Shown one piece after another: positions 1 through 64,000 of a stretch of DNA of 64,000 nucleotides. Source of the stretch: Anaerolineae bacterium (GTDB taxonomy: Bacteria; Chloroflexota; Anaerolineae; 4572-78; J111); the NCBI GenBank assembly GCA_022071955.1, contig JAJVIM010000020.1, positions 62,001-126,000 on the forward strand, written 5' to 3'. How positions within the stretch are numbered: position 1 is the stretch's first letter; every line of letters begins with the position of its first letter. The translations under genes were made by a program, and so were the position numbers. The notes beneath the pieces were generated by a model. That model saw only the letters and a list, made by a program, of their open reading frames with translations. It ran no database searches and was not told the DNA's origin.

Positions 1-959
1 GGATAATGCTCGCCCAGAGCGTAATTGGCCGGGCGATGGCACGAGCGGCAATCGGTTTGGTGCCGGTGATCGAGCACGGTGTCTTGCCAACTGGTTTTGC
101 TCATGTGGCACTGGCTGCAATCCTGGTTGGCGGTGGCCGGCGCAGGCCGGCGGGCGATCTGCACGGCAGCCGGCGGTTGCGCTGCCGGGACGTGGTTGGG
201 CGGGCTGTCGGCGTGGTGGCACGAGGCGCATTCGGTGACGCGCGGGTGGCGGTACGAGGCCACCGCCCAATCATCGGCGGTGTGGCAATCGGTGCAGTAG
301 CCGGGAAAATGGGCAAAGCCGGGCGAATTTGTGGGCGGGGTGTGGCAACTGCTGCAATCTGTGCTCAGATTGGTGTAAGCGCCGTTGCTGTGGCAGGCGG
401 CGCAAGCCAGTTGGGCATGCTGGTTGCCAAACAAAAACAGCGTGTGCGGTACTGCCGGCTCTAAAAACGGAACCACAATGGCGTTGTACAGGCTGGCTTC
501 GGCCGGCGGCGGGGCAATCGGCGGGCGGGGTAGTTGGGCCTGTAACGCGGCAATCCGGGTGCGGAGGGCGGCCAGCGACTCCGCGGAAACATCTGCCGGC
601 AGCGCGCCCAGCACAACATCGGCTTGCAGCAGTAAACTTTCCAGCCGGGCCGATGGCCGGCCATTGGCGTGCGCTGAAAGCTGCTCCAGCGCCGTGGCCA
701 GCGCGTTTGCGGCCGTTTGCCGCTGCGCTCCGGCCCGGGCCAAATCTCGCAGGCGGCGCTCGGCGGTGGTGATGGCCGCCTCAAACCGCTCTTCCGGGCT
801 GCCGGCCAGGCCGATGCGCCACTGCTCGGCGGTGCTTTGCAGGCCAAATCCCGGCTGGCCCGGCCGGAAGGGCGCGGTTTCGGCCAGATAGGCCAGCCCG
901 GCAGCCGCGCCGATTCCAACAATTGTCAGGGCGATAAAAAATCTGAGCAGCCATTTCAT
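1..959 (-). CDS. multiheme c-type cytochrome, 3' end outside window
   Basis: The minus-strand frame opens at an ATG at 959 and stays open to the window edge, giving 319 residues without a stop. Residues about 5-25 form a signal anchor (WLLRFFIALTIVGIG). A helical region rich in Ala, Arg and Leu without heme motifs follows, to about residue 165. Six CxxCH heme-binding motifs come next: CAACH, CSSCH, CTDCH, CASCH, CSQCH and CRSCH. Each should bind a covalent heme c on the outer face of the membrane. The gene starts 14 bases after the stop of the 12-heme cytochrome upstream, so the two are probably cotranscribed and may pass electrons to each other. The partner enzyme is not visible. The number of hemes is a minimum because the C-terminus is cut. 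Confidence 0.85.
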   Translation of the reverse strand, partial: MKWLLRFFIALTIVGIGAAAGLAYLAETAPFRPGQPGFGLQSTAEQWRIGLAGSPEERFEAAITTAERRLRDLARAGAQRQTAANALATALEQLSAHANGRPSARLESLLLQADVVLGALPADVSAESLAALRTRIAALQAQLPRPPIAPPPAEASLYNAIVVPFLEPAVPHTLFLFGNQHAQLACAACHSNGAYTNLSTDCSSCHTPPTNSPGFAHFPGYCTDCHTADDWAVASYRHPRVTECASCHHADSPPNHVPAAQPPAAVQIARRPAPATANQDCSQCHMSKTSWQDTVLDHRHQTDCRSCHRPANYALGEHY

Positions 960-973
960 AGGCGTTGGCCTTT

Positions 974-2068
974 CTACGGTTCAAGGGTTGGCAGCAGCCG
1001 CGCTGTGTATTTGCCCGCATCTGGCGTCGATTCACATTCCTGCCGCAGCCGGTCTGCTTCGCCGGGGCGGCCGGTGGGGTGGCAGGCCGCGCAGTTGCTA
1101 ATTTCGATAATACCTTCGGCCCGGTGCGAGGCCTCAATTTCCGCCGGCTGGTGAATATGGCACTGATCGCAGGAATAAGTGGTGTAGGCTTGCAGGTGAC
1201 AGGTTTGGCAGGCCAATTGTTCCGGCGCGCCGTGCTCCAGCGGAAAAATGTGCCGGGTCAGGTAGGCCGGCGTCCAGGCTTCTGCGGTGTGGCAGCGAGC
1301 GCAATCTGCGCCAAACTGCTCGCGGTGAACGTCTGGTTCCCGATGGCAGGCGGCGCATGCGCCGGGTGTGCCGGCATAAGTCTGGTTGGGGTGGCAATCG
1401 CGGCAGTCTGCTGCGGCGTGAGCGCCTTGCAGGGCAAAAAACTGGTTGTGGTCAAAACCGGCCATCCGGTCCTGGCCATCGTGGCAATCAATGCAGCTTG
1501 CCCCATATGTTTCGATGTGCCGGGCGGTGAACTCGTGGTCTTGGTGAGCGTGGCAGGTGAGGCAGTCGAGTGTATCGCGGGCAATCCGATCCTGGCTGTG
1601 GCAGCTTTCGCAGGTAAGAGGGCGGCCCTGGTAATCAACCTGATGGTTGATCAGGCTAAAGTTGGCCAGCCGGGTGTGGTCAACATTAACAAAGGCAAAG
1701 GTGGTAATATCGGCCTGATGGCCTTTGTGTTCGGTGTGGCAATCCTGGCACTGCTCAACGGGGATGCGGCCGTGCAGGCCATCGCCGGCGGCTCGCTGGC
1801 GGGCCACGTCCATGTGGCAATCCTGGCAGCGGGTATCGGTGACGCAGTGGATGGGGACGTGGCAGTGGGTGCACTGCTGCTGAAATTCGGCGTGGGAGGT
1901 GTAGCCGCCCAGCGGCTCGCCGCGCAGTTGCATGGCCGATAGCGGGCCGGGGGAAAACGCGCCGCTACTGTGCAGATGAAACGCAACGCCAAGGCCAATC
2001 AGGCCGGGCACAATCAGCAGCAAAAATTTTGTTCGAACTGAGAGCCGGTTAATTTTTTTGAGCTGCAT
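974..2068 (-). CDS. dodecaheme c-type cytochrome, membrane anchored
   Basis: This 364-residue protein has an N-terminal membrane segment (about residues 14-30) followed by twelve CxxCH motifs, spread from about residue 66 to 330: CTHCH, CQDCH twice, CESCH, CLTCH, CIDCH, CRDCH, CAACH, CARCH, CQTCH, CDQCH and CAACH. Many other His residues could act as distal ligands, as in cytochrome c3/NrfB-like multiheme proteins. It is therefore an extracytoplasmic electron carrier or wire. It lies between the FG-GAP protein gene (49 bases upstream) and a second multiheme cytochrome gene (14 bases downstream), all on the same strand. Heme density (one per 30 residues) argues for electron transfer rather than a catalytic site. 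No catalytic domain is visible, and the electron donor and acceptor are unknown. Confidence 0.9.
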   Translation of the reverse strand: MQLKKINRLSVRTKFLLLIVPGLIGLGVAFHLHSSGAFSPGPLSAMQLRGEPLGGYTSHAEFQQQCTHCHVPIHCVTDTRCQDCHMDVARQRAAGDGLHGRIPVEQCQDCHTEHKGHQADITTFAFVNVDHTRLANFSLINHQVDYQGRPLTCESCHSQDRIARDTLDCLTCHAHQDHEFTARHIETYGASCIDCHDGQDRMAGFDHNQFFALQGAHAAADCRDCHPNQTYAGTPGACAACHREPDVHREQFGADCARCHTAEAWTPAYLTRHIFPLEHGAPEQLACQTCHLQAYTTYSCDQCHIHQPAEIEASHRAEGIIEISNCAACHPTGRPGEADRLRQECESTPDAGKYTARLLPTLEP

Positions 2069-2116
2069 CGGTGGTTTTCTCCTGCCGGGATTGAAACCCT
2101 GGCCGAGCCGGGCGCA

Positions 2117-3580
2117 TTAATTTTTTAAAAGCAGTGGCAGAAAGACGGAATAATCCGGCTGGCTGGCGGCGCTGGCCGCGCCAAGGTAGGCGTAGGCCCG
2201 GCCGCGGATATCGGTTTCAATCCTGTATTGGGGCGCGCCGATGAGGACATCGGCGTAACCGTCGCGGTTAATATCGCCGGCGGCAGCCACGGCAAAGCCA
2301 AACTCTGTTTCCGATTTGTTGCCTTCGGCGCGCCAGCCGGGCGTTGGGCTTAACCCGGCCGCTGAGCCAAAGTAAAAAAACACCGCGCCTTCTTCATTTT
2401 GATCGTTGGTGTAGCGGCTGGCGCCAACCAGCACATCATCAAAGCCATCCTGGTTAACATCGCCGGCGGACACCGCCCCCCCAAAACCGGACAGACTCTG
2501 GCCGCTGTCAGCCTGCCATCCCGGGGTGGCGGCCGGCCCGGCAGCGCTGCCGTAAAATATCAGCGCGCTGCCTTCCTGAGATTGATTAACTGTGTTTTGG
2601 GGCGCGCCGACGATGACATCGGTGTAGCCATCGCCGTTGACATCACCGGCGGCAACACTGGCCCCCAATCTGGCGCCGGGCTGACTGCCGCCTACCCACC
2701 AGCCGGCAGTTTGAACCAGGCCACAGCCGGAGCCAAAGAAGAGAAAGGCCGCCCCGGTATCTTCGGCGGCGTGATCAAATTGGGGCGCGCCGATGATAAC
2801 ATCGGCAAAGCCATCGCCGTTAACATCGCCGGCGCTGCTCACCGCAAAGCCAAAGCGGGCGTTGGCCTGCTCGCCCAACAGAATCTGGTGGGGGGTGCCG
2901 GCCGGCCCGGTTTCTGAGCCGAGAAAAAGCAGCGCCGCACCAAGCAGGGTAGTGTCCGACAGGAAATCGCTGGCGCCAATAATGACGTCGGCGTAACCAT
3001 CGTTGTTAACATCGCCGGCGCTGCTGACCGAGATGCCCAGGTGGGCCGCGCCCTGCGGGCTAACGTAAGCCCAGTTGGGCGTCGCGCTCAATCCGGCCGC
3101 CGAGCCGAAATACACAAATGCTGCGCCGGCCTGGGTTTTATCGTTTTTGTAATCCGGCGCGCCAACGATGACATCGGCGTAGCCATCGCCGTTGACATCA
3201 TCGGCGGAACTGACCGCGCTGCCAAAGTTGGCCCCTTTCTCGCTGCTGCCGGCGGCCCACCCCGCCGACAACCCGCCCGGCCCGCCGTTGAACAGGTAGG
3301 CCACGCCTTCTCGGGATACGGCGCGGGTATCTTTGGGCGCGCCGATGAGCACATCGGCAAAACCATCGCCGTTAACGTCGCCGGCCGCAGCCACGGCATA
3401 ACCCAGGGTATCGCCGGTGTCGCTGCCGGTGAAGTCCCAAATCAGCGCCAGGGCGGAGTTTGGTGCGGCCAGAGCATAGCCCGCGGCTGCGGTTAGAGCC
3501 AGCGCGGTCAAACTTATGGCGATGAGTAAAGGCTGCCGGGTTATTGGGAGATTAGGGTTATCAACAGGAGCGTGCTTCAA
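2117..3580 (-). CDS. secreted FG-GAP repeat (beta-propeller) protein with LPxxxKN tail
   Basis: A signal peptide (hydrophobic stretch near residues 18-38) precedes seven repeats of the integrin-alpha FG-GAP type. Each repeat carries a calcium-loop motif of the form D-[VI]-N-x-D-G-[FY]-x-D-V-[LI]-[IV]-G-A. Seven repeats would close one complete seven-bladed propeller. The protein ends in YSVFLPLLLKN, a tail it shares in form with the 1115-residue neighbour (IYLPIVIKN) and which I take to be a Chloroflexota surface-targeting or anchoring signal. The start appears to be TTG at 3580 with GGGA upstream, overlapping the small gene before it by 20 bases. Expected role: calcium-dependent binding or scaffolding at the cell surface, next to the multiheme cytochromes. 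Confidence 0.85.
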   Translation of the reverse strand: MKHAPVDNPNLPITRQPLLIAISLTALALTAAAGYALAAPNSALALIWDFTGSDTGDTLGYAVAAAGDVNGDGFADVLIGAPKDTRAVSREGVAYLFNGGPGGLSAGWAAGSSEKGANFGSAVSSADDVNGDGYADVIVGAPDYKNDKTQAGAAFVYFGSAAGLSATPNWAYVSPQGAAHLGISVSSAGDVNNDGYADVIIGASDFLSDTTLLGAALLFLGSETGPAGTPHQILLGEQANARFGFAVSSAGDVNGDGFADVIIGAPQFDHAAEDTGAAFLFFGSGCGLVQTAGWWVGGSQPGARLGASVAAGDVNGDGYTDVIVGAPQNTVNQSQEGSALIFYGSAAGPAATPGWQADSGQSLSGFGGAVSAGDVNQDGFDDVLVGASRYTNDQNEEGAVFFYFGSAAGLSPTPGWRAEGNKSETEFGFAVAAAGDINRDGYADVLIGAPQYRIETDIRGRAYAYLGAASAASQPDYSVFLPLLLKN

Positions 3581-3779
3581 TGTGTTGTCCCTTTGCCAGC
3601 AGCGATGGGCAGTTGTGTTCCAGCCCGGCCTGTATCACCAGTTGGCCCAGTTGATAGTAGTCGGTGGGGTGCAGCAAGCCGGCAGCGAGCCAGTGTTTCG
3701 GTTCCAAACAGCGGCGGCCAAAAAAGTGAGGGTGAGTGGTGAAATAAAGGCCGCAAATTGGGCAAACAGGCGGTTTCAT
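3561..3779 (-). CDS. small CPxCG-containing protein of unknown function
   Basis: This 72-residue ORF starts at an ATG with GGAG nine bases upstream. It opens with MKPPVCPICG, a CxxC knuckle like those in zinc ribbons, and has two further Cys (C24 and C56) plus a C-terminal Cys. It sits between two clearly real genes on the same strand and overlaps the FG-GAP gene by 20 bases, which suggests translational coupling. I do not recognise a family. It could be a metal-binding accessory protein, but a chance ORF cannot be excluded. The ribosome site and the gene overlap are the main support. Confidence 0.5.
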   Translation of the reverse strand: MKPPVCPICGLYFTTHPHFFGRRCLEPKHWLAAGLLHPTDYYQLGQLVIQAGLEHNCPSLLAKGQHIEARSC

Positions 3780-3840
3780 GGGTTTAACTCCGGCCGGGAC
3801 AGGCCAGCAGCCCGTCCCGGCGATTTTTGGTGAACAGATG

Positions 3841-6800
3841 TTAGTTTTTGATCACAATGGGCAGGTAGATGCTGGAATTGCGCAGCAAGTCCGCTTCGGC
3901 CTGGGTTTCAACCACAATCAGGGTGACGGTCTTTTCAGCCGACCAGTTGCCCTCGTTGTCCATCGCTTTAAAGCCGATGCTGTGCTGGCCCGGCACAAAG
4001 GCCCAGCCCGGTTTTTGGCATATAGTGGAGTTGTCGCAGAAGTTGGCCTGGGTGGTGGTCAGGCCGTCGGCGGTGGTGGTCAGGGTGTTTGAAACGGGCA
4101 GGGTGGAAGACCACTGGTATTGCACAATCCCGTTGACGCCGCCTTCGCCCAGCCGGTCGTAATCTCGGGCGCTGCCGATCAGGGTGACGTTTTCATTTAA
4201 TTCCTGAATAACGATTTCGTGGCTGGCGTAGAGGATGTTGGAAACCGGGGCCAGTTCCAGAGTAGAGTCATCGGGCAGGTACATCAGCCGCCGGAAAATG
4301 ATGTCGCTGTCGTGGATCAGTTCGTGGCCGTCGGGCAGAATATCTTCCTGCCACTGGTTCCAAACGGCGTACATAAAGGTGCCGCCGGGGTTGGCCACCA
4401 TGCCGGCCTCGCCGGACAGGTCATCCGATTTGTTCTCCAGCCACGGCCACCGATCCAGTACCAGATCATCTTTATCGGTGGTGTAATCCATCGTTTCATA
4501 AACGTCGCCGTACACGGTAGCCCGGCTGTAGTACAGGTCGAGCGGAATCGCTTCGCCGACATCGACGGTGGTGTTGTCGCCGGTTTCATAGACCATGAAA
4601 TACTTGGAGGGGTCACGTGCTGCGTCGTCGTCGTACGGCAGGCCGGCGGCGGAGAGACCATTGTCGGTGAGCCAGTCAGTTTTGATGCCGGGGTAGAGTT
4701 TGAGGCCGCCGGTGGGGCTGTAGCGCGGGTCCAGAATGGTGATTTTGTTGCCGGTGAGCAGAGAGACGTTGCGGGCCTGTTCAAATTCGTCGGGGCCGTA
4801 AGTGAACTCGGTGCCAATGCAATCTGCCGACGAAATGTTGACACAGTAGTTTTCGATGGCGGTAACGCCTGCGCCGCCCAGGCTGGCCGGAGTGGTGGTC
4901 CAGGTGAGGCCGCCGTCAAAGGAGCGCCGGGCGTACAGGTTGTAGTGGTCGTTGCCCACGGTGTTGGCTTTCCAGTTGGGCGACCAGGCGTACATCATCA
5001 TCACATAATCGCCATCCAGAAAACCGCGATGGCCTTTGGCCACATCGTAGGGATTTTCCCAGGATTGGTCATCGAGATCGTTGTCGCCTTCGCAGCCATC
5101 AATCGTGGTGATGCCGTCGCACTGCCGCCATTCCAGCACTTTGGGGAAGGAGCCGTCGTTGTCGGGGATGCTCCCGTCATCGGCCACGGGGAAGAGGTCG
5201 GCGCAGGCGTCGTTGCCGGAGCCGCCGGTACATTCCACAATGGTGGTGCCGGACAGGTTAATGGCCGGCGACAGGCACAGGCCTTTGAGGTAGTTGGGGT
5301 TGGCGCCGTCGGTGTAGACCCACTCGGCGCATTCCATATTTTCGTAGGCGTAGGGGTTGTCAACGGCGGGATTGAAATCGCTGGGGATGACCACGCGTCG
5401 CAGCATAATATCGGCCGGCCCGCCCTGGTTGATGATACCCTGCTTGTAAATGAGCATGGCCGCCAACCCGCTAGTCGAGTTTGCGGCTGCCCCCACCGAG
5501 TTGGTGGTCAGGGCGAAGCGGCGGGCGATTTCGGTGAGGTAGTAGTCGCCGCCGTTGAGCACGTCAACTTGAACATCGTAAAACGCGCCGACGCCGTCGG
5601 TGCAATGATCTTCTGAATCGTCTTTGCAGACGGCGGGCTGGTTGAGCACTCCACCCTGGGCCACCATATCCGGCTGGAACATATCAAAGCTGTGGTACCA
5701 CACATCTTTGCCAATGTCGATGGGGTCATCTTCGTCATTAACAATATCACCGAGGGCTTTTGTTTCTTCGTAGGCCATTACCACCCAGGCGCTGGGGGCG
5801 CCATCGGTTTTGGTGTAGGGTTTGAGGTTCCAGCGGGTGCGGGTTGAAGCGACCCGCCCGTTCAGCACGCGGCCGTCATCGGTTTTACAAATCTGGAGAG
5901 TGTTCCCGTTGGGTGTTGTCCAGGGTACAATTTCAGCGCAATAATCGGCATCCGCTTCAGGCCCGTTCAGGTCTAACAGGGTTTGCACATTGGTGTGATC
6001 AATGTCGCCCAGGGTGTCAAAGTCGATGTAGCAGTAGGGATCGCTGTTGGTGGCCTTGCACATGTTGTTGTCGGTCAGGCGCATTGGCATGGCCATCGGC
6101 ACGTATGGCTTGGGCATGGTGTCGCTGGTGTACTCCTCCATCGGTACAACCCCGGCGGTAAGATCATCCGGATTAACAAACACCTTGTCAAAATCATCGT
6201 AACTGATATACGAGTACCACATATCGGTTTTGGCGTTGGCAATCGCGCCGGACCAGCCCTCGCCGGGGCCAAGGCCCTGGCCGGGGCGCAACCCTTCGGG
6301 GTCTTCCTGCCAGGTCAAAACACAACCGGATGCGGCGCAATCGACGGCCGGCAGGTTGGCGTCGCGCCGGCCGGAGGTCAGGCGTTCGGGTTTGGTCCAC
6401 ATCACGTAGGAGGCTTCGGCCTCGGAAGTGGCGGGGTCATCTCCGGCGAGCAGTTTGCCGCGCGCCGTCCAGATGCAGCTGTAGGGGATTTCGCCAACCT
6501 CCGGAAACCCCAGCTCGGTATAGTTCACTGAACTCTGGTTGCCGGCCACGCCAAACAAATCGTACAGGTAAACCGCATCTTTGCTGTAAGTGGTTTCCAA
6601 ATCCGTAAAGTATTCCGCGTCCTCGGTTGGGTCCAGAGTGTAGAGCGGGGTGCCGCCATCGCAGTATTTGCTGGCCCAGGCTACAAAAATACGGTCGCTG
6701 GCTACCTGGTGGACCAACGCGTGAACGCCGCCGGCGTAGGGATGGCCGTTGGACAGGACAAAAGAGGACAACGTGGATGAACGGGAAAGATTGGTGTTTT

Positions 6801-7188
6801 TCCAACTCGTGCCGTCATCGAGCGACACAGCGGCAAAGGCGTCAAATTCGCCCAGGGCGATCCCGCCCATCGCGCTGATTTCGCCTTCCGTGACGAGCGC
6901 GCCAACTTCATCGATATAAACGGCGACCAGCGGCTTGGCAAAGTCACGCGGCTCGTAGCCAGCGGTGCCGGCGTCGTCGTCCAGAATGTAGTTATCCACC
7001 GGGCCAACAATGCCCGCCGCAGATTGGGCCGGCACGTAAAAGTCCATCATATAAATGGCGGCCTTTTCCGTTTCCGCATCCGGCGTTTTGGAAATGTTGC
7101 GCCGGAACAATAGCCCATCTTCGGCGTAGGCAATGCCGGTTGCCAGGGCAAACAGCACAAGTATCAGCATTAGATTTTTTGGTTTCAT
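3841..7188 (-). CDS. very large secreted surface protein with LPxxxKN tail
   Basis: This 1115-residue protein has a clean signal peptide (MKPKNLMLILVLFALATG, cleavage near AYA) and a good ribosome site (GGAGGG). The body is rich in Asp, aromatic residues and paired Cys. It contains motifs like those of sialidase/BNR-type propellers (SxDDGTSW near residue 125; SFDGGLTW near residue 765) and ends in a predicted Ig-like domain followed by SSIYLPIVIKN. The start of the mature region (LFRRNISKTPDAETEKAAIY) resembles bacterial surface proteins named 'choice-of-anchor O', some of which occur beside multiheme cytochromes; this is from memory and not verified. Asp-rich stretches suggest calcium binding. 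It is probably displayed on the cell surface and may scaffold the cytochromes encoded downstream. Confidence 0.75.
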   Translation of the reverse strand: MKPKNLMLILVLFALATGIAYAEDGLLFRRNISKTPDAETEKAAIYMMDFYVPAQSAAGIVGPVDNYILDDDAGTAGYEPRDFAKPLVAVYIDEVGALVTEGEISAMGGIALGEFDAFAAVSLDDGTSWKNTNLSRSSTLSSFVLSNGHPYAGGVHALVHQVASDRIFVAWASKYCDGGTPLYTLDPTEDAEYFTDLETTYSKDAVYLYDLFGVAGNQSSVNYTELGFPEVGEIPYSCIWTARGKLLAGDDPATSEAEASYVMWTKPERLTSGRRDANLPAVDCAASGCVLTWQEDPEGLRPGQGLGPGEGWSGAIANAKTDMWYSYISYDDFDKVFVNPDDLTAGVVPMEEYTSDTMPKPYVPMAMPMRLTDNNMCKATNSDPYCYIDFDTLGDIDHTNVQTLLDLNGPEADADYCAEIVPWTTPNGNTLQICKTDDGRVLNGRVASTRTRWNLKPYTKTDGAPSAWVVMAYEETKALGDIVNDEDDPIDIGKDVWYHSFDMFQPDMVAQGGVLNQPAVCKDDSEDHCTDGVGAFYDVQVDVLNGGDYYLTEIARRFALTTNSVGAAANSTSGLAAMLIYKQGIINQGGPADIMLRRVVIPSDFNPAVDNPYAYENMECAEWVYTDGANPNYLKGLCLSPAINLSGTTIVECTGGSGNDACADLFPVADDGSIPDNDGSFPKVLEWRQCDGITTIDGCEGDNDLDDQSWENPYDVAKGHRGFLDGDYVMMMYAWSPNWKANTVGNDHYNLYARRSFDGGLTWTTTPASLGGAGVTAIENYCVNISSADCIGTEFTYGPDEFEQARNVSLLTGNKITILDPRYSPTGGLKLYPGIKTDWLTDNGLSAAGLPYDDDAARDPSKYFMVYETGDNTTVDVGEAIPLDLYYSRATVYGDVYETMDYTTDKDDLVLDRWPWLENKSDDLSGEAGMVANPGGTFMYAVWNQWQEDILPDGHELIHDSDIIFRRLMYLPDDSTLELAPVSNILYASHEIVIQELNENVTLIGSARDYDRLGEGGVNGIVQYQWSSTLPVSNTLTTTADGLTTTQANFCDNSTICQKPGWAFVPGQHSIGFKAMDNEGNWSAEKTVTLIVVETQAEADLLRNSSIYLPIVIKN

Positions 7189-7225
7189 TGGTTGCGGCCC
7201 TCCCTGTGTGCCACAATGAACAGCA

Positions 7226-7351
7226 TCATTTAACTAATTTTTGGCACTTTACTCTGGCCCAGGCCCACTCCGGTGCAGCCGGGACCAACAAAATGAACAA
7301 GAGTTGCAGTGTGCCGGTAAATTTATTTTTAACGTGATCGACGTTGCCCAA
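7226..7351 (-). CDS. possible 41-residue secreted peptide
   Basis: AAGGAG followed after ten bases by TTG at 7351 opens a 41-codon frame ending at TGA 38 bases before the large surface-protein gene. The translation has basic residues, then a hydrophobic run (LQLLFILLVPAAPEWAWA) that looks like a signal peptide or a single membrane segment, and a short basic tail. It lies in the gap between the receiver-like gene and the surface-protein gene, so it could be a small operon member or a leader peptide. Support is weak: unusual start codon and no known family. Confidence 0.25.
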   Translation of the reverse strand: MGNVDHVKNKFTGTLQLLFILLVPAAPEWAWARVKCQKLVK

Positions 7352-7409
7352 AGTAATTTTTCTCCTTTCCAACATTGCTCGCTGTTGAAAACTGTTTGCC
7401 ACGGGTGTT

Positions 7410-7766
7410 TTAAATGACGGTTTTTTGACCGCCGGTAATGGCCTTGACCACATCAACTAGCTCATCCACGCAGCGCAGTTTAAAGGTTTGGCTGCACATT
7501 AACACGGCGTCGTTGGTGTCGGCATTGAGGAGCATAATTGGCGCCTGATGCTGGTTTTTAAGATGAGTAGTTAAGGCCGGTAATTCCGGGCCATCCAAAT
7601 CAATAATGATCAGGCCGCAGGACAGGGCGTTTAACTGCTGGCGAAAATCGGGGTTGGCGCTGGAGAGCCGGGCGGTAGCAATGCTGGACATATTCTGCAA
7701 ACAGGCGTCAATGACATCGATGACCAGGGTTTCACCAACAAGCACTACGGTTTGCCGGGTGTCCAT
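7410..7766 (-). CDS. stand-alone receiver-like protein (degenerate)
   Basis: From the ATG at 7766, which has CGGAG about ten bases upstream, the product is 118 residues. Its pattern is that of a response-regulator receiver: a hydrophobic beta strand (TVVLVGETLVI), a central strand ending in a possible phospho-acceptor (LIIIDLDGPE) and a later strand (APIMLLNA). The acidic pocket normally formed by two Asp after strand 1 is replaced by Gly-Glu, and the conserved Lys is not obvious. It is thus probably a pseudo-receiver used for protein contacts. It is separated from the two-component genes upstream by a strong terminator, so it probably has its own promoter and heads the surface/cytochrome gene set. 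Confidence 0.6.
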   Translation of the reverse strand: MDTRQTVVLVGETLVIDVIDACLQNMSSIATARLSSANPDFRQQLNALSCGLIIIDLDGPELPALTTHLKNQHQAPIMLLNADTNDAVLMCSQTFKLRCVDELVDVVKAITGGQKTVI

Positions 7767-7909
7767 AAACTTATGCTCCGTGGAATTTGAGTTGACCGGT
7801 TCAGAATTGGGGGTGAGACGTGGCAGACGTGGCGGATTACGGCCTGATATTTGGCATGGTATCAAACTGAGGTGGGGGTCTCAATCGCTCGCGGGCAGCG
7901 ACAAGCATT

Positions 7910-7935
7910 AAAAAAGAGCGATGTTGCCATCGCTC
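7910..7935 (-). terminator. intrinsic terminator after the LuxR-type regulator
   Basis: Read on the minus strand, a perfect 8-bp stem (GAGCGATG/CATCGCTC) with a GCAA tetraloop is followed at once by six T. It lies 49 bases after the response-regulator stop codon and ends the two-component operon. Confidence 0.85.
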
Positions 7936-7983
7936 CGGGGCGGGTACTGACTAATTCCTGGGGGTAGACGAATTAGGTCGGTC

Positions 7984-8667
7984 TTAATCTGGCGGCCGGG
8001 ATTTGCCCGGCGGCGGGATCAGCCCGGCCCGCATGGCGTACAGAGCGGCTTCGTGGCGGTGGCCCAAATGTAATTTGGCCAAAATATTGCGCATGTGCGT
8101 TTTCACGGTATGAATGCTCACCGTCAGCCGCTCGGCAATTTCCTGGTCTGTTGCGCCTTCGGCGGCGCAAACCAGCACTTCCTGCTCGCGACTGGTCAGG
8201 GCCACCCGGCTGTCATCGGGCAAATGCTGAACCTGCTGGCTCATCCGGCGAAATTCTTCCAGCATCCGGCCGCCCAGCGCCGGCGTGATGGCGGCCTCGC
8301 CCTCTACCGCGCCGCGCAAAAGCTGGATCAAATCCGGGGAGCGAATATTTTTGAGCAGATACCCCTGCGCGCCGCTTTTGATGGCGTCAAACAGTTTTTC
8401 GTTTTCGTCTCGCACGGTGAGCATCACAATAGCCACGGTGGGCATTTTGTTTTTGATTTCCTGCGTGGCTTCCAACCCATCGCAGCCGGGCATGGTCACA
8501 TCCATCAAAATTAAATCCGGCATCAGTTGCTGAGCTTTGACCACAACTTCCAGCCCGTCGCTGGCCTCGCCCACAACTTCAAAATCTGGCTGGTAATTGA
8601 GAATAGTGGCCAGCCCTTCCCTAAAAAGCTGGTGATCATCGGCCAGGAGTACCCGGATTTTTTTCAT
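7984..8667 (-). CDS. NarL/FixJ-family response regulator
   Basis: This 227-residue protein has an N-terminal receiver (residues 1-120) with acid pair D10-D11, phospho-acceptor D56 (LILMDVTMPG) and the conserved Lys in YLLKN. A LuxR-type helix-turn-helix occupies about residues 155-215 (LTSREQEVL, then IHTVKTHMRNILAKL). It binds DNA after phosphorylation by the kinase encoded immediately upstream; the two genes overlap by four bases (ATGA), so they are translationally coupled. Targets are not known. The surface-cytochrome genes directly downstream, or the divergent gene at 11327, are reasonable candidates. Confidence 0.95.
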   Translation of the reverse strand: MKKIRVLLADDHQLFREGLATILNYQPDFEVVGEASDGLEVVVKAQQLMPDLILMDVTMPGCDGLEATQEIKNKMPTVAIVMLTVRDENEKLFDAIKSGAQGYLLKNIRSPDLIQLLRGAVEGEAAITPALGGRMLEEFRRMSQQVQHLPDDSRVALTSREQEVLVCAAEGATDQEIAERLTVSIHTVKTHMRNILAKLHLGHRHEAALYAMRAGLIPPPGKSRPPD

Positions 8668-11102
8668 CGATGGCTGTCCTTTGCTACGCTGATTTCAGTG
8701 AGCGGCCAGGCGAGGGTAACGCGGGTGCCCGCGCCCGGCCCGGAAGTGATGACCAGCCGGCCGCCAATCCGGGCGGCGCGCGCCCGCATAATACTCAACC
8801 CAAAATGGTCGCCGGCGGCGGGCTGCTGCGGATCAAATCCCTGGCCATCATCGCTGATGTCGATTGAGCCGTGGGCATCAAAAATACCCAACCGCACAGA
8901 AATCTTGCCGGCCTGAGCGTGACGGCTGGCATTGATGAGCGCTTCCTGCACCACCCGCACAATCTGTTCAATGTGGTTTGGCGGCACAAAAACCGGGTTT
9001 GTCAGCTCGGAAATCAGCTCAATCGGCGTGTCGCTGTTCAGGTTCACTTTTTTCACGGTTTCGGCCAGCCACGTTTGGAGCGATTGGTGAGGCTGCGGGT
9101 TTTGGCGCAGGCTGGCAATCGACTCACGCACTTCTTTGGCGGCGGCATCGATGGTTTGGCGAATCCTGGCAAATTCGGGCAACACGCCGGGCGGCTCGCT
9201 GTTTGCGGATAATTGAATCACCTGATCAATTTGGTAGCCCAAAAAACTGAGGGTTTGGGCCAGCCCATCGTGCATTTCAGAGGCGATGCGCTGGCGCTCT
9301 TCCAGCGCCGCGGCAATTTGTACCCGCCGGTGCAGATAGGCGTTTTCCAGGGCGATGGCCGCCCGGTTAACAAAACTTTCGGCCAGTTGCACTTCGTCAG
9401 CTCGCCACTGGCGCGGCCCGTTCCGGTCGATGATGAGCAAAAACTCGCCGGCCAATTTATTAGATAGTTTGAGCGGCAAACAGAGTACGGCCGCATTTGG
9501 AAATTGCCCGGCAAATTGCGCCGCCAGCCGGTGATCGGTGGTGGTATTGTCAAGGGCCACCGTCTGCGGTTTGGCCAGCATGTGCTGGCACAACCGCGAG
9601 TTGTTCAGGGCTTTTAGCGCCTGTTTGGTGGCGAGCGGGTCCAGCCCGTACCGGGACATACAGGTTAACGGCCCATCGGTTGCGGGCTGGCGCAGCGCCA
9701 GGGCAACGTTGCCGCCGAGCAGTTTGGCCGATTGTTCGGTTAAATGGCGCAGGATGGTATCAGCATCGAGCGTGGTGGTGAACTGCTCGCTAATGGCGTG
9801 GAGCAGGGCCAGCCGCTCAGCCCAGTATTCTGTTTCGCGGTGCAGCCGGGTAATTTCGGCTTCGGCCTGCTTGCGTTGGGTAATATTCTGAAACACCACT
9901 ACCGCGCCAATCAGTTCGCCACTTTCACGCAGCGGCGAGCTGATATATCGCACCGGAAAACTTGAGCCATCCTTTCGCCAGAAAACCTGGTCATTGCCCT
10001 TGCAGACAGAGCCGGATTTGTAACCGGCATGCAGCGGACATTCGGCTTCGGGGTAGGGGCTGCCATCGGCTTTGGAGTGGTGCCACGTGGCGTGGCTGGG
10101 CCGGCCAATGAGATCATCCACAGTGTAGCCCAGCATTTCCGCGGCGGCCTGATTAACAAAGGTGTGGCTGCCGTTTAAATCTACGCCAAAAATACCTTCG
10201 CCCGCAGAGTTTAACATCAGTTGGTGGCGACGGCCCAACTCGGCCAGCGCGTGTTCAACCCGGGCGCGCAGTTCAACCTCGCGGGTTAGTTCGGCGGTGC
10301 GCTCGGCCACCAAATCTTCCAGATGGTTGCGATACAGTTCCAGCGCTTCGGTGGCCCGTTTGTTTTCGATGAACAGTTCGCGGATGTAAACGTAGCCCAG
10401 CAGCGGAATGGCCAGCATATGAAAGCCATTGCCAATGGGGCACAGGATTTCGCCGTAGGCTTTATCCGTGAAAAAGTTGATCAGAATCAACACCTCGCCC
10501 AGCAGCAAAAACGCCAGCGCCACAATCACCACATTGCGCAGCCAGCCAGATTTGTTGAGCAGCAGCCCAATCGCGGTGGCCAGCAGCGCCGAAATTGCGC
10601 CGTGATACAGCCATGCCGCCCAGGTTTGGTGGAATTTCAACTCGGGCGCGGCGGCGCTAACGCCAAACCAGTACCATGCCGCAGCGACAAAACAAAAAAC
10701 CGTGGCTCCCAGGCCAATCTTCAAATAGCGCTGCGCCACCCGATTATCATCGAGCAAATAGCGCAAAAACGCGGCGGCAACTACCGTTGCCGCGGCCATT
10801 GTTAGCCCATGTTCCAGCGGCTCGGAGATAAAAGAACCGGAGCGGGCATCGGCGCCGGTGATCATTTGCATGGCCACGTGGCCAAACATGTAAAACTCGC
10901 GGCCAAACGCCAGACCAAAGCCCCAAACCAGCCACGCCTCGCGGGGCAGGTTATATTGGCGCTGTCGCAGCCAGGCAATGGCCAACAGGATGGCCCACAA
11001 TACGGCCGCCAGCCCGTAGCGCACCAGGTTGTTATCCAACTGCCCCGGCCCGCCGGCAAATTGAGTTATCAGCTCAAGAAAAAAATTGGCTTGACCATCC
11101 AT
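8664..11102 (-). CDS. membrane sensor histidine kinase (7TM-PAS-GAF-HisKA_3)
   Basis: I place the start at the ATG at 11102 (GGGGG upstream), giving 812 residues; a TTG at 11147 is possible. About seven membrane segments fill residues 20-245. A short coiled coil, a PAS domain (about 290-405, ending FQNITQRKQAEAEI), a GAF domain (about 430-590), a HisKA_3 dimerisation domain with the H-box ERQRIASEMHDGLAQ, and a HATPase domain (EALINASRHA, DDGQGFDP, GLSIMRARA) follow. This is the NarX/LiaS-like layout that pairs with LuxR-type regulators, and the cognate regulator follows with a four-base overlap. The signal sensed by the membrane part is unknown. CRP-like sites lie about 90-150 bases upstream. 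Confidence 0.93.
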   Translation of the reverse strand: MDGQANFFLELITQFAGGPGQLDNNLVRYGLAAVLWAILLAIAWLRQRQYNLPREAWLVWGFGLAFGREFYMFGHVAMQMITGADARSGSFISEPLEHGLTMAAATVVAAAFLRYLLDDNRVAQRYLKIGLGATVFCFVAAAWYWFGVSAAAPELKFHQTWAAWLYHGAISALLATAIGLLLNKSGWLRNVVIVALAFLLLGEVLILINFFTDKAYGEILCPIGNGFHMLAIPLLGYVYIRELFIENKRATEALELYRNHLEDLVAERTAELTREVELRARVEHALAELGRRHQLMLNSAGEGIFGVDLNGSHTFVNQAAAEMLGYTVDDLIGRPSHATWHHSKADGSPYPEAECPLHAGYKSGSVCKGNDQVFWRKDGSSFPVRYISSPLRESGELIGAVVVFQNITQRKQAEAEITRLHRETEYWAERLALLHAISEQFTTTLDADTILRHLTEQSAKLLGGNVALALRQPATDGPLTCMSRYGLDPLATKQALKALNNSRLCQHMLAKPQTVALDNTTTDHRLAAQFAGQFPNAAVLCLPLKLSNKLAGEFLLIIDRNGPRQWRADEVQLAESFVNRAAIALENAYLHRRVQIAAALEERQRIASEMHDGLAQTLSFLGYQIDQVIQLSANSEPPGVLPEFARIRQTIDAAAKEVRESIASLRQNPQPHQSLQTWLAETVKKVNLNSDTPIELISELTNPVFVPPNHIEQIVRVVQEALINASRHAQAGKISVRLGIFDAHGSIDISDDGQGFDPQQPAAGDHFGLSIMRARAARIGGRLVITSGPGAGTRVTLAWPLTEISVAKDSHR

Positions 11103-11188
11103 CGTGCTACCCCCAAGCCCGGTACTTGTGACATTGATGAGATGCAAGCCCCCCTTAATTCACAGTACGCTTTCATGTGAAATTTACA

Positions 11189-11249
11189 AGTGTCTAATGT
11201 CATTTATTTTTAGTGACATTTGGCACAAATTTTAGTGATAAATGTCACT
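11189..11249. promoter_or_regulatory. three phased CRP/FNR-like half-palindromes
   Basis: In the divergent region between the sensor kinase and the gene at 11327 lie AGTGATAAATGTCACT (11234-11249, exact match to xGTGA-N6-TCACx), AGTGACATTTGGCACA (11212-11227, one arm imperfect) and AGTGTCTAATGTCATT (11189-11204, weaker). Their centres are 22 and 23 bases apart, close to two helical turns, so bound dimers would sit on one face of the DNA. Overlapping arms also form a 10-bp inverted repeat (AGTGACATTT ... AAATGTCACT). A CRP/FNR-family regulator is inferred; no such gene is in the window. Confidence 0.6.
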
Positions 11250-11267
11250 TGCCGGGGTGGTGGTACA

Positions 11268-11284
11268 ACTCTTATTGTAAGAGT
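11268..11284. promoter_or_regulatory. short perfect palindrome before the 11327 gene
   Basis: ACTCTTA-TTG-TAAGAGT is a perfect 7-bp inverted repeat with a 3-base centre, 43 bases before the ATG at 11327. It could be an operator or an RNA hairpin in the 5' untranslated region. No T run follows, so it is not a terminator. Confidence 0.4.
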
Positions 11285-11326
11285 ACGGCCGATTCGCGTT
11301 TTTTATTCAGCAGGTTGAGGACAAAA

Positions 11327-13366
11327 ATGAACAATCAAATCACGGACCAATGTCGAATTCCGTCTCTGCGGCAAGCCTGCCGCGCCCAGAAAATTGTGGC
11401 TATCCTGGCTTCTGGTTTGCTGTTTGCCGGTTTTGGGTTGATGCTGCTGGCCCAGTTAACCGCCCCCGGAACGGCGATCGCTGCGCTGCAAACTACGCCC
11501 TCCGCCAATGCACTCACCATCGAGGTGACACCCGCGCCGCGGGCGGTGGGCTGGGTAACCGACCTTGACGGCCGGGCCTATTTTGATGGCTCCACCATCC
11601 ACGCCGGTGTGTTCAAGGAGCATCGTTACCTGGGGGCGCTGCAATTTGACCTGTCGGCGGTGCCGGCCGGCGCCACAATCCTGTCCGCCGAGCTGGAACT
11701 GACCGGGCTGGATAGCCAGTACACGGCCATCACCGGCACGTGGCAGGTGCGGCTGCTGGAGTCAACCATCGATGACCGCTGGCTGCTGCTGGATTACCCA
11801 CTCTTGCAGCAGGCCGCGGTGGAGATGGCCATTGGCCCGGCGCTGCCGGCCGCGGAGTTGCAGGCAGGGCAGACCAACCGGCTGGCCTTTGAGGCTGGGC
11901 AGGTGGCGGCGCTGCAAGCGCATTTGCCCAACGGGCTGGTCTCGTTTCGCATCGATGGGCCGGCCGGCGACGAGCAAAACCTGTTCACCTGGGACAGCGG
12001 CTTTCGGGCCGGTGAAATTTTGTCAACCCCGCCGCTGCTGCGGCTGGTGGTGGAACCCATCGCCGAAGAAGATTACGTAATTGTCACCGCCACGGCCACT
12101 CCGGAAAATGTGGTCACCCGCGCCGCGCTGGCGGCAACGGCCACGCAGATTGCGGCCAAAATTGGCACCTTTACCCCGGCCCCGCCCAACTGGATCACGC
12201 CGGTGGTCATCCAGCCCAGCCCAACCCCGGCCAACGCCGCCACCGCCAATTTTAATGTGGCAGTTCTCACCGCCGAGGCGTTTCTGTTTGGCACCGCCAC
12301 GCCGCTGCCGTTTAACGCCTGGACGGCCACTCCGGCGGCTACCAGTACCCCACCGGCTCCGGCTGCGCTGGTGATTGTGACCAGCACCCCCACCCCGGAA
12401 AATATTGTCACGGTGGCCGCGCTGGCCCGCCGGGCAACCACGGTGGCGGAGGCAACCGGAACCTACACGCCCGTGCCCAAAAACTGGGTCACGCCGATGA
12501 TCGTTACTCCGCGCCCCGGCCAGCCGCCGGCGGCCAACCCGGCCACCGCCACATTTCAGGCGCAGGTGGCCACCGCCGAAGCCTACCTGTTGGGGCCGCT
12601 GGCCGCGCTGCCCAATGTGTGGACGGCCACACCGACGCCGATCCTGATTCCGGTTCAGGGTGACATCGCTACGCCGTGGATTACGGCCACGCCAACGCCC
12701 ACCGCACCGCCTGTTCCCGAGCTGCTGCTGGGCAAAATCGCCTTTTTGTCCAACCGTTCCGGCGGGCCGGAGCCGCTGCGCAACCCGCTGGTGTACGTGA
12801 TCGACCCGGACGGCTCCAACCTGAGCCTGCTGGTAGACCCCTCAATTTATACCGCCGCGGCTGACCGCGATCAGTTTTCGCCGGACCAGCGCTACCGGGC
12901 TTTTGTTAAAGATACCACCCGCTTCGAAAATCGCGCCGTGCCGGCCATTTTTAAATTTGATTATTACGATGACTCGGAGCAGCAGCTCACCTTTTTTGGC
13001 GCGGGCGCAGCCTGGGACCCGGTCTGGTCGCCCGCCGGCCAGCTCGCCTTTGTTTCCAACGACACCCGCGATGACGAAATTTGGGTGGTCAATGCCGATG
13101 GTTCAGCCGTGCAGCGCCTGACCCGCACCAACGAGGATTACAACGCCCGTGAGTCCGGCAAAGACACTTTTCTGCCGGAACAAAACGGCCACCCGTCGTG
13201 GTCGCCGGATGGCACGCAGTTGGTTTTTTGGTCCAATCGCACCGGCCACCGCCAAATCTGGATAATGGACGCCAACGGCGAAAATCCGCGCAGCCTCAGC
13301 ACCACCGGCTACGATGATTGGGACCCGGTTTGGATCAAATATACTGATCCGGCCCGCATCCCGTAA
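11327..13366 (+). CDS. anchored surface protein: DNRLRE-like, repeat linkers, TolB-like propeller
   Basis: The start is the ATG at 11327 with GAGG eight bases upstream; 679 residues. A basic N-terminus and hydrophobic segment (about residues 22-48) act as signal or anchor. A jelly-roll, carbohydrate-binding-like domain with the pattern of DNRLRE/CBM96 modules follows (about 65-245; AYFDGSTIHAG, LGALQFDLS). Two related Thr/Pro-rich repeats (about 250-460) begin with TATPENVVT and STPTPENIVT and each contains a W-[IV]-TP step. The C-terminal 200 residues hold PD40/TolB-like blades (IAFLSNRSG, DPVWSPAG, HPSWSPDGTQLVFWSNRTG). Such proteins are typical of Chloroflexota surfaces; the ligand is unknown. 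A terminator follows the stop. Confidence 0.75.
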   Translation: MNNQITDQCRIPSLRQACRAQKIVAILASGLLFAGFGLMLLAQLTAPGTAIAALQTTPSANALTIEVTPAPRAVGWVTDLDGRAYFDGSTIHAGVFKEHRYLGALQFDLSAVPAGATILSAELELTGLDSQYTAITGTWQVRLLESTIDDRWLLLDYPLLQQAAVEMAIGPALPAAELQAGQTNRLAFEAGQVAALQAHLPNGLVSFRIDGPAGDEQNLFTWDSGFRAGEILSTPPLLRLVVEPIAEEDYVIVTATATPENVVTRAALAATATQIAAKIGTFTPAPPNWITPVVIQPSPTPANAATANFNVAVLTAEAFLFGTATPLPFNAWTATPAATSTPPAPAALVIVTSTPTPENIVTVAALARRATTVAEATGTYTPVPKNWVTPMIVTPRPGQPPAANPATATFQAQVATAEAYLLGPLAALPNVWTATPTPILIPVQGDIATPWITATPTPTAPPVPELLLGKIAFLSNRSGGPEPLRNPLVYVIDPDGSNLSLLVDPSIYTAAADRDQFSPDQRYRAFVKDTTRFENRAVPAIFKFDYYDDSEQQLTFFGAGAAWDPVWSPAGQLAFVSNDTRDDEIWVVNADGSAVQRLTRTNEDYNARESGKDTFLPEQNGHPSWSPDGTQLVFWSNRTGHRQIWIMDANGENPRSLSTTGYDDWDPVWIKYTDPARIP

Positions 13367-13402
13367 CTCGCCGGAAATCTGTGTTTGTTGGCCAGAAAAA
13401 CC

Positions 13403-13441
13403 AAAAAGCCGGTCGGGGCAAACGCCCCGACCGGCTTTTTT
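13403..13441. terminator. bidirectional terminator between convergent genes
   Basis: A perfect 12-bp GC-rich stem (GCCGGTCGGGGC/GCCCCGACCGGC, loop AAAC) is flanked by an A run on the left and a T run on the right, so it can terminate both the plus-strand propeller gene and the minus-strand leuS. Confidence 0.95.
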
Positions 13442-13460
13442 GATCCTCAATTGTGCCGCT

Positions 13461-16010
13461 TTAGCGCACCACAATATTCACCAATCGGCCCGGCACGTAA
13501 ATCACTTTGATGATTTGCTGGCCGTCGGTGTATTTTTTAACGCCATCCAGCGCCTGAGCCTGGGTTTTGGCCGTGTCGGCGTCCACTTCGGCGGGCAGTT
13601 CCAGTTTGTCGCGGACTTTGCCGTTAACCTGCACCGCAATTTCGATGACGTCTTCTTTGGCCAGTTCTTCGTCCCACTGCGGCCACATTTGCTGGTGCAC
13701 GCTGTACGGCTGGCCAACCTGTTCCCACAATTCTTCGGCGACGTGCGGAAAGCCGGGAGCCAGCAGCAGAACCAGCGTGCGGACGGCCTCAGCCCACTCG
13801 GCCGAACCGACCAGCGCCGGAGCGCTGTTGCGCAGTGCGATCAGCGCGTTGGTGTACTCCATCAACCCGGCGACCATCGTGTTAAAAGTGAAATCCTCAA
13901 TATCTTTGGTCACGCGCCGGATGGCCTGATGCTGCTTTCGTTTCAGTTCGCGCACATCGGCGGCGGTGGGCTGGTTGCTGCCCGGCTGCGAGTTCGTCGC
14001 CACGTCCCACACCCGCTCCAAAAAGCGCTCGACGCCCAAAATGCCGTTGCTGTCCCACGGCCCGCCCTGATCCCAGCGGAAGCCAAACATCAGGTAGCCG
14101 CGCACGGTGTCGGCCCCGTATTCCTGCACCAAATCATCCGGGGCGATGACGTTGCCCCGGCTTTTGCTCATTTTTTCGCGGTCTTCGCCCAGAATGATGC
14201 CCTGGTTGAACAGGTTGTCCATCGGCTCGGTAAACCTGACCACGCCCATATCGTGCATCGCTTTGGTGAAAAAGCGGGTGTACAGCAGGTGCATGGTGGC
14301 GTGCTCAATACCGCCGGTGTACTGATCAACCGGCAGCCAGTAGCCGCCCTCGGCGGGGTTGAACGGCACGTCATCCGGCGACAGCGTTTCGCCGGCTTTC
14401 CAGTGCGGGTCCATGTAAGCGTACTGGTACCAGCTTGAGCACATAAAGGTGTCCATCGTGTCGGTTTCGCGCTCGGCGGGGCCGCCGCACTGCGGGCAGG
14501 TCACTTTTTTGAAGCCCTCGTGAAACTTCAGCGGCGATTCGCCGGTGGGCATAAATTCCACGTCCTCCGGCAGCAGGACCGGCAAATCCTCATACGGTAC
14601 CGGCACAATCCCGCAGGTGGGGCAGGTGATCATCGGGATGGGGCAGCCCCAGTAGCGCTGGCGGCTGATCAGCCAGTCGCGCAGGCGATAGGTGACCGTC
14701 CCTTTGCCGATGCCTTCGGCTTCCAGCCAGGCGATGACCGCCCGCAGCCCCTCGGTTTGCGGGGTCAGTTCGGCGGGCAGGCCGTATTCTTTGGCCAGTT
14801 CCGGCGTCCAGTCATCCAAACTGTACTTGGCGATGGTCGGCAGGCCGCTGAACTGGCCGCTGTTGTGCATCATGCCGGGCGCGGCGTAGGCTTCGGTAAA
14901 CGGCTGGCCGTCCCAATCCGCCGGAGCAACGACCACCGGAATCGGCAGGCCGTATTTTTGGGCAAAGGCAAAGTCGCGCTCATCGCCGCAGGGCACGGCC
15001 ATAATCGCGCCGGTGCCGTAGGTCATCAACACGTAATCGGCAATCCAGATGGGGATGCGCTCGCCGTTGACCGGGTTGATGGCGTACGCCCCGGTGAAGA
15101 CGCCGGTTTTCTCTTTTTCGGTGGACAGCCGGTCGATTTCCGTTTGGCGGGTGGCCTTTTCCACGTAGGCGTCCACTTCGGCGCGCTGCCCGGCGGTGGT
15201 CAGCTCGGCCACCAGCGGGTGTTCCGGGGCCAGCACCATAAACGATGCGCCCCACAGGGTATCGGGCCGGGTGGTGAAAACGGGCAGCTCGTCGCCGCGC
15301 TCGGTTTTAAACACAACTTCCGCGCCATCGCTGCGGCCAATCCAGTTGTTTTGCATGGCCCGCACTCGCTCCGGCCAGTTCAACTCAGAAAAGTCCAGCA
15401 GTTGGTCGGCGTAGTTGGTGATTTTAAAGTACCACTGGTCCAAATCTTTTTTGATCACCGGCGTGCCGCAGCGTTCGCAGTGGCGGTCTTCGCCCCACAC
15501 CTGCTCGCGGGCCAGGGTGGTGTTGCAGGTGGGGCAAAAATCCACCGGCGACATTTTTTTATAGGCCAGCCCCATATCGTAAAATTTGCGAAAGAACCAC
15601 TGCGTCCACTGGTAGTAGTCGGGATCGCTGGTGATGCATTCGCGGCTCCAGTCGAACATGGCACCCATGCTGCGTAGTTGGCCGCGCATGCGTTCGATGT
15701 TGGCGTACGTCCATTTGCGGGGATGGATACCGCGCTTGATGGCGGCGTTTTCGGCGGGCAGGCCAAAGCTGTCGAAGCCCATTGGGAAGACCACATTGTA
15801 GCCTTTCATGCGCATCCAGCGGGCGCGGACATCGCTGGGGGCCATGGCGTACCAGTGGCCCATGTGCAGATCGCCGCTGGGGTAGGGGTACATGGTCATG
15901 GCGTAGTATTTGGGTTGGGTGGGGTCAACCTTGGCCCGGTACAGGCCGTCGGCGTCCCATTTGGCCTGCCATTTCGCTTCAAAAGCTCTGGGGTTGTATC
16001 TTTCAGACAT
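13461..16010 (-). CDS. leuS: leucyl-tRNA synthetase
   Basis: This 849-residue class I synthetase charges tRNA-Leu in the cytoplasm. The HIGH signature appears as HMGH in MYPYPSGDLHMGHWY (near residue 50) and the KMSKS signature as EKMSKSRGN (near residue 617). Between them lies the CP1 editing domain (TTRPDTLWGASFMVLAPEHP, and YGTGAIMAVPCGDERD), which clears mischarged tRNA. Zinc-binding CxxC pairs are present (CPTCNTTL, CERCGTP). Length is as expected for bacterial LeuRS. It is preceded by an unusually long leader of about 530 bases holding a repeat element and a Leu-rich attenuator-like region, described separately. Confidence 0.98.
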   Translation of the reverse strand: MSERYNPRAFEAKWQAKWDADGLYRAKVDPTQPKYYAMTMYPYPSGDLHMGHWYAMAPSDVRARWMRMKGYNVVFPMGFDSFGLPAENAAIKRGIHPRKWTYANIERMRGQLRSMGAMFDWSRECITSDPDYYQWTQWFFRKFYDMGLAYKKMSPVDFCPTCNTTLAREQVWGEDRHCERCGTPVIKKDLDQWYFKITNYADQLLDFSELNWPERVRAMQNNWIGRSDGAEVVFKTERGDELPVFTTRPDTLWGASFMVLAPEHPLVAELTTAGQRAEVDAYVEKATRQTEIDRLSTEKEKTGVFTGAYAINPVNGERIPIWIADYVLMTYGTGAIMAVPCGDERDFAFAQKYGLPIPVVVAPADWDGQPFTEAYAAPGMMHNSGQFSGLPTIAKYSLDDWTPELAKEYGLPAELTPQTEGLRAVIAWLEAEGIGKGTVTYRLRDWLISRQRYWGCPIPMITCPTCGIVPVPYEDLPVLLPEDVEFMPTGESPLKFHEGFKKVTCPQCGGPAERETDTMDTFMCSSWYQYAYMDPHWKAGETLSPDDVPFNPAEGGYWLPVDQYTGGIEHATMHLLYTRFFTKAMHDMGVVRFTEPMDNLFNQGIILGEDREKMSKSRGNVIAPDDLVQEYGADTVRGYLMFGFRWDQGGPWDSNGILGVERFLERVWDVATNSQPGSNQPTAADVRELKRKQHQAIRRVTKDIEDFTFNTMVAGLMEYTNALIALRNSAPALVGSAEWAEAVRTLVLLLAPGFPHVAEELWEQVGQPYSVHQQMWPQWDEELAKEDVIEIAVQVNGKVRDKLELPAEVDADTAKTQAQALDGVKKYTDGQQIIKVIYVPGRLVNIVVR

Positions 16011-16084
16011 GTCTGCTTCCTCTATTAGACAGAATTTACAGGATGTTATTCGCTTTCAAAAAACTCGCAGATTTACACAGAAAT

Positions 16085-16245
16085 ATATAAATTTTCCCCT
16101 CACCCCCTACCCCCCTCTCCCAGCGGGAGAGGGGGATTCTTTTTTGAGGTGAGGTTTTGGGCGGCAACGCCGCCCAAAACCTCACCTCTTTCAAACTTCC
16201 CCTCCCCACAAAGTGGGGAGGGGGTAGGGGGAGGGGTAAAAGATA
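16085..16245. repeat. compound palindromic repeat element, copy 1
   Basis: A 160-bp structure lies in the leuS 5' leader. Its centre is a perfect 20-bp inverted repeat with a 3-base loop (16146-16165/16169-16188, core TTTTGGGCGGC AAC). Each side has a GC-rich hairpin (CTCTCCCAGCGGGAGAG left; CTCCCCACAAAGTGGGGAG right). The outer ends are near-identical inverted C-rich tracts of about 28 bases. The same design recurs at 27640-27800. No ORF is inside. It resembles a MITE or a large REP element. Confidence 0.7.
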
Positions 16246-16308
16246 TGTGTTAAGCTACACGTTACGCATTACCTGAGAAGTCTGTGTTCACCTGTGGACG
16301 TTACCAAC

Positions 16309-16336
16309 AAAAAAGCCGGTCATCCCGACCGGCTTT
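16309..16336 (-). terminator. attenuator-type terminator upstream of leuS
   Basis: On the minus strand the stem AAAGCCGGTC/GACCGGCTTT with loop GGGAT is followed by a T run. It lies about 300 bases before leuS and 20 bases after the leader-peptide stop. The segment CGGGATG spanning its loop is exactly complementary to CATCCCG inside the leader peptide's codons 32-34 (16381-16389), so an alternative antiterminator can form. Confidence 0.75.
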
Positions 16337-16356
16337 GTATGCAAAGACGTGCTGCG

Positions 16357-16482
16357 TTATCCCCCGCAGGGGAGGAACCGCCGGGATGGATATTCAATGA
16401 AGCCACTAAGGTTTTCGGGCAGGGCCAACCGCAGTTGCCGGAGCACATATATGCTGATGTGAATACCCTGATTGCGCTTCAT
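16357..16482 (-). CDS. Leu-rich leader peptide of a leuS attenuator (putative)
   Basis: A 41-codon frame begins with ATG at 16482 and ends with TAA at 16357. It encodes MKRNQGIHISIYVLRQLRLA and continues LPENL: five Leu (residues 14, 17, 19, 21 and 25) in twelve residues, four of them in the first eight, preceded by several Ile and a Val. The peptide ends PSRRFLPCGG. Only a weak ribosome site is seen (GGGATTGAG). The stop is 20 bases before an intrinsic terminator whose loop can instead pair with codons 32-34. A ribosome stalled on the Leu codons would leave that segment free and favour read-through into leuS, whereas a ribosome reaching the stop would cover it and allow termination. This is classical attenuation logic, inferred from sequence; no homologue is known to me. 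Confidence 0.55.
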   Translation of the reverse strand: MKRNQGIHISIYVLRQLRLALPENLSGFIEYPSRRFLPCGG

Positions 16483-16547
16483 GTCTCAATCCCAACGATT
16501 TTACTGTGTTACGGTCAATTCGCCAAAATGTTGGTTATGTGACGCCT

Positions 16548-16576
16548 ATTCTACCACAAACCTTACCGGCTGTCGA
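16548..16576 (-). promoter_or_regulatory. sigma-70-type promoter of the leuS leader
   Basis: On the minus strand TCGACA (16576-16571) and TAGAAT (16553-16548) are separated by 17 bases, each one base from consensus. Transcription would start near 16541, just after the ilvE stop and about 60 bases before the leader peptide. A second, weaker pair (TTGGCG-N17-TAAAAT, -10 at 16503-16498) lies downstream. Confidence 0.6.
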
Positions 16577-16580
16577 TAGC

Positions 16581-17504
16581 CTATTTAACCGGCGTCAACC
16601 AGCCGTGGCGATCCGGCACTTCGCCGGTAATGATGGCAAAAAAGTCGGACTGAATTTCTTCGGTGATGGGGCCGCGCGAGCCGCTGCCAATCACGTTGCC
16701 ATCGATGCTTTTGACCGGGGTGATTTCGGCGGCGGTGCCGGTGAAAAAGACTTCGTCGGCAATGTAGAGCATTTCTCGCGGGATTTGCTGCTCCACCACT
16801 TTGTAGCCTTTTTCTTCGGCCAGGGTGATGGCAAACTGGCGGGTGATGCCGGTTAAAATGGAGTTGCCGCGCGGCGGGGTAAATATCACGCCATCGAGCA
16901 CCACAAAAATGTTCTCGCCACTGCCTTCGCTAACGTAGCCCTGCACATCCAGCACAATGCCTTCGGCGTAACCGTGGCGTTTGGCTTCCATCACCACCAT
17001 CTGCGAGTTGATGTAGTTGCCGCCGGCTTTGGCCATCGAGGGGTGGGTATCCGGGGCCATGCGCCGCCAACTGCTCACGCCGACATCCACGCCTTTTTCC
17101 AGCGCGTCTGCGCCCAAATACGCGCCCCATTCCCAGGTGGCAATTATCAACTGTACCGGGCAGGCGCGCGGATCAACGCCCAGTACCTCGTAGCCGCGAA
17201 AGGCCAGCGGCCGGATGTAGCAGGCGTTGTGCTTGTTTTTGGCCACTGTTTCAATGATGGCCTGGCTAACCTGTTCCGGGGTAAAAGGAATAGGCATATT
17301 GATAATTTTGCCGCTGTTGAAAAAGCGCTTAACGTGCGCTTTCAGGCCCAAAATAGCCGGGCCGGCCGGCGTTTGGTAAGCCCGAATGCCTTCAAAAATG
17401 CTGGTGCCGTAGTGCAGTACGTGCGACAGCACGTGGACTTTGGCCTCGTCCCACGGTACAAGTGCGCCATCAAACCAGATAAATTCTGACTTTGGAATCG
17501 CCAT
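16581..17504 (-). CDS. ilvE: branched-chain amino-acid aminotransferase
   Basis: This 307-residue PLP enzyme belongs to fold type IV and transfers the amino group between glutamate and the 2-oxo acids of Leu, Ile and Val. Signatures: [19 protein letters not shown] at the N-terminus, [13 protein letters not shown], the PLP-lysine region [12 protein letters not shown] (near residue 157) and [10 protein letters not shown]. Length and motifs match bacterial IlvE; a D-amino-acid transaminase is less likely given the [11 protein letters not shown] context. The gene lies upstream of leuS on the same strand, with the putative Leu-responsive leader in between, so both ends of leucine metabolism (synthesis and tRNA charging) are side by side. 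Confidence 0.95.
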
Positions 17505-17549
17505 CGAAACAGGTCTCCCTTGCTAAAAATTTGGGCTATTGTACCCAAA

Positions 17550-17573
17550 AATCAGCGAATCAGCGAATCAGCG
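17550..17573. repeat. three direct copies of AATCAGCG
   Basis: AATCAGCG occurs three times head to tail about 46 bases upstream of ilvE. Close relatives (AGCGAATCGG, GTCAGCGAAT) flank the 28-bp palindromes at 27096 and 61545, so this may be a remnant of that repeat family. Confidence 0.5.
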
Positions 17574-17586
17574 GGAATCAATCCAA

Positions 17587-17619
17587 ACAAAAAACCTTCA
17601 TCTGAATTGATGAAGGTTT
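17587..17619 (-). terminator. terminator after the tRNA-Ala pair
   Basis: On the minus strand AACCTTCATC/GATGAAGGTT forms a 10-bp stem with a 6-base loop followed by a T-rich tract. It starts six bases after the tRNA-Ala(GGC) 3' end. Confidence 0.85.
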
Positions 17620-17623
17620 GCCT

Positions 17624-17697
<74 letters not shown>

Positions 17698-17785
17698 GGA
17701 TGTTCAATTATTAATTATCAATTAGAAATTATCAATTACAACATTTTTGTTCATTGATAATTGTTCATTGGTAATTGTCTTGTGG

Positions 17786-17858
17786 TGGAGCTGAGGGGAT
17801 TCGAACCCCTGGCCTCGACAGTGCGATTGTCGCGCTCTCCCAGCTGAGCTACAGCCCC
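17786..17858 (-). tRNA. tRNA-Ala(CGC)
   Basis: A 73-base minus-strand cloverleaf nearly identical to the neighbouring tRNA-Ala in acceptor, D and T arms. The anticodon stem is CGACA/TGTCG and the loop ATCGCAC gives anticodon CGC (codon GCG). CCA is not encoded. A strong promoter lies just upstream at 17875-17902. Confidence 0.97.
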
Positions 17859-17874
17859 GCACCAACAGAGATGG

Positions 17875-17902
17875 AGTATACCAAAATTTTTAGGTTTGTC
17901 AA
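17875..17902 (-). promoter_or_regulatory. strong promoter of the tRNA-Ala operon
   Basis: On the minus strand TTGACA (17902-17897), a 16-base A/T-rich spacer and TATACT (17880-17875) lie 16 bases before the first tRNA nucleotide. It sits in the gap after moaA, so the tRNAs need not depend on moaA transcription. Confidence 0.85.
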
Positions 17903-17922
17903 AACGGGTTGCCGCAGATTTA

Positions 17923-18903
17923 TCAACCGCCAATCTGGCTCATAGTGCGGTTTTCGGCAAACTGCCCGTTTTTAAGCTGATGGCCCACCGGTTTGGCCAG
18001 TACGGCTTTTTCAAACAGGCTCACCAATTCGGTGTGGCTGCCGCCGTTGCGCAGCGTTTTTTGAAAGTTGATTTCGCCCTCAACCAGCAGGCACATGCGC
18101 AACCGGCCATCGGCGGTGAGGCGCATGCGGTTGCAATCGTCGCAGTAGGGGTTGCTGACCGGGCTGATAAAACCAACCGTGCCTTCGGCGCCGGCCAGCC
18201 GGTACACCCGCGCTTCGCCATCGAGGTGGCCGTTGTTAATCGGGAAGAGCGGGCCCAGTTTTTGTTCAATCCAGCTTTTAACCTCGTCACTGGAAACGTA
18301 ATGGTGCAGTTGGATTTCGGTTGGCCCGCCAAACGGCATCAGCTCAATAAAGCGAATCTGCCACGGCCGGCGCAGGCTCAGTTCGGCCAGTTCGGCGGCG
18401 GCGTCATCGTTGTAACCGCGGGTGATAACGGCGTTGAGTTTGATAGGCGTCAGCCCGGCGGCTTCGGCGGCTTCGATGCCGGCCCAGGCTTTGTCCAGCG
18501 ACCCCAGCCGCATGATTTTGCCGAGCGTTTCTTTGTTGAGCGAGTCGACGTGAATGTTGACCCGGGTCAGCCCGGCTTTCTTTAAATCGTGGGCAATGTA
18601 GGGCAGCCGGTAGCCGTTGGTGGTCATGGCGATCTGTTCGATGCCGTTGACCCCGGCAATTCGTTCGACAATTTCCACAATGTCGGTGCGGAGCGTGGGT
18701 TCGCCGCCGGTGAGCCGTACTTTGCGGAAGCCAACTTCAACCGCGGCGCGGACCACGGTTTCAATTTCGGCGGCAGAGAGCAGCTCGTCGTTGGGCACAA
18801 AGGTTAACCCATGCATGGGCATGCAGTAAACGCAGCGCAGGTTGCAGCGGTCGGTGAGGGAAATTCGCAGGTAGTTGATTTCTCGCCCAAAGCGGTCTTT
18901 CAT
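17923..18903 (-). CDS. moaA: GTP 3',8-cyclase (molybdenum cofactor biosynthesis)
   Basis: This 326-residue radical-SAM enzyme converts GTP to 3',8-cyclo-GTP in the first step of molybdopterin synthesis. The SAM-binding [4Fe-4S] cluster is held by C20, C24 and C27 (DRCNLRCVYCMP), followed by the LTGGEPTLR motif. A second cluster is bound by Cys of NPYCDDCNRMRLTADGRLRMC near the C-terminus, and the product ends in the functionally important Gly-Gly (SQIGG). No moaC or other cofactor genes are adjacent. Its presence implies a molybdo- or tungstoenzyme elsewhere in the genome. Confidence 0.96.
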   Translation of the reverse strand: MKDRFGREINYLRISLTDRCNLRCVYCMPMHGLTFVPNDELLSAAEIETVVRAAVEVGFRKVRLTGGEPTLRTDIVEIVERIAGVNGIEQIAMTTNGYRLPYIAHDLKKAGLTRVNIHVDSLNKETLGKIMRLGSLDKAWAGIEAAEAAGLTPIKLNAVITRGYNDDAAAELAELSLRRPWQIRFIELMPFGGPTEIQLHHYVSSDEVKSWIEQKLGPLFPINNGHLDGEARVYRLAGAEGTVGFISPVSNPYCDDCNRMRLTADGRLRMCLLVEGEINFQKTLRNGGSHTELVSLFEKAVLAKPVGHQLKNGQFAENRTMSQIGG

Positions 18904-18977
18904 TATAAGTAAACCTCCGTGTTCGTAACAGCCTCGTTAGGTGAGGGCTATGATATTGTAGCATAACCCTGTCAAAC

Positions 18978-19001
18978 AAAAAATGGCGGTGAGGCCATTT
19001 T
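18978..19001 (-). terminator. terminator after the SufR-like regulator gene
   Basis: On the minus strand AAAATGGC-CTCACC-GCCATTTT ends in a six-T run, 17 bases after the regulator's stop codon. Confidence 0.85.
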
Positions 19002-19017
19002 GATTAATCCCCAAAAA

Positions 19018-19731
19018 TTACGCCGGAACAATCAACTGAATTGGCGTTGAAACCTGATAGGTGCAGTGACTGTCACCCTCCGACAGGCAGGCGATTCTGG
19101 TTGGGGTGGTGTTGAGCATCGAGCTGATAATTTTTTTATCGAGCAGGCAGACGTGGCCGTGTGTTTTGGCCAACTGGCGGTAGGGGCAGGAGTAAGCGTG
19201 AATGTGATATTCGCCATTTACTTTTTCCCAGTCCACCACAAAACCTTTGCTCGATAAATAGGTGACAACCTCATCCAGCCGGGTTTCGATGGGCTGGTTG
19301 GTTTTGGCCGGCGGCGCTTCTTTTGCCAGCCGATTGGCGATCTGGCCAAAAATATCGTTGATGCCGTCCGGCCCCAACCGAACACTCAGCTCTTCCAGCA
19401 AGTAGTCGGTCAGGCTCAGATAATCTACCGGAAACAGCTCATCGGCGGCTTCAGTGAGCTGGTACACCTGCTGCGGCCGGCCACGACCCGCCGCCGGGCG
19501 GCGGACTTCGGTGGCGTGGATCAGGTTTTCGCTTTGCAGCACGTTCAAATGGTAGCGCACGGCCATCGGGGTGAGGCTCACCACTGCCGCCAGCTCATCG
19601 ACCGTGGCCTGGTCTTTTTCTTTTAAATGGTCAATAATTTTTTGTCGGGTTTCGTGTAATTTAGAGCTCACAAATACCTGCTGCTCCTGCGGTTGGCCGC
19701 CAGATTTGCGCAACACTTGGTTTGCACGCAT
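19018..19731 (-). CDS. SufR-like winged-helix regulator with Cys cluster
   Basis: Taking the ATG at 19731 (an upstream TTG at 19776 is in frame but lies in the AT-rich promoter), the product is 237 residues. The N-terminal winged helix (TRQKIIDHLKEKDQATVDEL, then MAVRYHLNVLQSENLI and a basic wing) resembles DeoR/ArsR/SufR proteins. The C-terminal half carries CPYRQLAKTHGHVC and ACLSEGDSHC, the spacing that holds an Fe-S cluster in SufR. It therefore probably senses iron-sulfur or redox status and represses a target. No suf genes are adjacent. A 12-bp palindrome overlaps its own promoter, which suggests autoregulation and possibly control of the divergent exporter gene. Confidence 0.75.
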   Translation of the reverse strand: MRANQVLRKSGGQPQEQQVFVSSKLHETRQKIIDHLKEKDQATVDELAAVVSLTPMAVRYHLNVLQSENLIHATEVRRPAAGRGRPQQVYQLTEAADELFPVDYLSLTDYLLEELSVRLGPDGINDIFGQIANRLAKEAPPAKTNQPIETRLDEVVTYLSSKGFVVDWEKVNGEYHIHAYSCPYRQLAKTHGHVCLLDKKIISSMLNTTPTRIACLSEGDSHCTYQVSTPIQLIVPA

Positions 19732-19759
19732 GATTAGTCGAGACGAAATTTTATCATAA

Positions 19760-19771
19760 TTATTATAATAA
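19760..19771. promoter_or_regulatory. palindrome over the SufR-like gene promoter
   Basis: TTATTATAATAA is a perfect 12-bp palindrome. It includes a TATAAT that could be the -10 box of the regulator gene, placing a possible operator exactly over the promoter in the divergent gap. Confidence 0.4.
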
Positions 19772-19831
19772 ATCAAAGCTTAATGTGATAAAAAAGACAA
19801 TCAATTTTGACCCGGAGATGAGCTACACCCG

Positions 19832-20782
19832 ATGACCACCGGTACCGATTCTCATGTTGAAGCAACGCTGCCCGCCGAGATGGCGGCTGCCCCCAGACAG
19901 GCTTTGTTTGATTTGCCCTACGTGTTGTTAGTGCTGCCGCCGCTGTTTTGGGCGGGAAATTTTGTGCTGGGCCGGGCAGTGCGCGCCGATGTGCCGCCGG
20001 TGGGGCTGGCTTTTTGGCGCTGGGCGGTGGGTTCGCTGCTGATTGCCGGCTTTGCCTGGCCGCACGTGCGGCGGGAATGGCCGGCGGTGAGGCGGCACTG
20101 GCCAATTATTTTGCTGCTGTCATTTTTGGGCGTGGCGGTGTTTAACACGCTGGTGTATACGGCCCTGCAATTTACCACGGCCATCAATGCCCTGCTGATG
20201 CAATCGACCATGCCGGTGCTGATTGTGCTGCTGTCGTATCTGTTTTTTAAAGAAACCATCAGCCTGCGGCAGGGGTTGGGTATTGCGCTGTCGCTGGTGG
20301 GCGTAGTGATCATCATTGCTCAGGGGCAACTGGCCACGCTGCTGGCGTTGTCGCTCAACGGCGGCGATCTGCTGGTGCTGGTGGCCGTGGCCAGTTACGC
20401 GGCTTACTCGGTGTTTTTGCGGCAGCGACCGGCGCTCCATCCGCTCACCTTTTTGGCGGTAACATTTGTGGCCGGCACGCTGATGCTGGTGCCTTTTTAT
20501 CTGTGGGAAGTTTTGGCCGGCCGGGTGATGCATTTTGATAGCCCAACCACGTGGTTATCGGTGGCCTATGTAGCCGTTTTTCCATCGATATTGGCCTACC
20601 TGTGTTACAATCGCGGCGTCGATCTGGTGGGCGCTACCCGGGCCGGGCTTTTTTTGCATCTAATGCCGGTGTTTGGCAGTTTGATGGCTATTGCTTTTTT
20701 GGGCGAGCAGTTCCGCCTGTTTCACGCGCCGGGCATCGCCCTGATTTTGGGCGGAATCGCGCTGGCCACTCGCCGCCGGTAA
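19832..20782 (+). CDS. EamA/DMT-family membrane transporter
   Basis: The 316-residue protein starts at an ATG preceded by GGAG. It is almost wholly hydrophobic, with about ten membrane helices arranged as two EamA repeats (first: LLVLPPLFWAGNFVLGRAV and IALSLVGVVIIIA; second: AVASYAAYSVFLRQRP and ALILGGIALATRRR). Such carriers of the drug/metabolite superfamily export amino acids, nucleosides or other small metabolites by proton exchange. The substrate cannot be read from sequence. It is divergent from the SufR-like regulator with a 100-bp gap and could be its target. Confidence 0.9.
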   Translation: MTTGTDSHVEATLPAEMAAAPRQALFDLPYVLLVLPPLFWAGNFVLGRAVRADVPPVGLAFWRWAVGSLLIAGFAWPHVRREWPAVRRHWPIILLLSFLGVAVFNTLVYTALQFTTAINALLMQSTMPVLIVLLSYLFFKETISLRQGLGIALSLVGVVIIIAQGQLATLLALSLNGGDLLVLVAVASYAAYSVFLRQRPALHPLTFLAVTFVAGTLMLVPFYLWEVLAGRVMHFDSPTTWLSVAYVAVFPSILAYLCYNRGVDLVGATRAGLFLHLMPVFGSLMAIAFLGEQFRLFHAPGIALILGGIALATRRR

Positions 20783-20798
20783 AAGACCCATCTTTTTG

Positions 20799-20853
20799 TA
20801 ACCGCAGAGGCCGCAAAGCAAAATCCTAAAAATCTTCGCGTTCTCTGCGGTTA
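20799..20853. repeat. TAACCGCAGAG inverted repeat, copy 1
   Basis: Perfect 11-bp arms TAACCGCAGAG and CTCTGCGGTTA enclose 33 bases with GCCGCAAAG and CTTCGCGTT. A related element with the same arms lies at 60924-60996. Both are between genes and have no T run. Confidence 0.6.
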
Positions 20854-20880
20854 ATTTTTGAGACCCCCTCTTTTGGCAAA

Positions 20881-20910
20881 TTGACAAAGCTCCGCCGGGT
20901 ATGGTATATT
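20881..20910 (+). promoter_or_regulatory. promoter of the nuoBCD-nuoI operon
   Basis: TTGACA and TATATT are separated by 18 bases, about 114 bases before the nuoB start. The preceding gene is on the same strand but ends 98 bases earlier. Confidence 0.65.
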
Positions 20911-21023
20911 AACCGCCGCGTAACAAAGACGCACCCCTCAAATTTTCTGCGGTTAAACCCGCCACAAACCGGATATTTTGGAAGCAACCAGTCCAAAGAT
21001 GGGACAGGAGGTTGAATGTCGAT

Positions 21024-23498
21024 ATGACTGTAGAGGCACCCCACCAAGCCGCCGAAGAGTCAGGTATTCCCCAAGCATTACGTCACAACATTTTTTTCAC
21101 CAAACTTGATGCCGTGTATAACTGGGGCCGGGCTTATTCGCTCTGGCCGATGACGTTTGGCCTGGCCTGCTGCGCCATCGAGATGATTGCCACCGGCGCC
21201 GGCCGCTACGACCAGGACCGCTTCGGCGCGGCCCTTTTTCGCGCCACACCCCGCCAATCGGATTTGATGATTGTTTCCGGCACGGTCACCAAAAAAATGG
21301 TGCCGCAGATTGTTCGTCTGTACAATCAAATGCCGGAACCCAAATACGTGATCAGCATGGGCGCCTGCGCCAGCGGCGGCGGCCCTTTTAAAGAAGGTTA
21401 CAACGTGGTTTCCGGCATCGACAAATACATTCCGGTGGATGTGTACGTGCCGGGCTGCCCGCCCACGCCGCAGGCTCTGCTCAACGGTATCATCACCCTG
21501 CAAAAGAAAATCCAGTCGCAGTCGATTTTTACCGTGCCGTGGTATCGCCAAAATGAGCCGATGGCCGCCATCCCCGTGCCGATTTTGGGGCCGGACATCA
21601 TCGACCCCCGCCAACTGCCGCTGATCAAAGAGGAGTTGGAGAAGCAGCGCCGCGCCGCCAACCAGCCGGAAGAAGATGAAGCCGGCGAAAAACCGCGGCC
21701 CAAGCGGGTGGTCAAACCGCCCAAAGTGCCGGAATGGGATACCACTCCCACCGAAGCCGCCGGCGCGCTGGCTGCCGCCATCAACGAGGCGCTCGGGGCG
21801 GCGGCGGTTACCGCCGAAGCCGACACGCTGATTGTGGCCCGCGAGCATCTGCTGGCGTTTGGCCGCCACGTCCGTGATGAGTTGCATTTTGAGCTGCTCA
21901 GCAATGTGACCGGTGTCGATTACATGGGGCGCGAGGGCGACCGTTTTGAGGTGGTCTACCACGCCTACAGTATCTCGCAGCCGGAAAAGCCGGGGCTGGT
22001 GTTCAAAGCCCGCTGCCCGGAAACCGACCCGGTGCTGCCATCGCTGTTTGGGTTGTGGCAAACCTGCTACCTGCAAGAGCGCGAAATTTACGATCTGTAC
22101 GGCATCATCTTTACCGGTCACCCCAACCTGAAGCGTATTCTGCTGTGGGACGATTTTTACGGCCACCCCATGCGCAAGGATTACGAAGAGGCCTACTACG
22201 AAGATTACGTAAAGCCCTTCCCCAGCCGCTGGCCCGGCGGCGAGCACGAGCGGGTCGAAACCAAAAACCCCTTTGGCCATAACGTGGTTTATCCCCCGGA
22301 TTGGGATATTGACAACTGGAAGCCCGACGAAGTAGAAGACAACCTGGCCCACGTCATCGAAGCCCGCGATATTCATCACGACAGCGACTTTGACACCGAC
22401 CGGATTGTCATCAACATGGGGCCGCAGCACCCCAGTACCCACGGCGTGTTCCGCATGGTAGCCACCCTCCAGGGTGAAACGGTGATTGATTTGGAGCCGG
22501 TGCTGGGCTACCTGCACCGCAACCACGAAAAAATCGGTGAGCGCAACAGTTGGATTATGAACATGCCCTTCACCGACCGGCTGGATTATTTTAACTCGAT
22601 GCTCAATAACTGGGGCTACGCTCTGGCCGTGGAAAAATTGGCCGGTGTGGAAGTGCCGGAACGGGCCGAATACATCCGCGTTATTGTGGGCGAAATGAAC
22701 CGGGTGTTCAGCCACATTTCGCTGCTGGGTTTTTTGATGAACGATCTGGGCGCGTTGGCCACGCCGCTGTTTTACGCGCTGGAAGGCCGCGAGCGCTGCC
22801 TGGACCTGTTTGAAGAACTCAGCGGTTCGCGGATGATGTGCAACTACTTCCGCTTTGGCGGGGTCGCCTACGATACCAGCGACGATTGGCTGCGCCGGGC
22901 CAAAATTGTCACCGCTACCTTGGCCAAAAGTCTCGATTAGCTTGACAACCAGAAGACGGCATACGAGATTGTGCTTTCTCGCACCAAAGGTATTGGCTAC
23001 GTGCCCGCCGAGGTGCTGGTCAGCCACGGCGTCACCGGGCCGCTGCTGCGCGCCGCCGGCGTAAAATACGATATTCGCCGGGTGGAACCCTACAGCATTT
23101 ATGACCGCTTTGATTTTGAAGTGCCGGTGCAGGAAGAAGGCGACCTGTTTGCCCGTTTCTATCAGCGCGTTTTGGAAGCCCGCCAGAGCCTCAAAATTCT
23201 GGAGCAGGCTTTCAAAGGCATCGAAAGCACCCAGCCCGGCGATATTTTGGGCGGCAAAAAAGGGTACATCTTCCGCGTGCCAGCCGGCGAAGCCTACGCC
23301 CGCATTGAGCATTCCAAAGGCGAGCTGGGCTATTACATTGTCAGCAACAAATCAGACAACCCGTGGCGCTACCGGGTGCGCTCGCCTTCTTACATCAACC
23401 TAAACGCGCTGGCCGATATGTGCAAAGGCGGCAAAGTCGCCGACTCCATTGTCGCGCTCGGCGCCATCGATATTGTGCTGGGGGAGGTGGACCGCTAA
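21024..23498 (+). CDS. nuoBCD: fused NADH-quinone oxidoreductase subunits B, C and D, with an in-frame TAG
   Basis: One reading frame encodes three complex I subunits. The start is taken as the ATG at 21024 (AGGAGG upstream). NuoB (about residues 1-205) shows cluster N2 ligands ([22 protein letters not shown]). A Lys/Pro-rich linker follows; NuoC spans about 250-415 ([20 protein letters not shown]); NuoD spans about 450-825 ([34 protein letters not shown], RAPSFxN-like [11 protein letters not shown]). NuoCD fusion is known, and B-C-D fusion is less common. Codon 639 (22938-22940) is TAG in place of the Glu expected in LDE-type sequences, but the frame continues without length change to the end. 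The stop is probably a sequence artefact (see the separate entry). The product forms the quinone-facing peripheral arm. Confidence 0.85.
22938..22969 (+). other. in-frame TAG plus Illumina P7-like 24-mer inside nuoD
   Basis: Bases 22946-22969 match the P7 flow-cell primer at 23 of 24 positions, with 20 in a row exact (CAGAAGACGGCATACGAGAT). Only the fourth base differs (C for G at 22949). The premature TAG is five bases upstream. The local translation (NQKTAYEI) departs from NuoD conservation while length is kept. Probable adapter-related consensus error; GAG may be the true codon. Confidence 0.8.
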
Positions 23499-24934
23499 TG
23501 TTTGGATTAGGCGTTCTCAAAGGATTAGGCATCACCCTGCGACACTTCATCGACACCTTTGTTGATGACCTCAAATATTTCCCCGGCGGTAGCAAAACCA
23601 ATCCCGATGCCTTTGCCCGGAGGCAGGGGCCAACCGGGGCCGGGCTGTTCACCGTGGAATACCCGGAAATGAAGCTGAAAACGCCCGAAAATTTTCGCTT
23701 CATCCCGTTTTTGGTCACCGATTATGATGTGGTCAAAGACGATCCGGCCTACGACTGGGACAAAGCCAACGAGCTGAATCGCTGCACCAGTTGCGGCATT
23801 TGCAGCAAGGTTTGCCCGCCGCAATGTATCTGGATTGTGCGCACCAACGACCCCAAAACCGGCAAGCCGATCCCGCAGCCGGCCGAATTTTACATCGACA
23901 CCGACATTTGCATGAACTGCGGCTACTGCGCCGAGTTCTGCCCGTTTGACGCCATCAAAATGGACCACGATTACGAGCTGTCTGACTACGAGCGCGACGT
24001 GGCCCACGTGCATAATTTGCAGCGGCTGCTCAAACCGGTCAGCTACTACGCCAGAATTCGGCCTTCGTGGCACGCTCAGGAAGAGGAGATCAAACGCCAG
24101 GCCGAAGAGGAAAAACGGCGCAAAGAAGAAGAAAAAGCGCGCGTCGCCGCCGAGAAAGCCGCCGCGGCCAAAGCTGCCGCCGAAGCCAAAGCCAAAGCCG
24201 ACAGCGCTCCGCCTGCGGGCAAACGCTCGCCGGAGGAAATCAAGGCTCAGCGCGAGGCGATGATGGCCCGCCGCGCGGCCAAAGCCGCCGGGGAAGAGCT
24301 TCCCCCCGAAGCGCCGGCCGAAAAGCCCAAACGTTCGCCGGAGGAAATCAAGGCCCAGCGCGACGCGATGATGGCTCGTCGCGCCGCCAAAGCCGTCGGA
24401 GAAGAGCCTCCCCCCGAAGCGCCGGCCGAAAAGCCGAAACGCACGCCGGAGGAAATCAAGGCTCAGCGCGACGCGATGATGGCTCGTCGGGCGGCCAAAG
24501 CCGCTGGCCTGCCGGTAGAAGAAGAGGCCAAACCGGCCGAACCCGCGCCGCCGGCCGAAAAGCCGAAACGCACGCCGGAGGAAATCAAAGCCCAGCGCGA
24601 TGCGATGATGGCCCGTCGCGCGGCCAAGGCCGCCGGCCTGCCGGTGGAAGAAGAGTCTAAACCGGCCGAACCCGCGCCGGTCAAAGCGGACGACCTGACC
24701 AAAATTGAGGGGATTGGCCCCAAAATTTCCGGGCTGCTGCAAGAGGCCGGCATCAAAACCTTTGCCCAGTTGGCTGCGGCAGAAGTCAGCCGTTTGCAGG
24801 AAATTCTGGATGCCGCCAGTCTGCGGCTGGCCGATCCCGGCACCTGGCCGGAGCAGGCCCAACTCGCCGCCAACGGCGAGTGGGATGCCCTGGCCAAACT
24901 CCAGGACGAACTGCACCACGGCAAGCGCACCTGA
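23498..24934 (+). CDS. nuoI: NADH-quinone oxidoreductase subunit I with repeat and HhH extension
   Basis: The ATG at 23498 shares one base with the nuoD stop (TAATG), so the genes are coupled; 478 residues. The NuoI core (1-200) carries two [4Fe-4S] motifs, C96/C99/C102/C106 (CTSCGICSKVCPP) and C138/C141/C144/C148 (CMNCGYCAEFCPF), which pass electrons to NuoB. It is followed by an E/K/R coiled coil (about 200-240), four tandem repeats built on P-E-E-I-K-A-Q-R-[DE]-A-M-M-A-R-R-A-A-K (about 245-395) and a helix-hairpin-helix-like domain (DDLTKIEGIGPKISGLLQEA, about 403-450). Ordinary NuoI is 150-230 residues. HhH tails of this type occur on some NuoE and ribosomal proteins. The role here is unknown, perhaps complex assembly. 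Confidence 0.9.
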   Translation: MFGLGVLKGLGITLRHFIDTFVDDLKYFPGGSKTNPDAFARRQGPTGAGLFTVEYPEMKLKTPENFRFIPFLVTDYDVVKDDPAYDWDKANELNRCTSCGICSKVCPPQCIWIVRTNDPKTGKPIPQPAEFYIDTDICMNCGYCAEFCPFDAIKMDHDYELSDYERDVAHVHNLQRLLKPVSYYARIRPSWHAQEEEIKRQAEEEKRRKEEEKARVAAEKAAAAKAAAEAKAKADSAPPAGKRSPEEIKAQREAMMARRAAKAAGEELPPEAPAEKPKRSPEEIKAQRDAMMARRAAKAVGEEPPPEAPAEKPKRTPEEIKAQRDAMMARRAAKAAGLPVEEEAKPAEPAPPAEKPKRTPEEIKAQRDAMMARRAAKAAGLPVEEESKPAEPAPVKADDLTKIEGIGPKISGLLQEAGIKTFAQLAAAEVSRLQEILDAASLRLADPGTWPEQAQLAANGEWDALAKLQDELHHGKRT

Positions 24935-24962
24935 TCGTTATTTTGCGGATCAAACCACCACC

Positions 24963-24995
24963 ATCGGGGTCACAGTGACGTGACCCCGATTTTTG
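24963..24995 (+). terminator. terminator of the nuo operon
   Basis: A perfect 11-bp stem ATCGGGGTCAC/GTGACCCCGAT (loop AGTGAC) followed by TTTTG and a longer T tract, 28 bases after the nuoI stop. Confidence 0.95.
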
Positions 24996-25028
24996 TTTTT
25001 TTATAAAAAGTGTTTAAAATAATGGCCT

Positions 25029-25114
25029 GGTACACCCAATAGTGGCCCGGTATTAAACCGTGGGTGCACTGTTTTTGCCCACCCCCAAATTTGGGGGAGG
25101 GGGCAGGGTGTACC
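25029..25114. repeat. small element with 9-bp terminal inverted repeats
   Basis: GGTACACCC (25029-25037) and GGGTGTACC (25106-25114) enclose a G/C-rich palindrome CCCCCAAATTTGGGGG (25082-25097). The 250-bp gap 24935-25184 holds this element and the nuo terminator, and nothing else was seen. Confidence 0.5.
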
Positions 25115-25184
25115 GCTGAAAACGCGCGTTTGATCTAAAATGGTTAAATGCGAACCTATCTTTCAATTCAAACGGGGGAAAACC

Positions 25185-25649
25185 ATGACATACCTTGCCT
25201 TGGGCTTAAGCCTGATCGCTCTGATGTGGGCCTGGCGGCTTGGCCGCAAAAACAACGATTTGAAGGAACGGCTGGCACAAGCCAACAGCCGCGTTTACAA
25301 CCTGCGCCGCGACATCGATGAAAAGTTGCAGCAGGCCGAGCAGGAGCGCCTGGCGTTGAAGTTTGAAATTCTCAAACTCAAGGGCGATCTCAAAGTAACG
25401 CCTGAGATGAAAATTGGCGAAGTGCTGGCCACTCATCCGCTGGCCGGGCAGGTGTTGGCCGGATTTCACATTGGCGGCTGCTCCAGTTGTTCGGTCGACA
25501 ACAGCCAGTCGTTGGGTGAAGCGGTGGCGGTGAACGGCCGCGAACTGGAACCGATTCTGGCCGCGCTCAACACGCTGGCTGCCGAAAACGGTGACGGGCG
25601 TGTGTCACCGGTGCACCTCAAAACACCGAATGTGCAGCTACTGTTTTAG
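25185..25649 (+). CDS. membrane-anchored DUF1858-like protein
   Basis: The start is the ATG at 25185 (GGGGG upstream), giving 154 residues. One N-terminal membrane segment (YLALGLSLIALMWAWRL) is followed by a coiled coil (about 22-72, rich in Lys, Glu and Gln). The C-terminal domain (about 75-135) begins MKIGEVLATHPLAGQVLAGF and contains HIGGCSSC, like the DUF1858/ScdA-N fold in which such Cys pairs bind metal or an Fe-S species. The function is unknown; a redox or nitric-oxide-related role is possible. It has its own terminator and sits between nuo and arsenic genes. Confidence 0.65.
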   Translation: MTYLALGLSLIALMWAWRLGRKNNDLKERLAQANSRVYNLRRDIDEKLQQAEQERLALKFEILKLKGDLKVTPEMKIGEVLATHPLAGQVLAGFHIGGCSSCSVDNSQSLGEAVAVNGRELEPILAALNTLAAENGDGRVSPVHLKTPNVQLLF

Positions 25650-25658
25650 GTAAAATTT

Positions 25659-25688
25659 AAGGTTTGTCGGCTTGACAAACCTTTTTTT
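25659..25688 (+). terminator. terminator after the DUF1858-like gene
   Basis: AAGGTTTGTC/GACAAACCTT stem with loop GGCTT and a seven-T tail, ten bases after the stop. Confidence 0.93.
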
Positions 25689-25695
25689 ATGCAGT

Positions 25696-25724
25696 AATAT
25701 ATCGACATATTTATAATCGTCTAT
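25696..25724 (+). promoter_or_regulatory. AT-rich arsR promoter/operator
   Basis: A TATAAT (25712-25717) lies inside an imperfect inverted repeat ATATCGA ... TCGTCTAT. It is typical in size and base content for an ArsR/SmtB operator covering the -10 box, and shares ATATTTAT with the sequence before arsM. Confidence 0.45.
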
Positions 25725-25741
25725 GTGTTGAGGTTTGTTTG

Positions 25742-26065
25742 ATGGCTGAACTGGATATGGTTGCGTTTTGCCGGGCGTTGGGTGACGAAACCCGCCAGCG
25801 CATCCTGGAAATTTTGCAGGATGAAGGTGAACAGTGCGTGAGCGATCTGGTCGATCGTTTTAATGTGTCCCAACCCACCATCTCCCATCACCTCAATTTT
25901 TTGAAGCAGGCCAATCTGGTTGCCAGCCGGCGCGACGGCAAACAGATTTATTATCGGGCCAATCAGGACAACATCACCGAATGTTGCGGCATCCTGTTTA
26001 CCAAATTCACTCCCACCGATCTCAACCTGGATGCCTTTTTAGCGGCAGAAAAAGAGTTACCCTGA
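25742..26065 (+). CDS. arsR: ArsR/SmtB-family metalloid-responsive repressor
   Basis: The ATG at 25742 follows GAGG by nine bases; 107 residues. The winged helix matches ArsR (GDETRQRILEIL, then CVSDLVDRFNVSQPTISHHL, the recognition helix, and VASRRDGKQIYYRA, the wing). Cys residues at 10, 32, 81 and 82 are candidates for As(III) ligands; the C-terminal CC pair is typical of some ArsR subtypes that use non-canonical sites. It should repress its own promoter and probably arsM, and be released by arsenite. The downstream arsM and arsN2 genes support arsenic rather than zinc or cadmium as the signal. Confidence 0.9.
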   Translation: MAELDMVAFCRALGDETRQRILEILQDEGEQCVSDLVDRFNVSQPTISHHLNFLKQANLVASRRDGKQIYYRANQDNITECCGILFTKFTPTDLNLDAFLAAEKELP

Positions 26066-26075
26066 CTCTTTTTTT
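26051..26075 (+). terminator. short hairpin with T run at the arsR stop
   Basis: AAAGAGT/ACTCTTT with a 7-base loop containing the arsR stop codon, followed by seven T. It would separate arsR from arsM or attenuate read-through. Confidence 0.6.
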
Positions 26076-26081
26076 ATAAAA

Positions 26082-26107
26082 ACATATAGAAATATTTATA
26101 TACGTAT
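26082..26107 (+). promoter_or_regulatory. AT-rich promoter/operator before arsM
   Basis: ACATATAGAAATATTTATAT and flanking bases contain TATATA-like -10 sequences and the ATATTTAT also present in the arsR promoter. A second ArsR site is inferred. Confidence 0.35.
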
Positions 26108-26124
26108 TGTTGAAAGGATAAAAA

Positions 26125-27024
26125 ATGACTGACCAGCTCAAACAAAAAGTTAAAGAACGCTACGGCTCAATTGCCAGCCAATTTACTGCTGCCGGCGAAC
26201 CGGCCCCGGCCAACCAGCAGGTGTCGAGCGCGGGCTGCTGCGGCCCGTCCAACTCGGTGCAGCTTTACGATGTGGCCGATGGCGTGAGTTGTTGCGGCGG
26301 CAGCGAGGCGGATTTATCTCTGGCGCAGGCGCTGTACGGCCAGGACAGCCTGACCGACCTGCCGGCCAGCGTCACCGGAATTTCGCTGGGCTGCGGTAAC
26401 CCCACCGCCATTGCCGGCCTCAAACCGGGCGAAACCGTGCTCGACCTCGGCTCCGGCGGCGGCATTGACTGTTTTCTGGCGGCCAAACAGGTGGGGCCGG
26501 CCGGCCACGTTATCGGCGTGGATATGACCGACAGCATGCTGGCGCTGGCCAACAAGAATAAAACTCAGCTCGGTGTCGCCAACGTGGAGTTCCGCAAGGG
26601 CGAAATTGAGGACTTGCCGGTAGACAGCGACTCCATCGATGTGATCATCTCCAACTGCGTTATCAATTTATCAACGGACAAGGACGCTGTTTTCCGCGAG
26701 GCGTTTCGCGTACTCAAACCGGGCGGCCGTTTCACCGTGTCGGATGTGGTCACCGAGGGCGAACTGCCGGAGCCGCTGCGCAGCAACATTGCTGCCTGGA
26801 CCGGCTGCATCAGCGGCGCGCTCGATATAAACGATTATCTGGCCAAATTGCAGCGCGCCGGTTTTGCCGAAGTTCGGGTTGAATCGAAGGTTTCTTACGG
26901 GCTTGAAAACATCAGCGAGCTTGATCAGTCCACACGGGATATTGTTTTAAATGAGGTTGGGACCAGCGATATTCCCCTGGATGCCCGTGTTTTCAGTGCC
27001 AACGTGGTGGCGTACAAACGATAA
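26125..27024 (+). CDS. arsM: arsenite S-adenosylmethionine methyltransferase
   Basis: This 299-residue cytoplasmic enzyme methylates As(III), giving methylated and volatile arsenicals. The SAM-binding motif is [15 protein letters not shown] (105-119). The three Cys that bind arsenite in ArsM are present: C90 in SLGCGNP, C178 in ISNCVINL and C228 in WTGCISGA. Extra Cys pairs occur near the N-terminus (38-39, 56-57). Length and motif order match the family well. It follows arsR after 59 bases and precedes an arsN2-like acetyltransferase. Confidence 0.96.
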
Positions 27025-27095
27025 GGAATAATAAAGGGATCGGACAGTTCCAATCGGAACGACACCGGAGAATGCCTGTACCCGGCTGAAATTGA

Positions 27096-27123
27096 GTAGG
27101 GGCGCTTCGCGAAGCGCCCCTAC
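27096..27123. repeat. 28-bp perfect palindrome, copy 1
   Basis: GTAGGGGCGCTTCG and its exact complement form a perfect 28-bp palindrome between arsM and arsN2. Flanking bases (ATTCGCCGATTCGCTTGATTT on one side, TCAATTT on the other) match, in reverse orientation, those of the copy at 61545, so the repeated unit is about 50-60 bp. Confidence 0.75.
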
Positions 27124-27160
27124 ATTCGCCGATTCGCTTGATTTCGGAGGAGTTACCACC

Positions 27161-27601
27161 ATGCCAAACTTTGAATTCGGGCCGGCCAGCCAGGCCGATG
27201 CCGTCGCCATCAAACACCTGCTGGCCCAGGCCGACCTGCCCAGCGAAGATTTTGCCGCGCACCTGACCCATTTTCGGCTAGCCAAAAATGACGGCGAACT
27301 GGCCGGCGTCATCGGCCTTGAACCATTCGGCGAGGCCGGCTTGCTGCGCTCGCTGGTAGCAGCGCCGGCCTATCGCGGGCAGGGGTTAGGCCAGGCGCTG
27401 GTTGAGCAAGTGACCGGTTACGCCCGGTCGCTGGGCGTGCGCGAGCTGTATCTGCTGACCACCACCGCCGCCGACTTTTTCCCGCGGCTGGGCTTTCGGG
27501 TGATTGACCGCGCCAGTGTGCCGCCCGCCATCCAAACCACCGCCGAGTTCGCCTCGATTTGCCCCTCAACGGCGGTGTGCATGAGCAAACGCATCGTTTA
27601 G
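27161..27601 (+). CDS. arsN2: ArsN2-type GNAT acetyltransferase
   Basis: The ATG at 27161 has CGGAGGAG upstream; 146 residues. GNAT signatures are clear: LLRSLVAAPAYRGQGLGQAL binds acetyl-CoA, and FFPRLGFRVIDRASVP is the C-terminal strand. The tail IQTTAEFASICPSTAVCM matches the ArsN2 subgroup, which occurs in arsenic operons and is thought to acetylate organoarsenical or glutamate-like compounds. The position after arsM supports that assignment. The substrate is not proven by sequence. Confidence 0.88.
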   Translation: MPNFEFGPASQADAVAIKHLLAQADLPSEDFAAHLTHFRLAKNDGELAGVIGLEPFGEAGLLRSLVAAPAYRGQGLGQALVEQVTGYARSLGVRELYLLTTTAADFFPRLGFRVIDRASVPPAIQTTAEFASICPSTAVCMSKRIV

Positions 27602-27639
27602 TTCAACTGAAAACTCCACAGAACCCATTAATTATTTTG

Positions 27640-27800
27640 ATTGTCACATTTCCCATCCCCCCTGACCCCCCTTCCCAACGGGAAGGGGGGAATTATTGAA
27701 AGGGTGTCAATTTTGGGCGCAAAGCGCCCAAAATTGACACCCAATTCCCTATTTTCCCTCCCCCGTTTACGGGGGAGGGAATAGGGAGGGGGAAAAATAA
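27640..27800. repeat. compound palindromic repeat element, copy 2
   Basis: Same design as 16085-16245: a perfect 19-bp central inverted repeat with a 3-base loop (27702-27720/27724-27742, core TTTTGGGCGC AAA), flanked by hairpins CCCCCCTTCCCAACGGGAAG and CTCCCCCGTTTACGGGGGAG and by AATTATTTT ends. It fills most of the gap 27602-27883, with no ORF inside. Confidence 0.7.
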
Positions 27801-27883
27801 TTTTAGTGTGGCTTCGCCGCTCAAAACCTCGTCCGCTTGCTTCAAGCGGCACCCCTGCGGTAAACTACGGCCGGAGGCTTGCC

Positions 27884-28678
27884 ATGACCGAATCCAGTGC
27901 CAACCCGGCCTGGCTGGAAGAAGAAACCGCCCGGCGCTACCAACTCTTCACCCAAAAAACCGGCATGTACCAGGAATTGAGCGCCGAAATGGTCCGGCTG
28001 GCGCAGCTCCGGCCCGGCCAGCGGGTGCTCGATGTGGGCTGCGGCACCGGGGTGACCACCCACTTTGTGCTGCCCAAAATTGGCCCAACCGGCTGCGTCA
28101 TCGCGCTGGATGTTTCCGCGCCGATGCTGGCCGTGGCCCGGCAACAGATTTCGGCCCCGAACGTTACCTTTGTGGCCGCCGACGCCGCCGAGGCTGCCGG
28201 TTACGTTTCGCCGCCGGTGGACCGGATTGTTTGTAATTCGGTATTTTGGCAGTTTCGCCACAAGGTTGAGGTGCTGGCGGCGCTGCGGCAGGTGCTCTCG
28301 CCAGACGGATTGTTGCTGTTTAACGCGCCGGAGCCGTACTTCATCTTTCAGGATATTCCCCGCAGCCCCAAAGTGAGCGTCCTTTTCAAACAACTGGCCG
28401 CCGAGCGTTACGGCGTCGGCCCGCAGGATTTGCGCACCATCGGCCTGTTTTTGCGCCACTGCGGATTTGAGCTGCTGGCTACGCACGAATTCACCCGCAC
28501 CCGCTCCGCCGAAGAAAGTTACCTCTTTTTCCAACTGCCGGTGGCCACCGCCTGGATGGACCCGCCGCTGGATTACCCCACCCGCATGGCTTTGCTGGAA
28601 GAAGCCCGGCAACTGGCCGAGCCCGATCAGGTTATTCGGCAGCGCTGGATGTATTTTGTGGCCCGGCCTGTGGTATAA
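27884..28678 (+). CDS. class I SAM-dependent methyltransferase
   Basis: The start is the ATG at 27884 with GGAGG upstream; 264 residues. A Rossmann methyltransferase core is evident: VLDVGCGTGVTTHFVLPKIG (motif I), VIALDVSAPMLAVARQQI (motif II), then VTFVAADAAEA and a DGLLLFNAPEPYF strand. The N-terminus (LEEETARRYQLFTQKTGMYQELSAEM) and the general layout resemble UbiE/menaquinone or small-molecule methyltransferases, but the substrate is unknown. It lacks the ArsM Cys, so it is not a second arsenite methyltransferase. Confidence 0.8.
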   Translation: MTESSANPAWLEEETARRYQLFTQKTGMYQELSAEMVRLAQLRPGQRVLDVGCGTGVTTHFVLPKIGPTGCVIALDVSAPMLAVARQQISAPNVTFVAADAAEAAGYVSPPVDRIVCNSVFWQFRHKVEVLAALRQVLSPDGLLLFNAPEPYFIFQDIPRSPKVSVLFKQLAAERYGVGPQDLRTIGLFLRHCGFELLATHEFTRTRSAEESYLFFQLPVATAWMDPPLDYPTRMALLEEARQLAEPDQVIRQRWMYFVARPVV

Positions 28679-28775
28679 TTGGGTTAGGTGAGTTATGTGA
28701 GTGGGATGAGTGCAGAGAGTTCACGATACCCGCTCACCAAACCCACCAAACTCACTGCACTCACCCAACTTTTCT

Positions 28776-29840
28776 ATGCTCACCATCGACGGCGCTTTTG
28801 GCGAAGGCGGCGGCCAGATTGTCCGTTCATCGCTCTGTTTGGCGGCAATCACCGGCCGGCCGGTCACCATTTTTAATATTCGGGCCAACCGGAAAAATCC
28901 CGGCCTGGCCGCCCAGCATTTAACTGCGGTTCGCGCCGCGGCGATGATTTGCGATGCCGACCTGCGCGGCGATGAACTGGGCAGCAGCATACTCACTTTT
29001 GCGCCGCAGGCGGCAGCCATCCCCGGCGATTATCTGTTTGACGTGGCCGAGGCCCGCGAGGGCGGCAGCGCCGGGGCCACGTCGCTGGTGCTGCAAACGG
29101 TGCTGCTGCCGCTGGCGTTGGCCGCCGGACCCAGCCGGGTAACGGTGCTCGGCGGCACGCACGTAGCCTGGAGTCCGCCGTTTCATTATCTGCGGGATGT
29201 TTTCCTGCCGACGCTGGCCCGGCTCGGGGTGCGGGCCGGGCTTGATTTAGCGGCCTGGGGCTGGTATCCGGCCGGGCAGGGCGAAGTGACGCTCAGCCTG
29301 CCCGGTGGCGATAGCTTGAGCGCGGCCAATTGGCCCAAAAGCCTGCGGCGAGGCAAATTGCAGCGGATAACCGGCGTGGCTGTGGCAGCCAACCTGCCGG
29401 CGCATATTGCTCAGCGTATCCGCAACCGGGCGGCCAATCTGCTCGATGCCGCCGGGTTGCCGCACCAGCTTGAACCGCGGCGGGTGCGGTCGGTATCGCC
29501 GGGTGCGGGCATTTTTTTGGCCGCCGAATACGAGCACAGCCGGGCCGGATTCAGCGCGTTGGGGGCCAAAGGCAAGCCTTCGGAGGTGGTGGCTCAGGAA
29601 GCGGTTGACGCGCTGCTGGCTTTTCAGCGCAGCGGGGCGGTGGTGGATGTCCACCTGGCCGACCAACTGCTTTTGCCGCTGGCGCTGGCCGGGGCGCAAA
29701 CCACTTTGGCTATCGAGCGGGTATCAGAGCACACTCGCACCAACCTGGCGGTAGTGGAGCAGTTTTTGGGGCCGGTGGCAAGGATCAGCGGCAACCGGCT
29801 CGAGTTTATGGCTGGCCGGGGAGTGGGGAGTAAGCAGTAA
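28776..29840 (+). CDS. rtcA: RNA 3'-terminal phosphate cyclase
   Basis: From the ATG at 28776 the product is 354 residues, close to E. coli RtcA (about 340). The N-terminal signature IDGAFGEGGGQIVRSSLCLA and the motif REGGSAGATSLVLQT (nucleotide region) are conserved, as is SEHTRTNLAVVEQFLG, which carries a His expected to be adenylylated. The enzyme converts RNA 3'-phosphate to a 2',3'-cyclic phosphate with ATP. No rtcB or rtcR is adjacent. The N-terminal 22 codons of a longer frame from 28710 are repetitive and are not included. Confidence 0.94.
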   Translation: MLTIDGAFGEGGGQIVRSSLCLAAITGRPVTIFNIRANRKNPGLAAQHLTAVRAAAMICDADLRGDELGSSILTFAPQAAAIPGDYLFDVAEAREGGSAGATSLVLQTVLLPLALAAGPSRVTVLGGTHVAWSPPFHYLRDVFLPTLARLGVRAGLDLAAWGWYPAGQGEVTLSLPGGDSLSAANWPKSLRRGKLQRITGVAVAANLPAHIAQRIRNRAANLLDAAGLPHQLEPRRVRSVSPGAGIFLAAEYEHSRAGFSALGAKGKPSEVVAQEAVDALLAFQRSGAVVDVHLADQLLLPLALAGAQTTLAIERVSEHTRTNLAVVEQFLGPVARISGNRLEFMAGRGVGSKQ

Positions 29841-29849
29841 GTCGTCAAA

Positions 29850-29896
29850 ACGTGTTGCGTATTGCGTAAATTCTTCTCACACACCACGCAACACGT
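29850..29896. repeat. 11-bp inverted repeat after rtcA
   Basis: ACGTGTTGCGT and ACGCAACACGT are perfect arms separated by 25 bases, just after the rtcA stop. No T run follows. It could form an mRNA-end hairpin. Confidence 0.5.
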
Positions 29897-29904
29897 ATAT
29901 TGGC

Positions 29905-30070
29905 TAGTACACCGTTAAATAAATTTTCTGAGGTTTTTGAGCGTCATTCCCGCACGCTTTTAGCGGGAATCCCTGTTGTAGATGCCCGATAAACTTGTCC
30001 CCGCGCAGGCGGGGAAACATTTGGGCATGACGGCCACCAAAATGTAACTTATTTATTTAACGATGTACTA
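29905..30070. mobile_element. 166-bp MITE-like element with TA-flanked 20-bp terminal repeats
   Basis: TAGTACACCGTTAAATAAAT (29905-29924) and the inverted copy ending at 30070 differ at one base. Both ends start with TA, as expected for the TA target duplication of Tc1/mariner/IS630-type transposons. Inside are two hairpins, CCCGC...GCGGG (29950-29971) and CCCCGC-GCAGGC-GGGG-like (30000-30014), and matching CGTCAT/ATGACG ends. No ORF is inside, so transposition would need a transposase from elsewhere. Confidence 0.75.
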
Positions 30071-30187
30071 ATTGTTTTTTGGAATTGCTTAATGACTCTT
30101 TCCTTTTCGCCTCACTCCCGGTTAGGCTCAATCGGCGGCAACTTGAATCTTATAATTTAGAAACCCGTCCTAAAAAAGGTGAGACCG

Positions 30188-32356
30188 ATGACTCACAAAG
30201 CGCATATCCTGATCATTGACCCGGTCGATAATCCCGACCTGCGGGTTGGGCTGCAATACAAGTACGGCTTTGTTGTGGATTATTCTACCGGCGGCAAAAA
30301 TGTGCTGGCGGCCATCAACCGGGCCAACCCCGACGTGATTGTGTTGAACGCCCGGCTGGTTGAGCCATCGGCGCACGCGCTGCTGGCCCAGTTGACCGAC
30401 AGCAAAGCCAGCACGCCGGTAGTGCTGGTTGGCTCCAATGGCGACATCGCCACCACCGATTTCAGGTATCCGCACATTGCCGGCTGGCTGAGCCAGAATT
30501 TTACCCCCGCCGAACTGGCCCTGCTCATCCAGACCGCGCTCGATCGGGCGCTGCCGGCCAGCGATCTGGTGCTGACCAAACGCGCCGAACTGGTGGAATC
30601 AAACCAGCGGCTGGCCCGCCGGGTGCAGGAATTGCAAACGCTGTTTGAAATTGGCAAATCGGTGGCCTCGCAGTTAGATCTGGAAACGGTGCTGCGCCGG
30701 GTGGCCAAAGCCGTCGTCGATTTGACCGGCGCGGATGAAAGTTACCTGCTGCTGGTTGATGAAACCGAGGGCGATCTGTACCTCCGGGCCGAAGCCAATT
30801 TGGGCGAAGAGGACGCCAAGAATTTTCGGATTAAAGCCAAAGATTCAATTTCCGGGCAGGTGGTGCAAACCGGCCAGCCCATTACGCTGACCACCGACTC
30901 GGCGGTGCTGAAAGTAAAAACCGGCCTGTCGGTTTATTCACTGGTGAATGTGCCGCTGCGAGCCGGGCAAACGGTGATCGGCGTGCTGGGGGCCAACAAC
31001 CGCCGTCAGCAGCGCGCCTTTACCGGCGACGACGAACTGCTGCTGTCGGCGTTGGCTGATTGGGCCGCCATCGCCATTCAAAATGCCAGGCTGTACGATA
31101 AAATTGTGCAGTCCGCCCGCGATTTGCAACTGGTCAACGAGGTCAGCCAGCTTGTGTCCGGCACGCTCGACGTGCAGCAAATTCCGCGGCTGCTGCTGCA
31201 ACGCATCGCCGAGCTGGTAGGGGCCGAGTGCGGCTCGCTGGCGCTGCTGGATCAGGAACGCGGCGGCGTGGTTTTCCTGCTGGCTTACGACGCCCAGGGG
31301 CAGGAATTGACCGATATGACCGGTCTGCTGATGCCGCGCAACCAGGGCATTGTTGGGGTGGTGGCCAACACCGGCCAGCCGGTCATTGCCAACGATGTCA
31401 CCAAACACCCGGCCTGGTCGCCGATGCCGGATAACCTGACCGGGTTTAAAACCAAAAAACTCATCGCCGTGCCGCTGCTGGCCAAAGGTGAAACGGTTGG
31501 GGTGATGGAGTTGCTCAACAAAGACGGCGATTTCACGGACAAGGACGTGCAACTGCTCACGCTGGTGGCCTCGTCAACAGCCATCGCCATTCAAAACGCG
31601 CGCCAGTATGCGGCCATCAAGCAGGCCAACCAGGCCCTCCGCGAAGCGCAGGAGCAGCGCATTGCTGCCGAACGCTGGGCCGTGCTGGGCAAGGCCGCGG
31701 CCACGCTGGCTCATCGAATTAATAACAGCACCGCGCTGGTGCCGATTGCCGCTCAGCACACCCGTGAACTGCTGGAGCAGGCCCAACTGCCGGACGAGCT
31801 GCGCCGGGACATCGAGGGCAATCTGGAACGGATTGAGCGCAATTCGCTGTACACGGTGGATCTGGCCGAGATTTTACTGCGACGCTTCCGCAAAAATCCC
31901 ACCGAGGCGCACAATGTCAACGAATTGATCCAGCAGGCGGTGTCGGTGCTTGACGTGCCGGACAACGTGAGCCTGATTCTCAACCTTGACCCCCACCTGC
32001 CGGAAGCCGATACCAGCGACCTGCTGGTTGACGTGTTTGTTGAACTCATCAGCAACTCAATCCGGGCCATCGGTTCCCGCGAGGGGCTGATTCGTGTAGC
32101 AACATTTAAGGCGGGCAAAGGGCAAGTCTCGGCCCAAATTACCGACAACGGGCCGGGCATTCCGGCGGAAAATATGGCCAAAATTTTTGATATGTTTTTT
32201 ACCACCACCCCCAGCGGTTTGGGGTTTGGCCTGTGGTGGGTAAAAACCTACCTGGAGCAGCAGCACGGCGATATTACCGTTCACAGCGCGCCGTTTCAGG
32301 ATACCACTTTTACCATTACCCTGCCGGGAAATCCGCTGTCGTTGCAAACATTGTAG
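30188..32356 (+). CDS. GAF-domain sensor histidine kinase with pseudo-receiver
   Basis: The ATG at 30188 has AGGTGAG upstream; 722 residues and no membrane segment, so it is cytoplasmic. The N-terminal 115 residues resemble a receiver (HILIIDPVDN), but the phospho-acceptor position is Asn (VIVLNARL). A coiled coil, two GAF domains (about 140-300 and 310-470) and a kinase core follow. The H-box is TLAHRINNSTALVP, the N-box ELISNSIRAIG, and the G-boxes ITDNGPGIP and GLGFGLWWVKTYLEQQ. It probably senses a small ligand or redox state through GAF. A single-domain receiver gene follows after 34 bases and is the likely partner. Confidence 0.9.
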   Translation: MTHKAHILIIDPVDNPDLRVGLQYKYGFVVDYSTGGKNVLAAINRANPDVIVLNARLVEPSAHALLAQLTDSKASTPVVLVGSNGDIATTDFRYPHIAGWLSQNFTPAELALLIQTALDRALPASDLVLTKRAELVESNQRLARRVQELQTLFEIGKSVASQLDLETVLRRVAKAVVDLTGADESYLLLVDETEGDLYLRAEANLGEEDAKNFRIKAKDSISGQVVQTGQPITLTTDSAVLKVKTGLSVYSLVNVPLRAGQTVIGVLGANNRRQQRAFTGDDELLLSALADWAAIAIQNARLYDKIVQSARDLQLVNEVSQLVSGTLDVQQIPRLLLQRIAELVGAECGSLALLDQERGGVVFLLAYDAQGQELTDMTGLLMPRNQGIVGVVANTGQPVIANDVTKHPAWSPMPDNLTGFKTKKLIAVPLLAKGETVGVMELLNKDGDFTDKDVQLLTLVASSTAIAIQNARQYAAIKQANQALREAQEQRIAAERWAVLGKAAATLAHRINNSTALVPIAAQHTRELLEQAQLPDELRRDIEGNLERIERNSLYTVDLAEILLRRFRKNPTEAHNVNELIQQAVSVLDVPDNVSLILNLDPHLPEADTSDLLVDVFVELISNSIRAIGSREGLIRVATFKAGKGQVSAQITDNGPGIPAENMAKIFDMFFTTTPSGLGFGLWWVKTYLEQQHGDITVHSAPFQDTTFTITLPGNPLSLQTL

Positions 32357-32390
32357 AAATCGAGTAAGATGCAGGTTTGGAGGATGCCTT

Positions 32391-32888
32391 ATGCGTAAGC
32401 GAGTGTTGGTAGTTGATGATGTGCCCGATTGGCAAGCCCAACTGCAAACTATTTTAAAAAGTGATTATGAGGTAATTACCGCAGACAGCTACGAGGATGC
32501 GCTGGAAATTGTTCAGGAGCGCAGCATCCAGTTGGCAATTGTCGATCTGCGTTTGAGTCCCACCGACGAAAACGACCGGCAGGGGTTAAAGCTGCTCGGG
32601 GAGCTGGCCAAACACCGCATCAACGCCATTGTGCTTACCGGTTACACCGAGCCGGACCTTCAGGAAGAGGCCGAAGAAAAATATCACGCCTTTGATTTCA
32701 TCGACAAAGGGGTGTTGGCCAGCAACTTTCAGCGGATCCGCGAGGTGGTGGGCGAGGTGTTTAATTTGCTGGAGGCCAAAGAGAAGGCCAAAAAACAAGC
32801 CATCCGCGCCGCCAGCGCCCTGCAGAGCGTATCTTTTACCGAGGAGCTGGCCAGTTGGCCTCTGCGCAAATTTAGAGACAAAAAATGA
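32391..32888 (+). CDS. stand-alone response regulator with helical tail
   Basis: This 165-residue protein has an intact receiver: acid pair D9-D10 (VLVVDDVPDW), phospho-acceptor D52 (LAIVDLRL), conserved Thr (VLTGYTE) and Lys (FIDKG). The C-terminal 40 residues are helical and basic without a known output domain, so it acts through protein contacts. It follows the GAF kinase on the same strand and overlaps the next gene by four bases (ATGA). Confidence 0.9.
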   Translation: MRKRVLVVDDVPDWQAQLQTILKSDYEVITADSYEDALEIVQERSIQLAIVDLRLSPTDENDRQGLKLLGELAKHRINAIVLTGYTEPDLQEEAEEKYHAFDFIDKGVLASNFQRIREVVGEVFNLLEAKEKAKKQAIRAASALQSVSFTEELASWPLRKFRDKK

Positions 32889-33589
32889 GCCTCAACCTCA
32901 ACATCGAAAGCATCATCCTGCTGTTGTTTTTTATCGCGCCCGGCTTTACCTTTACCCGCACTTATACGGCCTATCGACCGCGGTACTACCATCAGCCGAC
33001 CGCTTTTGAGCAGTTTGTGCTGGCTATTGTCGGCAGTACGGTAATTCACGCGGCGGTGCTGGCCATGATTGCGCTGGGCGTATCGCTTTACTGGCTGTTT
33101 ACCGGAAACCTGATTTACCTGATGCCGCTGCAGCCGCTCAACAGTTATCCGGTGCCGGTGTTGGCCGTAATGTTGCTCATCAGCTTTTTTTATTTGACCA
33201 CCACCCTGGTGGTGGCCCGGCGCTTTGGCACAGTTTTGGGCCGCCGCACCGATTTGGATCGGCCCAAATGGTGGAACTTTTTACTGGGCGTCGATCCCCC
33301 CGAACCGTTTTTAATGTGGCACACCATTTTGCAGATTGAGCCGCTGGAACTGGATTTGATTCCGCCCCGGCTGCATATTCAAATGCGCAGCGGCGAATTT
33401 TTTAAAGGCGACCTGTACCAGATGCGGCTGGTGGGCGACGAGGAAAACACAGTTGAACTGGCGCTGCGTAATGTGTTTTATCGCCGGCAGCCAGCGGCCA
33501 TCGAGACCGACGGTTTTCAGCCGCTGGCGCAGCAAACGGTGCTGCTCAAATCCAACGATATTCTGTGGCTCACCCGCAACGACCGGTAA
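32885..33589 (+). CDS. DUF6338-like membrane protein
   Basis: This 234-residue protein has about three membrane helices in the first 110 residues (IILLLFFIAPGFTFTR; FVLAIVGSTVIHAAVLAMIALGV; VLAVMLLISFFYLTTTLVV) and a soluble C-terminal half predicted to be beta-rich (HIQMRSGEFFKGDLYQMRLV). The early PGF-xx-R motif and layout resemble DUF6338 proteins, of unknown function. Four-base overlap with the receiver gene marks it as the third member of the kinase operon; it might be the membrane effector or a target of the signalling pair. Confidence 0.65.
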   Translation: MSLNLNIESIILLLFFIAPGFTFTRTYTAYRPRYYHQPTAFEQFVLAIVGSTVIHAAVLAMIALGVSLYWLFTGNLIYLMPLQPLNSYPVPVLAVMLLISFFYLTTTLVVARRFGTVLGRRTDLDRPKWWNFLLGVDPPEPFLMWHTILQIEPLELDLIPPRLHIQMRSGEFFKGDLYQMRLVGDEENTVELALRNVFYRRQPAAIETDGFQPLAQQTVLLKSNDILWLTRNDR

Positions 33590-33668
33590 CGGGCCAGCCT
33601 GATTTGAGATTTTGGATTTTGTTTGTGTCACGGAATGTTCGCCACTATGTGCTTGGTCGTAGTCAGTG

Positions 33669-33726
33669 GCGAGTGGCGGGTGGCAAATGGCGTGTTTTTA
33701 CCCGCCACCCGCTACTTGCCACTCGC
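33669..33726. repeat. imperfect inverted repeat of GCGAGTGGC units
   Basis: GCGAGTGGC (33669) and GCCACTCGC (33718) are perfect arms; inside, GGCGGGTGGC faces ACCCGCCACCC. Nearby are tandem copies of TTACGAA (33778-33790). The 268-bp gap 33590-33857 holds only these repeats and the rnz upstream region. Confidence 0.5.
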
Positions 33727-33857
33727 AACCTTTATAAGTGGCGAAAAACTAAAGACACTAACGATTTTGGATTTACGAATTACGAATTACGTTTCACAAT
33801 GTCACCCTCTTGCAATCCCGGTGAACCACAATATTCTCTACAAGGACTTACCAATTA

Positions 33858-34784
33858 ATGTTTGAAATTGTCTTTCTGGGGACGTCTGCCTCGGCCCCAT
33901 CCATCCAGCGCGGGTTGTCGGCCAATGTGGTGATGCACAACGAGCATCGCTTTTTGATTGACTGCGGCGAGGGCACCCAGCGCCAAATTTTACAGAGCGG
34001 GTTGGGCTTTAAACGCCTCAACAAAATTTTGCTGACCCACGGCCATCTGGACCATATTTTGGGCCTGGGCGGGCTGGCTTCTACGTTTAGCCGCTGGGAA
34101 GCCATCGACTCGATGGAAATTTACGGCAGTAAATCGACCCTGGACCGGGTGCGCGACCTGTTGTTTAAAGTGGTACTGCGGGCCAGCCGGCTGCCCATCA
34201 AAATTAATCTGACCCCCATTGAACCCGGCGTTATTTTTGAAGACAAAAGTTTTCAACTGAGCGCCTTTCCTGTGACCCATCGCGGGGCCGATTGTTACGG
34301 CTTTCTGTTTCAGGAAAAGTCACGCCATCCTTTTTTAAATGACAAAGCCGAGGCGCTGGGCGTGCCGGTTGGCCCGGTTCGCCGCGAACTGGTTTCCGGC
34401 CGGGCGGTAACGCTGGACGACGGCCGGGTGATTGAGCCGGAACAGGTGCTCGGGCCAGAAATTCCGGGGGCAAAACTGGTGTTCATTGAAGATGCCGGCC
34501 GCACCGACAACCTGTTCGACGTGGCCCAAAACGCCGATGCGCTGGTAATTGAGTCCACCTACCTGCACGAAGACGCCGATATGGCCCGCGATTTTGGCCA
34601 CATTACCGCTGCTCAGGCTGCGCAACTGGCCCGCGAGGCCAACGTGAAGCAGCTTTACCTCACCCACCTGTCGCGCCGTTACCGCGAGCAGGACATTCTG
34701 GCCGAGGCGCAGTCCATTTTTCCGGCCAGCGTGGTGGCCCGCGATTTTGACCGGGTAAAAGTGGTCAAGGAAAAAAGCGCTTAA
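33858..34784 (+). CDS. rnz: ribonuclease Z
   Basis: This 308-residue metallo-beta-lactamase-fold enzyme trims tRNA 3' ends, which matters here because the window's tRNAs lack encoded CCA. The zinc motif is HGHLDH (H61, H63, D65, H66), with further ligands in [21 protein letters not shown] and YLTHLSRRY. The flexible-arm region [16 protein letters not shown] is typical of RNase Z and separates it from other lactamase-fold proteins. The gene ends one base before the rsmG start. Confidence 0.95.
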
Positions 34785-35501
34785 ATGGACTGGGACCTTC
34801 TCCAAAATGGAGCGCGACAGTATCACCTGCAATTGTCCGCCGGCCAGCTTGCCGCCTTTGAAACTTACGTCCGTGAGCTGCTGGACTGGAACCAGCGGCT
34901 TAACCTGACCCGCATCACCGAGCCGCAGGAAATTATCACCAAACATTTCCTCGATTCGCTGTCGGTGGCGCTGGCGCTGGCCGATTTGCCGGCCAACCTG
35001 TCGCTCATCGACGTGGGTGCGGGCGCGGGGTTCCCCGGCCTGCCGCTAAAAATTGCGCTGCCTCACCTGCGGCTCACGCTGCTGGAAGCCACCGGCAAAA
35101 AAACCAAATTTCTGGAGCACGTCATCGAACAACTGCACCTGCCCGATACGCGGGTGGTGACCGCCCGCGCCGAAGAGGCCGGCCGCGATCCGGCGCACCG
35201 GCAGCGGTACGATGTGGCCGTGGCCCGGGCGGTGGCGGCGCTGCCGGTTTTGGCCGAATATACCCTGCCGCTGGTTAAACCGGGCGGGCGGGTGATCGCT
35301 CAAAAGGGGCAGTCGCCCACCGAGGAAGCGCAGGCGGCGGCCAACGCGCTCGGAATTTTGGGCGGGCGGCTGGAACGGATTCAACCTGTGGCCGTGGCCG
35401 GGTTGGATGAACAGCGCCACCTGCTGGTCATTCAAAAAACAAAAGCTACCCCGCCTCAGTATCCCCGGCGGCCCGGTTTGCCGGCCAAAAAGCCAATTTA
35501 A
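34785..35501 (+). CDS. rsmG: 16S rRNA (guanine-527-N7)-methyltransferase
   Basis: This 238-residue protein is the GidB family, which methylates N7 of G527 in 16S rRNA; its loss gives low-level streptomycin resistance in other bacteria. Signatures: NLTRITEPQEIITKHFLDSL near the N-terminus, the SAM motif DVGAGAGFPGLPLKIA, and VAVARAVAALPVLAEY. The start codon follows the rnz stop directly, so the two RNA-processing genes are coupled. Confidence 0.96.
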   Translation: MDWDLLQNGARQYHLQLSAGQLAAFETYVRELLDWNQRLNLTRITEPQEIITKHFLDSLSVALALADLPANLSLIDVGAGAGFPGLPLKIALPHLRLTLLEATGKKTKFLEHVIEQLHLPDTRVVTARAEEAGRDPAHRQRYDVAVARAVAALPVLAEYTLPLVKPGGRVIAQKGQSPTEEAQAAANALGILGGRLERIQPVAVAGLDEQRHLLVIQKTKATPPQYPRRPGLPAKKPI

Positions 35502-35507
35502 CCTCCT

Positions 35508-35535
35508 TTGACGATGCCCAAAATTGCGGTATACT
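35508..35535 (+). promoter_or_regulatory. sigma-70-type promoter of the GH3-like gene
   Basis: TTGACG and TATACT with a 16-base spacer, 29 bases before the TTG start at 35565; each box is one base off consensus. Confidence 0.75.
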
Positions 35536-35564
35536 AGCACCACATTAATCTCAGGAATCCTCAA

Positions 35565-38465
35565 TTGTTTGCAGCCAAAGCCAGGTATTTTGTCATTATT
35601 ATTTTGGCCGCGTTACTGCTGTTAGGCTCCAGCAGCGCGGCGCAGCCCCCGGACCCGCAAATCAACCCGGCGCTGGTTGACGCAGTATTTAACGCGATGA
35701 CCCCGGCCGAACGCGTCGGCCAGCTTTTTTTGGTGTCGTTTAACGGCAACCAACTGGATGCAACCTCTGATATTGCCCAGCTTGTGCAGGTTTACCGCGT
35801 TGGCGGCGTGGCCATTTCTGCCCGCAACCGCAACTTTTTCAACGGCGGCGATACCCCGGCTCAGGTGGTGCGTTTAACCAACAGCCTGCAAACGCTGGCC
35901 CAGCAACCGCCTGCCCCCGAAACCCTGCAAAAATCGGCGGAACTGACGGTGACGGCCGTGCTCACCAGCAGCACGTACAACCCCATCCCCTTATTTATTG
36001 CCGTTGAGCACGAGGGCGATGGTTTCCCCAACACCCAAATCCGGGGTGGCAAATTGCCCGATGTGCCGAGCGCGATGGCGCTGGGCGCAACCTGGAATCT
36101 GGATAACGCCCGGGCCGTGGGCGAGGCCGTGGGCCACGATCTGCCGCTGTTGGGGGTTAATATGCTGTTTGGCCCCTCGCTGGATGTGCAGGATAACCCC
36201 CGGTCCAACCAGCCGCGCGGGCTGGGCGTGCGCACCTTTGGCGGCAGCCCGTATTGGGTGGGCGAAATGGGGCACGCTTACATTGAGGGGATTCATCAGG
36301 GCAGCGGCGGCCGGCTGCTGACCATCGCCAAACACTTCCCCGGTTTTGGCAGCAGTGACCGTGAGATTAACCGTGAAGTGCCCACAATTTTGAAATCGCT
36401 GGACGATTTGCGCCGGGTTGAGCTACCGCCCTTTTTCAAAGTGACCAATCTCAGCAATGCCAGCGCCGAGGGCGTGACCGATGGGGTGATGACGGCGCAC
36501 GCGCGCTACCAGGGGTTATCTGGCAATGTGCCCATCAGCCTTGATGCGCGCAACCTGCCGGCGCTGCTGGCGCTCAAAGAGCTTGGCCCCTGGAAAGATG
36601 CCGGCGGGCTGGTGATTAGCGCATCGTTGGGCGCGCCGGCGGCGGTTGACAGCATGGCCACCAGCCGGGATATGTTCCCGGCGCGGCGGCTGGTGCAGGA
36701 TGCCTTTTTGGCCGGCAGCGACATCTTGCAACTGGTCAATTTTAGTTTTGACCCCGAGAACTCCACCGCGCAGTTGCGTAACATTGCCGACGCCATCACC
36801 TTTTTTCAGGAACGATACACCACCGACGCCAATTTTCAGACGGTGGTCGATCAGCGGGTAAAAAACATTATTCGCGCCAAAATGAAGATTTTTGGCCCGG
36901 ACCTGTTCAATGCCGCGCCGCAAATCAACCCCGATGCGATCAATCAGCTCGGTACCGTGCCGCTGGATTTAAACCGGATAGCCCAGGCCGGAGTCACCCT
37001 GATTACCCCGGCTACTCGCGATGGCCGAACGGTATTGGCAAACCCGCCGCAAACCGGTGAAAATATTCTGATTTTTGTTGACGACCGGCTGGGCCAGGAT
37101 TGCGCCGGCTGCGCCCGGGTGCCGTTGATTAAAACCACGGCGATTGAAGACCAGATTTTGCAGTTATTTGGCCCGGCGGCTACCGGCCAGATTTTGCCGG
37201 AACAGATTTCCAGCCTGGGATATTCGGCGTTAAAGGAAATTTTGGCTCCACCGCCGGAACCGGATTCAGAAACCCAGGCCCGTATTGATGCCACCGAAAC
37301 GTTGCTGGCCGATGCCGACTGGGTTATTTTTGCCATGCTCAACATTGAACCCGACAGCGCGCCGCAATCCGACGCCATGCGGGTGTTGCTGCGTACCCGC
37401 AACGACTCGCTGCGAAACAAGCGGCTGGTGCTGTTTGCCTTTAATGCGCCCTATTTTTTAGACGAAACTGAAATCAGCCAGCTCACCGCGTTTTACAGCC
37501 TGTACAGCAAATCATCGTATTACATTGAAGCCGCCGCCCGGGTGCTGTTTCAGCAGTTTGAACCGGCAGGAGCATCACCGGTGGCTATCCCGGCTATTGG
37601 CCCGCTCAACCTCAGCCCGGACCCCAATCAGGTTATCGACCTGATCCCCATTCAGGTGACGGGGGTCAATGGTACGGTTTCGGTGATTGAGCAGGTGCCG
37701 GAGTCCGGCTCGATTGATTTGAAGGTGGGCGACAGCATTCTGTTCCGAACCGGCGTGATCGTTGACAAAAATGGGCATCCCGTGCCCGATGGCGTCGTGG
37801 TCGACTTTTTCCGGTATTACCCGCTGGAAGGGTTGTCGCTGGAGCCGTTGCAAGGCAGAACCAAAAACGGGATTGCCGAGGTATCAATTGTAAAAGAACG
37901 CGACACACCGCTGCAGGTGCGTGCGTCCAGCAACCTGGCTGTGCAGTCGGTAACGTTTAATGTGGGGCCGGGCATTGTCGATACGCCCACGCCCACGCCG
38001 TCGCCAACAATCTCACCCACTGCCACGTGGACACCCACGCCGCCGGCCACAGATACGCCCACGCCGGAAGATACCTCTACACCCACGCCGGAGCCAACTG
38101 CCACGCCAATGTTTGCGGCTCAATCCGATCTCAACGGCGGTAGCCCGGTTGACTTGTTAGATTTGGTTTACGCGCTGGTGGGGGCGGTGGTTATTGCCGG
38201 TATTGCCTTTACCCTGGGCGGCGACCGGTTCCCGCTGGAAGAGCGGGTGCGTTCGGCGCTGGTGCCGGTGGCGTCCGGGTTGGTGGGCTACATTTTTTAC
38301 ACAATGGCCGCGCGCGCGTTTCCAAATTCCGAATTTATGCATTCGCTGGTGCGGCAAAGTGGCGCCGGTCATTGGGCCGCACCGCTGGTCAGCGTTGTTT
38401 TTGCGGTATTGGGGGTTATCATCTGGCATTTAAAGCCAGGCCGGGTTTTTTGGAGAAAAGCCTAG
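35565..38465 (+). CDS. membrane-anchored GH3-like protein lacking catalytic residues
   Basis: The start is TTG at 35565 (AGGA upstream); 966 residues. A signal peptide (FVIIILAALLLLGSSSAA) precedes a glycoside-hydrolase-family-3 barrel (about 40-430; MTPAERVGQLFLVSF, then KHFPGFGSSDREINREVPT) and a second alpha/beta domain (about 450-660). An Ig-like domain, a Thr/Pro-rich linker (about 805-845) and two to three membrane helices (about 865-960) complete it. In active NagZ-type enzymes the loop reads KHFPGHG...DSH and the nucleophile strand reads [ST]D-[DS]-L. Here they read KHFPGFG without the D-x-H dyad, and ISASL, so nucleophile and acid/base both seem lost. It is probably a glycan-binding or sensing pseudoenzyme at the cell surface. 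Confidence 0.82.
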   Translation: MFAAKARYFVIIILAALLLLGSSSAAQPPDPQINPALVDAVFNAMTPAERVGQLFLVSFNGNQLDATSDIAQLVQVYRVGGVAISARNRNFFNGGDTPAQVVRLTNSLQTLAQQPPAPETLQKSAELTVTAVLTSSTYNPIPLFIAVEHEGDGFPNTQIRGGKLPDVPSAMALGATWNLDNARAVGEAVGHDLPLLGVNMLFGPSLDVQDNPRSNQPRGLGVRTFGGSPYWVGEMGHAYIEGIHQGSGGRLLTIAKHFPGFGSSDREINREVPTILKSLDDLRRVELPPFFKVTNLSNASAEGVTDGVMTAHARYQGLSGNVPISLDARNLPALLALKELGPWKDAGGLVISASLGAPAAVDSMATSRDMFPARRLVQDAFLAGSDILQLVNFSFDPENSTAQLRNIADAITFFQERYTTDANFQTVVDQRVKNIIRAKMKIFGPDLFNAAPQINPDAINQLGTVPLDLNRIAQAGVTLITPATRDGRTVLANPPQTGENILIFVDDRLGQDCAGCARVPLIKTTAIEDQILQLFGPAATGQILPEQISSLGYSALKEILAPPPEPDSETQARIDATETLLADADWVIFAMLNIEPDSAPQSDAMRVLLRTRNDSLRNKRLVLFAFNAPYFLDETEISQLTAFYSLYSKSSYYIEAAARVLFQQFEPAGASPVAIPAIGPLNLSPDPNQVIDLIPIQVTGVNGTVSVIEQVPESGSIDLKVGDSILFRTGVIVDKNGHPVPDGVVVDFFRYYPLEGLSLEPLQGRTKNGIAEVSIVKERDTPLQVRASSNLAVQSVTFNVGPGIVDTPTPTPSPTISPTATWTPTPPATDTPTPEDTSTPTPEPTATPMFAAQSDLNGGSPVDLLDLVYALVGAVVIAGIAFTLGGDRFPLEERVRSALVPVASGLVGYIFYTMAARAFPNSEFMHSLVRQSGAGHWAAPLVSVVFAVLGVIIWHLKPGRVFWRKA

Positions 38466-39514
38466 CGGCTGACTTCGCTGATGGGGTTGGGCGGTGGGCC
38501 GGCCACGCCGTTTTCCTGGCTGGAAATGCCGGGAGCCACCGTCAGAATTATGGCCAGGGTTAGCAGGGCGGTGATCAGCGCAATGAGCACCCGGTTGCGC
38601 CACACGGCAAAGCGCCACCCATTGGTAACCCGGCCGCGAATTACAATGGGGGCGTTGCCGAGCAGCTCCTGGCGGAACATGTCGATGTTGTCGGGGCGTT
38701 CTTCCGGGTGCAGCCCCAGCGCGTGCAGCACGGCCTGTTCGGTTTGGGGTGAAACAGCCGGGTTGATGTCGGCAATGCTGGTGTCAGACTGCTGATTCCG
38801 GGCGCGCAGATAACGGGATTTGGCATCGGCCGGGGGTTGGTTGGTGAGCAAATGAAACAACGTGGCCCCCAGCGAGTAAATGTCAGACCGAACATCCGTG
38901 TGGCCGGCATCGCCGCCAATTTGTTCGAGCGGCGCATATTGAATAGTGGCCCGGCCTTGCAAAACTGTTATAGTTCTATTATCATCTGGTTGCAGTAATT
39001 TAACCAGTCCAAAATCAACCAGTTTGATGGTGCCATTGGGTGTTAATTTAATATTAGAAGGCTTAATATCGCGATGTAAAACGGGTGGCTCCTGGTGATG
39101 CAGATATTCAAGGGCGTTCAGGAGTTGCTCTGCCCAGGTCAGCACTTGCTTTTCGGCAAGAAACTCCCCCTTGTGGCGAGCATTTTCGATGATTTCGCGC
39201 AAATCCTGCCCCGGCACAAAGTCCATCACCAGGTAATTTCTGCCATTAAACAGAAAATAATCTGATACTTTGGGCAGGTTGGCGTGGTCCAGGCGCGCAA
39301 GGATGCTCGCCTCCTGCCGGAAAGCTTCTTGAGCCTGTTCCTGGTATTCTTTGGAGGCGTCCTCGTTGGGGACAACTTCTTTAATTGCACACAGGCGGCC
39401 TTCCAGACGCAGGTCTTCGGCCTGGTAAATGGCGCCCATTCCTCCCTGGCCCACCAGATCCAAAATTCTGTATCTGGACCATAAAATGGTACCGGGGGTT
39501 AATATTTCTGTCAT
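38462..39514 (-). CDS. Hanks-type Ser/Thr protein kinase with membrane helix
   Basis: This 350-residue kinase contains GQGGMGAIYQA (Gly loop), K45 (CAIKEV), HRDIKPSNIKL (catalytic loop), DFGLVKLL, and ADVRSDIYSLG-like TDVRSDIYSLGATLF. After the kinase domain a single membrane helix (about 312-330, VLIALITALLTLAIILTV) and a short extracytoplasmic tail follow. PASTA repeats are absent. It overlaps the GH3-like gene tail to tail by four bases, and is divergent from an FHA-domain regulator 132 bases away, the natural reader of its phosphothreonine marks. Confidence 0.95.
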   Translation of the reverse strand: MTEILTPGTILWSRYRILDLVGQGGMGAIYQAEDLRLEGRLCAIKEVVPNEDASKEYQEQAQEAFRQEASILARLDHANLPKVSDYFLFNGRNYLVMDFVPGQDLREIIENARHKGEFLAEKQVLTWAEQLLNALEYLHHQEPPVLHRDIKPSNIKLTPNGTIKLVDFGLVKLLQPDDNRTITVLQGRATIQYAPLEQIGGDAGHTDVRSDIYSLGATLFHLLTNQPPADAKSRYLRARNQQSDTSIADINPAVSPQTEQAVLHALGLHPEERPDNIDMFRQELLGNAPIVIRGRVTNGWRFAVWRNRVLIALITALLTLAIILTVAPGISSQENGVAGPPPNPISEVSR

Positions 39515-39646
39515 TCTTCTTCTCCGCCGTTGAGCCGGATGGAGACGGGGATTTTGTCAAGACCCGGCACAAAAGTAGCTTAACCGAACAGACGGGTTCT
39601 GTCAAAAGCCGAACGGATATATCGCAATCCAAAAAGGAGATGATCC

Positions 39647-40300
39647 ATGCAAAGACGTGAAGTTGCCATGCTGATCATTCAAGAGGGTAACAGCCCCAAA
39701 TCTCAGTGGCCGCTGGCTAAAGATATAATGATTATTGGCCGAGATTCTACCAGTGATATTCAAATTGACGAGCGCCAGATTTCTCGGCAGCACGCCGAAA
39801 TTGCGGTGACGCCTCACGGCTACACCATCCGAGACTTGGGCAGCAAAAACGGCACGTTTTTAAACGGCCAGCCGGTGTCCGGCGAGCCGCAGATGATCCA
39901 CAATGGCGATGAAATTGGCATTGCCCTGTGCGCCAAAACCACCTTTGTGGCCGAAGAAGCCACCGCGCCGGTGGTGCTGGGCCAGCATTACCGGCCCGGT
40001 ATTCGGATGGACCTGGCCGCCAAGCGGGTGTGGGTGATGGGCCAGGAAGTTGACCCGCCGCTGTCGCTGGCGCAGTACACTCTGCTGGAGCTGCTGTATC
40101 AAAACGCCGGCCACGTGGTATCCAGAGACGATGTGGTCAATACGGTCTGGTCGGCGGAAGAGGCCGAAGGCGTATCCGAGCAGGCCATCGACGCGCTGGC
40201 CCGCCGTCTGCGCGAACGTATTGCGGAAATTGATCCGCGCAATAAATATGTGGAAACCGTGCGAGGGCACGGCTTTAGATTAAGTATGGTTGAAAAATAA
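39647..40300 (+). CDS. FHA-domain winged-helix transcriptional regulator
   Basis: The ATG at 39647 has AAGGAG nine bases upstream; 217 residues. The N-terminal FHA domain (about 20-95) has IIGRDSTSDIQID, RQISRQHAEI and DLGSKNGTFLNG, the residues that bind phosphothreonine. The C-terminal half (about 115-215) is an OmpR/PhoB-type winged helix (LSLAQYTLLELLYQNAGHVVSRDDVVNTVW, and DALARRLRERI, VETVRGHGFRL). No receiver is present, so DNA binding is probably controlled by Ser/Thr phosphorylation. The divergent kinase gene is the obvious partner. Confidence 0.9.
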   Translation: MQRREVAMLIIQEGNSPKSQWPLAKDIMIIGRDSTSDIQIDERQISRQHAEIAVTPHGYTIRDLGSKNGTFLNGQPVSGEPQMIHNGDEIGIALCAKTTFVAEEATAPVVLGQHYRPGIRMDLAAKRVWVMGQEVDPPLSLAQYTLLELLYQNAGHVVSRDDVVNTVWSAEEAEGVSEQAIDALARRLRERIAEIDPRNKYVETVRGHGFRLSMVEK

Positions 40301-40315
40301 GGTAGAGAAAGATTT

Positions 40316-41068
40316 ATGTCAAATTATTGCCCCATCATTGGAATTCCCTGTCGAACTGATACCAGTGGTTTGTACCCCGGCCGCCCGGTAGACGCCCAAA
40401 ATGTTACCTACTCCCGCGCCGTTTTAGAATCGGGGGGCATCCCCATTTTAATTCCGGTACAGGTGGTGGGTGACAAACTCAACACGTTGTTTGACCGGGT
40501 TGACGGGCTACTGTTTAGCGGTGGGGGCGATGTTGACCCTATTTACTACAACCAGTCGCCGCAGGTTGACAACCTGTCAGATATTCAGCGGGAACGGGAT
40601 GAACACGAAATCCGGCTGCTGCGCATGGCGGTTGAGGCCAAAAAACCTTTTTTTGCCATTTGCCGGGGTATTCAGGTGATGAATGTGGCCACTGGCGGTA
40701 GCCTGTGGCAAGACCTGGCCTCGCAAAATCCACACACCATCCGCCACGATTTTTACTATTCCGATGACCAACTGCCGCGAAACTACATTGCTCACGATGT
40801 TCGGGTAGAAAAAACGTCGCTGTTGCATAAAATTGTCCAGGCCGACCGGATGCCGGTGAACAGCCTGCACCACCAGGCTATCCGGGAAGTCAGCCCGGCG
40901 CTGAGAGCCACTGGCCTGGCCGAAGACGGTGTGGTTGAGGCGCTGGAACTGCCCACCCATCCCTTCGCGCTTGGTGTGCAGTGGCACCCGGAAGAACTGT
41001 ACGGCGAATACGGCGAAGCCAAAAAAATGTTTGATGCCTTTATTAACGCCTCGCGCAACGGTTACTAA
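40316..41068 (+). CDS. class I glutamine amidotransferase-like hydrolase (peptidase C26)
   Basis: This 250-residue protein belongs to the PuuD/gamma-glutamyl hydrolase group. The signature SGGGDVDPIYY, the nucleophile C116 in FAICRGIQVMN, NSLHHQAI and the His-Glu pair in GVQWHPEELY complete the Cys-His-Glu triad. Members cut gamma-glutamyl bonds, for example in gamma-glutamyl-GABA. The start lies 15 bases after the FHA regulator's stop, so it is probably cotranscribed. The substrate is unknown. Confidence 0.9.
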   Translation: MSNYCPIIGIPCRTDTSGLYPGRPVDAQNVTYSRAVLESGGIPILIPVQVVGDKLNTLFDRVDGLLFSGGGDVDPIYYNQSPQVDNLSDIQRERDEHEIRLLRMAVEAKKPFFAICRGIQVMNVATGGSLWQDLASQNPHTIRHDFYYSDDQLPRNYIAHDVRVEKTSLLHKIVQADRMPVNSLHHQAIREVSPALRATGLAEDGVVEALELPTHPFALGVQWHPEELYGEYGEAKKMFDAFINASRNGY

Positions 41069-41095
41069 CTCAGCCTCGGCGTGTTTTGTTTTGCC

Positions 41096-41124
41096 AGCCG
41101 GACAACAGTTGTCCGGCTTTTTTA
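41096..41124 (+). terminator. terminator after the C26 hydrolase
   Basis: A near-perfect palindrome GCCGGACAAC-A-GTTGTCCGGC followed by six T, 28 bases after the stop codon. Confidence 0.93.
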
Positions 41125-41140
41125 TTTGGGGACATTAATT

Positions 41141-41168
41141 TTGACCTGTACTGCTTGTGTGCTAAAAT
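41141..41168 (+). promoter_or_regulatory. orphan promoter before the DeoR regulator
   Basis: TTGACC and TAAAAT with a 16-base spacer, one base off consensus each. Transcription would begin near 41175, just before a 35-bp palindrome and 130 bases before a terminator, with no ORF between. Confidence 0.6.
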
Positions 41169-41189
41169 GGGTTCATTCGCACAAAACAA

Positions 41190-41224
41190 TGTGCTTTCGA
41201 ACAAAAATTTTGTTCGAAAGCACA
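41190..41224. promoter_or_regulatory. 35-bp perfect palindrome, probable DeoR-type operator
   Basis: TGTGCTTTCGAACAAAA, a central A, and the exact complement. The TTTCGAA...TTCGAAA pattern resembles operators of DeoR/GlpR-family repressors, and such a gene starts 196 bases downstream. It lies just after the promoter at 41141, where a bound repressor would block transcription. Confidence 0.65.
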
Positions 41225-41269
41225 ATTAATTGCGGTTATAACATTCAAATGCGACGATTGCAGTGAGGT

Positions 41270-41303
41270 AAAGTGGGGCTTCATTGCACGCTCCACTTTT
41301 TTT
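41270..41303 (+). terminator. terminator upstream of the DeoR regulator gene
   Basis: AAAGTGGGGC/GCTCCACTTT (10 bp with one G-U, 10-base loop) followed by seven T. It lies 118 bases before the regulator's ATG and would end an RNA of about 130 bases started at 41141. The remaining gap to 41420 shows an AT-rich stretch (41366-41385) that may hold the regulator's own promoter. Confidence 0.8.
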
Positions 41304-41420
41304 CTGCCACACCGACGCCGACACACCTCCAGATATCTCCGGTTTCGGAAACTTGTTTTGCAAGCATAAAACCAAATTTAAATATGCCTTGGGCAAAGAT
41401 GCTCGCTTGAGTGGTAGCCA

Positions 41421-42182
41421 ATGAAGTCAGAAAAACGGCACGCACAGATTTTGCAACTATTGCGCCACTACGGTTTTGTGACCGTGGCCGAAATCAGCCG
41501 GCAGTTAAAAGTGTCAAACATGACAATTCGGCGTGATCTGGATGTATTGCAGGGGATGGGCCTGATCACGCGGTCGCACGGAGGGGCCAGCCTTACCCCG
41601 GAACGCGGCGACGTGGAATGGCCGCTAATGCTGCGTCTGCAAGAGCAGATGGCCCAAAAACATCGCATTGGGCAACGAGCCGCCCAATTTGTTCGCAGCG
41701 GCGATGTGGTGATTTTGGATGGCGGCTCCACAACGCTGGCGGTAGCTCAACACCTTACCCAGGACCGGCTGACGGTAGTTACCAACTGTTTGCCTATTTT
41801 GTCGGCAATTTCATCGTTACCAAACATAAAACTTATGTCTCCCGGCGGCATGTTTTATGTTGATAATCAGTGTTTTATTGGCCCGGTTACGGTTCAATCC
41901 CTCAAAAGCGTCAATGCCAATGTGGTCTTTGTTGGCACATCCGGGTTGTCGCTGGACCACGGCATGACCAACCGCAAATTTGAAGAAGCTGAAACCAAGC
42001 GGGCCATGTTAGACGCAGCAGCCCAAAAGATTTTGGTGATGGACAGCAGCAAAATGCACACGCACACGCTGGCAACCGTTGGCCCAATTGACGTCATCGA
42101 TATTTTAGTCACCGACGATGGCCTGTCTGCGGCAGACAAAGCCAGCATCGAGAGCCGGGGCGTGCAGGTTGTTATCGCCTGA
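41421..42182 (+). CDS. DeoR/GlpR-family sugar operon repressor
   Basis: This 253-residue protein has the DeoR N-terminal helix-turn-helix (RHAQILQLLRHYGFVTVAEI, then VSNMTIRRDLDVLQGMGLITRSHGGA) and a C-terminal sugar-phosphate isomerase-like sensing domain (VILDGGSTTLAVAQHL, VVTNCLPILSAI, DHGMTNRKFEEAETKRAML). Such repressors are released by phosphorylated sugars. It heads the sugar operon that follows, and a 35-bp palindrome upstream is its likely operator. The inducer may be a product of the FGGY kinase in the same operon. Confidence 0.94.
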   Translation: MKSEKRHAQILQLLRHYGFVTVAEISRQLKVSNMTIRRDLDVLQGMGLITRSHGGASLTPERGDVEWPLMLRLQEQMAQKHRIGQRAAQFVRSGDVVILDGGSTTLAVAQHLTQDRLTVVTNCLPILSAISSLPNIKLMSPGGMFYVDNQCFIGPVTVQSLKSVNANVVFVGTSGLSLDHGMTNRKFEEAETKRAMLDAAAQKILVMDSSKMHTHTLATVGPIDVIDILVTDDGLSAADKASIESRGVQVVIA

Positions 42183-42301
42183 ATTGCCAACGGGTTGGAC
42201 AATTTATCAGAAAGGAGGTGGTTATTCAGCAACCCAAACTAACCAGTAGCAAGTTTTAGTCAAAAATGTTCTCAATTTCTCAACGCGGAGGAGAATCAGA
42301 A

Positions 42302-44098
42302 ATGACGTATAGAAAACTTTTTGTGCTGTTAGTTGTGGTCACCACCGCCTTGCTCATTGCCAGTTGTGGCGGCGCGGCGCCAACGCCGCAAACGGTGGTG
42401 CAGACGGTGGTGGTAGAAAAAGAAGTCCAAAAAGAAGTAAAAGTTGTCGAAACGGTTGAAGTTGTCAAAGAAAAAGAAGTGGTCAAAGAGGTAGAAGTGG
42501 TGGTTACCCCCACCGCCGAACCCGCCGCGGAACAATCGGTGATCAATGGCTTCCCCACCTCTGATGAAAACGAAGCCAAAACCGCTCAGGCCGCTTTTGA
42601 CGCCGCCGACAAAGGCCAGCCAGACCCTGCCTGGAAAGGCAAAAAACTGACCATCGGCGTCTATTCTGCCGGCCAACGTGGCGCAATCTCCGGACCGCTC
42701 TACTTCTGGCGGCCAAAATTTGAGGAACTCACCGGCGCAACGTATGATATTGTGGAAATCCCGTTTGCCGAATTGCGCGAAAAAATCTTCACCGACTTGC
42801 AGACCGGCACCGGCACCTATGATTTGATCACCAACTGCAGCAGCTACTACGGTGACTACATCCTCAACGACTGGATTGTGCCCATCGACCCGTATTTTGA
42901 AGACCCGCGTATGCCCAAGTGGGACCGCGACTCCATTGCTCCGGCCGTGGCCAACCTGCTCAAGTGGGGCGATCACTGGTACGGCGGCAATAACGACCAC
43001 GACGCCCAGGTGCTCTACTACCGCAAAGACATCCTTGAAGACCCCAAATGGCAGCAAGCCTTTGAAGATGAAATGGGCCACCCCATGCCCGTGGCAATGG
43101 ATACCTGGGAAGAGGTTCTGGAAATTGCCCAGTTCTTTAACGGCAAAGACTGGAACGAAGATGGCGACCCCGACAACGGCGTAGCGCTGCACTTGAAAGT
43201 AGGTGGGCAGGGCTTCTTCCACTTTATGTCCCTGTCTGCGCCTTACGTGGTCATTCCCTACCCCGGCGACCCGGCGACCAAAGTAACCAAGTACAACAAC
43301 GTTTACTGGTTTGATCCCGAAACAATGGAACCCCTGATTAACTCGCCCGGCCACGTGAAGGCGCTGGAAATGCTGCTCGATCTTTCCAAAGCCGGCTCGT
43401 CGGCAATGTGGGGCTGGAGTTTAGGTGAAGCCTGGGCCGATTTCCTCTCTGGCAACGCCATTATGACCTTCTCCTGGGGCGATGTTGGCTCGCTGTCGCA
43501 AGACCCAACCCAGTCGGTGATTCAGGGTAAATTGGGCGCGCGCGGTATCCCCGGCACGCTTACTCCCTACGACCGCGAATCTGGCCAATTCCTGAAACTG
43601 GATAAACCCAATTTTGTCGGCAACCAGGTAGGCTGCTCGTGGCACCCGGTTATCTCCAAGTTTTCGGATGATCCCGACCTGGCCTATTACTTTATGGCCT
43701 GGCAGGCCACCCCGGAAATCAACCACTGGAACGTAGCCTACGGCTGGACCGGCGTTGACCCCGGCACCACCTACGACTGGTTTGCGCCCTACGGCTCGGC
43801 CACGGTTGAGGATTATGTAGCCGGCGGTTACAATGCCAGCGATGCCGAAGAGTTTATCGGTTCCTACCAGGACAACTTCTACAACTATCCAATTTTCCAG
43901 AACTATATGCGGATTCCGGGTTCACCGGAAATGCAGGAAGTATGGGATGTTCACCTGTCAGAGGCTGTCACCGGCCAGGTTTCTCCGCAAGAAGCGCTGG
44001 ACCGCACCTATGATGACTGGACCCGCATAATCGATGACTACGGCCGCGAAGATCTGCTGAAGCTGTATCAGGAATCGATTGGGTACACGCCCGAATAA
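42302..44098 (+). CDS. ABC sugar transporter substrate-binding lipoprotein
   Basis: The start is the ATG at 42302 after CGGAGGAG; 598 residues. A lipobox (LIASC, Cys22) marks a lipoprotein. A Val/Glu/Lys-rich linker (about 35-75) lifts the binding domain off the membrane. The rest is a family 1 extracellular solute-binding fold (LTIGVYSAGQRGAISGPLYF, TGTGTYDLITNCSSYYGDYI, ALSQRGxxA-like region near GDVGSLSQDP). It is longer than usual, as often in Chloroflexota. It delivers a sugar to the two permeases encoded next; no ATPase gene is in the operon. Confidence 0.93.
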   Translation: MTYRKLFVLLVVVTTALLIASCGGAAPTPQTVVQTVVVEKEVQKEVKVVETVEVVKEKEVVKEVEVVVTPTAEPAAEQSVINGFPTSDENEAKTAQAAFDAADKGQPDPAWKGKKLTIGVYSAGQRGAISGPLYFWRPKFEELTGATYDIVEIPFAELREKIFTDLQTGTGTYDLITNCSSYYGDYILNDWIVPIDPYFEDPRMPKWDRDSIAPAVANLLKWGDHWYGGNNDHDAQVLYYRKDILEDPKWQQAFEDEMGHPMPVAMDTWEEVLEIAQFFNGKDWNEDGDPDNGVALHLKVGGQGFFHFMSLSAPYVVIPYPGDPATKVTKYNNVYWFDPETMEPLINSPGHVKALEMLLDLSKAGSSAMWGWSLGEAWADFLSGNAIMTFSWGDVGSLSQDPTQSVIQGKLGARGIPGTLTPYDRESGQFLKLDKPNFVGNQVGCSWHPVISKFSDDPDLAYYFMAWQATPEINHWNVAYGWTGVDPGTTYDWFAPYGSATVEDYVAGGYNASDAEEFIGSYQDNFYNYPIFQNYMRIPGSPEMQEVWDVHLSEAVTGQVSPQEALDRTYDDWTRIIDDYGREDLLKLYQESIGYTPE

Positions 44099-44182
44099 TC
44101 CCTGACGCTGTTTGGTAAACTTTTGGGGGAAGGGATTATTGTGTCCCTTCTCCCATTACTTAAACTTTTTGAGAGTGAGATT

Positions 44183-45043
44183 ATGGATCGTAGCCGCATA
44201 AAATGGTTATTTGTTGGTCCCGGTGTTGCCTGGGTGCTCCTGTTTACCATTTTCCCCCTGCTTTATTCATTACGACTGAGCTTTTTCAAAGCTCGATTGG
44301 GCCGCCCCGAAACCTTTGCCTGGTTTGAAAACTATCAGCGCGCCTTTTCCGATTATCGATTTTGGGACTCATTGGAAGTAACCCTGTTATTTGTGGTTTG
44401 CAGTGTAACGCTCACCGTGGGGCTGGGGTTGGGCCTGGCGTTGTTGTTTCATCAACCCATTCGCGGCCAGCGTATTTTTCGGTCAATTTTTACTATGCCG
44501 TTATTTACTGCGCCCATCGCTTTGGGATATTTGGGCCTGACTATTTTCCACGAGGATGTTGGCGCAGTCAACACAATTTTGCGTGCGCTGGGGATGACCA
44601 ACCTGCCGGCCTGGTTTTCCAGCGTGTGGCTGGCCCGGTTGGCCGTTATTCTGGTAGATGTTTGGCAATGGACTCCGTTCTGTTTTCTGGTTATTCTGGC
44701 TGGGCTGCAATCTCTGCCCGATGAAATTTACGAAGCCGCCCAACTGGACACCGCCTCTGGCTGGCAAATGTTTCGCTTTATTACTTTTCCCCTGCTCCTG
44801 CCTATTTTGTTTACGGTAACCATGCTGCGCCTCGTCGAAGCGTTTAAAATATTGGATATTCCCTTTAGTATGACCAGCGGCGGGCCGGGAGCCGCCACCC
44901 AAACCTATTCCTTTTACATCTACCTGACCGGGCTGCGTAACTTTAACAGCGGTTACGCTTCGGCGTTAGCCTACCTGTTGCTCTTTTTGATGATTGCCAT
45001 CAGCTTCTACTTCTTTAACCGGCTCAGGGAAATTTACGAGTAG
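44183..45043 (+). CDS. ABC sugar transporter permease (MalF-like)
   Basis: From the ATG at 44183 (GAGAGTGAG upstream) the product is 286 residues with six membrane helices. The EAA loop that docks to the ATPase is present (LPDEIYEAAQLDTASGWQMFRFITFPLL). An N-terminal helix (WLFVGPGVAWVLLFTIFPLLYSL) and the TSGGPGAATQTYSFYIY region are typical of MalF/UgpA-type permeases. It pairs with the second permease downstream. Confidence 0.94.
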   Translation: MDRSRIKWLFVGPGVAWVLLFTIFPLLYSLRLSFFKARLGRPETFAWFENYQRAFSDYRFWDSLEVTLLFVVCSVTLTVGLGLGLALLFHQPIRGQRIFRSIFTMPLFTAPIALGYLGLTIFHEDVGAVNTILRALGMTNLPAWFSSVWLARLAVILVDVWQWTPFCFLVILAGLQSLPDEIYEAAQLDTASGWQMFRFITFPLLLPILFTVTMLRLVEAFKILDIPFSMTSGGPGAATQTYSFYIYLTGLRNFNSGYASALAYLLLFLMIAISFYFFNRLREIYE

Positions 45044-45055
45044 AAAGGCCCCGCG

Positions 45056-45916
45056 ATGAAGAAAAAACAAAGAATTCTGAGAACGGTCAGACGGGTTATA
45101 TTATGGCTGATTATCATCATGGCCGTGTCGTGGGCGATTTTTCCGTTTTACTGGGCTATTGTCACCTCGCTTAAACAACCGGGGGTGTTGTTAACCAAAC
45201 CCTCATTAATTCCGTATCTGCAATTTGACCCGACTCTTGAAAACTGGCGGCTTGAATTTACCAATCGCTGGCGCGAAATTGGCCGGGCTTTAAGTAACAG
45301 CCTGATGATTTCAACGGGCGCGACAACCCTGTCCGTTATGCTGGGCACGATTGCCGGTTATGGCCTGGCCTCCTTTCGGTTTACCGGCTGGAAAAACAAA
45401 GACATCACCATGTGGTTTTTGTCGCAGCGGTTTTTGCCGCCGATGGTCACCGCTATACCGTTTTTTATTGTGATGAAAAACCTGAACCTGCTCGATACCC
45501 AACTGGCTTTAATTTTAACCAACGCCACCTTTACAATTCCGTTTTCTGTGCTTATCATGCGAGACGTATTTAAAGAGCTGCCCCGCGAGCTGGAAGAATC
45601 GGCCTGGGTTGATGGCGCTTCGCGCTGGCAAAGTTTTTGGCACATCGCATTGCCGCTGGCCGCGCCGGCCGCCGCCGCCGCCGCGGTGATCTGTTTTGCC
45701 TTTGCCTGGAACGAGTTTTTGTTTGCGTTGATTCTCACTTACAAAGATGCCCAGCCGGTAACTGTGCTGATTGCCGGGGTAGAACACACCCAGGGGATTC
45801 AATTTTGGTTTGTGGCCACCCGGCTGCTCATTGCCATTTTGCCGCCGGCCTTGCTGGCGCTCACCGCTCAGCGTTACATTGTCCGTGGGCTAACCTTTGG
45901 CGCAGTAAAGGGGTAG
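45056..45916 (+). CDS. ABC sugar transporter permease (MalG-like)
   Basis: This 286-residue protein has six membrane helices and the EAA motif LPRELEESAWVDGASRWQSFWHIALPLAAP. It begins 12 bases after the first permease and is the second half of the pore. The ATP-hydrolysing subunit is missing from the operon, so a shared MsmK/UgpC-like ATPase encoded elsewhere is likely. Confidence 0.94.
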   Translation: MKKKQRILRTVRRVILWLIIIMAVSWAIFPFYWAIVTSLKQPGVLLTKPSLIPYLQFDPTLENWRLEFTNRWREIGRALSNSLMISTGATTLSVMLGTIAGYGLASFRFTGWKNKDITMWFLSQRFLPPMVTAIPFFIVMKNLNLLDTQLALILTNATFTIPFSVLIMRDVFKELPRELEESAWVDGASRWQSFWHIALPLAAPAAAAAAVICFAFAWNEFLFALILTYKDAQPVTVLIAGVEHTQGIQFWFVATRLLIAILPPALLALTAQRYIVRGLTFGAVKG

Positions 45917-45962
45917 TTGGCTACACGCGCGGCTGTGTGGTAAATTTTCTTTTAGCGTAACT

Positions 45963-45981
45963 GTCGGGCTGCAAGCCCGAC
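45963..45981. repeat. small palindrome inside the sugar operon
   Basis: GTCGGGCT-GCA-AGCCCGAC between the transport and catabolic genes, without a T run. It may stabilise the upstream mRNA segment or be a REP-like repeat. Confidence 0.55.
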
Positions 45982-46017
45982 CTACCACGACTGAATCCTA
46001 CTTTCAAAGGAGAAATC

Positions 46018-46707
46018 ATGAAACGTTCACAAGTCAATGTCATTATGCGCAGCGCCGATGCTTTTATCAAAGAACGCGGTTTTTACCTGCCGCCTTTTGC
46101 CTACTGGACTCCCGCCGAATGGGCCGGCAAAGGCGAGGAAGTGCGCGAAATTGTCGATCACCAGCTCGGCTGGGATATTACCGATTTTGGCCTGGGCAAG
46201 TACGATGAGTTTGGCCTGTTCCTTTTTACCATCAGAAACGGCGATCAGGCCAATCTTAAAACCGGCCAGGGTAAAATTTACGCCGAAAAAATCCTCATTT
46301 GCGCCGAGGGGCAGATCACCCCGCTCCATTCCCATTGGACCAAAATGGAAGACATCATCAATCGCGGCGGCGGCATTTTAGCCATCCAGCTCTACAATTC
46401 AACACCGGATGGCGGCCTGGCCGATACCGACATCACCGTTAGCCTGGATGGGGTGGTGCATCAGTTTAAAGCCGGCCACACGGTTCGGCTGGCCCCCGGC
46501 GAAAGCATTACCCTGCCCACCAACCTGTACCACAAATTCTGGGCCGAAGAGGGCCGGGTGCTGGTGGGTGAAGTTTCTGTGGTGAACGACGACAACACCG
46601 ACAACCGCTTTTACGAGCCGACCGGCCGCTTCCCGGAGATTGAAGAAGACGAGCCGCCGCTGTACCTGCTCACCATCGACTACAAAAACTATTACAACCC
46701 CCAATAA
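46018..46707 (+). CDS. D-lyxose ketol-isomerase family protein
   Basis: This 229-residue cupin-fold protein matches D-lyxose isomerase, which interconverts D-lyxose with D-xylulose and D-mannose with D-fructose. Metal ligands are in PLHSHWTKMEDIINRGGG (H104, H106, E111) with a later His in LPTNLYHKFW. AAAGGAG precedes the ATG. It is the first catabolic gene of the operon, ahead of an aldolase and a kinase, so it probably makes the ketose that the kinase phosphorylates. An isomerase acting on another aldose cannot be excluded. Confidence 0.9.
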   Translation: MKRSQVNVIMRSADAFIKERGFYLPPFAYWTPAEWAGKGEEVREIVDHQLGWDITDFGLGKYDEFGLFLFTIRNGDQANLKTGQGKIYAEKILICAEGQITPLHSHWTKMEDIINRGGGILAIQLYNSTPDGGLADTDITVSLDGVVHQFKAGHTVRLAPGESITLPTNLYHKFWAEEGRVLVGEVSVVNDDNTDNRFYEPTGRFPEIEEDEPPLYLLTIDYKNYYNPQ

Positions 46708-46722
46708 CAGGAGTCGTTTCTT

Positions 46723-47631
46723 ATGCTAAATTCTGCCCAAATTGTAAAAAATGCCGTAAAAGCCGGCGTGGTGGTGCCCGCGTTTAACGTGCCCTACCTG
46801 CCAATGGTCAAACCGATCATCGACGCTGTAGCCGACACCGATTGTTTCGCGCTGATTGAGGTGGCCCAACTGGAGTTTACCAAGTTTGAAAGCCAGAGCA
46901 TGGCCGCCGTAATGGACGAATTTCAAAAATGGAACCGGCCCGAACACGTGCGGCTGCACCTGGATCACGTACCGGTCATCGATGAAGACAACAAACGGAT
47001 CGATTATCTGGCGGTGGTTAAAGAGGCGCTGGCCTTGGGCTACCAATCGGTGATGGTTGATGGCTCACGCCTGAGCCTTGACGATAACATTGCCGCCACC
47101 CGGCAGGTGGCCGAACTGGCCCACGCTGCCGGCGTGCCGTGCGAGGCCGAACTGGGCGCGGTGCTGGGCCACGAAGCCGGCCCGCTGCCGCCCTACGACG
47201 AACTGTTTGAATCCGGCAAAGGGTTTACCGATGTTGACCAGGCTCGCCGCTTTGTGCAGGAAACCGGCTGCGACTGGCTGTCGGTGGCCGTGGGTAGCAT
47301 TCACGGGGCCATTTCTGGCGCGGCCAAAGACCAGAAAAAAGTGGAAGCCCGGCTCAACCTGGAACATCTTGACAAGCTGCGCCAGGCCACCGGCGGCATT
47401 CCGCTGGTGCTGCACGGTGGTTCCGGTGTGAAAAAAGAGTACGTGCTGGCCGGCATCAAAAGAGGCATCGGCAAAATGAACATCGGCACAGAAATCCGCC
47501 AGCCTTACGAGCAGGTGCTGCGCCAAACCGGCGATGTCGCCGCGGCCCGGCAGGCTGTGTACGAACGCACCGTTTGGGCGCTCACCGATTATCTGGGATT
47601 GGCCGGCACCCGGCAGTTGGTGGTCAACTAA
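46723..47631 (+). CDS. class II ketose-phosphate aldolase
   Basis: This 302-residue zinc-dependent aldolase carries the class II signatures LHLDHVPVID (D81, H82), QSVMVDGSRLSLDDNI, CEAELGAVLGHEAG, VAVGSIHGA and LVLHGGSGV. Family members cleave fructose-1,6-bisphosphate, tagatose-1,6-bisphosphate or ketose-1-phosphates to dihydroxyacetone phosphate and an aldehyde. With only one kinase in the operon, a ketose-1-phosphate such as xylulose-1-phosphate or fructose-1-phosphate is a plausible substrate. Spacing to the isomerase gene is 15 bases. Confidence 0.92.
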   Translation: MLNSAQIVKNAVKAGVVVPAFNVPYLPMVKPIIDAVADTDCFALIEVAQLEFTKFESQSMAAVMDEFQKWNRPEHVRLHLDHVPVIDEDNKRIDYLAVVKEALALGYQSVMVDGSRLSLDDNIAATRQVAELAHAAGVPCEAELGAVLGHEAGPLPPYDELFESGKGFTDVDQARRFVQETGCDWLSVAVGSIHGAISGAAKDQKKVEARLNLEHLDKLRQATGGIPLVLHGGSGVKKEYVLAGIKRGIGKMNIGTEIRQPYEQVLRQTGDVAAARQAVYERTVWALTDYLGLAGTRQLVVN

Positions 47632-47664
47632 CCGTTCACCCTCATCCACCGAAAGGACATCACA

Positions 47665-49197
47665 ATGACCCGTGATCCCTTGCTTGCCGGCGTTGATGTT
47701 GGCACTACCAGTATCAAAGCGATAATTTTTGAACCGGGCGGCAAAATTGCGGCTGCGGCCAGCGTGCCCACCCCGGTTCATTACCCCCAGCCCGGCTGGG
47801 CCTACTACGAGCCGGAGGAAATCTGGCAGGCGGTGGTGAGTGTGCTGCGCCAGGCCACCGGCCAACTTAGCGATGCCGGCCGGGTGGTGAGCGTGGCCGT
47901 GGCCAGCGTGGGCGAGGCCGGCGTGCCGCTCGATAAAAACGGCCAGCCAACCTACTACTCCATCGCCTGGTTTGATACCCGCACCCAGCCGCAGGCTTTG
48001 TGGCTGGAGCAGCAGATTGGCAAAGATAACCTGTTTGCCGTGTCTGGCCTGTCGTTGCAGCCAATTTTTACGCTGTGCAAAATCCTGTGGGTCAGAGAAA
48101 ACGAGCCGGATGTTTTTGCCCGCACCGTGCGCTGGCTGAACATGGCCGATTTTATCGCCTACCGGCTCAGCGGTGTGGCCGCCGCCGAATATTCGCTGGC
48201 GTCGCGCACGTTGCTGCTCAATTTGAAAAAATTGCAGTGGGATACCGGCCTTATCCGCGAGGTGGGGCTGCCGTCCGACCTGCTGGCTCCGCTGCAACCC
48301 AGCGGCACGCCGCTCGGCTCCGTTACCGCCGACGCGGCCGCAGCCACCGGGCTGCCGGTCAGTTGTTTGGTGGCAACCGGCGGCCACGATCACGTTTGCG
48401 GCTCGCTGGCCACGGGCGTAACCGGCCCCGGTACGCTGCTCAACTCCATTGGCACCGCCGAAGCGATTTTCCTGTCGCTGAGCCAGCCGCTCACCGACCC
48501 GCAAATGGGCCGGCAGGGCTACACCCAGGGCGCGCATGTGGTGGCCGGCAGCTATTACGTGCTGGGCGGAACCTACACAGCCGGGGCTTGTGTTGAATGG
48601 TGGCGCGAGATTGTTGGCACGCAGATTGATTACGCCACGCTGGTTGCCGAAGCCGAGCGCGTGCCGGTCGGGAGTTTGGGCATCGCCTTTTTGCCCCATT
48701 TGCGGCTGGCCAACGCCCCCAACGACGACCCCAAAGGCCGGGGGGCGTTCATCGGGCTGAGTGCGGATGCCAAGCGCAGCGAGATGTTCCGGGCAATTTT
48801 AGAAGGGCTGGCCTACGAATTTCGGCTTACTTTGGAGCCGCTGCTGCAATATGCCGGGCTTGACGCCGTGGAAAGTATTATCGCCGCCGGCGGGGTTACC
48901 CGCAACCAACTGGCTATGCAAATCCGGGCGACGGTGGTCAATCAAACCATCACCGTGGCGGAAGTAACCGAATCAACCAGTTTGGGAGTGGCCATTTTGG
49001 GCGGGTTGGCGGCCGGGGTTTATCGCGATGTGGCCGAGGTGCTGGATTTAGTCAACTACCGGCGCTGGCCGGTGGAGCCGCTGGCCGAGTACGTTGAGTT
49101 TTACAACAGCTATTATCAGCAGGTGTACCGGCACATTTATCCGGCCCTGCGGCCGCTGCACCACGCCGTCTACCCGCTGGTGCATCAGGGGGGATAA
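47665..49197 (+). CDS. FGGY-family carbohydrate kinase
   Basis: This 510-residue kinase shows the ASKHA nucleotide fold: GVDVGTTSIKAIIFEPGG at the N-terminus, AWFDTRTQPQA, the catalytic Asp in ATGGHDHVCGSLA, and IIAAGGVTRNQLAMQIRA plus ESTSLGVAILGGLAAG near the C-terminus. The family includes xylulokinase, ribulokinase and gluconate kinase; the exact sugar cannot be read. As the last operon gene it probably phosphorylates the ketose made by the lyxose isomerase. It overlaps the convergent transporter gene by 13 bases. Confidence 0.93.
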   Translation: MTRDPLLAGVDVGTTSIKAIIFEPGGKIAAAASVPTPVHYPQPGWAYYEPEEIWQAVVSVLRQATGQLSDAGRVVSVAVASVGEAGVPLDKNGQPTYYSIAWFDTRTQPQALWLEQQIGKDNLFAVSGLSLQPIFTLCKILWVRENEPDVFARTVRWLNMADFIAYRLSGVAAAEYSLASRTLLLNLKKLQWDTGLIREVGLPSDLLAPLQPSGTPLGSVTADAAAATGLPVSCLVATGGHDHVCGSLATGVTGPGTLLNSIGTAEAIFLSLSQPLTDPQMGRQGYTQGAHVVAGSYYVLGGTYTAGACVEWWREIVGTQIDYATLVAEAERVPVGSLGIAFLPHLRLANAPNDDPKGRGAFIGLSADAKRSEMFRAILEGLAYEFRLTLEPLLQYAGLDAVESIIAAGGVTRNQLAMQIRATVVNQTITVAEVTESTSLGVAILGGLAAGVYRDVAEVLDLVNYRRWPVEPLAEYVEFYNSYYQQVYRHIYPALRPLHHAVYPLVHQGG

Positions 49198-50999
49198 AGC
49201 GGCCAGATGGTCGGCAGTACGGTGACAACCACCACCAGATAAATGATGGTGAGCGCCACGCCAACTTTAACGAAATCCATAAATTTGTAACCGCCCGCGC
49301 CAAATACCAAAATGTTGGATTGGTGGGCAATGGGTGTGAGAAAACTGGTACTGGCCGCCACCACCACTGTCATCAAAAAAGGGCGCGGGTCGGCATTAAG
49401 GTCCAGCGCAATATTAATGGCGATGGGCGCCAGCAGCACCGCCGCGGCGGCGTTTGACATCGTTTGAGTCAGCGCCGCCGTTAAAATGTAAATACCGGCC
49501 AGCATCGCCATTGGCCCCAGGGTAACCATCCACTCCATAATGGTATCGGCCAGAAACTTGGCCGCCCCGGTCGATTCCATTGCAATGCCCAGCGGCAGCA
49601 TGCCGGCAATCAAAAACACCGATTGCCAGTCGATGGATTGGTACGCCTCATCGATAGTGAGTATCCCCAACATGATCAGCAGGATGGCCGCAATCACCGC
49701 CGCCACCGAAATATGCAGCCAGCCGGTGGTGGCCGTGAGCAGCATGGCCGCCACAATCATCAGCGCCAGCGGCATTTTCTCGGTGCGGCGGGTGTTAAGG
49801 TGAACCGGCTCCAGCAGCAGAAAATTGGGGTCGCCGCGCAGCAGGTCTAGCTGCTCACGGCGGCCCTGTACCAGCAGCACATCGCCGGGATGCAGCGGCA
49901 CGGATTTGATGGATCGCGGAATGGCGTGGCTGTGCCGCCGCAGCGCCAGCACGCTGAGCCGGTACTTTTCTCTAAAACGAATATCTTTAATGCTCTGGCC
50001 GGCAAACCTTGAGCCGATGTCTAAAATAATCTCGGCCAGGGCAAAGTTTTTTGATTTAAAGTCGGCATCGTGCTGGTGTTCAATCACCGGCATAATGCGC
50101 AGCCCCTGAATATCGCTGACCTGCATCAATTTTTCAATGCTGCCTTTAACCAGCAAAAGATCGTTGGGCCGAATTTTGTAGGCCCGGGTGACGGCCAGTT
50201 GTTCTTCGCCGCCGCGGCTGAAGCCGATCACCGTTAAATTGTAATCCTGCCCCAGGCGGCTTTCAACCAGGGTTTTGCCCACCAGCGGCGAACCGGGCAA
50301 AACTTCAACTTCGCTCAGATACTCGCGCACGTGGTAATTTTCGGTCAGTTCGGCGGCCGATTCGTTGTCGGGCAGCAAATGCCGGCCAAGCAGGGCCATA
50401 TACAGCGTGCCGATGATCACAATGATCAACCCCATCGGCAAAAAATCAAAAAAGCCAAAACCGGTGCAGCCAAAACTGAATGAGGCGCAGGCGGGGTGCG
50501 TGCGCAATATCGATGAGGCCAGAATGTTGGGCGGCGTGCCAATCAGGGTTAGATTGCCGCCCATCATTGAGGCAAAGGCCAGCGGGATGAGCAATTTTGA
50601 GGCCGCAATCCGGGCGCGGCGGGCAATAATCAGCACCGCCGGCAGCAGCACCGCCGTTGCGCCCACGTTGTTCATAAACGCCGACATAAGGCTGACGGTC
50701 AGCATTAAAATGATGATGAGCCGGGTTTGGCTCGATTTGGCCATACGTAAAATGCGCACGCCCAAAAAATCGGCGATGCCGGTTTGAAACAGCCCTTCGC
50801 TGATAACAAAAATAGCCACCACCGTAACCACCGCCGGGTTGGCAAAGCCGGAAAACGCCTCCTGTGGAGTGATCAGCCCGGTAATAGCCAGCACCACCAG
50901 CACCAGCAGCGCCACAATATCCGGGCGCAGGCGCTCGGTGGCAAACAGCAGTACCGATGCTGTCAGAATGGTTAATACCAGTGAAATGTCAAAGGTCAT
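49185..50999 (-). CDS. SLC13/DASS-type transporter with TrkA-C domains (copy A)
   Basis: From the ATG at 50999, which shares one base with the upstream stop (TAATG), the product is 604 residues. Hydrophobic helices lie in residues 5-190 and 395-600, with NNVGATAVLLPA and TGAAKFLADTIM/SNAAAAVLLAP regions typical of the divalent-anion:sodium symporter fold. Between the halves are two TrkA-C (RCK_C) regulatory domains (about 210-290 and 300-375; GSPLVGKTLVESRLGQDYNL, HPGDVLLVQGRREQLD). Substrates may be sulfate, dicarboxylates or other anions. It is paralogous to, and coupled with, the gene before it. Confidence 0.88.
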   Translation of the reverse strand: MTFDISLVLTILTASVLLFATERLRPDIVALLVLVVLAITGLITPQEAFSGFANPAVVTVVAIFVISEGLFQTGIADFLGVRILRMAKSSQTRLIIILMLTVSLMSAFMNNVGATAVLLPAVLIIARRARIAASKLLIPLAFASMMGGNLTLIGTPPNILASSILRTHPACASFSFGCTGFGFFDFLPMGLIIVIIGTLYMALLGRHLLPDNESAAELTENYHVREYLSEVEVLPGSPLVGKTLVESRLGQDYNLTVIGFSRGGEEQLAVTRAYKIRPNDLLLVKGSIEKLMQVSDIQGLRIMPVIEHQHDADFKSKNFALAEIILDIGSRFAGQSIKDIRFREKYRLSVLALRRHSHAIPRSIKSVPLHPGDVLLVQGRREQLDLLRGDPNFLLLEPVHLNTRRTEKMPLALMIVAAMLLTATTGWLHISVAAVIAAILLIMLGILTIDEAYQSIDWQSVFLIAGMLPLGIAMESTGAAKFLADTIMEWMVTLGPMAMLAGIYILTAALTQTMSNAAAAVLLAPIAINIALDLNADPRPFLMTVVVAASTSFLTPIAHQSNILVFGAGGYKFMDFVKVGVALTIIYLVVVVTVLPTIWPLYPP

Positions 51000-52783
51000 T
51001 ACAGGCCCCAAAACAGGTAAATGTAAATTGGTGTAACCACCGCCATTAGCAGCCCCAACGGTGCACCCACCCGGGTGAAATCCAGAAACTTGTACCCGCC
51101 GGGACCGTAAACCATTGTGTTGGTTTGGTAGCCCACCGGCGTTGAAAAACTCATCGATGCGGCGAACATACTGGCCAGCACAAAAGCGCGCGGGTCCAGC
51201 CCCAGCGCGTTGCCGGTGGCAATACCCACCGGCACCATTAAAACCACCGCCGCGCTATGAGAAATAAATTCGGCCAGCAGCACCGTTACCAAATACACCA
51301 CACCCAGCACCACCAGCGGTGGCACATAATTGGCGCTGTGGGTGGCCAGGCTGGCCAAAAGCTGCGCTCCGCCTGTTTTTTGCAGCGCCAGCCCCAGGGG
51401 GATGATGCCGGCCAGCAGAAAAATCACGTCCCAGCGAATGGCCTCGTGCAGTTCGTTCACTTTGAGGCAGCCGGTCATCACCATCAGCACCGAACCAACA
51501 ATGGCCGTTACCAGAATGGGGTAGCCGATGGCGGCCAGGATCACTACCCCGCCAATGATGGCCAGCGCCACGCCGGTTTTGTTGGCCCGAAACTCCTCCA
51601 TTTTGGGTTCTTCGGTCACAATAAAACCCGGCTCCCGTTTGATCTGCGCCAGCGCCTGCTTTGAACCGCGCAGCAGGAGCGTATCGCCAAAGTGGAGCGT
51701 TACCCGGCCCAGCCGCTCGCGGATTACCGCGCCGTGTTTGCGAATGGCAATCACCGTGCAGTTGTAGTGATACCGAAAATTGGTGTTTTCCAGCGTGCCG
51801 CCGATCAAATCTGAGGTGGGGCCGATAACCACTTCCAGCAGCCCCCGGCTAATGCTTTCCAGGTCGTCGTCGCACAGGCGCATTTCTGGCTCGATGGCCA
51901 GCCCGTTGGCTTTTTGCAGCCCAACAAGCTTGTCCGACTGGGTTTTTACAAACAGAATGTCCTGCGCTTGCAGCACTTTATTGTGCAACGGATGCGGCAG
52001 GGTGTCTCCGTTACGCAGTATCTCCAGCACGTGGGTATCAAATTTTTGGCGCAGCCGCGTTTCAACCACGGTTTTGCCCACCAGCGGCGAATCGGGCAGC
52101 ACAATCAGGTCGGTCAGGTATTCGGTCATGCGGTAATCTTTGGCAATTTCGATCTCAACCCGGTGCCGGGGCAAAAGTTTGCGGCCAATGGTCAGCAGGT
52201 AGGCCGTGCCGGTAATCAAAATCAGCACGCCGATGTGAGAGAATTCAAACATGCCAAACGGCTCGTAGCCGGCGCCGGCGGCCAGCCCGCTGGCCAGCAC
52301 GTTGGTGGCGGTGCCAATCAGGGTGATGGCGCCGGCAAACTGAGAAAAATACGAGAGCGGGATGAGTAGTTTTGAGGGCGCTACCCGGTGTTCGCGGGCC
52401 ATTGTAATGACCGAAGGAATGAGAATAGCCACCGCCGCGGTATTGTTGATAAACGCCGAAATTGGCCCCACCACAAACAGAATGGTCAGCAGTTGTTTGG
52501 TTTCGTTTTTGCCAGAAATGCGAACCATGTGGTGCGCCAGCCGGTTAATGATCCCGGTGCGATAAATGCCGGCGCTTAAAATGAACATAGCCAAAATGGT
52601 GATGGTGGCCGGATTACTAAACCCGGAAACGGCCTCCTGGGGGCTAACTCCCAAAATTGGCCCCAACAACAAAATGAGGCCCATAATTGAAAAGGCAACA
52701 AAATCTATGGGCGCAATATCAAGGACAAAGGCAATGAGCGCCCCAATTAAAATAGCAAATGCCAGCGCAATTTCAGGCGTCAA
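50999..52783 (-). CDS. SLC13/DASS-type transporter with TrkA-C domains (copy B)
   Basis: This 594-residue protein has the same layout as copy A: transmembrane helices in residues 1-190 and 390-594, and two TrkA-C domains between them (DSPLVGKTVVETRLRQKFDT; HFGDTLLLRGSKQALAQ). Substrate-site-like motifs are FINNTAAVAILIPS and ISHSAAVVLMVPVG, with SNPATITIL early on. It is the first of two tandem paralogues, which may form a heteromer or handle different anions. The start is the ATG at 52783 with CGGAGGA upstream. Confidence 0.88.
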   Translation of the reverse strand: MTPEIALAFAILIGALIAFVLDIAPIDFVAFSIMGLILLLGPILGVSPQEAVSGFSNPATITILAMFILSAGIYRTGIINRLAHHMVRISGKNETKQLLTILFVVGPISAFINNTAAVAILIPSVITMAREHRVAPSKLLIPLSYFSQFAGAITLIGTATNVLASGLAAGAGYEPFGMFEFSHIGVLILITGTAYLLTIGRKLLPRHRVEIEIAKDYRMTEYLTDLIVLPDSPLVGKTVVETRLRQKFDTHVLEILRNGDTLPHPLHNKVLQAQDILFVKTQSDKLVGLQKANGLAIEPEMRLCDDDLESISRGLLEVVIGPTSDLIGGTLENTNFRYHYNCTVIAIRKHGAVIRERLGRVTLHFGDTLLLRGSKQALAQIKREPGFIVTEEPKMEEFRANKTGVALAIIGGVVILAAIGYPILVTAIVGSVLMVMTGCLKVNELHEAIRWDVIFLLAGIIPLGLALQKTGGAQLLASLATHSANYVPPLVVLGVVYLVTVLLAEFISHSAAVVLMVPVGIATGNALGLDPRAFVLASMFAASMSFSTPVGYQTNTMVYGPGGYKFLDFTRVGAPLGLLMAVVTPIYIYLFWGL

Positions 52784-52813
52784 CCGGTCCTCCGTTGAAA
52801 ATAAAGTTGGCTG

Positions 52814-52866
52814 GCCCTCACCCCCTGGCCCCTCTCCCTCAGGGAGAGGGGCCAGGGGGTGAGGGC
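52814..52866. repeat. 26-bp perfect palindrome of C/G tracts
   Basis: GCCCTCACCCCCTGGCCCCT plus CTCCCT is followed by one base and the exact complement. It has the same base style as the outer arms of the elements at 16085 and the palindrome at 57067. No T run. Confidence 0.8.
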
Positions 52867-52879
52867 TGAATAGTTACCA

Positions 52880-52958
52880 TTTCAAATTCCATCCCTGGCA
52901 ATTTAAAACGCTAGGCTTGCGTTTCAAATTCCATCCCTTGCGTTTTAAAACGCAAGGC
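52880..52958. repeat. two 37-bp direct repeats containing a palindrome
   Basis: TTTCAAATTCCATCCCT begins two copies at 52880 and 52922 (period 42). The second copy holds a perfect 20-bp palindrome, CTTGCGTTTTAAAACGCAAG; the first copy is degraded. The rest of the gap 52784-53103 shows only the weak ORF listed next. Confidence 0.65.
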
Positions 52959-53061
52959 GTACGTTTAAAGTATCAAGCAATACCTTTAGAGTTACACGGT
53001 TAAGACGTGCCGGGGACTTGATATTGGGCCAGGCTTCATCAAGCGTGACCAACTCTGCCAT
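52945..53061 (-). other. doubtful 38-codon ORF after rarA
   Basis: An ATG at 53061 opens MAELVTLDEAWPNIKSPARL and so on to a stop inside the palindromic repeat. There is no clear ribosome site and no family is recognised. It could be a gene remnant. Confidence 0.15.
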
Positions 53062-53103
53062 GGCGCGCAGGGTTTTTCTGACCGGTTAATCCAAAGCCAA
53101 TGT

Positions 53104-55338
53104 TTACATATTGGCCAGATAGGCCGTGGTTGATTGCCAGCGTACTACTTTTTCAGCCAGTTGGTTTTGAAAAATATACTTGATTTGCTCCAGCTCGGCG
53201 GCGTTAAGGCCGGCGCGCTGCAAATGTTGGGCAAAGGTGGGCCGGCCGGCGGCATCATCCACATTAAACCAGCGGTCGATCTGGCCGCGGCTAATGCGCC
53301 ACTCGGCGGCGGCGGTTTCCGGGACCACACTGATGTTGGCCAGCCCGGCATCGGCAAAAACCTGCTGGAGCGAGGTTTCATCCCAATTGACCATTGGATC
53401 GTCCGGGGCGGCGTAAATGGCCTCTTCCGCGGCGATAATTTGCTCCACCAGCCCGGCCGGCAGCGCCGACCAATCGATCAGTTGGTGCAGGCGTTGGGTG
53501 TGGCGCGGAATAGCTTCGGCCAGGGCCAGCCGCCCGCCTGCTTTGAGCAGCGCGCCGATGAGGCGGGCCGCATCGGCTTTGCTGGCCAGCCGGGTGAGCA
53601 CATTGCGCCCAATGATCACGTCAAAAAGCGGCGCGCCGGTTTCATTGGCGTGCCGGCTGACGAGCTGAGGCAGGTCCAGCAGGCTGCCGGTCAATATTAC
53701 CGGCCGGGCCAGTGCATCGAGATTTTCGGCCTGCTGGCTGAGCGCCTGTGCTGTCTGGCTGTCGCCGGCCAGCGCCCACACGCCGCCCACCGGTGCACGG
53801 CGCACCGCCTCCCAGGTAAACAGACCGGTGCCGGCGTTCAAATCCAAAATCAAATCGTGCCGCTGAATTTTGGCCAGCGCAAAAATCCGGTCGCGGGTTT
53901 GGCCCAACTGCTGGCCCACACTGCCAAGTGTGCGCTGCAGCCAGCGGTTTTGCGTTGCCGGGCCGCGGCCAAGTTGATCGATCGCCCCCTCCAGCGACAG
54001 CTCCGACTCCAGCATGGCCGCCAGTTGTTCCTCGCGGCGGCGGGCCACCTGCTCGCGGATGGTGGCTTCGTAGCCCTGATCGCCGGGCTGGTAAAAAACC
54101 CGCCCCTGCAAGCTGGCGGGCAGATACTGCTGCGCTACCCAGTGATCGCGGTAGGCGTGCGGATAAAGGTAGCCTTTGCCGTGGCCAAAATCATCCGAGT
54201 CGCGGTTAGCGTCGCGCAAATGGTTGGGCACCTCGGCTTCGCGCTCCTGCTCAACGGCGGCCAGGGCATCAAAAAAAGCAAAGCCGGAGTTGCTTTTGGG
54301 CGCGGTGGCCAGGTACAGGCAGGCTTCGGCCAGATGAAAACGGCCCTCGGGCAGGCCCACGTAATCAAACGCCTGCGCCGCGGCGGTCACCACCCGCAGC
54401 GCGTTGGGATCGGCCATACCCACATCTTCGCCGGCAAAAATGAGCATCCGCCTGAAAATAAAGCGCGGGTCTTCGCCGGCGTAGATCATTTTGGCCATCC
54501 AGTACAGGGCGGCGTCGGGGTCTGAGCCGCGCAGCGATTTAATAAAGGCCGAAATGGTGTCAAAATGGGCGTCGCCGTCTTTGTCGTACAGTACGGCCCG
54601 GCGCTGGATGGATTCCTCGGCCACGTCAGTGGTAATGTTGACCAGGCCGTATTCGTCGGGCGGCGTGGTTTCCACGGCCAGCTCCAGCGCGTTGAGCACG
54701 CCGCGGGCGTCGCCGTTGGCCACGTTAACCAGGTGATCGAGCGCCTCATCGCTCAGGTTGACTTTCAGCTTGCCGTAGCCGCGTTCGGCATCGGCCAGCG
54801 CCTGCCGGGCGATGTTACGCAGGTCGTCTTCATTGAGGCTGCGGAGCTGAAAAATCCGCGAGCGCGACACCAGCGCCTTGTTCACCTCAAAGTAGGGGTT
54901 TTCCGTGGTAGCGCCAATCAAAATCACCGTGCCGTTTTCAACGTGGGGCAGCAAGGCATCCTGCTGAGCTTTATTAAAGCGGTGAACTTCATCGATGAAC
55001 AGGATGGTTTTTTTGCCGAACATCCCGCGCTGATCCTTGGCTGTTTCAATGGCCTCGCGGATGTCTTTAACGCCGCTCAACACGGCGTTGAGGGCGATAA
55101 AATGGGCGTGGGTTGTGTTGGCGATGATCCGGGCCAGGGTGGTTTTGCCGGTGCCGGGCGGCCCGTAAAAAATCAGGGACGAGAGTTGGTCGGCCTGGAT
55201 GGCGCGCCGCAACAGCCGGCCCGGCCCCACAATGTGTTCCTGCCCAATGAATTCGTCCAGTGTGCGCGGCCGCATACGCGCCGCCAGCGGCGCTTCTTTT
55301 TCTACTTGCTTCTCGCGAGCGTGATCAAACAGGTCCAT
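53104..55338 (-). CDS. rarA: RarA (MgsA/WRNIP1) AAA ATPase fused to methyltransferase-like domain
   Basis: From the ATG at 55338 (AAGG upstream) the product is 744 residues. Residues 1-430 are Rar[17 protein letters not shown] (Walker A), [20 protein letters not shown] (Walker B), [13 protein letters not shown] (sensor 1), and the clamp-loader-like C-terminal part with [18 protein letters not shown] and [10 protein letters not shown]. RarA acts at stalled replication forks. Residues about 475-744 add a Rossmann-like domain, [16 protein letters not shown], resembling SAM methyltransferases but with a weak motif (Asn-Ala in place of Gly-Cys). This fusion is known in cyanobacteria and relatives as a RarA/unknown-domain fusion. 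Confidence 0.92.
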
Positions 55339-55440
55339 CGTCATACCTTAATTATACCATTGTTGGGACGGCAGCCTAACTTTACTCCATATCCCCCGTC
55401 AAATCAACTTGACAGGGGGTACTTACCCTGTTTACCGGGG

Positions 55441-55469
55441 TTGTGCAAATTGTCACGGTGTGATATATT
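55441..55469 (+). promoter_or_regulatory. possible promoter of the AAA ATPase gene
   Basis: TTGTGC and TATATT with 17-base spacing, 51 bases before the start. An imperfect hairpin (CCCCCGTCAA/TTGACAGGGGG, 55393-55419) lies upstream in the divergent gap. Confidence 0.4.
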
Positions 55470-55519
55470 TAAAGATGTTTTCCGGTATGTGGTTTAGCAG
55501 GAAATGATGAGGTGCGTTG

Positions 55520-56905
55520 GTGGCCGTTGCTCAATCAATTAGAACTCGACAAACGACATCGTATCCCAGACAGCGTCTGGAACCGTTGATCCCGCTTGAA
55601 GCTACCGTGCCGGTTAATGAATTTAGCCCGCCGCTGCGAGCCGCGCTGCAGGAACCGCGCAGCATTGAGGCAACCGGCATTCCGCAGGATTTTTTGCTGG
55701 GGTTGGCGCTGAAAATTTTGTATTTTAACGGTACGCTAAAAGGCTGGCAGGTGGCCCAGGCCATGCGGCTCAACTTTAGCGGTGTGGTTGAACCGCTGCT
55801 CACCGAGCTGAAATTTCAACATCACATCGAGGTGATCGGCGGCGACCATACCAACCGGGCCTCGTATCGTTACAAAATTACAGCCAAGGGCGCGCAGTAC
55901 GCCCGCGAACTGCTGGACCGAAACCGCTACGCCGGCCCCTGCCCGGTTAGCCTGCCCCACTATATTGAAATTGTCAGGCTGCAAGCTCAAAATCGCAACT
56001 CGGTTAACCGCACCGATGTGCAGTACGCTATGCAGGGGTTGGTGCTGTCTGAGGATTTGCTCGACCGGATTGGCCCGGCGGTCAACTCGTTCCGCTCAAT
56101 TTTTGTATACGGCCCGCCCGGCAATGGCAAAACCAGTATTGCCCGGGCCATCGCTCACCGGCTACTGACGGACAACGTTATGGTGCCGCACGCCATTTAC
56201 GAGGGCGGTAGCGTGATCAAAGTGTTTGATCTGGAAGTCCATCCGGTGATTGGCTCGGAAGATGCGCAACTGTCCGAAGCCAACGGCCTGGACAAACGCT
56301 GGGTGTGCTGCACCGCCCCCATTGTAATTACCGGCGGCGAATTAACCCTGCGCGATCTGGACCTGGTTTGGAGCGACACCAACCGCTACTACGAAGCGCC
56401 GGTGCAGCTCAAAGCCAACGGCGGGCTGCTGCTGGTTGACGACTTTGGCCGCCAGCAAGTGGAACCCCGCGAACTGCTCAACCGCTGGATTGTACCGCTG
56501 GAAGAGCGCCTCGATTTTCTCACCTTTCAAACCGGCAAAAAATTCGTTGTTCCATTTGAAACGCTGATTGTTTTTTCAACCAACCTCGCCCCGGAATCGC
56601 TGGTGGACGAGGCTTTTTTGCGCCGCATCCGCCACAAAATGAACATCAAAAACCCCACTGAGCGCGAATTCTACCAGATTTTTATAACGGCCTGCCGCGA
56701 ACGAAATATCTCGTTTGACAAGCACGGCTTTATCCACCTGCTGCGCGAATATTACCACAAACCCAAACGTGAAATGAAAGCCTGCCACCCCCGTGACCTG
56801 CTCGACCAGATGCTGGATTTTGCCGCCTATCACGGCGAAAAACCGTCTATGTCAGAGACGATGATCGAACGGGCGGCGCGTTCATATTTTGGCGAACTGT
56901 TGTAA
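55520..56905 (+). CDS. AAA ATPase with N-terminal winged-helix-like region
   Basis: I choose the GTG at 55520 (GAGG seven bases upstream) over the adjoining TTG at 55517; 461 residues. Residues about 40-140 look like a winged helix (GLALKILYFNGTLKGWQVAQAM, VEPLLTELKFQHHIEVIG). The ATPase has IFVYGPPGNGKTSIARAIAHRL (Walker A), GGLLLVDDFGRQQVEPRELL (Walker B) and IVFSTNLAPESLVDEAFLRRI (sensor/arginine region). I recognise a conserved bacterial AAA family of unknown function. It is divergent from rarA and monocistronic, with its own terminator. Confidence 0.82.
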   Translation: MAVAQSIRTRQTTSYPRQRLEPLIPLEATVPVNEFSPPLRAALQEPRSIEATGIPQDFLLGLALKILYFNGTLKGWQVAQAMRLNFSGVVEPLLTELKFQHHIEVIGGDHTNRASYRYKITAKGAQYARELLDRNRYAGPCPVSLPHYIEIVRLQAQNRNSVNRTDVQYAMQGLVLSEDLLDRIGPAVNSFRSIFVYGPPGNGKTSIARAIAHRLLTDNVMVPHAIYEGGSVIKVFDLEVHPVIGSEDAQLSEANGLDKRWVCCTAPIVITGGELTLRDLDLVWSDTNRYYEAPVQLKANGGLLLVDDFGRQQVEPRELLNRWIVPLEERLDFLTFQTGKKFVVPFETLIVFSTNLAPESLVDEAFLRRIRHKMNIKNPTEREFYQIFITACRERNISFDKHGFIHLLREYYHKPKREMKACHPRDLLDQMLDFAAYHGEKPSMSETMIERAARSYFGELL

Positions 56906-56932
56906 CGACTCAACTTTGGCGGCATATTTCTC

Positions 56933-56965
56933 AGCCGGATGGGTTGGCCCCGTCCGGCTTTTTTT
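56933..56965 (+). terminator. terminator after the AAA ATPase
   Basis: AGCCGGATGGG/CCCGTCCGGCT (11 bp with one G-U; loop TTGGC) followed by seven T. Confidence 0.93.
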
Positions 56966-57066
56966 GTTCCGCCAGCAAACGATAGCTGTTTATGTTAACA
57001 TATGCTATAATTTTAATAATAGAGAGTATTCGGCAACGCAGAAATCGAGTAACTGGTTCCTAATTG

Positions 57067-57117
57067 CCCCCTCCCCTGACCCCTCCCCCTATCAGGGGGA
57101 GGGGTCAGGGGAGGGGG
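57067..57117. repeat. 24-bp perfect palindrome just before the CotH fusion gene
   Basis: CCCCCTCCCCTGACCCCTCC plus CCCT, loop ATC, then the exact complement. It ends 33 bases before the ATG at 57151 and may mark an insertion in the 5' part of that gene. Confidence 0.8.
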
Positions 57118-57150
57118 TTAGCCAACCCTGCTTTCATGAGAGGTGAGTCA

Positions 57151-60100
57151 ATGGTGATGGTCATCAACGCCTTCGTCGATCAGGCCGATTACGACAACAT
57201 GGTCCGCAACTTCTGGCTCAAAGAGAACATCAACGCCGAGTTGGAGGTAGACGGTGTGCGTTACCCCAAAGGCGAAATCACCTTTCGCGGCACCACTTCG
57301 CTTAATTACCCCAAAAAGAGCTTCAAAATCAAGTTCAAAAACAAAAATCTGTACCGCGGCAGCATCGGCCGCATCGACCTGAGCGCCAGCTACACCGACA
57401 AAAGTCTCATCCGCGAGCGCCTCAGTTTTGACCTGTTCAACGCCACCCGCGTCGTCGCCGGCAACGCCTGGCATGTCGATTTTTCAGTTCTCAGCACAGA
57501 TGGCCGCCTGCTCCATCGCGGCCTGTACACCGGCCTGGATCACATCGACGACTATTTTTTTACCAACCGCAACCGCCAGATTGGCGCGCTGTACAAGGCC
57601 GATGGTGGCATTGTTAACGGGCAGTTCATTGGCGCGGCGCTGGAGCCGCAGCCGGATCACGTGCTCCGCATTTTGTACAACAAAGAGAGCACCAAAAAAG
57701 TGGTCGCCAGCGGCTGGGCTGCCGGCGTCATCCAGTCGATTTTTGGCTGGGAGCGCATCGAAATTGCCGACGCCGACACCGAGGATTACAGCGACCTGGA
57801 CACTTTTGTCCGCGCCATCCACAGTTGGGATGCCACCACCATTGCCCGTTACCTGGATGACTGGCTCGATGTGGACAGTTACCTCGACTGGCTGGCGGTA
57901 AACACGCTGATACAGGCCAACGACAGCTACCACAAAAATTATTACCTGCACAACCGGGTTGAAGACGACCGCTGGGAAGTGATGCCCCGGGATTACGACC
58001 TGACCTGGGGCCGCAACTGGAACAATTGGTGTGGCGGCCTGTGCGATGACCTGTCCGAAGGCACGTCGATCAAAGGCACCGCTCCGCTGGGCAACGCGCT
58101 CAGCCAGCGCGTGTTCAACAACGCCACCTATTTTGAACGCCTCCGCGCCCGCCTGTCCGAACTGCTGGCCGGTGAGTTCACCGAGGCCAAACTCTTTCCC
58201 AAAATTGACCGCTACTACGCCGAAATTACCGGCGCGGCCCATCTCGACGTTAACAAGTGGCCAACTAACGCCCAATTTGACCAGGAGCGCGACCGGCTCA
58301 AAGATTGGATTCGCCGCCGCCGCCAGTTTTTGCTCAAAGAGTTGGGCGTACAGGCTACGGCCACGCTCCGCCCGGATGCCATCGTTACCGCGCTGAGCGC
58401 CGGCGCGCCGCAGCCCGTGGCCGGCGACAGGCTCACCTTTGCCGCCACCGTGCGCAACATCGGCAGCGCCGATACCGGCGCCACGGTTGGGGTGGCTTTT
58501 CAAGTCGATGGCCGGTACATCACGTTTGGCGCCGCCGGCCCGCTGGCTCCCGGCGCGAGCACGATCATTAAGGCTGTTTCGTCGTGGGAAGCCGCCGCTG
58601 GCGGCCATCGCCTCACCGCCGTGGTAGACGATGTTAACCGCTTTCCCGAAATTTCTGAAACCAACAATACGCTGGAAATTGAATTTCAGGTAGCCGCCGC
58701 GCCGCCGCCGCTGCTCAGCGATGTGCTGGTCAAAGACATCGCCTTTGAACGCACCGAAGCCGATCAAATCCGGCTGGCCGCGCTGGTGGAAAACATCGGC
58801 TCGGCTGCCACGCCGGATGTGGTTGGCGTAGCTTTTTTGGTGGATGACAAATTTGCCACCTACGGCGTGGTAGCGGCGCTGCCCGCCGGCCAAAGCAGCG
58901 CGATCCGCGCTGTGCAGCCGCTGGCGCTGACCGGCCTGCACAAAATCACGGCCATCGTTGACGATGTGAACCGCTTCCCGGAACAAAGCGAACAAAACAA
59001 CAGCCGGATTGAGATGATCGATTTTGGCGCGGCCCCGCAGCGGCTGGCCGATTCGGTCATTGTTGGCGTGTCGCTGGGGGCGGGCCGCTTCACTGAAGGC
59101 AACGAGCTTACTTTTGAAGCGCAGGTCAAAAATATTGGCAGCGCCCCCACCGGCGAGGTCGTTGGCGTGGCGTTTCTGGTTGACGGCCAATATATCACCT
59201 TTGGCAACACCTCGGCAATGGGGCCGGACGAAACCCGGGCCGTGCGCGCCGTATCGCCGTGGCGGGCCAGCGCCGGCAAACATCGCCTGCTGGCCGTGGT
59301 CGATGACGTGAATCGCTACCCGGAGCTGTCCGAGGACAACAACCGGTTTGAGCTAACATTTGAGGTGTTCAAAAAAGAGGAAGTCAAACTGCCGGATTCG
59401 GTGGTAACGGCCATCGATTACGAAACCGATTCCGCCGGCAAAGTGATTTTAACCGCCGCCGTGGGCAATATTGGCGCTGCGCCCACCCCGGACGTGGTCG
59501 GTGTGGCCTTTTTTGTTGACGGCCAGTTTGCCACCTTTGGCACCGCCACCCCGATGGCTGCCGGCGCAACCGCCACCATCCGCGCGGTGCAGGCGCTGGC
59601 GCTCACCGGCCCGCACCGGATTATGGCCATTGTCGATGACGTGAACCGCTACGACGAGATAAGCCATCAAAATAACAAACTGGAGCGCGATATTGATTTT
59701 CACCCGCGCCGGCCCGTTGAGCGGCGGGCGGTTTGGGTTTCGCGCTACGACTGGACGCAGGTGGGCAAAGCACCGCCGCCGGAAGCCATCGACCAACTGG
59801 TCAGCGACATTGCCGCCGCCGGTTTCAACACCATTTTCTTTCAGGTGCGCGGCCAGGGCGATGCCTATTACCGGCCCGGCCTGGAGCCGTGGGCGGCCCG
59901 GCTCACCGGCTCGCTGTGGGGTACGCAGGGGCGGGACCCCGGTTGGGACCCGCTGGCTCGCCTGCTGGACAAAGCCAAACCCGCCGGGCTGGAAGTTCAC
60001 GCTTATGTCAATGCCTACACCTTTTGGGTGTCGCCGCCCAACAGCAGTTACGGCCAGCTCGCGCCGCCGGCCTCCACCCCGCCGCACCCATTTGACCGGT

Positions 60101-60882
60101 TCACTTACGGCCCCGCCTACGCTGACCATCCCGGCCAGTTTGCGCTGGGTAACGGCTGGCGGCAGCACGACCAATCCGGCCAGCCGATGCCGTTGAGTTG
60201 GGGCCAGCCGTTGTGGGCCAGTCCCGGCGTTGACCAGGTGCAGGATCACGTGGTCGCCGTAGTGGCCGATCTGGCCAAACGGTACGCCATCGATGGGCTG
60301 CACCTCGACCTGATCCGGTACGCCAACCGGCCCTATTCGTTTGATCCGGCCAGCAACGCCGCCGCCGGTTCCGCCAAAACGGCCCAGCGCGACCAGTGGC
60401 AGCGCGACCGGGTAACGGATTTGGTGCGGCGGGTAAAAGCGCAGGTGCGGACGGTGCGGCCCAACGCCGTCATTTCGGCGGCGGTTTGGCCTTATTATCA
60501 AAATAAATGGGGCTGGAAAATCAGCACCGGCTTTGACGACTACTATCAGGATTCCAAAGGCTGGCTGGCAGCCGGTCACGTCGATGCCATTGCGCCAATG
60601 ATGTATGGCAGCGTGGCCGATGAGTTTGATAAGTGGCAGGTGTTGCTGGCCGATTTTATGGCCAGTACTTACGGCCGGGCGGTGTTGCCCGGTATCGGCG
60701 CGGATTATGATGATTTCAACGTTATCGTCCAGCGGATTGAGGCGGCGCGGCAGGCCGGCGCGCCGGGCCACGCGATTTTCTCGTTTGGGCCGCTCAAGCA
60801 GCGCGGCTATCTGGCTAAACTGGCCGCCGGGCCGTATGCGGTGCCGGCGGTGCTCTCGGCCAAAAAATCGCTGGCTGCATAA
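57151..60882 (+). CDS. CotH kinase-CARDB-GHL10 fusion protein
   Basis: The ATG at 57151 (GAGAGGTGAG upstream) gives 1243 residues. The first 410 match the CotH family of secretory-pathway-type protein kinases (EITFRGTTSLNYPKKSFKIK, NDSYHKNYYLHN, MPRDYDLTWG with the Asp-x-Asp expected at the active site). Four CARDB-like Ig repeats follow (about 415-870), each with VRNIGSA-type and VVDDVNR[FY] motifs. The last 350 residues are a GHL10/DUF187 TIM-barrel glycosidase-like domain (RAVWVSRYDWTQ, GFNTIFFQVRGQGDAYY, DGLHLDLIRYANR, DAIAPMMYG). All three modules are normally extracytoplasmic, yet no signal peptide is visible, and a palindromic repeat sits just upstream. The 5' end may have been lost. 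Confidence 0.85.
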   Translation: MVMVINAFVDQADYDNMVRNFWLKENINAELEVDGVRYPKGEITFRGTTSLNYPKKSFKIKFKNKNLYRGSIGRIDLSASYTDKSLIRERLSFDLFNATRVVAGNAWHVDFSVLSTDGRLLHRGLYTGLDHIDDYFFTNRNRQIGALYKADGGIVNGQFIGAALEPQPDHVLRILYNKESTKKVVASGWAAGVIQSIFGWERIEIADADTEDYSDLDTFVRAIHSWDATTIARYLDDWLDVDSYLDWLAVNTLIQANDSYHKNYYLHNRVEDDRWEVMPRDYDLTWGRNWNNWCGGLCDDLSEGTSIKGTAPLGNALSQRVFNNATYFERLRARLSELLAGEFTEAKLFPKIDRYYAEITGAAHLDVNKWPTNAQFDQERDRLKDWIRRRRQFLLKELGVQATATLRPDAIVTALSAGAPQPVAGDRLTFAATVRNIGSADTGATVGVAFQVDGRYITFGAAGPLAPGASTIIKAVSSWEAAAGGHRLTAVVDDVNRFPEISETNNTLEIEFQVAAAPPPLLSDVLVKDIAFERTEADQIRLAALVENIGSAATPDVVGVAFLVDDKFATYGVVAALPAGQSSAIRAVQPLALTGLHKITAIVDDVNRFPEQSEQNNSRIEMIDFGAAPQRLADSVIVGVSLGAGRFTEGNELTFEAQVKNIGSAPTGEVVGVAFLVDGQYITFGNTSAMGPDETRAVRAVSPWRASAGKHRLLAVVDDVNRYPELSEDNNRFELTFEVFKKEEVKLPDSVVTAIDYETDSAGKVILTAAVGNIGAAPTPDVVGVAFFVDGQFATFGTATPMAAGATATIRAVQALALTGPHRIMAIVDDVNRYDEISHQNNKLERDIDFHPRRPVERRAVWVSRYDWTQVGKAPPPEAIDQLVSDIAAAGFNTIFFQVRGQGDAYYRPGLEPWAARLTGSLWGTQGRDPGWDPLARLLDKAKPAGLEVHAYVNAYTFWVSPPNSSYGQLAPPASTPPHPFDRFTYGPAYADHPGQFALGNGWRQHDQSGQPMPLSWGQPLWASPGVDQVQDHVVAVVADLAKRYAIDGLHLDLIRYANRPYSFDPASNAAAGSAKTAQRDQWQRDRVTDLVRRVKAQVRTVRPNAVISAAVWPYYQNKWGWKISTGFDDYYQDSKGWLAAGHVDAIAPMMYGSVADEFDKWQVLLADFMASTYGRAVLPGIGADYDDFNVIVQRIEAARQAGAPGHAIFSFGPLKQRGYLAKLAAGPYAVPAVLSAKKSLAA

Positions 60883-60923
60883 GCGGGTGGGGAGTAAGTC
60901 TCAGGGTTGGAGCGAATTTTTAT

Positions 60924-60996
60924 TTAACCGCAGAAGACACAGAGGCCGCCAGGAAAAGCATGAAATCTTTGCGTTCCTGGTGGTTTCTGCGGTAAA
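60924..60996. repeat. AACCGCAGA inverted repeat, copy 2
   Basis: TTTAACCGCAGAA (left) and TTCTGCGGTAAA (right) enclose about 50 bases including AGGCCGCCAGG and TTGCGTTCCTGG. It is related to the element at 20799-20853. Confidence 0.6.
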
Positions 60997-60997
60997 A

Positions 60998-61031
60998 TTG
61001 CGGCGTTTTTGCAGTTGTGATAGAATATCAC
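60998..61031 (+). promoter_or_regulatory. Fur-family gene promoter with overlapping palindrome
   Basis: TTGCGG, a 17-base spacer and TAGAAT form a promoter. The -10 box lies inside GTGATAGAATATCAC (61017-61031), a 6-bp inverted repeat like a Fur/Zur box. Autorepression is inferred. Confidence 0.55.
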
Positions 61032-61057
61032 TTGCGAATATTCTTAACAGGTGACCC

Positions 61058-61504
61058 ATGCAACTAAAACCCGACAGCCTCATCAAAGAACTTCAGGAGC
61101 GCGGCATGCGTGTTACGCCGCAACGCGCCATCATTTTTGAGGCCATTGAAAAACTCAATGGCCACATTACCGCCGAAGAAATCTTTCAGGAAGTTCAGCA
61201 CATCAACCCGTACATCAGTCTGGCTACCGTTTACCGCACGCTGGAACTGCTGCAGGATATGGAACTGGTGACGCCCACCAACCTGGGCGGCAGCCAAACC
61301 TACTTTGCTATGAAAGACCACGGCCCGCACCATCATCTGGTTTGCCAAAACTGCGGCAGCATCGAGGAATTCTCGGATGCGCTGCTGGAAAACCTGCGCG
61401 ACCGGCTGGTGCAGGATTACCATTTTTTAGCGCAGATCAACCATATGAGCATTTTTGGCACGTGCGGCCACTGCGCCAACCCGGACTCGCCAAACGGCGA
61501 GTAG
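61058..61504 (+). CDS. Fur-family metal-responsive regulator
   Basis: This 148-residue protein has the Fur winged helix (RVTPQRAIIFEAIEKLNGHITAEE, ISLATVYRTLELLQDMELV) and the dimerisation/metal domain with HGPHHHLVCQNCG (H91-H93, C96, C99) and a second CxxC (C136, C139). The two CxxC pairs should hold the structural zinc; the His-rich motif is the regulatory site. It could be Fur, Zur or PerR; sequence alone does not decide. A palindrome over the -10 box of its promoter suggests autoregulation. Confidence 0.93.
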   Translation: MQLKPDSLIKELQERGMRVTPQRAIIFEAIEKLNGHITAEEIFQEVQHINPYISLATVYRTLELLQDMELVTPTNLGGSQTYFAMKDHGPHHHLVCQNCGSIEEFSDALLENLRDRLVQDYHFLAQINHMSIFGTCGHCANPDSPNGE

Positions 61505-61544
61505 TCCCCCCTCTGAAAATAAGCGAATCGGTGAGTCAGCGAAT

Positions 61545-61572
61545 GTAGGGGCGGTTCGCGAACCGCCCCTAC
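61545..61572. repeat. 28-bp perfect palindrome, copy 2
   Basis: GTAGGGGCGGTTCG and its exact complement. Flanks AAGCGAATCGG...GCGAAT and CCAATTT match the copy at 27096 in reverse. It fills the gap between two convergent genes. Confidence 0.75.
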
Positions 61573-61617
61573 CCAATTTTCATCTCCCGGTATCGTTCCG
61601 GTTGAAACTGTCGAACT

Positions 61618-63069
61618 CTACCGCAGATCAAAGCGCAGCAGGTAAACGCCCGGCAGCGTGGTTTCTTCGGCCAGGTTGGGCCGGTGTGCTTGCAGCCAGT
61701 CCAGAATTTGGAGCTGGGTTTCGGCCTGCCAGCCAAACGGCTCCGAGCCGCTGAGGTTGTGTGTAGCCTGAAACGGCCGCCGGTACACCAGCCACACCCG
61801 CCGGCTGTCACCAATCAACCCGGCCAGCGGAAAAACTTCATCGTTGATTGAGGCAATTTGGGCCGGCAGCGCCCCCCGATAGTAATAACCAAACGGAATA
61901 CTGGCCTGCATATCGTGGATGAGCAGGGCGTCGCCGGGCTGGGCGGCGGTTTGCACCTGTTGGGCCACCGCGCGCCAGGCCTCTTTTTGCAGCGCCGGGT
62001 CGGTGAACAGGCGCAGGCTGCCGGCCAGGCTGGCCGCCAGCAGCAGGCCGAGCGCGGCGTTGCCCCAGCCACGCGGCAGCAGCGCCGCGCTCGCCAGTAG
62101 CAGCAGCAGCGCCGGCAGCGACAGGATAAAATAGCGGTCCACATACAGCGGCTGCTTGAGCGACATCAGCCACAGCGCCAGCGGCGGCAGCAGCAGCCAC
62201 ACCAGCAAAAACCCCGCCACCATTGGCCGGGCGTTTTCTTTTTTATACAGGCCGATGACTCCCGTTGCCAGCGCCGCGCTGGCCAGCAGCAGCGCCAGCC
62301 AGGTGAGCGGCTGGCTGGGATCGCTGAGGGCAAAGGCCAAATTGGAAAGGGTCAGCGGCAGATCAAGCGCCGTGACCGGCGGAATCCAGTTGATGCCAAA
62401 ACTGCCGCCTTCGCGCCCGGCAACCGCCCAGGCCCACGGCAAAAACGGTCCAATCGCCGCGGCCTGCGCCGCCGCCCACCAGCGCAGCGCCCGATGGGTT
62501 TTTGTCAGCGTTGCCAGCAGCAGCACAAACTGCACCAGGCTAAAAGCAAAAGCAAAGTAGTGAATCTGAAAATTGAGCGCCGTGGCCGCGGCCAGCAGCG
62601 CCGCCCATTTGAGGCCGGGTTGGGCCAGCAGCCGCCAAAAAGCCAGACCGCTGACCAGGGTGAGGGCCAGCAGCAGGCTGTACATACGGGCTTCCTGGGC
62701 GTACCACAGCGCAAACGGGTTGAGGGCCAGCAGCGCCGCGCTCGCCAGCCCAAGTTTGCGGCTGTGCAGCGCCCGGCCCAGTTGGTAGAGCAGGGGGATG
62801 GCCAGCGCCCCGGCCAGCACCGACGGCCAGCGGGCGGCAAATTCGCTGCTGCCGGCCAACGCCAGCCAGCCGCGCAGCAGCAGATAGTAACCAGGTGGGT
62901 GAACGCCGTCGGTTAAGAGCGCCGCCCAAAAAATCGGCCAGTTAATACCGGCCACCACCACGCTGAATGCTTCGTCAAACCACAAACTCTGGCGGCCCAG
63001 TTCCGCCGCCCGCAGGCCAAAGCCGGCCAGCGTTACCAGCAGTATCGGCCACCGCGCGGGTAGTTTCAT
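61618..63069 (-). CDS. GT39/ArnT-like membrane glycosyltransferase
   Basis: This 483-residue protein has about ten membrane helices and the catalytic Asp-Glu in SLWFDEAFSVV (D32-E33) in the first outer loop, as in PMT/ArnT-type enzymes that use polyprenyl-phosphate sugars. HPPGYYLLLRGWLALAG and NPFALWYAQEARMYSLLLAL are also typical. The C-terminal 130 residues are a soluble outer domain (GDALLIHDMQASIPFGYYY). The acceptor, protein or lipid, is unknown. It follows the DUF3048 gene on the same strand by 15 bases, so the two are likely cotranscribed. Confidence 0.88.
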   Translation of the reverse strand: MKLPARWPILLVTLAGFGLRAAELGRQSLWFDEAFSVVVAGINWPIFWAALLTDGVHPPGYYLLLRGWLALAGSSEFAARWPSVLAGALAIPLLYQLGRALHSRKLGLASAALLALNPFALWYAQEARMYSLLLALTLVSGLAFWRLLAQPGLKWAALLAAATALNFQIHYFAFAFSLVQFVLLLATLTKTHRALRWWAAAQAAAIGPFLPWAWAVAGREGGSFGINWIPPVTALDLPLTLSNLAFALSDPSQPLTWLALLLASAALATGVIGLYKKENARPMVAGFLLVWLLLPPLALWLMSLKQPLYVDRYFILSLPALLLLLASAALLPRGWGNAALGLLLAASLAGSLRLFTDPALQKEAWRAVAQQVQTAAQPGDALLIHDMQASIPFGYYYRGALPAQIASINDEVFPLAGLIGDSRRVWLVYRRPFQATHNLSGSEPFGWQAETQLQILDWLQAHRPNLAEETTLPGVYLLRFDLR

Positions 63070-63084
63070 TGAATCGGGCTTTCG

Positions 63085-64000
63085 TTACGGGCGAGCGCTG
63101 GCCTCGTCGGCGCTGTTGAGGCCAATTTTGAAGTAGGTTGGGACAACTTCAACCCAGCTATTACCGGGTTTGAGCGGATAGGGCGTGCCGTCTTCAAAAG
63201 TGAAGTAGGGGGTCTGGTTGCCTTCGGACTGCCAGAAGCCTTTGTTTAACTTGCCGTCGCGGAAAAACCAGGCCGGCCCGCGGCCGTTGATGGTAATCTG
63301 AATGGACATGCCGCCGCCAGAGTCTTCAACAATGTCGGTTTCTTCGTGTTCGGCAAAATAGACAATCACGTTATCTGCGGCGATTTGCGTGCCATCGGCG
63401 GCGTCTTTGAGCGGAACATCTTTAATGAAGCGCAGATATTTGCCGCTGGCCGGGTTGTACGTCCATTGAGTAAAGCTGGTGGCTTTAGGATACGGAATAA
63501 ACAGCGTGGGCGCCGGCTCACCGCGGTCGATGGTCGGGTTAAAATTGAAACCGCGCAGTTTGACCGGTGCGTCGAGGTCTTTGCCGGCCATGTAGGCGTG
63601 GGCTTCGCCGGCTTTGAACGCAGCGCGAGTCATCCAGCCCTCGTTTTCGCGGTGGAAAAAGAGCGCGCCGTGAAACCACTGGTCCAGATTGGCAATGGGA
63701 ATTTGGGTCATTTGCCAGCGCACGGGGTCCGAGCCGCCGGAGTGGGCCACGGCGGCCTGATACTGCGGCCCCAACTGCACGTTAATTAGCCGCGCCGAGC
63801 GAATGGGCGCGACAATATCGGGGATATCGCCCAGATAAATGGCAGAGAAACGGGTTACCCACCATTCGGCGATTTCTTCGTACAGCATGTCGGCCCGGTT
63901 GAGGCCCAATTGTGCGCCACGCGCGCCTTCGTCGTTGCCCACGCGGACCATCAGCGGGCGGTGCTTTAAAACCGATGGATCGCTCACGGCCAGGCCGGTG
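63085..64000 (-). CDS. DUF3048 (YerB-like) protein, 5' end outside window
   Basis: The frame runs to the window edge (TGLAVSDPSVLKHRPLMVRV at the N-terminal end seen), so the start lies beyond 64000; the GTG at 63987 is internal. Motifs fit DUF3048: RPLMVRVGND, GLNRADMLYEEIAEWWVTRFSAIYLGD, PIRSARLINVQLG, and the C-terminal NVIVYFAEHEETD and GKLNKGFWQSEGNQTPYFTF. About 304 residues are visible. The domain is usually extracytoplasmic and lipoprotein-linked; its function is unknown. The glycosyltransferase gene follows after 15 bases. Confidence 0.88.
   Translation of the reverse strand, partial: TGLAVSDPSVLKHRPLMVRVGNDEGARGAQLGLNRADMLYEEIAEWWVTRFSAIYLGDIPDIVAPIRSARLINVQLGPQYQAAVAHSGGSDPVRWQMTQIPIANLDQWFHGALFFHRENEGWMTRAAFKAGEAHAYMAGKDLDAPVKLRGFNFNPTIDRGEPAPTLFIPYPKATSFTQWTYNPASGKYLRFIKDVPLKDAADGTQIAADNVIVYFAEHEETDIVEDSGGGMSIQITINGRGPAWFFRDGKLNKGFWQSEGNQTPYFTFEDGTPYPLKPGNSWVEVVPTYFKIGLNSADEASARP

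Follow-up and report, generated by a model that had tools for sequence, protein, structure and literature searches.

A predicted leader-peptide attenuator upstream of leuS in one family of Anaerolineae, at a locus where sister families carry a leucine T-box

In many Chloroflexota, the leucyl-tRNA synthetase gene leuS, or an ilvE-leuS pair, stands behind a T-box. The window analysed here, which is the whole 64,000-nt stretch of an Anaerolineae contig, carries leuS on the minus strand (16010-13461, 849 aa) with an ilvE-like aminotransferase gene (17504-16581) upstream and no detectable T-box between them. The question is what controls leuS at this locus. The preliminary description read the interval between ilvE and leuS as an amino-acid-type attenuator, and the comparative data (conserved ORF, Leu codons, and alternative pairing) strongly support that reading. 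We believe that positions 16576-16309 are probably a ribosome-mediated transcription attenuator of leuS, with a probability of roughly 0.87 as judged from the comparison of related genomes.

All parts of the leader lie on the minus strand. It begins with a sigma-70-type promoter (16576-16548) composed of TCGACA, a 17-nt spacer ending in TG-N, and TAGAAT, which matches 10 of the 12 consensus bases and has the extended TG. The leader-peptide ORF (16482-16357) has 41 codons and a stop and encodes MKRNQGIHISIYVLRQLRLALPENLSGFIEYPSRRFLPCGG, with Leu at residues 14, 17, 19, 21, and 25 and a sixth at 37. Codons 14-25 form the putative control-codon cluster LRQLRLALPENL (16443-16408), with the Leu codons CTC, CTG, TTG, CTG, and CTT; the last of these, codon 25 (16410-16408), is the invariant CUU discussed below. 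Region 2, the predicted 5' strand of the antiterminator (CATCCCGGC-GGTT, 16388-16376), is located within the ORF and starts 22 nt past the start of the CUU codon. A small C/G-rich hairpin (16375-16361), predicted from the consensus fold of nine leaders, separates region 2 from region 3, and the stop codon lies just 3' of this hairpin, as it does in all leaders. Region 3 (AAGCCGGTCGGGATG, 16335-16321) comprises the 5' arm and loop of the terminator and is the alternative partner of region 2. The intrinsic terminator (16336-16309, hairpin 16336-16312), recognized by a terminator scan and by its conservation, consists of AAAGCCGGTC-GGGAT-GACCGGCTTT with a T-run and begins 20 nt past the ORF stop. 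The near-consensus promoter, the 41-codon ORF with five Leu in twelve codons, and the terminator 20 nt after its stop were thus all present as first described.

Taken singly, the window sequence gives weak evidence: its folding z-score is -1.45, and its leader has Leu at 6 of 41 codons against about 10% expected from the neighbouring genes. The leader stands far above chance because it is conserved in ten distinct leaders. LeuS homologues were taken from 60 related genomes, mostly drafts or metagenome assemblies of varying quality, and the DNA upstream of their genes was compared. A covariance model built from nine aligned leaders gave one strong match per genome in 11 of the 12 genomes of the window's family (rough E-values of 1e-14 to 1e-22), so that the element is present in 10 of the 11 other members. 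The leaders of G001, which belongs to the same genus, and G011 had been left out of model building and were recovered at E-values of 4e-18 and 2e-16, respectively. When 384 other Anaerolineae genomes were searched (396 in all), only chance terminators were found outside the family. Possible extra copies were also considered; the weaker matches inspected (E 1e-5 to 1e-2) were ordinary terminators beside unrelated genes.

The attenuator precedes leuS at every match whose contig permits checking; the contig of G001 ends just past the leader. In G011 (L161, G011:C60:8500-13000), the distance between attenuator and leuS is about 2.6 kb. The LeuS proteins of the family are 77-86% identical, and the carriers of the attenuator form one LeuS clade (SH-aLRT 99). 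The twelfth family genome, G004, has no leader and its LeuS belongs to another clade, which probably reflects a replacement of the gene that also removed the leader. The LeuS of G004 (L031) and that of G019 (L032) from a sister family, both of a different clade, were apparently acquired horizontally.

The related leaders, whose comparison the preliminary description had proposed, carry both the ORF and its Leu codons. Homologous ORFs of 35-48 codons occur in 11 of the 12 family genomes; every one shares its frame with the invariant CUU and ends 51-57 nt ahead of the end of the aligned T-run. Over the 12 codons up to and including the CUU, Leu accounts for 48 of 120 codons in the ten distinct leaders, while the other two frames give 18 and 3. 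Shuffling the residues within each peptide 20,000 times gave a mean of 23.5 and a maximum of 39. The reading frame is kept as well: the alignment gaps in the leaders cancel to multiples of three, and the stop follows the CUU at a distance of 14-17 whole codons even where gaps of 5+1 and 2+1 nt occur. The codons of the cluster (CUU, CUC, CUG, UUG, UUA, and CUA) vary in order, which indicates that the protein is kept and not the RNA.

The position of codon 25 is CTT in 11 of 11 leaders and is the only invariant residue besides Met1. CUU makes up 33 of the 82 Leu codons in the leaders versus 2 of 421 in the leuS genes of the family. This preference is particular to leucine, since T is the third base in 59% of CTN codons in the leaders and in just 14% of their other fourfold codons. 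Attenuators typically use rare codons for the amino acid that they sense. The nucleotides CCUU are invariant in the leaders, and the AGU after CUU is nearly so: CUUAGU occurs in 7 of 11 leaders (16410-16405 in the window) and CUUAGC in another. A pairing partner for CUUAGU was sought in the leaders and none was found. Two structures around this motif were tried and rejected. The pairs of a hairpin with a UUAGU loop around the invariant codon are not kept between leaders, and mimicry of a tRNA-Leu anticodon loop (CUUAGU resembling a UAG loop) has no structural support.

The terminator is kept in all eleven leaders, and two of its stem pairs show compensatory change. The preliminary description proposed nine pairs, one of them G-U, between CATCCCGGC and GTCGGGATG across the terminator loop. 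These pairs were confirmed, whereas the span given for the upstream strand, codons 32-34, was inexact: it runs from base 2 of codon 32 to base 1 of codon 35. Duplex folding lengthens this pairing in the window to 13 pairs with one G bulged. In 7 of the 11 leaders, the antiterminator has 11-14 pairs, and in the remainder 9-10. Region 2 starts 18-26 nt past the start of the CUU codon in all leaders except L008, the weak case, in which the best duplex lies in another register and 180 of 1000 shuffles are as low in energy.

Covariation was looked for in both stems and is limited, coming as it does from few sequences of one family: one antiterminator pair is supported, and 3 of the 14 pairs predicted for the two short hairpins of the consensus fold changed on both sides. 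The supported pair, P6, occurs as C-G and as U-A in five leaders each and as C-A in the eleventh; its loop base has no partner inside the terminator, and it changed at least twice on the LeuS tree. Pairs P7 and P9 are mismatched in some leaders. A classical helix between the 5' untranslated region and region 2 was also considered and set aside, as it is strong in L006, L010, and L116 and at shuffle level in L009, L011, and L124.

The effect of a ribosome was modelled by masking. With the ribosome placed at the CUU codon and the last terminator arm not yet made, the antiterminator appeared in the minimum-energy fold of 10 of 11 leaders; in L010 it was reduced to four pairs, and in L008 it was absent. 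Once the last arm was present, the terminator was the more stable structure in 10 of 11 leaders. The antiterminator is thus favoured first and the terminator once it is complete, so the order of events matters, as in classical attenuators. It had been suggested that a ribosome reaching the stop codon would hide the antiterminator segment. This is not literally so: region 2 ends 17 nt ahead of the stop, and a ribosome terminating there would cover at most the last bases of that region. With the mask at the stop codon, the antiterminator was still allowed before synthesis of the last arm, and the terminator won in the full fold. With so little of the antiterminator strand covered at that point, termination would need steric blocking or coupling.

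We propose the following course of events. Transcription of the leader would begin at about 16541, and a ribosome would start on the 41-codon ORF. Several leader start codons, including that of the window, have a weak Shine-Dalgarno sequence. When charged tRNA-Leu is scarce, the ribosome would stall within the cluster of Leu codons and get no further than the CUU of codon 25. With its leading edge short of 16388, region 2 would be free to pair with region 3; the terminator would not form, and RNA polymerase would continue into leuS. With enough charged tRNA-Leu, the ribosome would cross region 2 and reach the stop close behind the polymerase, either masking region 2 during synthesis of the terminator or acting as a wedge between regions 2 and 3. 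A ribosome sitting at the stop on the small hairpin may hold these two regions apart. The terminator would then form, and transcription would stop near 16309. The parts of the leader, its frame, Leu enrichment, use of rare codons, alternative, partly covarying pairing, and restriction to leuS are observations; translation of the ORF, stalling, coupling of transcription and translation, and regulation by leucine are what we infer from them. The chief input would be tRNA-Leu(GAG), which reads CUU and CUC. This tRNA was found in the near-complete relative G006; the class II tRNAs examined in the window's genome did not include it. If this is correct, the invariant rare CUU amounts to a sharp prediction of the sensed tRNA.

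The ORF might act in a non-classical way, by Rho-dependent polarity or nascent-peptide arrest, with the hairpins being secondary. Such control would suit an ORF that crosses region 2 and stops beyond it, a 5' untranslated region able to pair with region 2 in some leaders, and a C-terminus with some conservation (PSRRLP..G in several members). We consider it very unlikely, as every member has kept a strong intrinsic terminator, the peptide shows little conservation apart from Leu25, unlike arrest peptides, and the rare CUU codons point to decoding and not to peptide sequence.

In the second alternative, leucine or tRNA-Leu would be bound directly by the leader, acting as a riboswitch or divergent T-box, and the Leu-rich frame would be a by-product of a conserved RNA around CUUAGU. 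The invariance of CCUU and near-invariance of CUUAGU would fit such an RNA, as would the T-boxes that control the same locus in sister families. An Rfam scan of the window and the other leader-bearing loci, in agreement with the initial failure to find a T-box consensus, detected no T-box (RF00230; Stem I, GGTGGNACCGCG antiterminator) down to an E-value of 0.01. No other cis-regulatory family of Rfam matched above its gathering score; a sub-threshold SorX match spans only the hairpin and terminator. The consensus fold consists of two short hairpins and has no aptamer-like core. Together with the varied order of Leu codons in the cluster and the frame-preserving gaps, these results make an RNA sensor of this kind slightly less credible still than control by Rho or by an arrest peptide.

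Among nine leaders scanned, eight have a promoter of 10-11 of 12 consensus bases at the equivalent place, and the ninth has TATAAT only. The preliminary description had raised the contrary case, a start of leuS transcription downstream of the terminator; in 7 of 9 loci, including the window, the interval from terminator to leuS has no promoter-like site, and such a site is present in L009 and L011. That the hairpin at 16336-16309 is a plain terminator of ilvE, with an accidental ORF and a leuS promoter of its own downstream, is similarly improbable: the hairpin directly follows ilvE in the window and several relatives, the single-genome z-score is modest, and two loci have the downstream site just mentioned, but the element stays by leuS where the upstream gene is not ilvE (L008, L009, L012, L021, and L116), has a conserved promoter of its own, and conserves ORF, frame, and Leu cluster together. 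A palindromic element of about 150 bp, a MITE-like dispersed repeat with about 40 copies in the genome, occupies 16090-16240 between the attenuator and leuS.

Upstream of ilvE in the window are two minus-strand tRNA genes, tRNA-Ala(CGC) (17783-17858) and tRNA-Ala(GGC) (17624-17697). Both are also found upstream of leuS in most T-box-bearing Chloroflexota, and this synteny is shared with their T-box-leuS locus. In the sister families f3 (G013 and G017) and f2 (G018), the order is tRNA-Ala, a T-box enclosing the second tRNA-Ala, ilvE, and leuS. G019 (f3) has the same T-box-ilvE-leuS order with a LeuS of another clade. The specifier context of these T-boxes is GAACUCG in f3 and AAACUCG in G018, which gives CUC, a Leu codon. 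Most genomes of the window's family still have the tRNAs and ilvE together; in this family the attenuator precedes leuS, and a T-box was not found. Neither device was detected in the f2 genomes G012, G014, and G022. Most simply, the T-box would have been lost and the attenuator acquired at the root of the window's family. More specifically, an exchange of sensors may have taken place, in which a Leu T-box with a CUC specifier and nested tRNA-Ala before ilvE-leuS was lost and a CUU leader arose directly before leuS, while the tRNA-Leu(GAG) input and the leuS output were kept; we give this scenario an even chance. Both devices use codons read by tRNA-Leu(GAG) and may sense the same tRNA.

The possible exchange of a T-box would be the part of most interest to specialists. 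It would be a clear case of leader-peptide attenuation occupying the syntenic place of a T-box of sister families. The window's genome has five T-boxes elsewhere, at valS, serS, trpE, an amino-acid permease gene, and thrS, as named by eye from the protein sequences. Since T-boxes are kept at valS, serS, thrS, and trpE, both kinds of device would coexist in one cell and could be compared directly. The (ilvE-)leuS T-box of Chloroflexota (RF00230) shares with the leader the locus and gene, a choice between terminator and antiterminator, and, through CUC, the presumed tRNA-Leu(GAG) input. The T-box senses the tRNA directly without translation; no T-box match was found in the leaders described here.

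Among aminoacyl-tRNA synthetase genes, leader-peptide attenuation is known for pheST of E. coli. Generally, the gamma-proteobacterial pheST (pheM) leader follows the same logic, with codons for its own amino acid before a synthetase operon; it concerns Phe in another phylum, and the present leader concerns Leu. The enterobacterial leuL leader similarly relies for control on consecutive Leu codons, some of them rare, but governs biosynthesis, while the leader here precedes leuS. A textbook leader of the trp type stops before or at the start of region 2, whereas the ORF here reads through it. For leuS itself, attenuators have been predicted in Streptomyces avermitilis and S. coelicolor (Seliverstov et al. 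2005, PMC1262725), and pheST is named in the same paper. The Streptomyces cases share the gene, a leader peptide with Leu codons, and antiterminator and terminator hairpins. Compared by description, they differ in phylum, and the present case adds frame and codon statistics from ten distinct leaders, an invariant rare CUU, and a sister-family T-box at the locus. Leader-peptide attenuation of a synthetase gene is thus precedented, by pheST and by the Streptomyces leuS prediction. A literature search found no report of ribosome-mediated or leader-peptide attenuation in Chloroflexota. If the present reading is true, the Chloroflexota would join the phyla having ribosome-mediated attenuation.

A separate observation was made on the T-boxes themselves. 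In many Chloroflexota, a complete tRNA-Ala(GGC) gene sits inside the CUC T-box of leuS or ilvE-leuS, between Stem I and the antiterminator. Such loci are L067:2239-2622, L081:2473-2829, L075:2590-2928, L069:2286-2621, L050:1970-2280, L098:2676-2958, L030:1138-1419, and L029:4012-4374, as well as L175, L176, L178, and L182. No report of a T-box with a nested tRNA was found in the literature search. Processing of the nested tRNA-Ala would split the riboswitch in two. As assigned by the positions of specifier and tRNA, the tRNA-Ala is nested in about 28 loci, including those of Ktedonobacteria, and lies just 5' of Stem I in about 12 Anaerolineae. Several of the tRNA-nested T-boxes exceed the Rfam gathering score for T-boxes with the tRNA inside.
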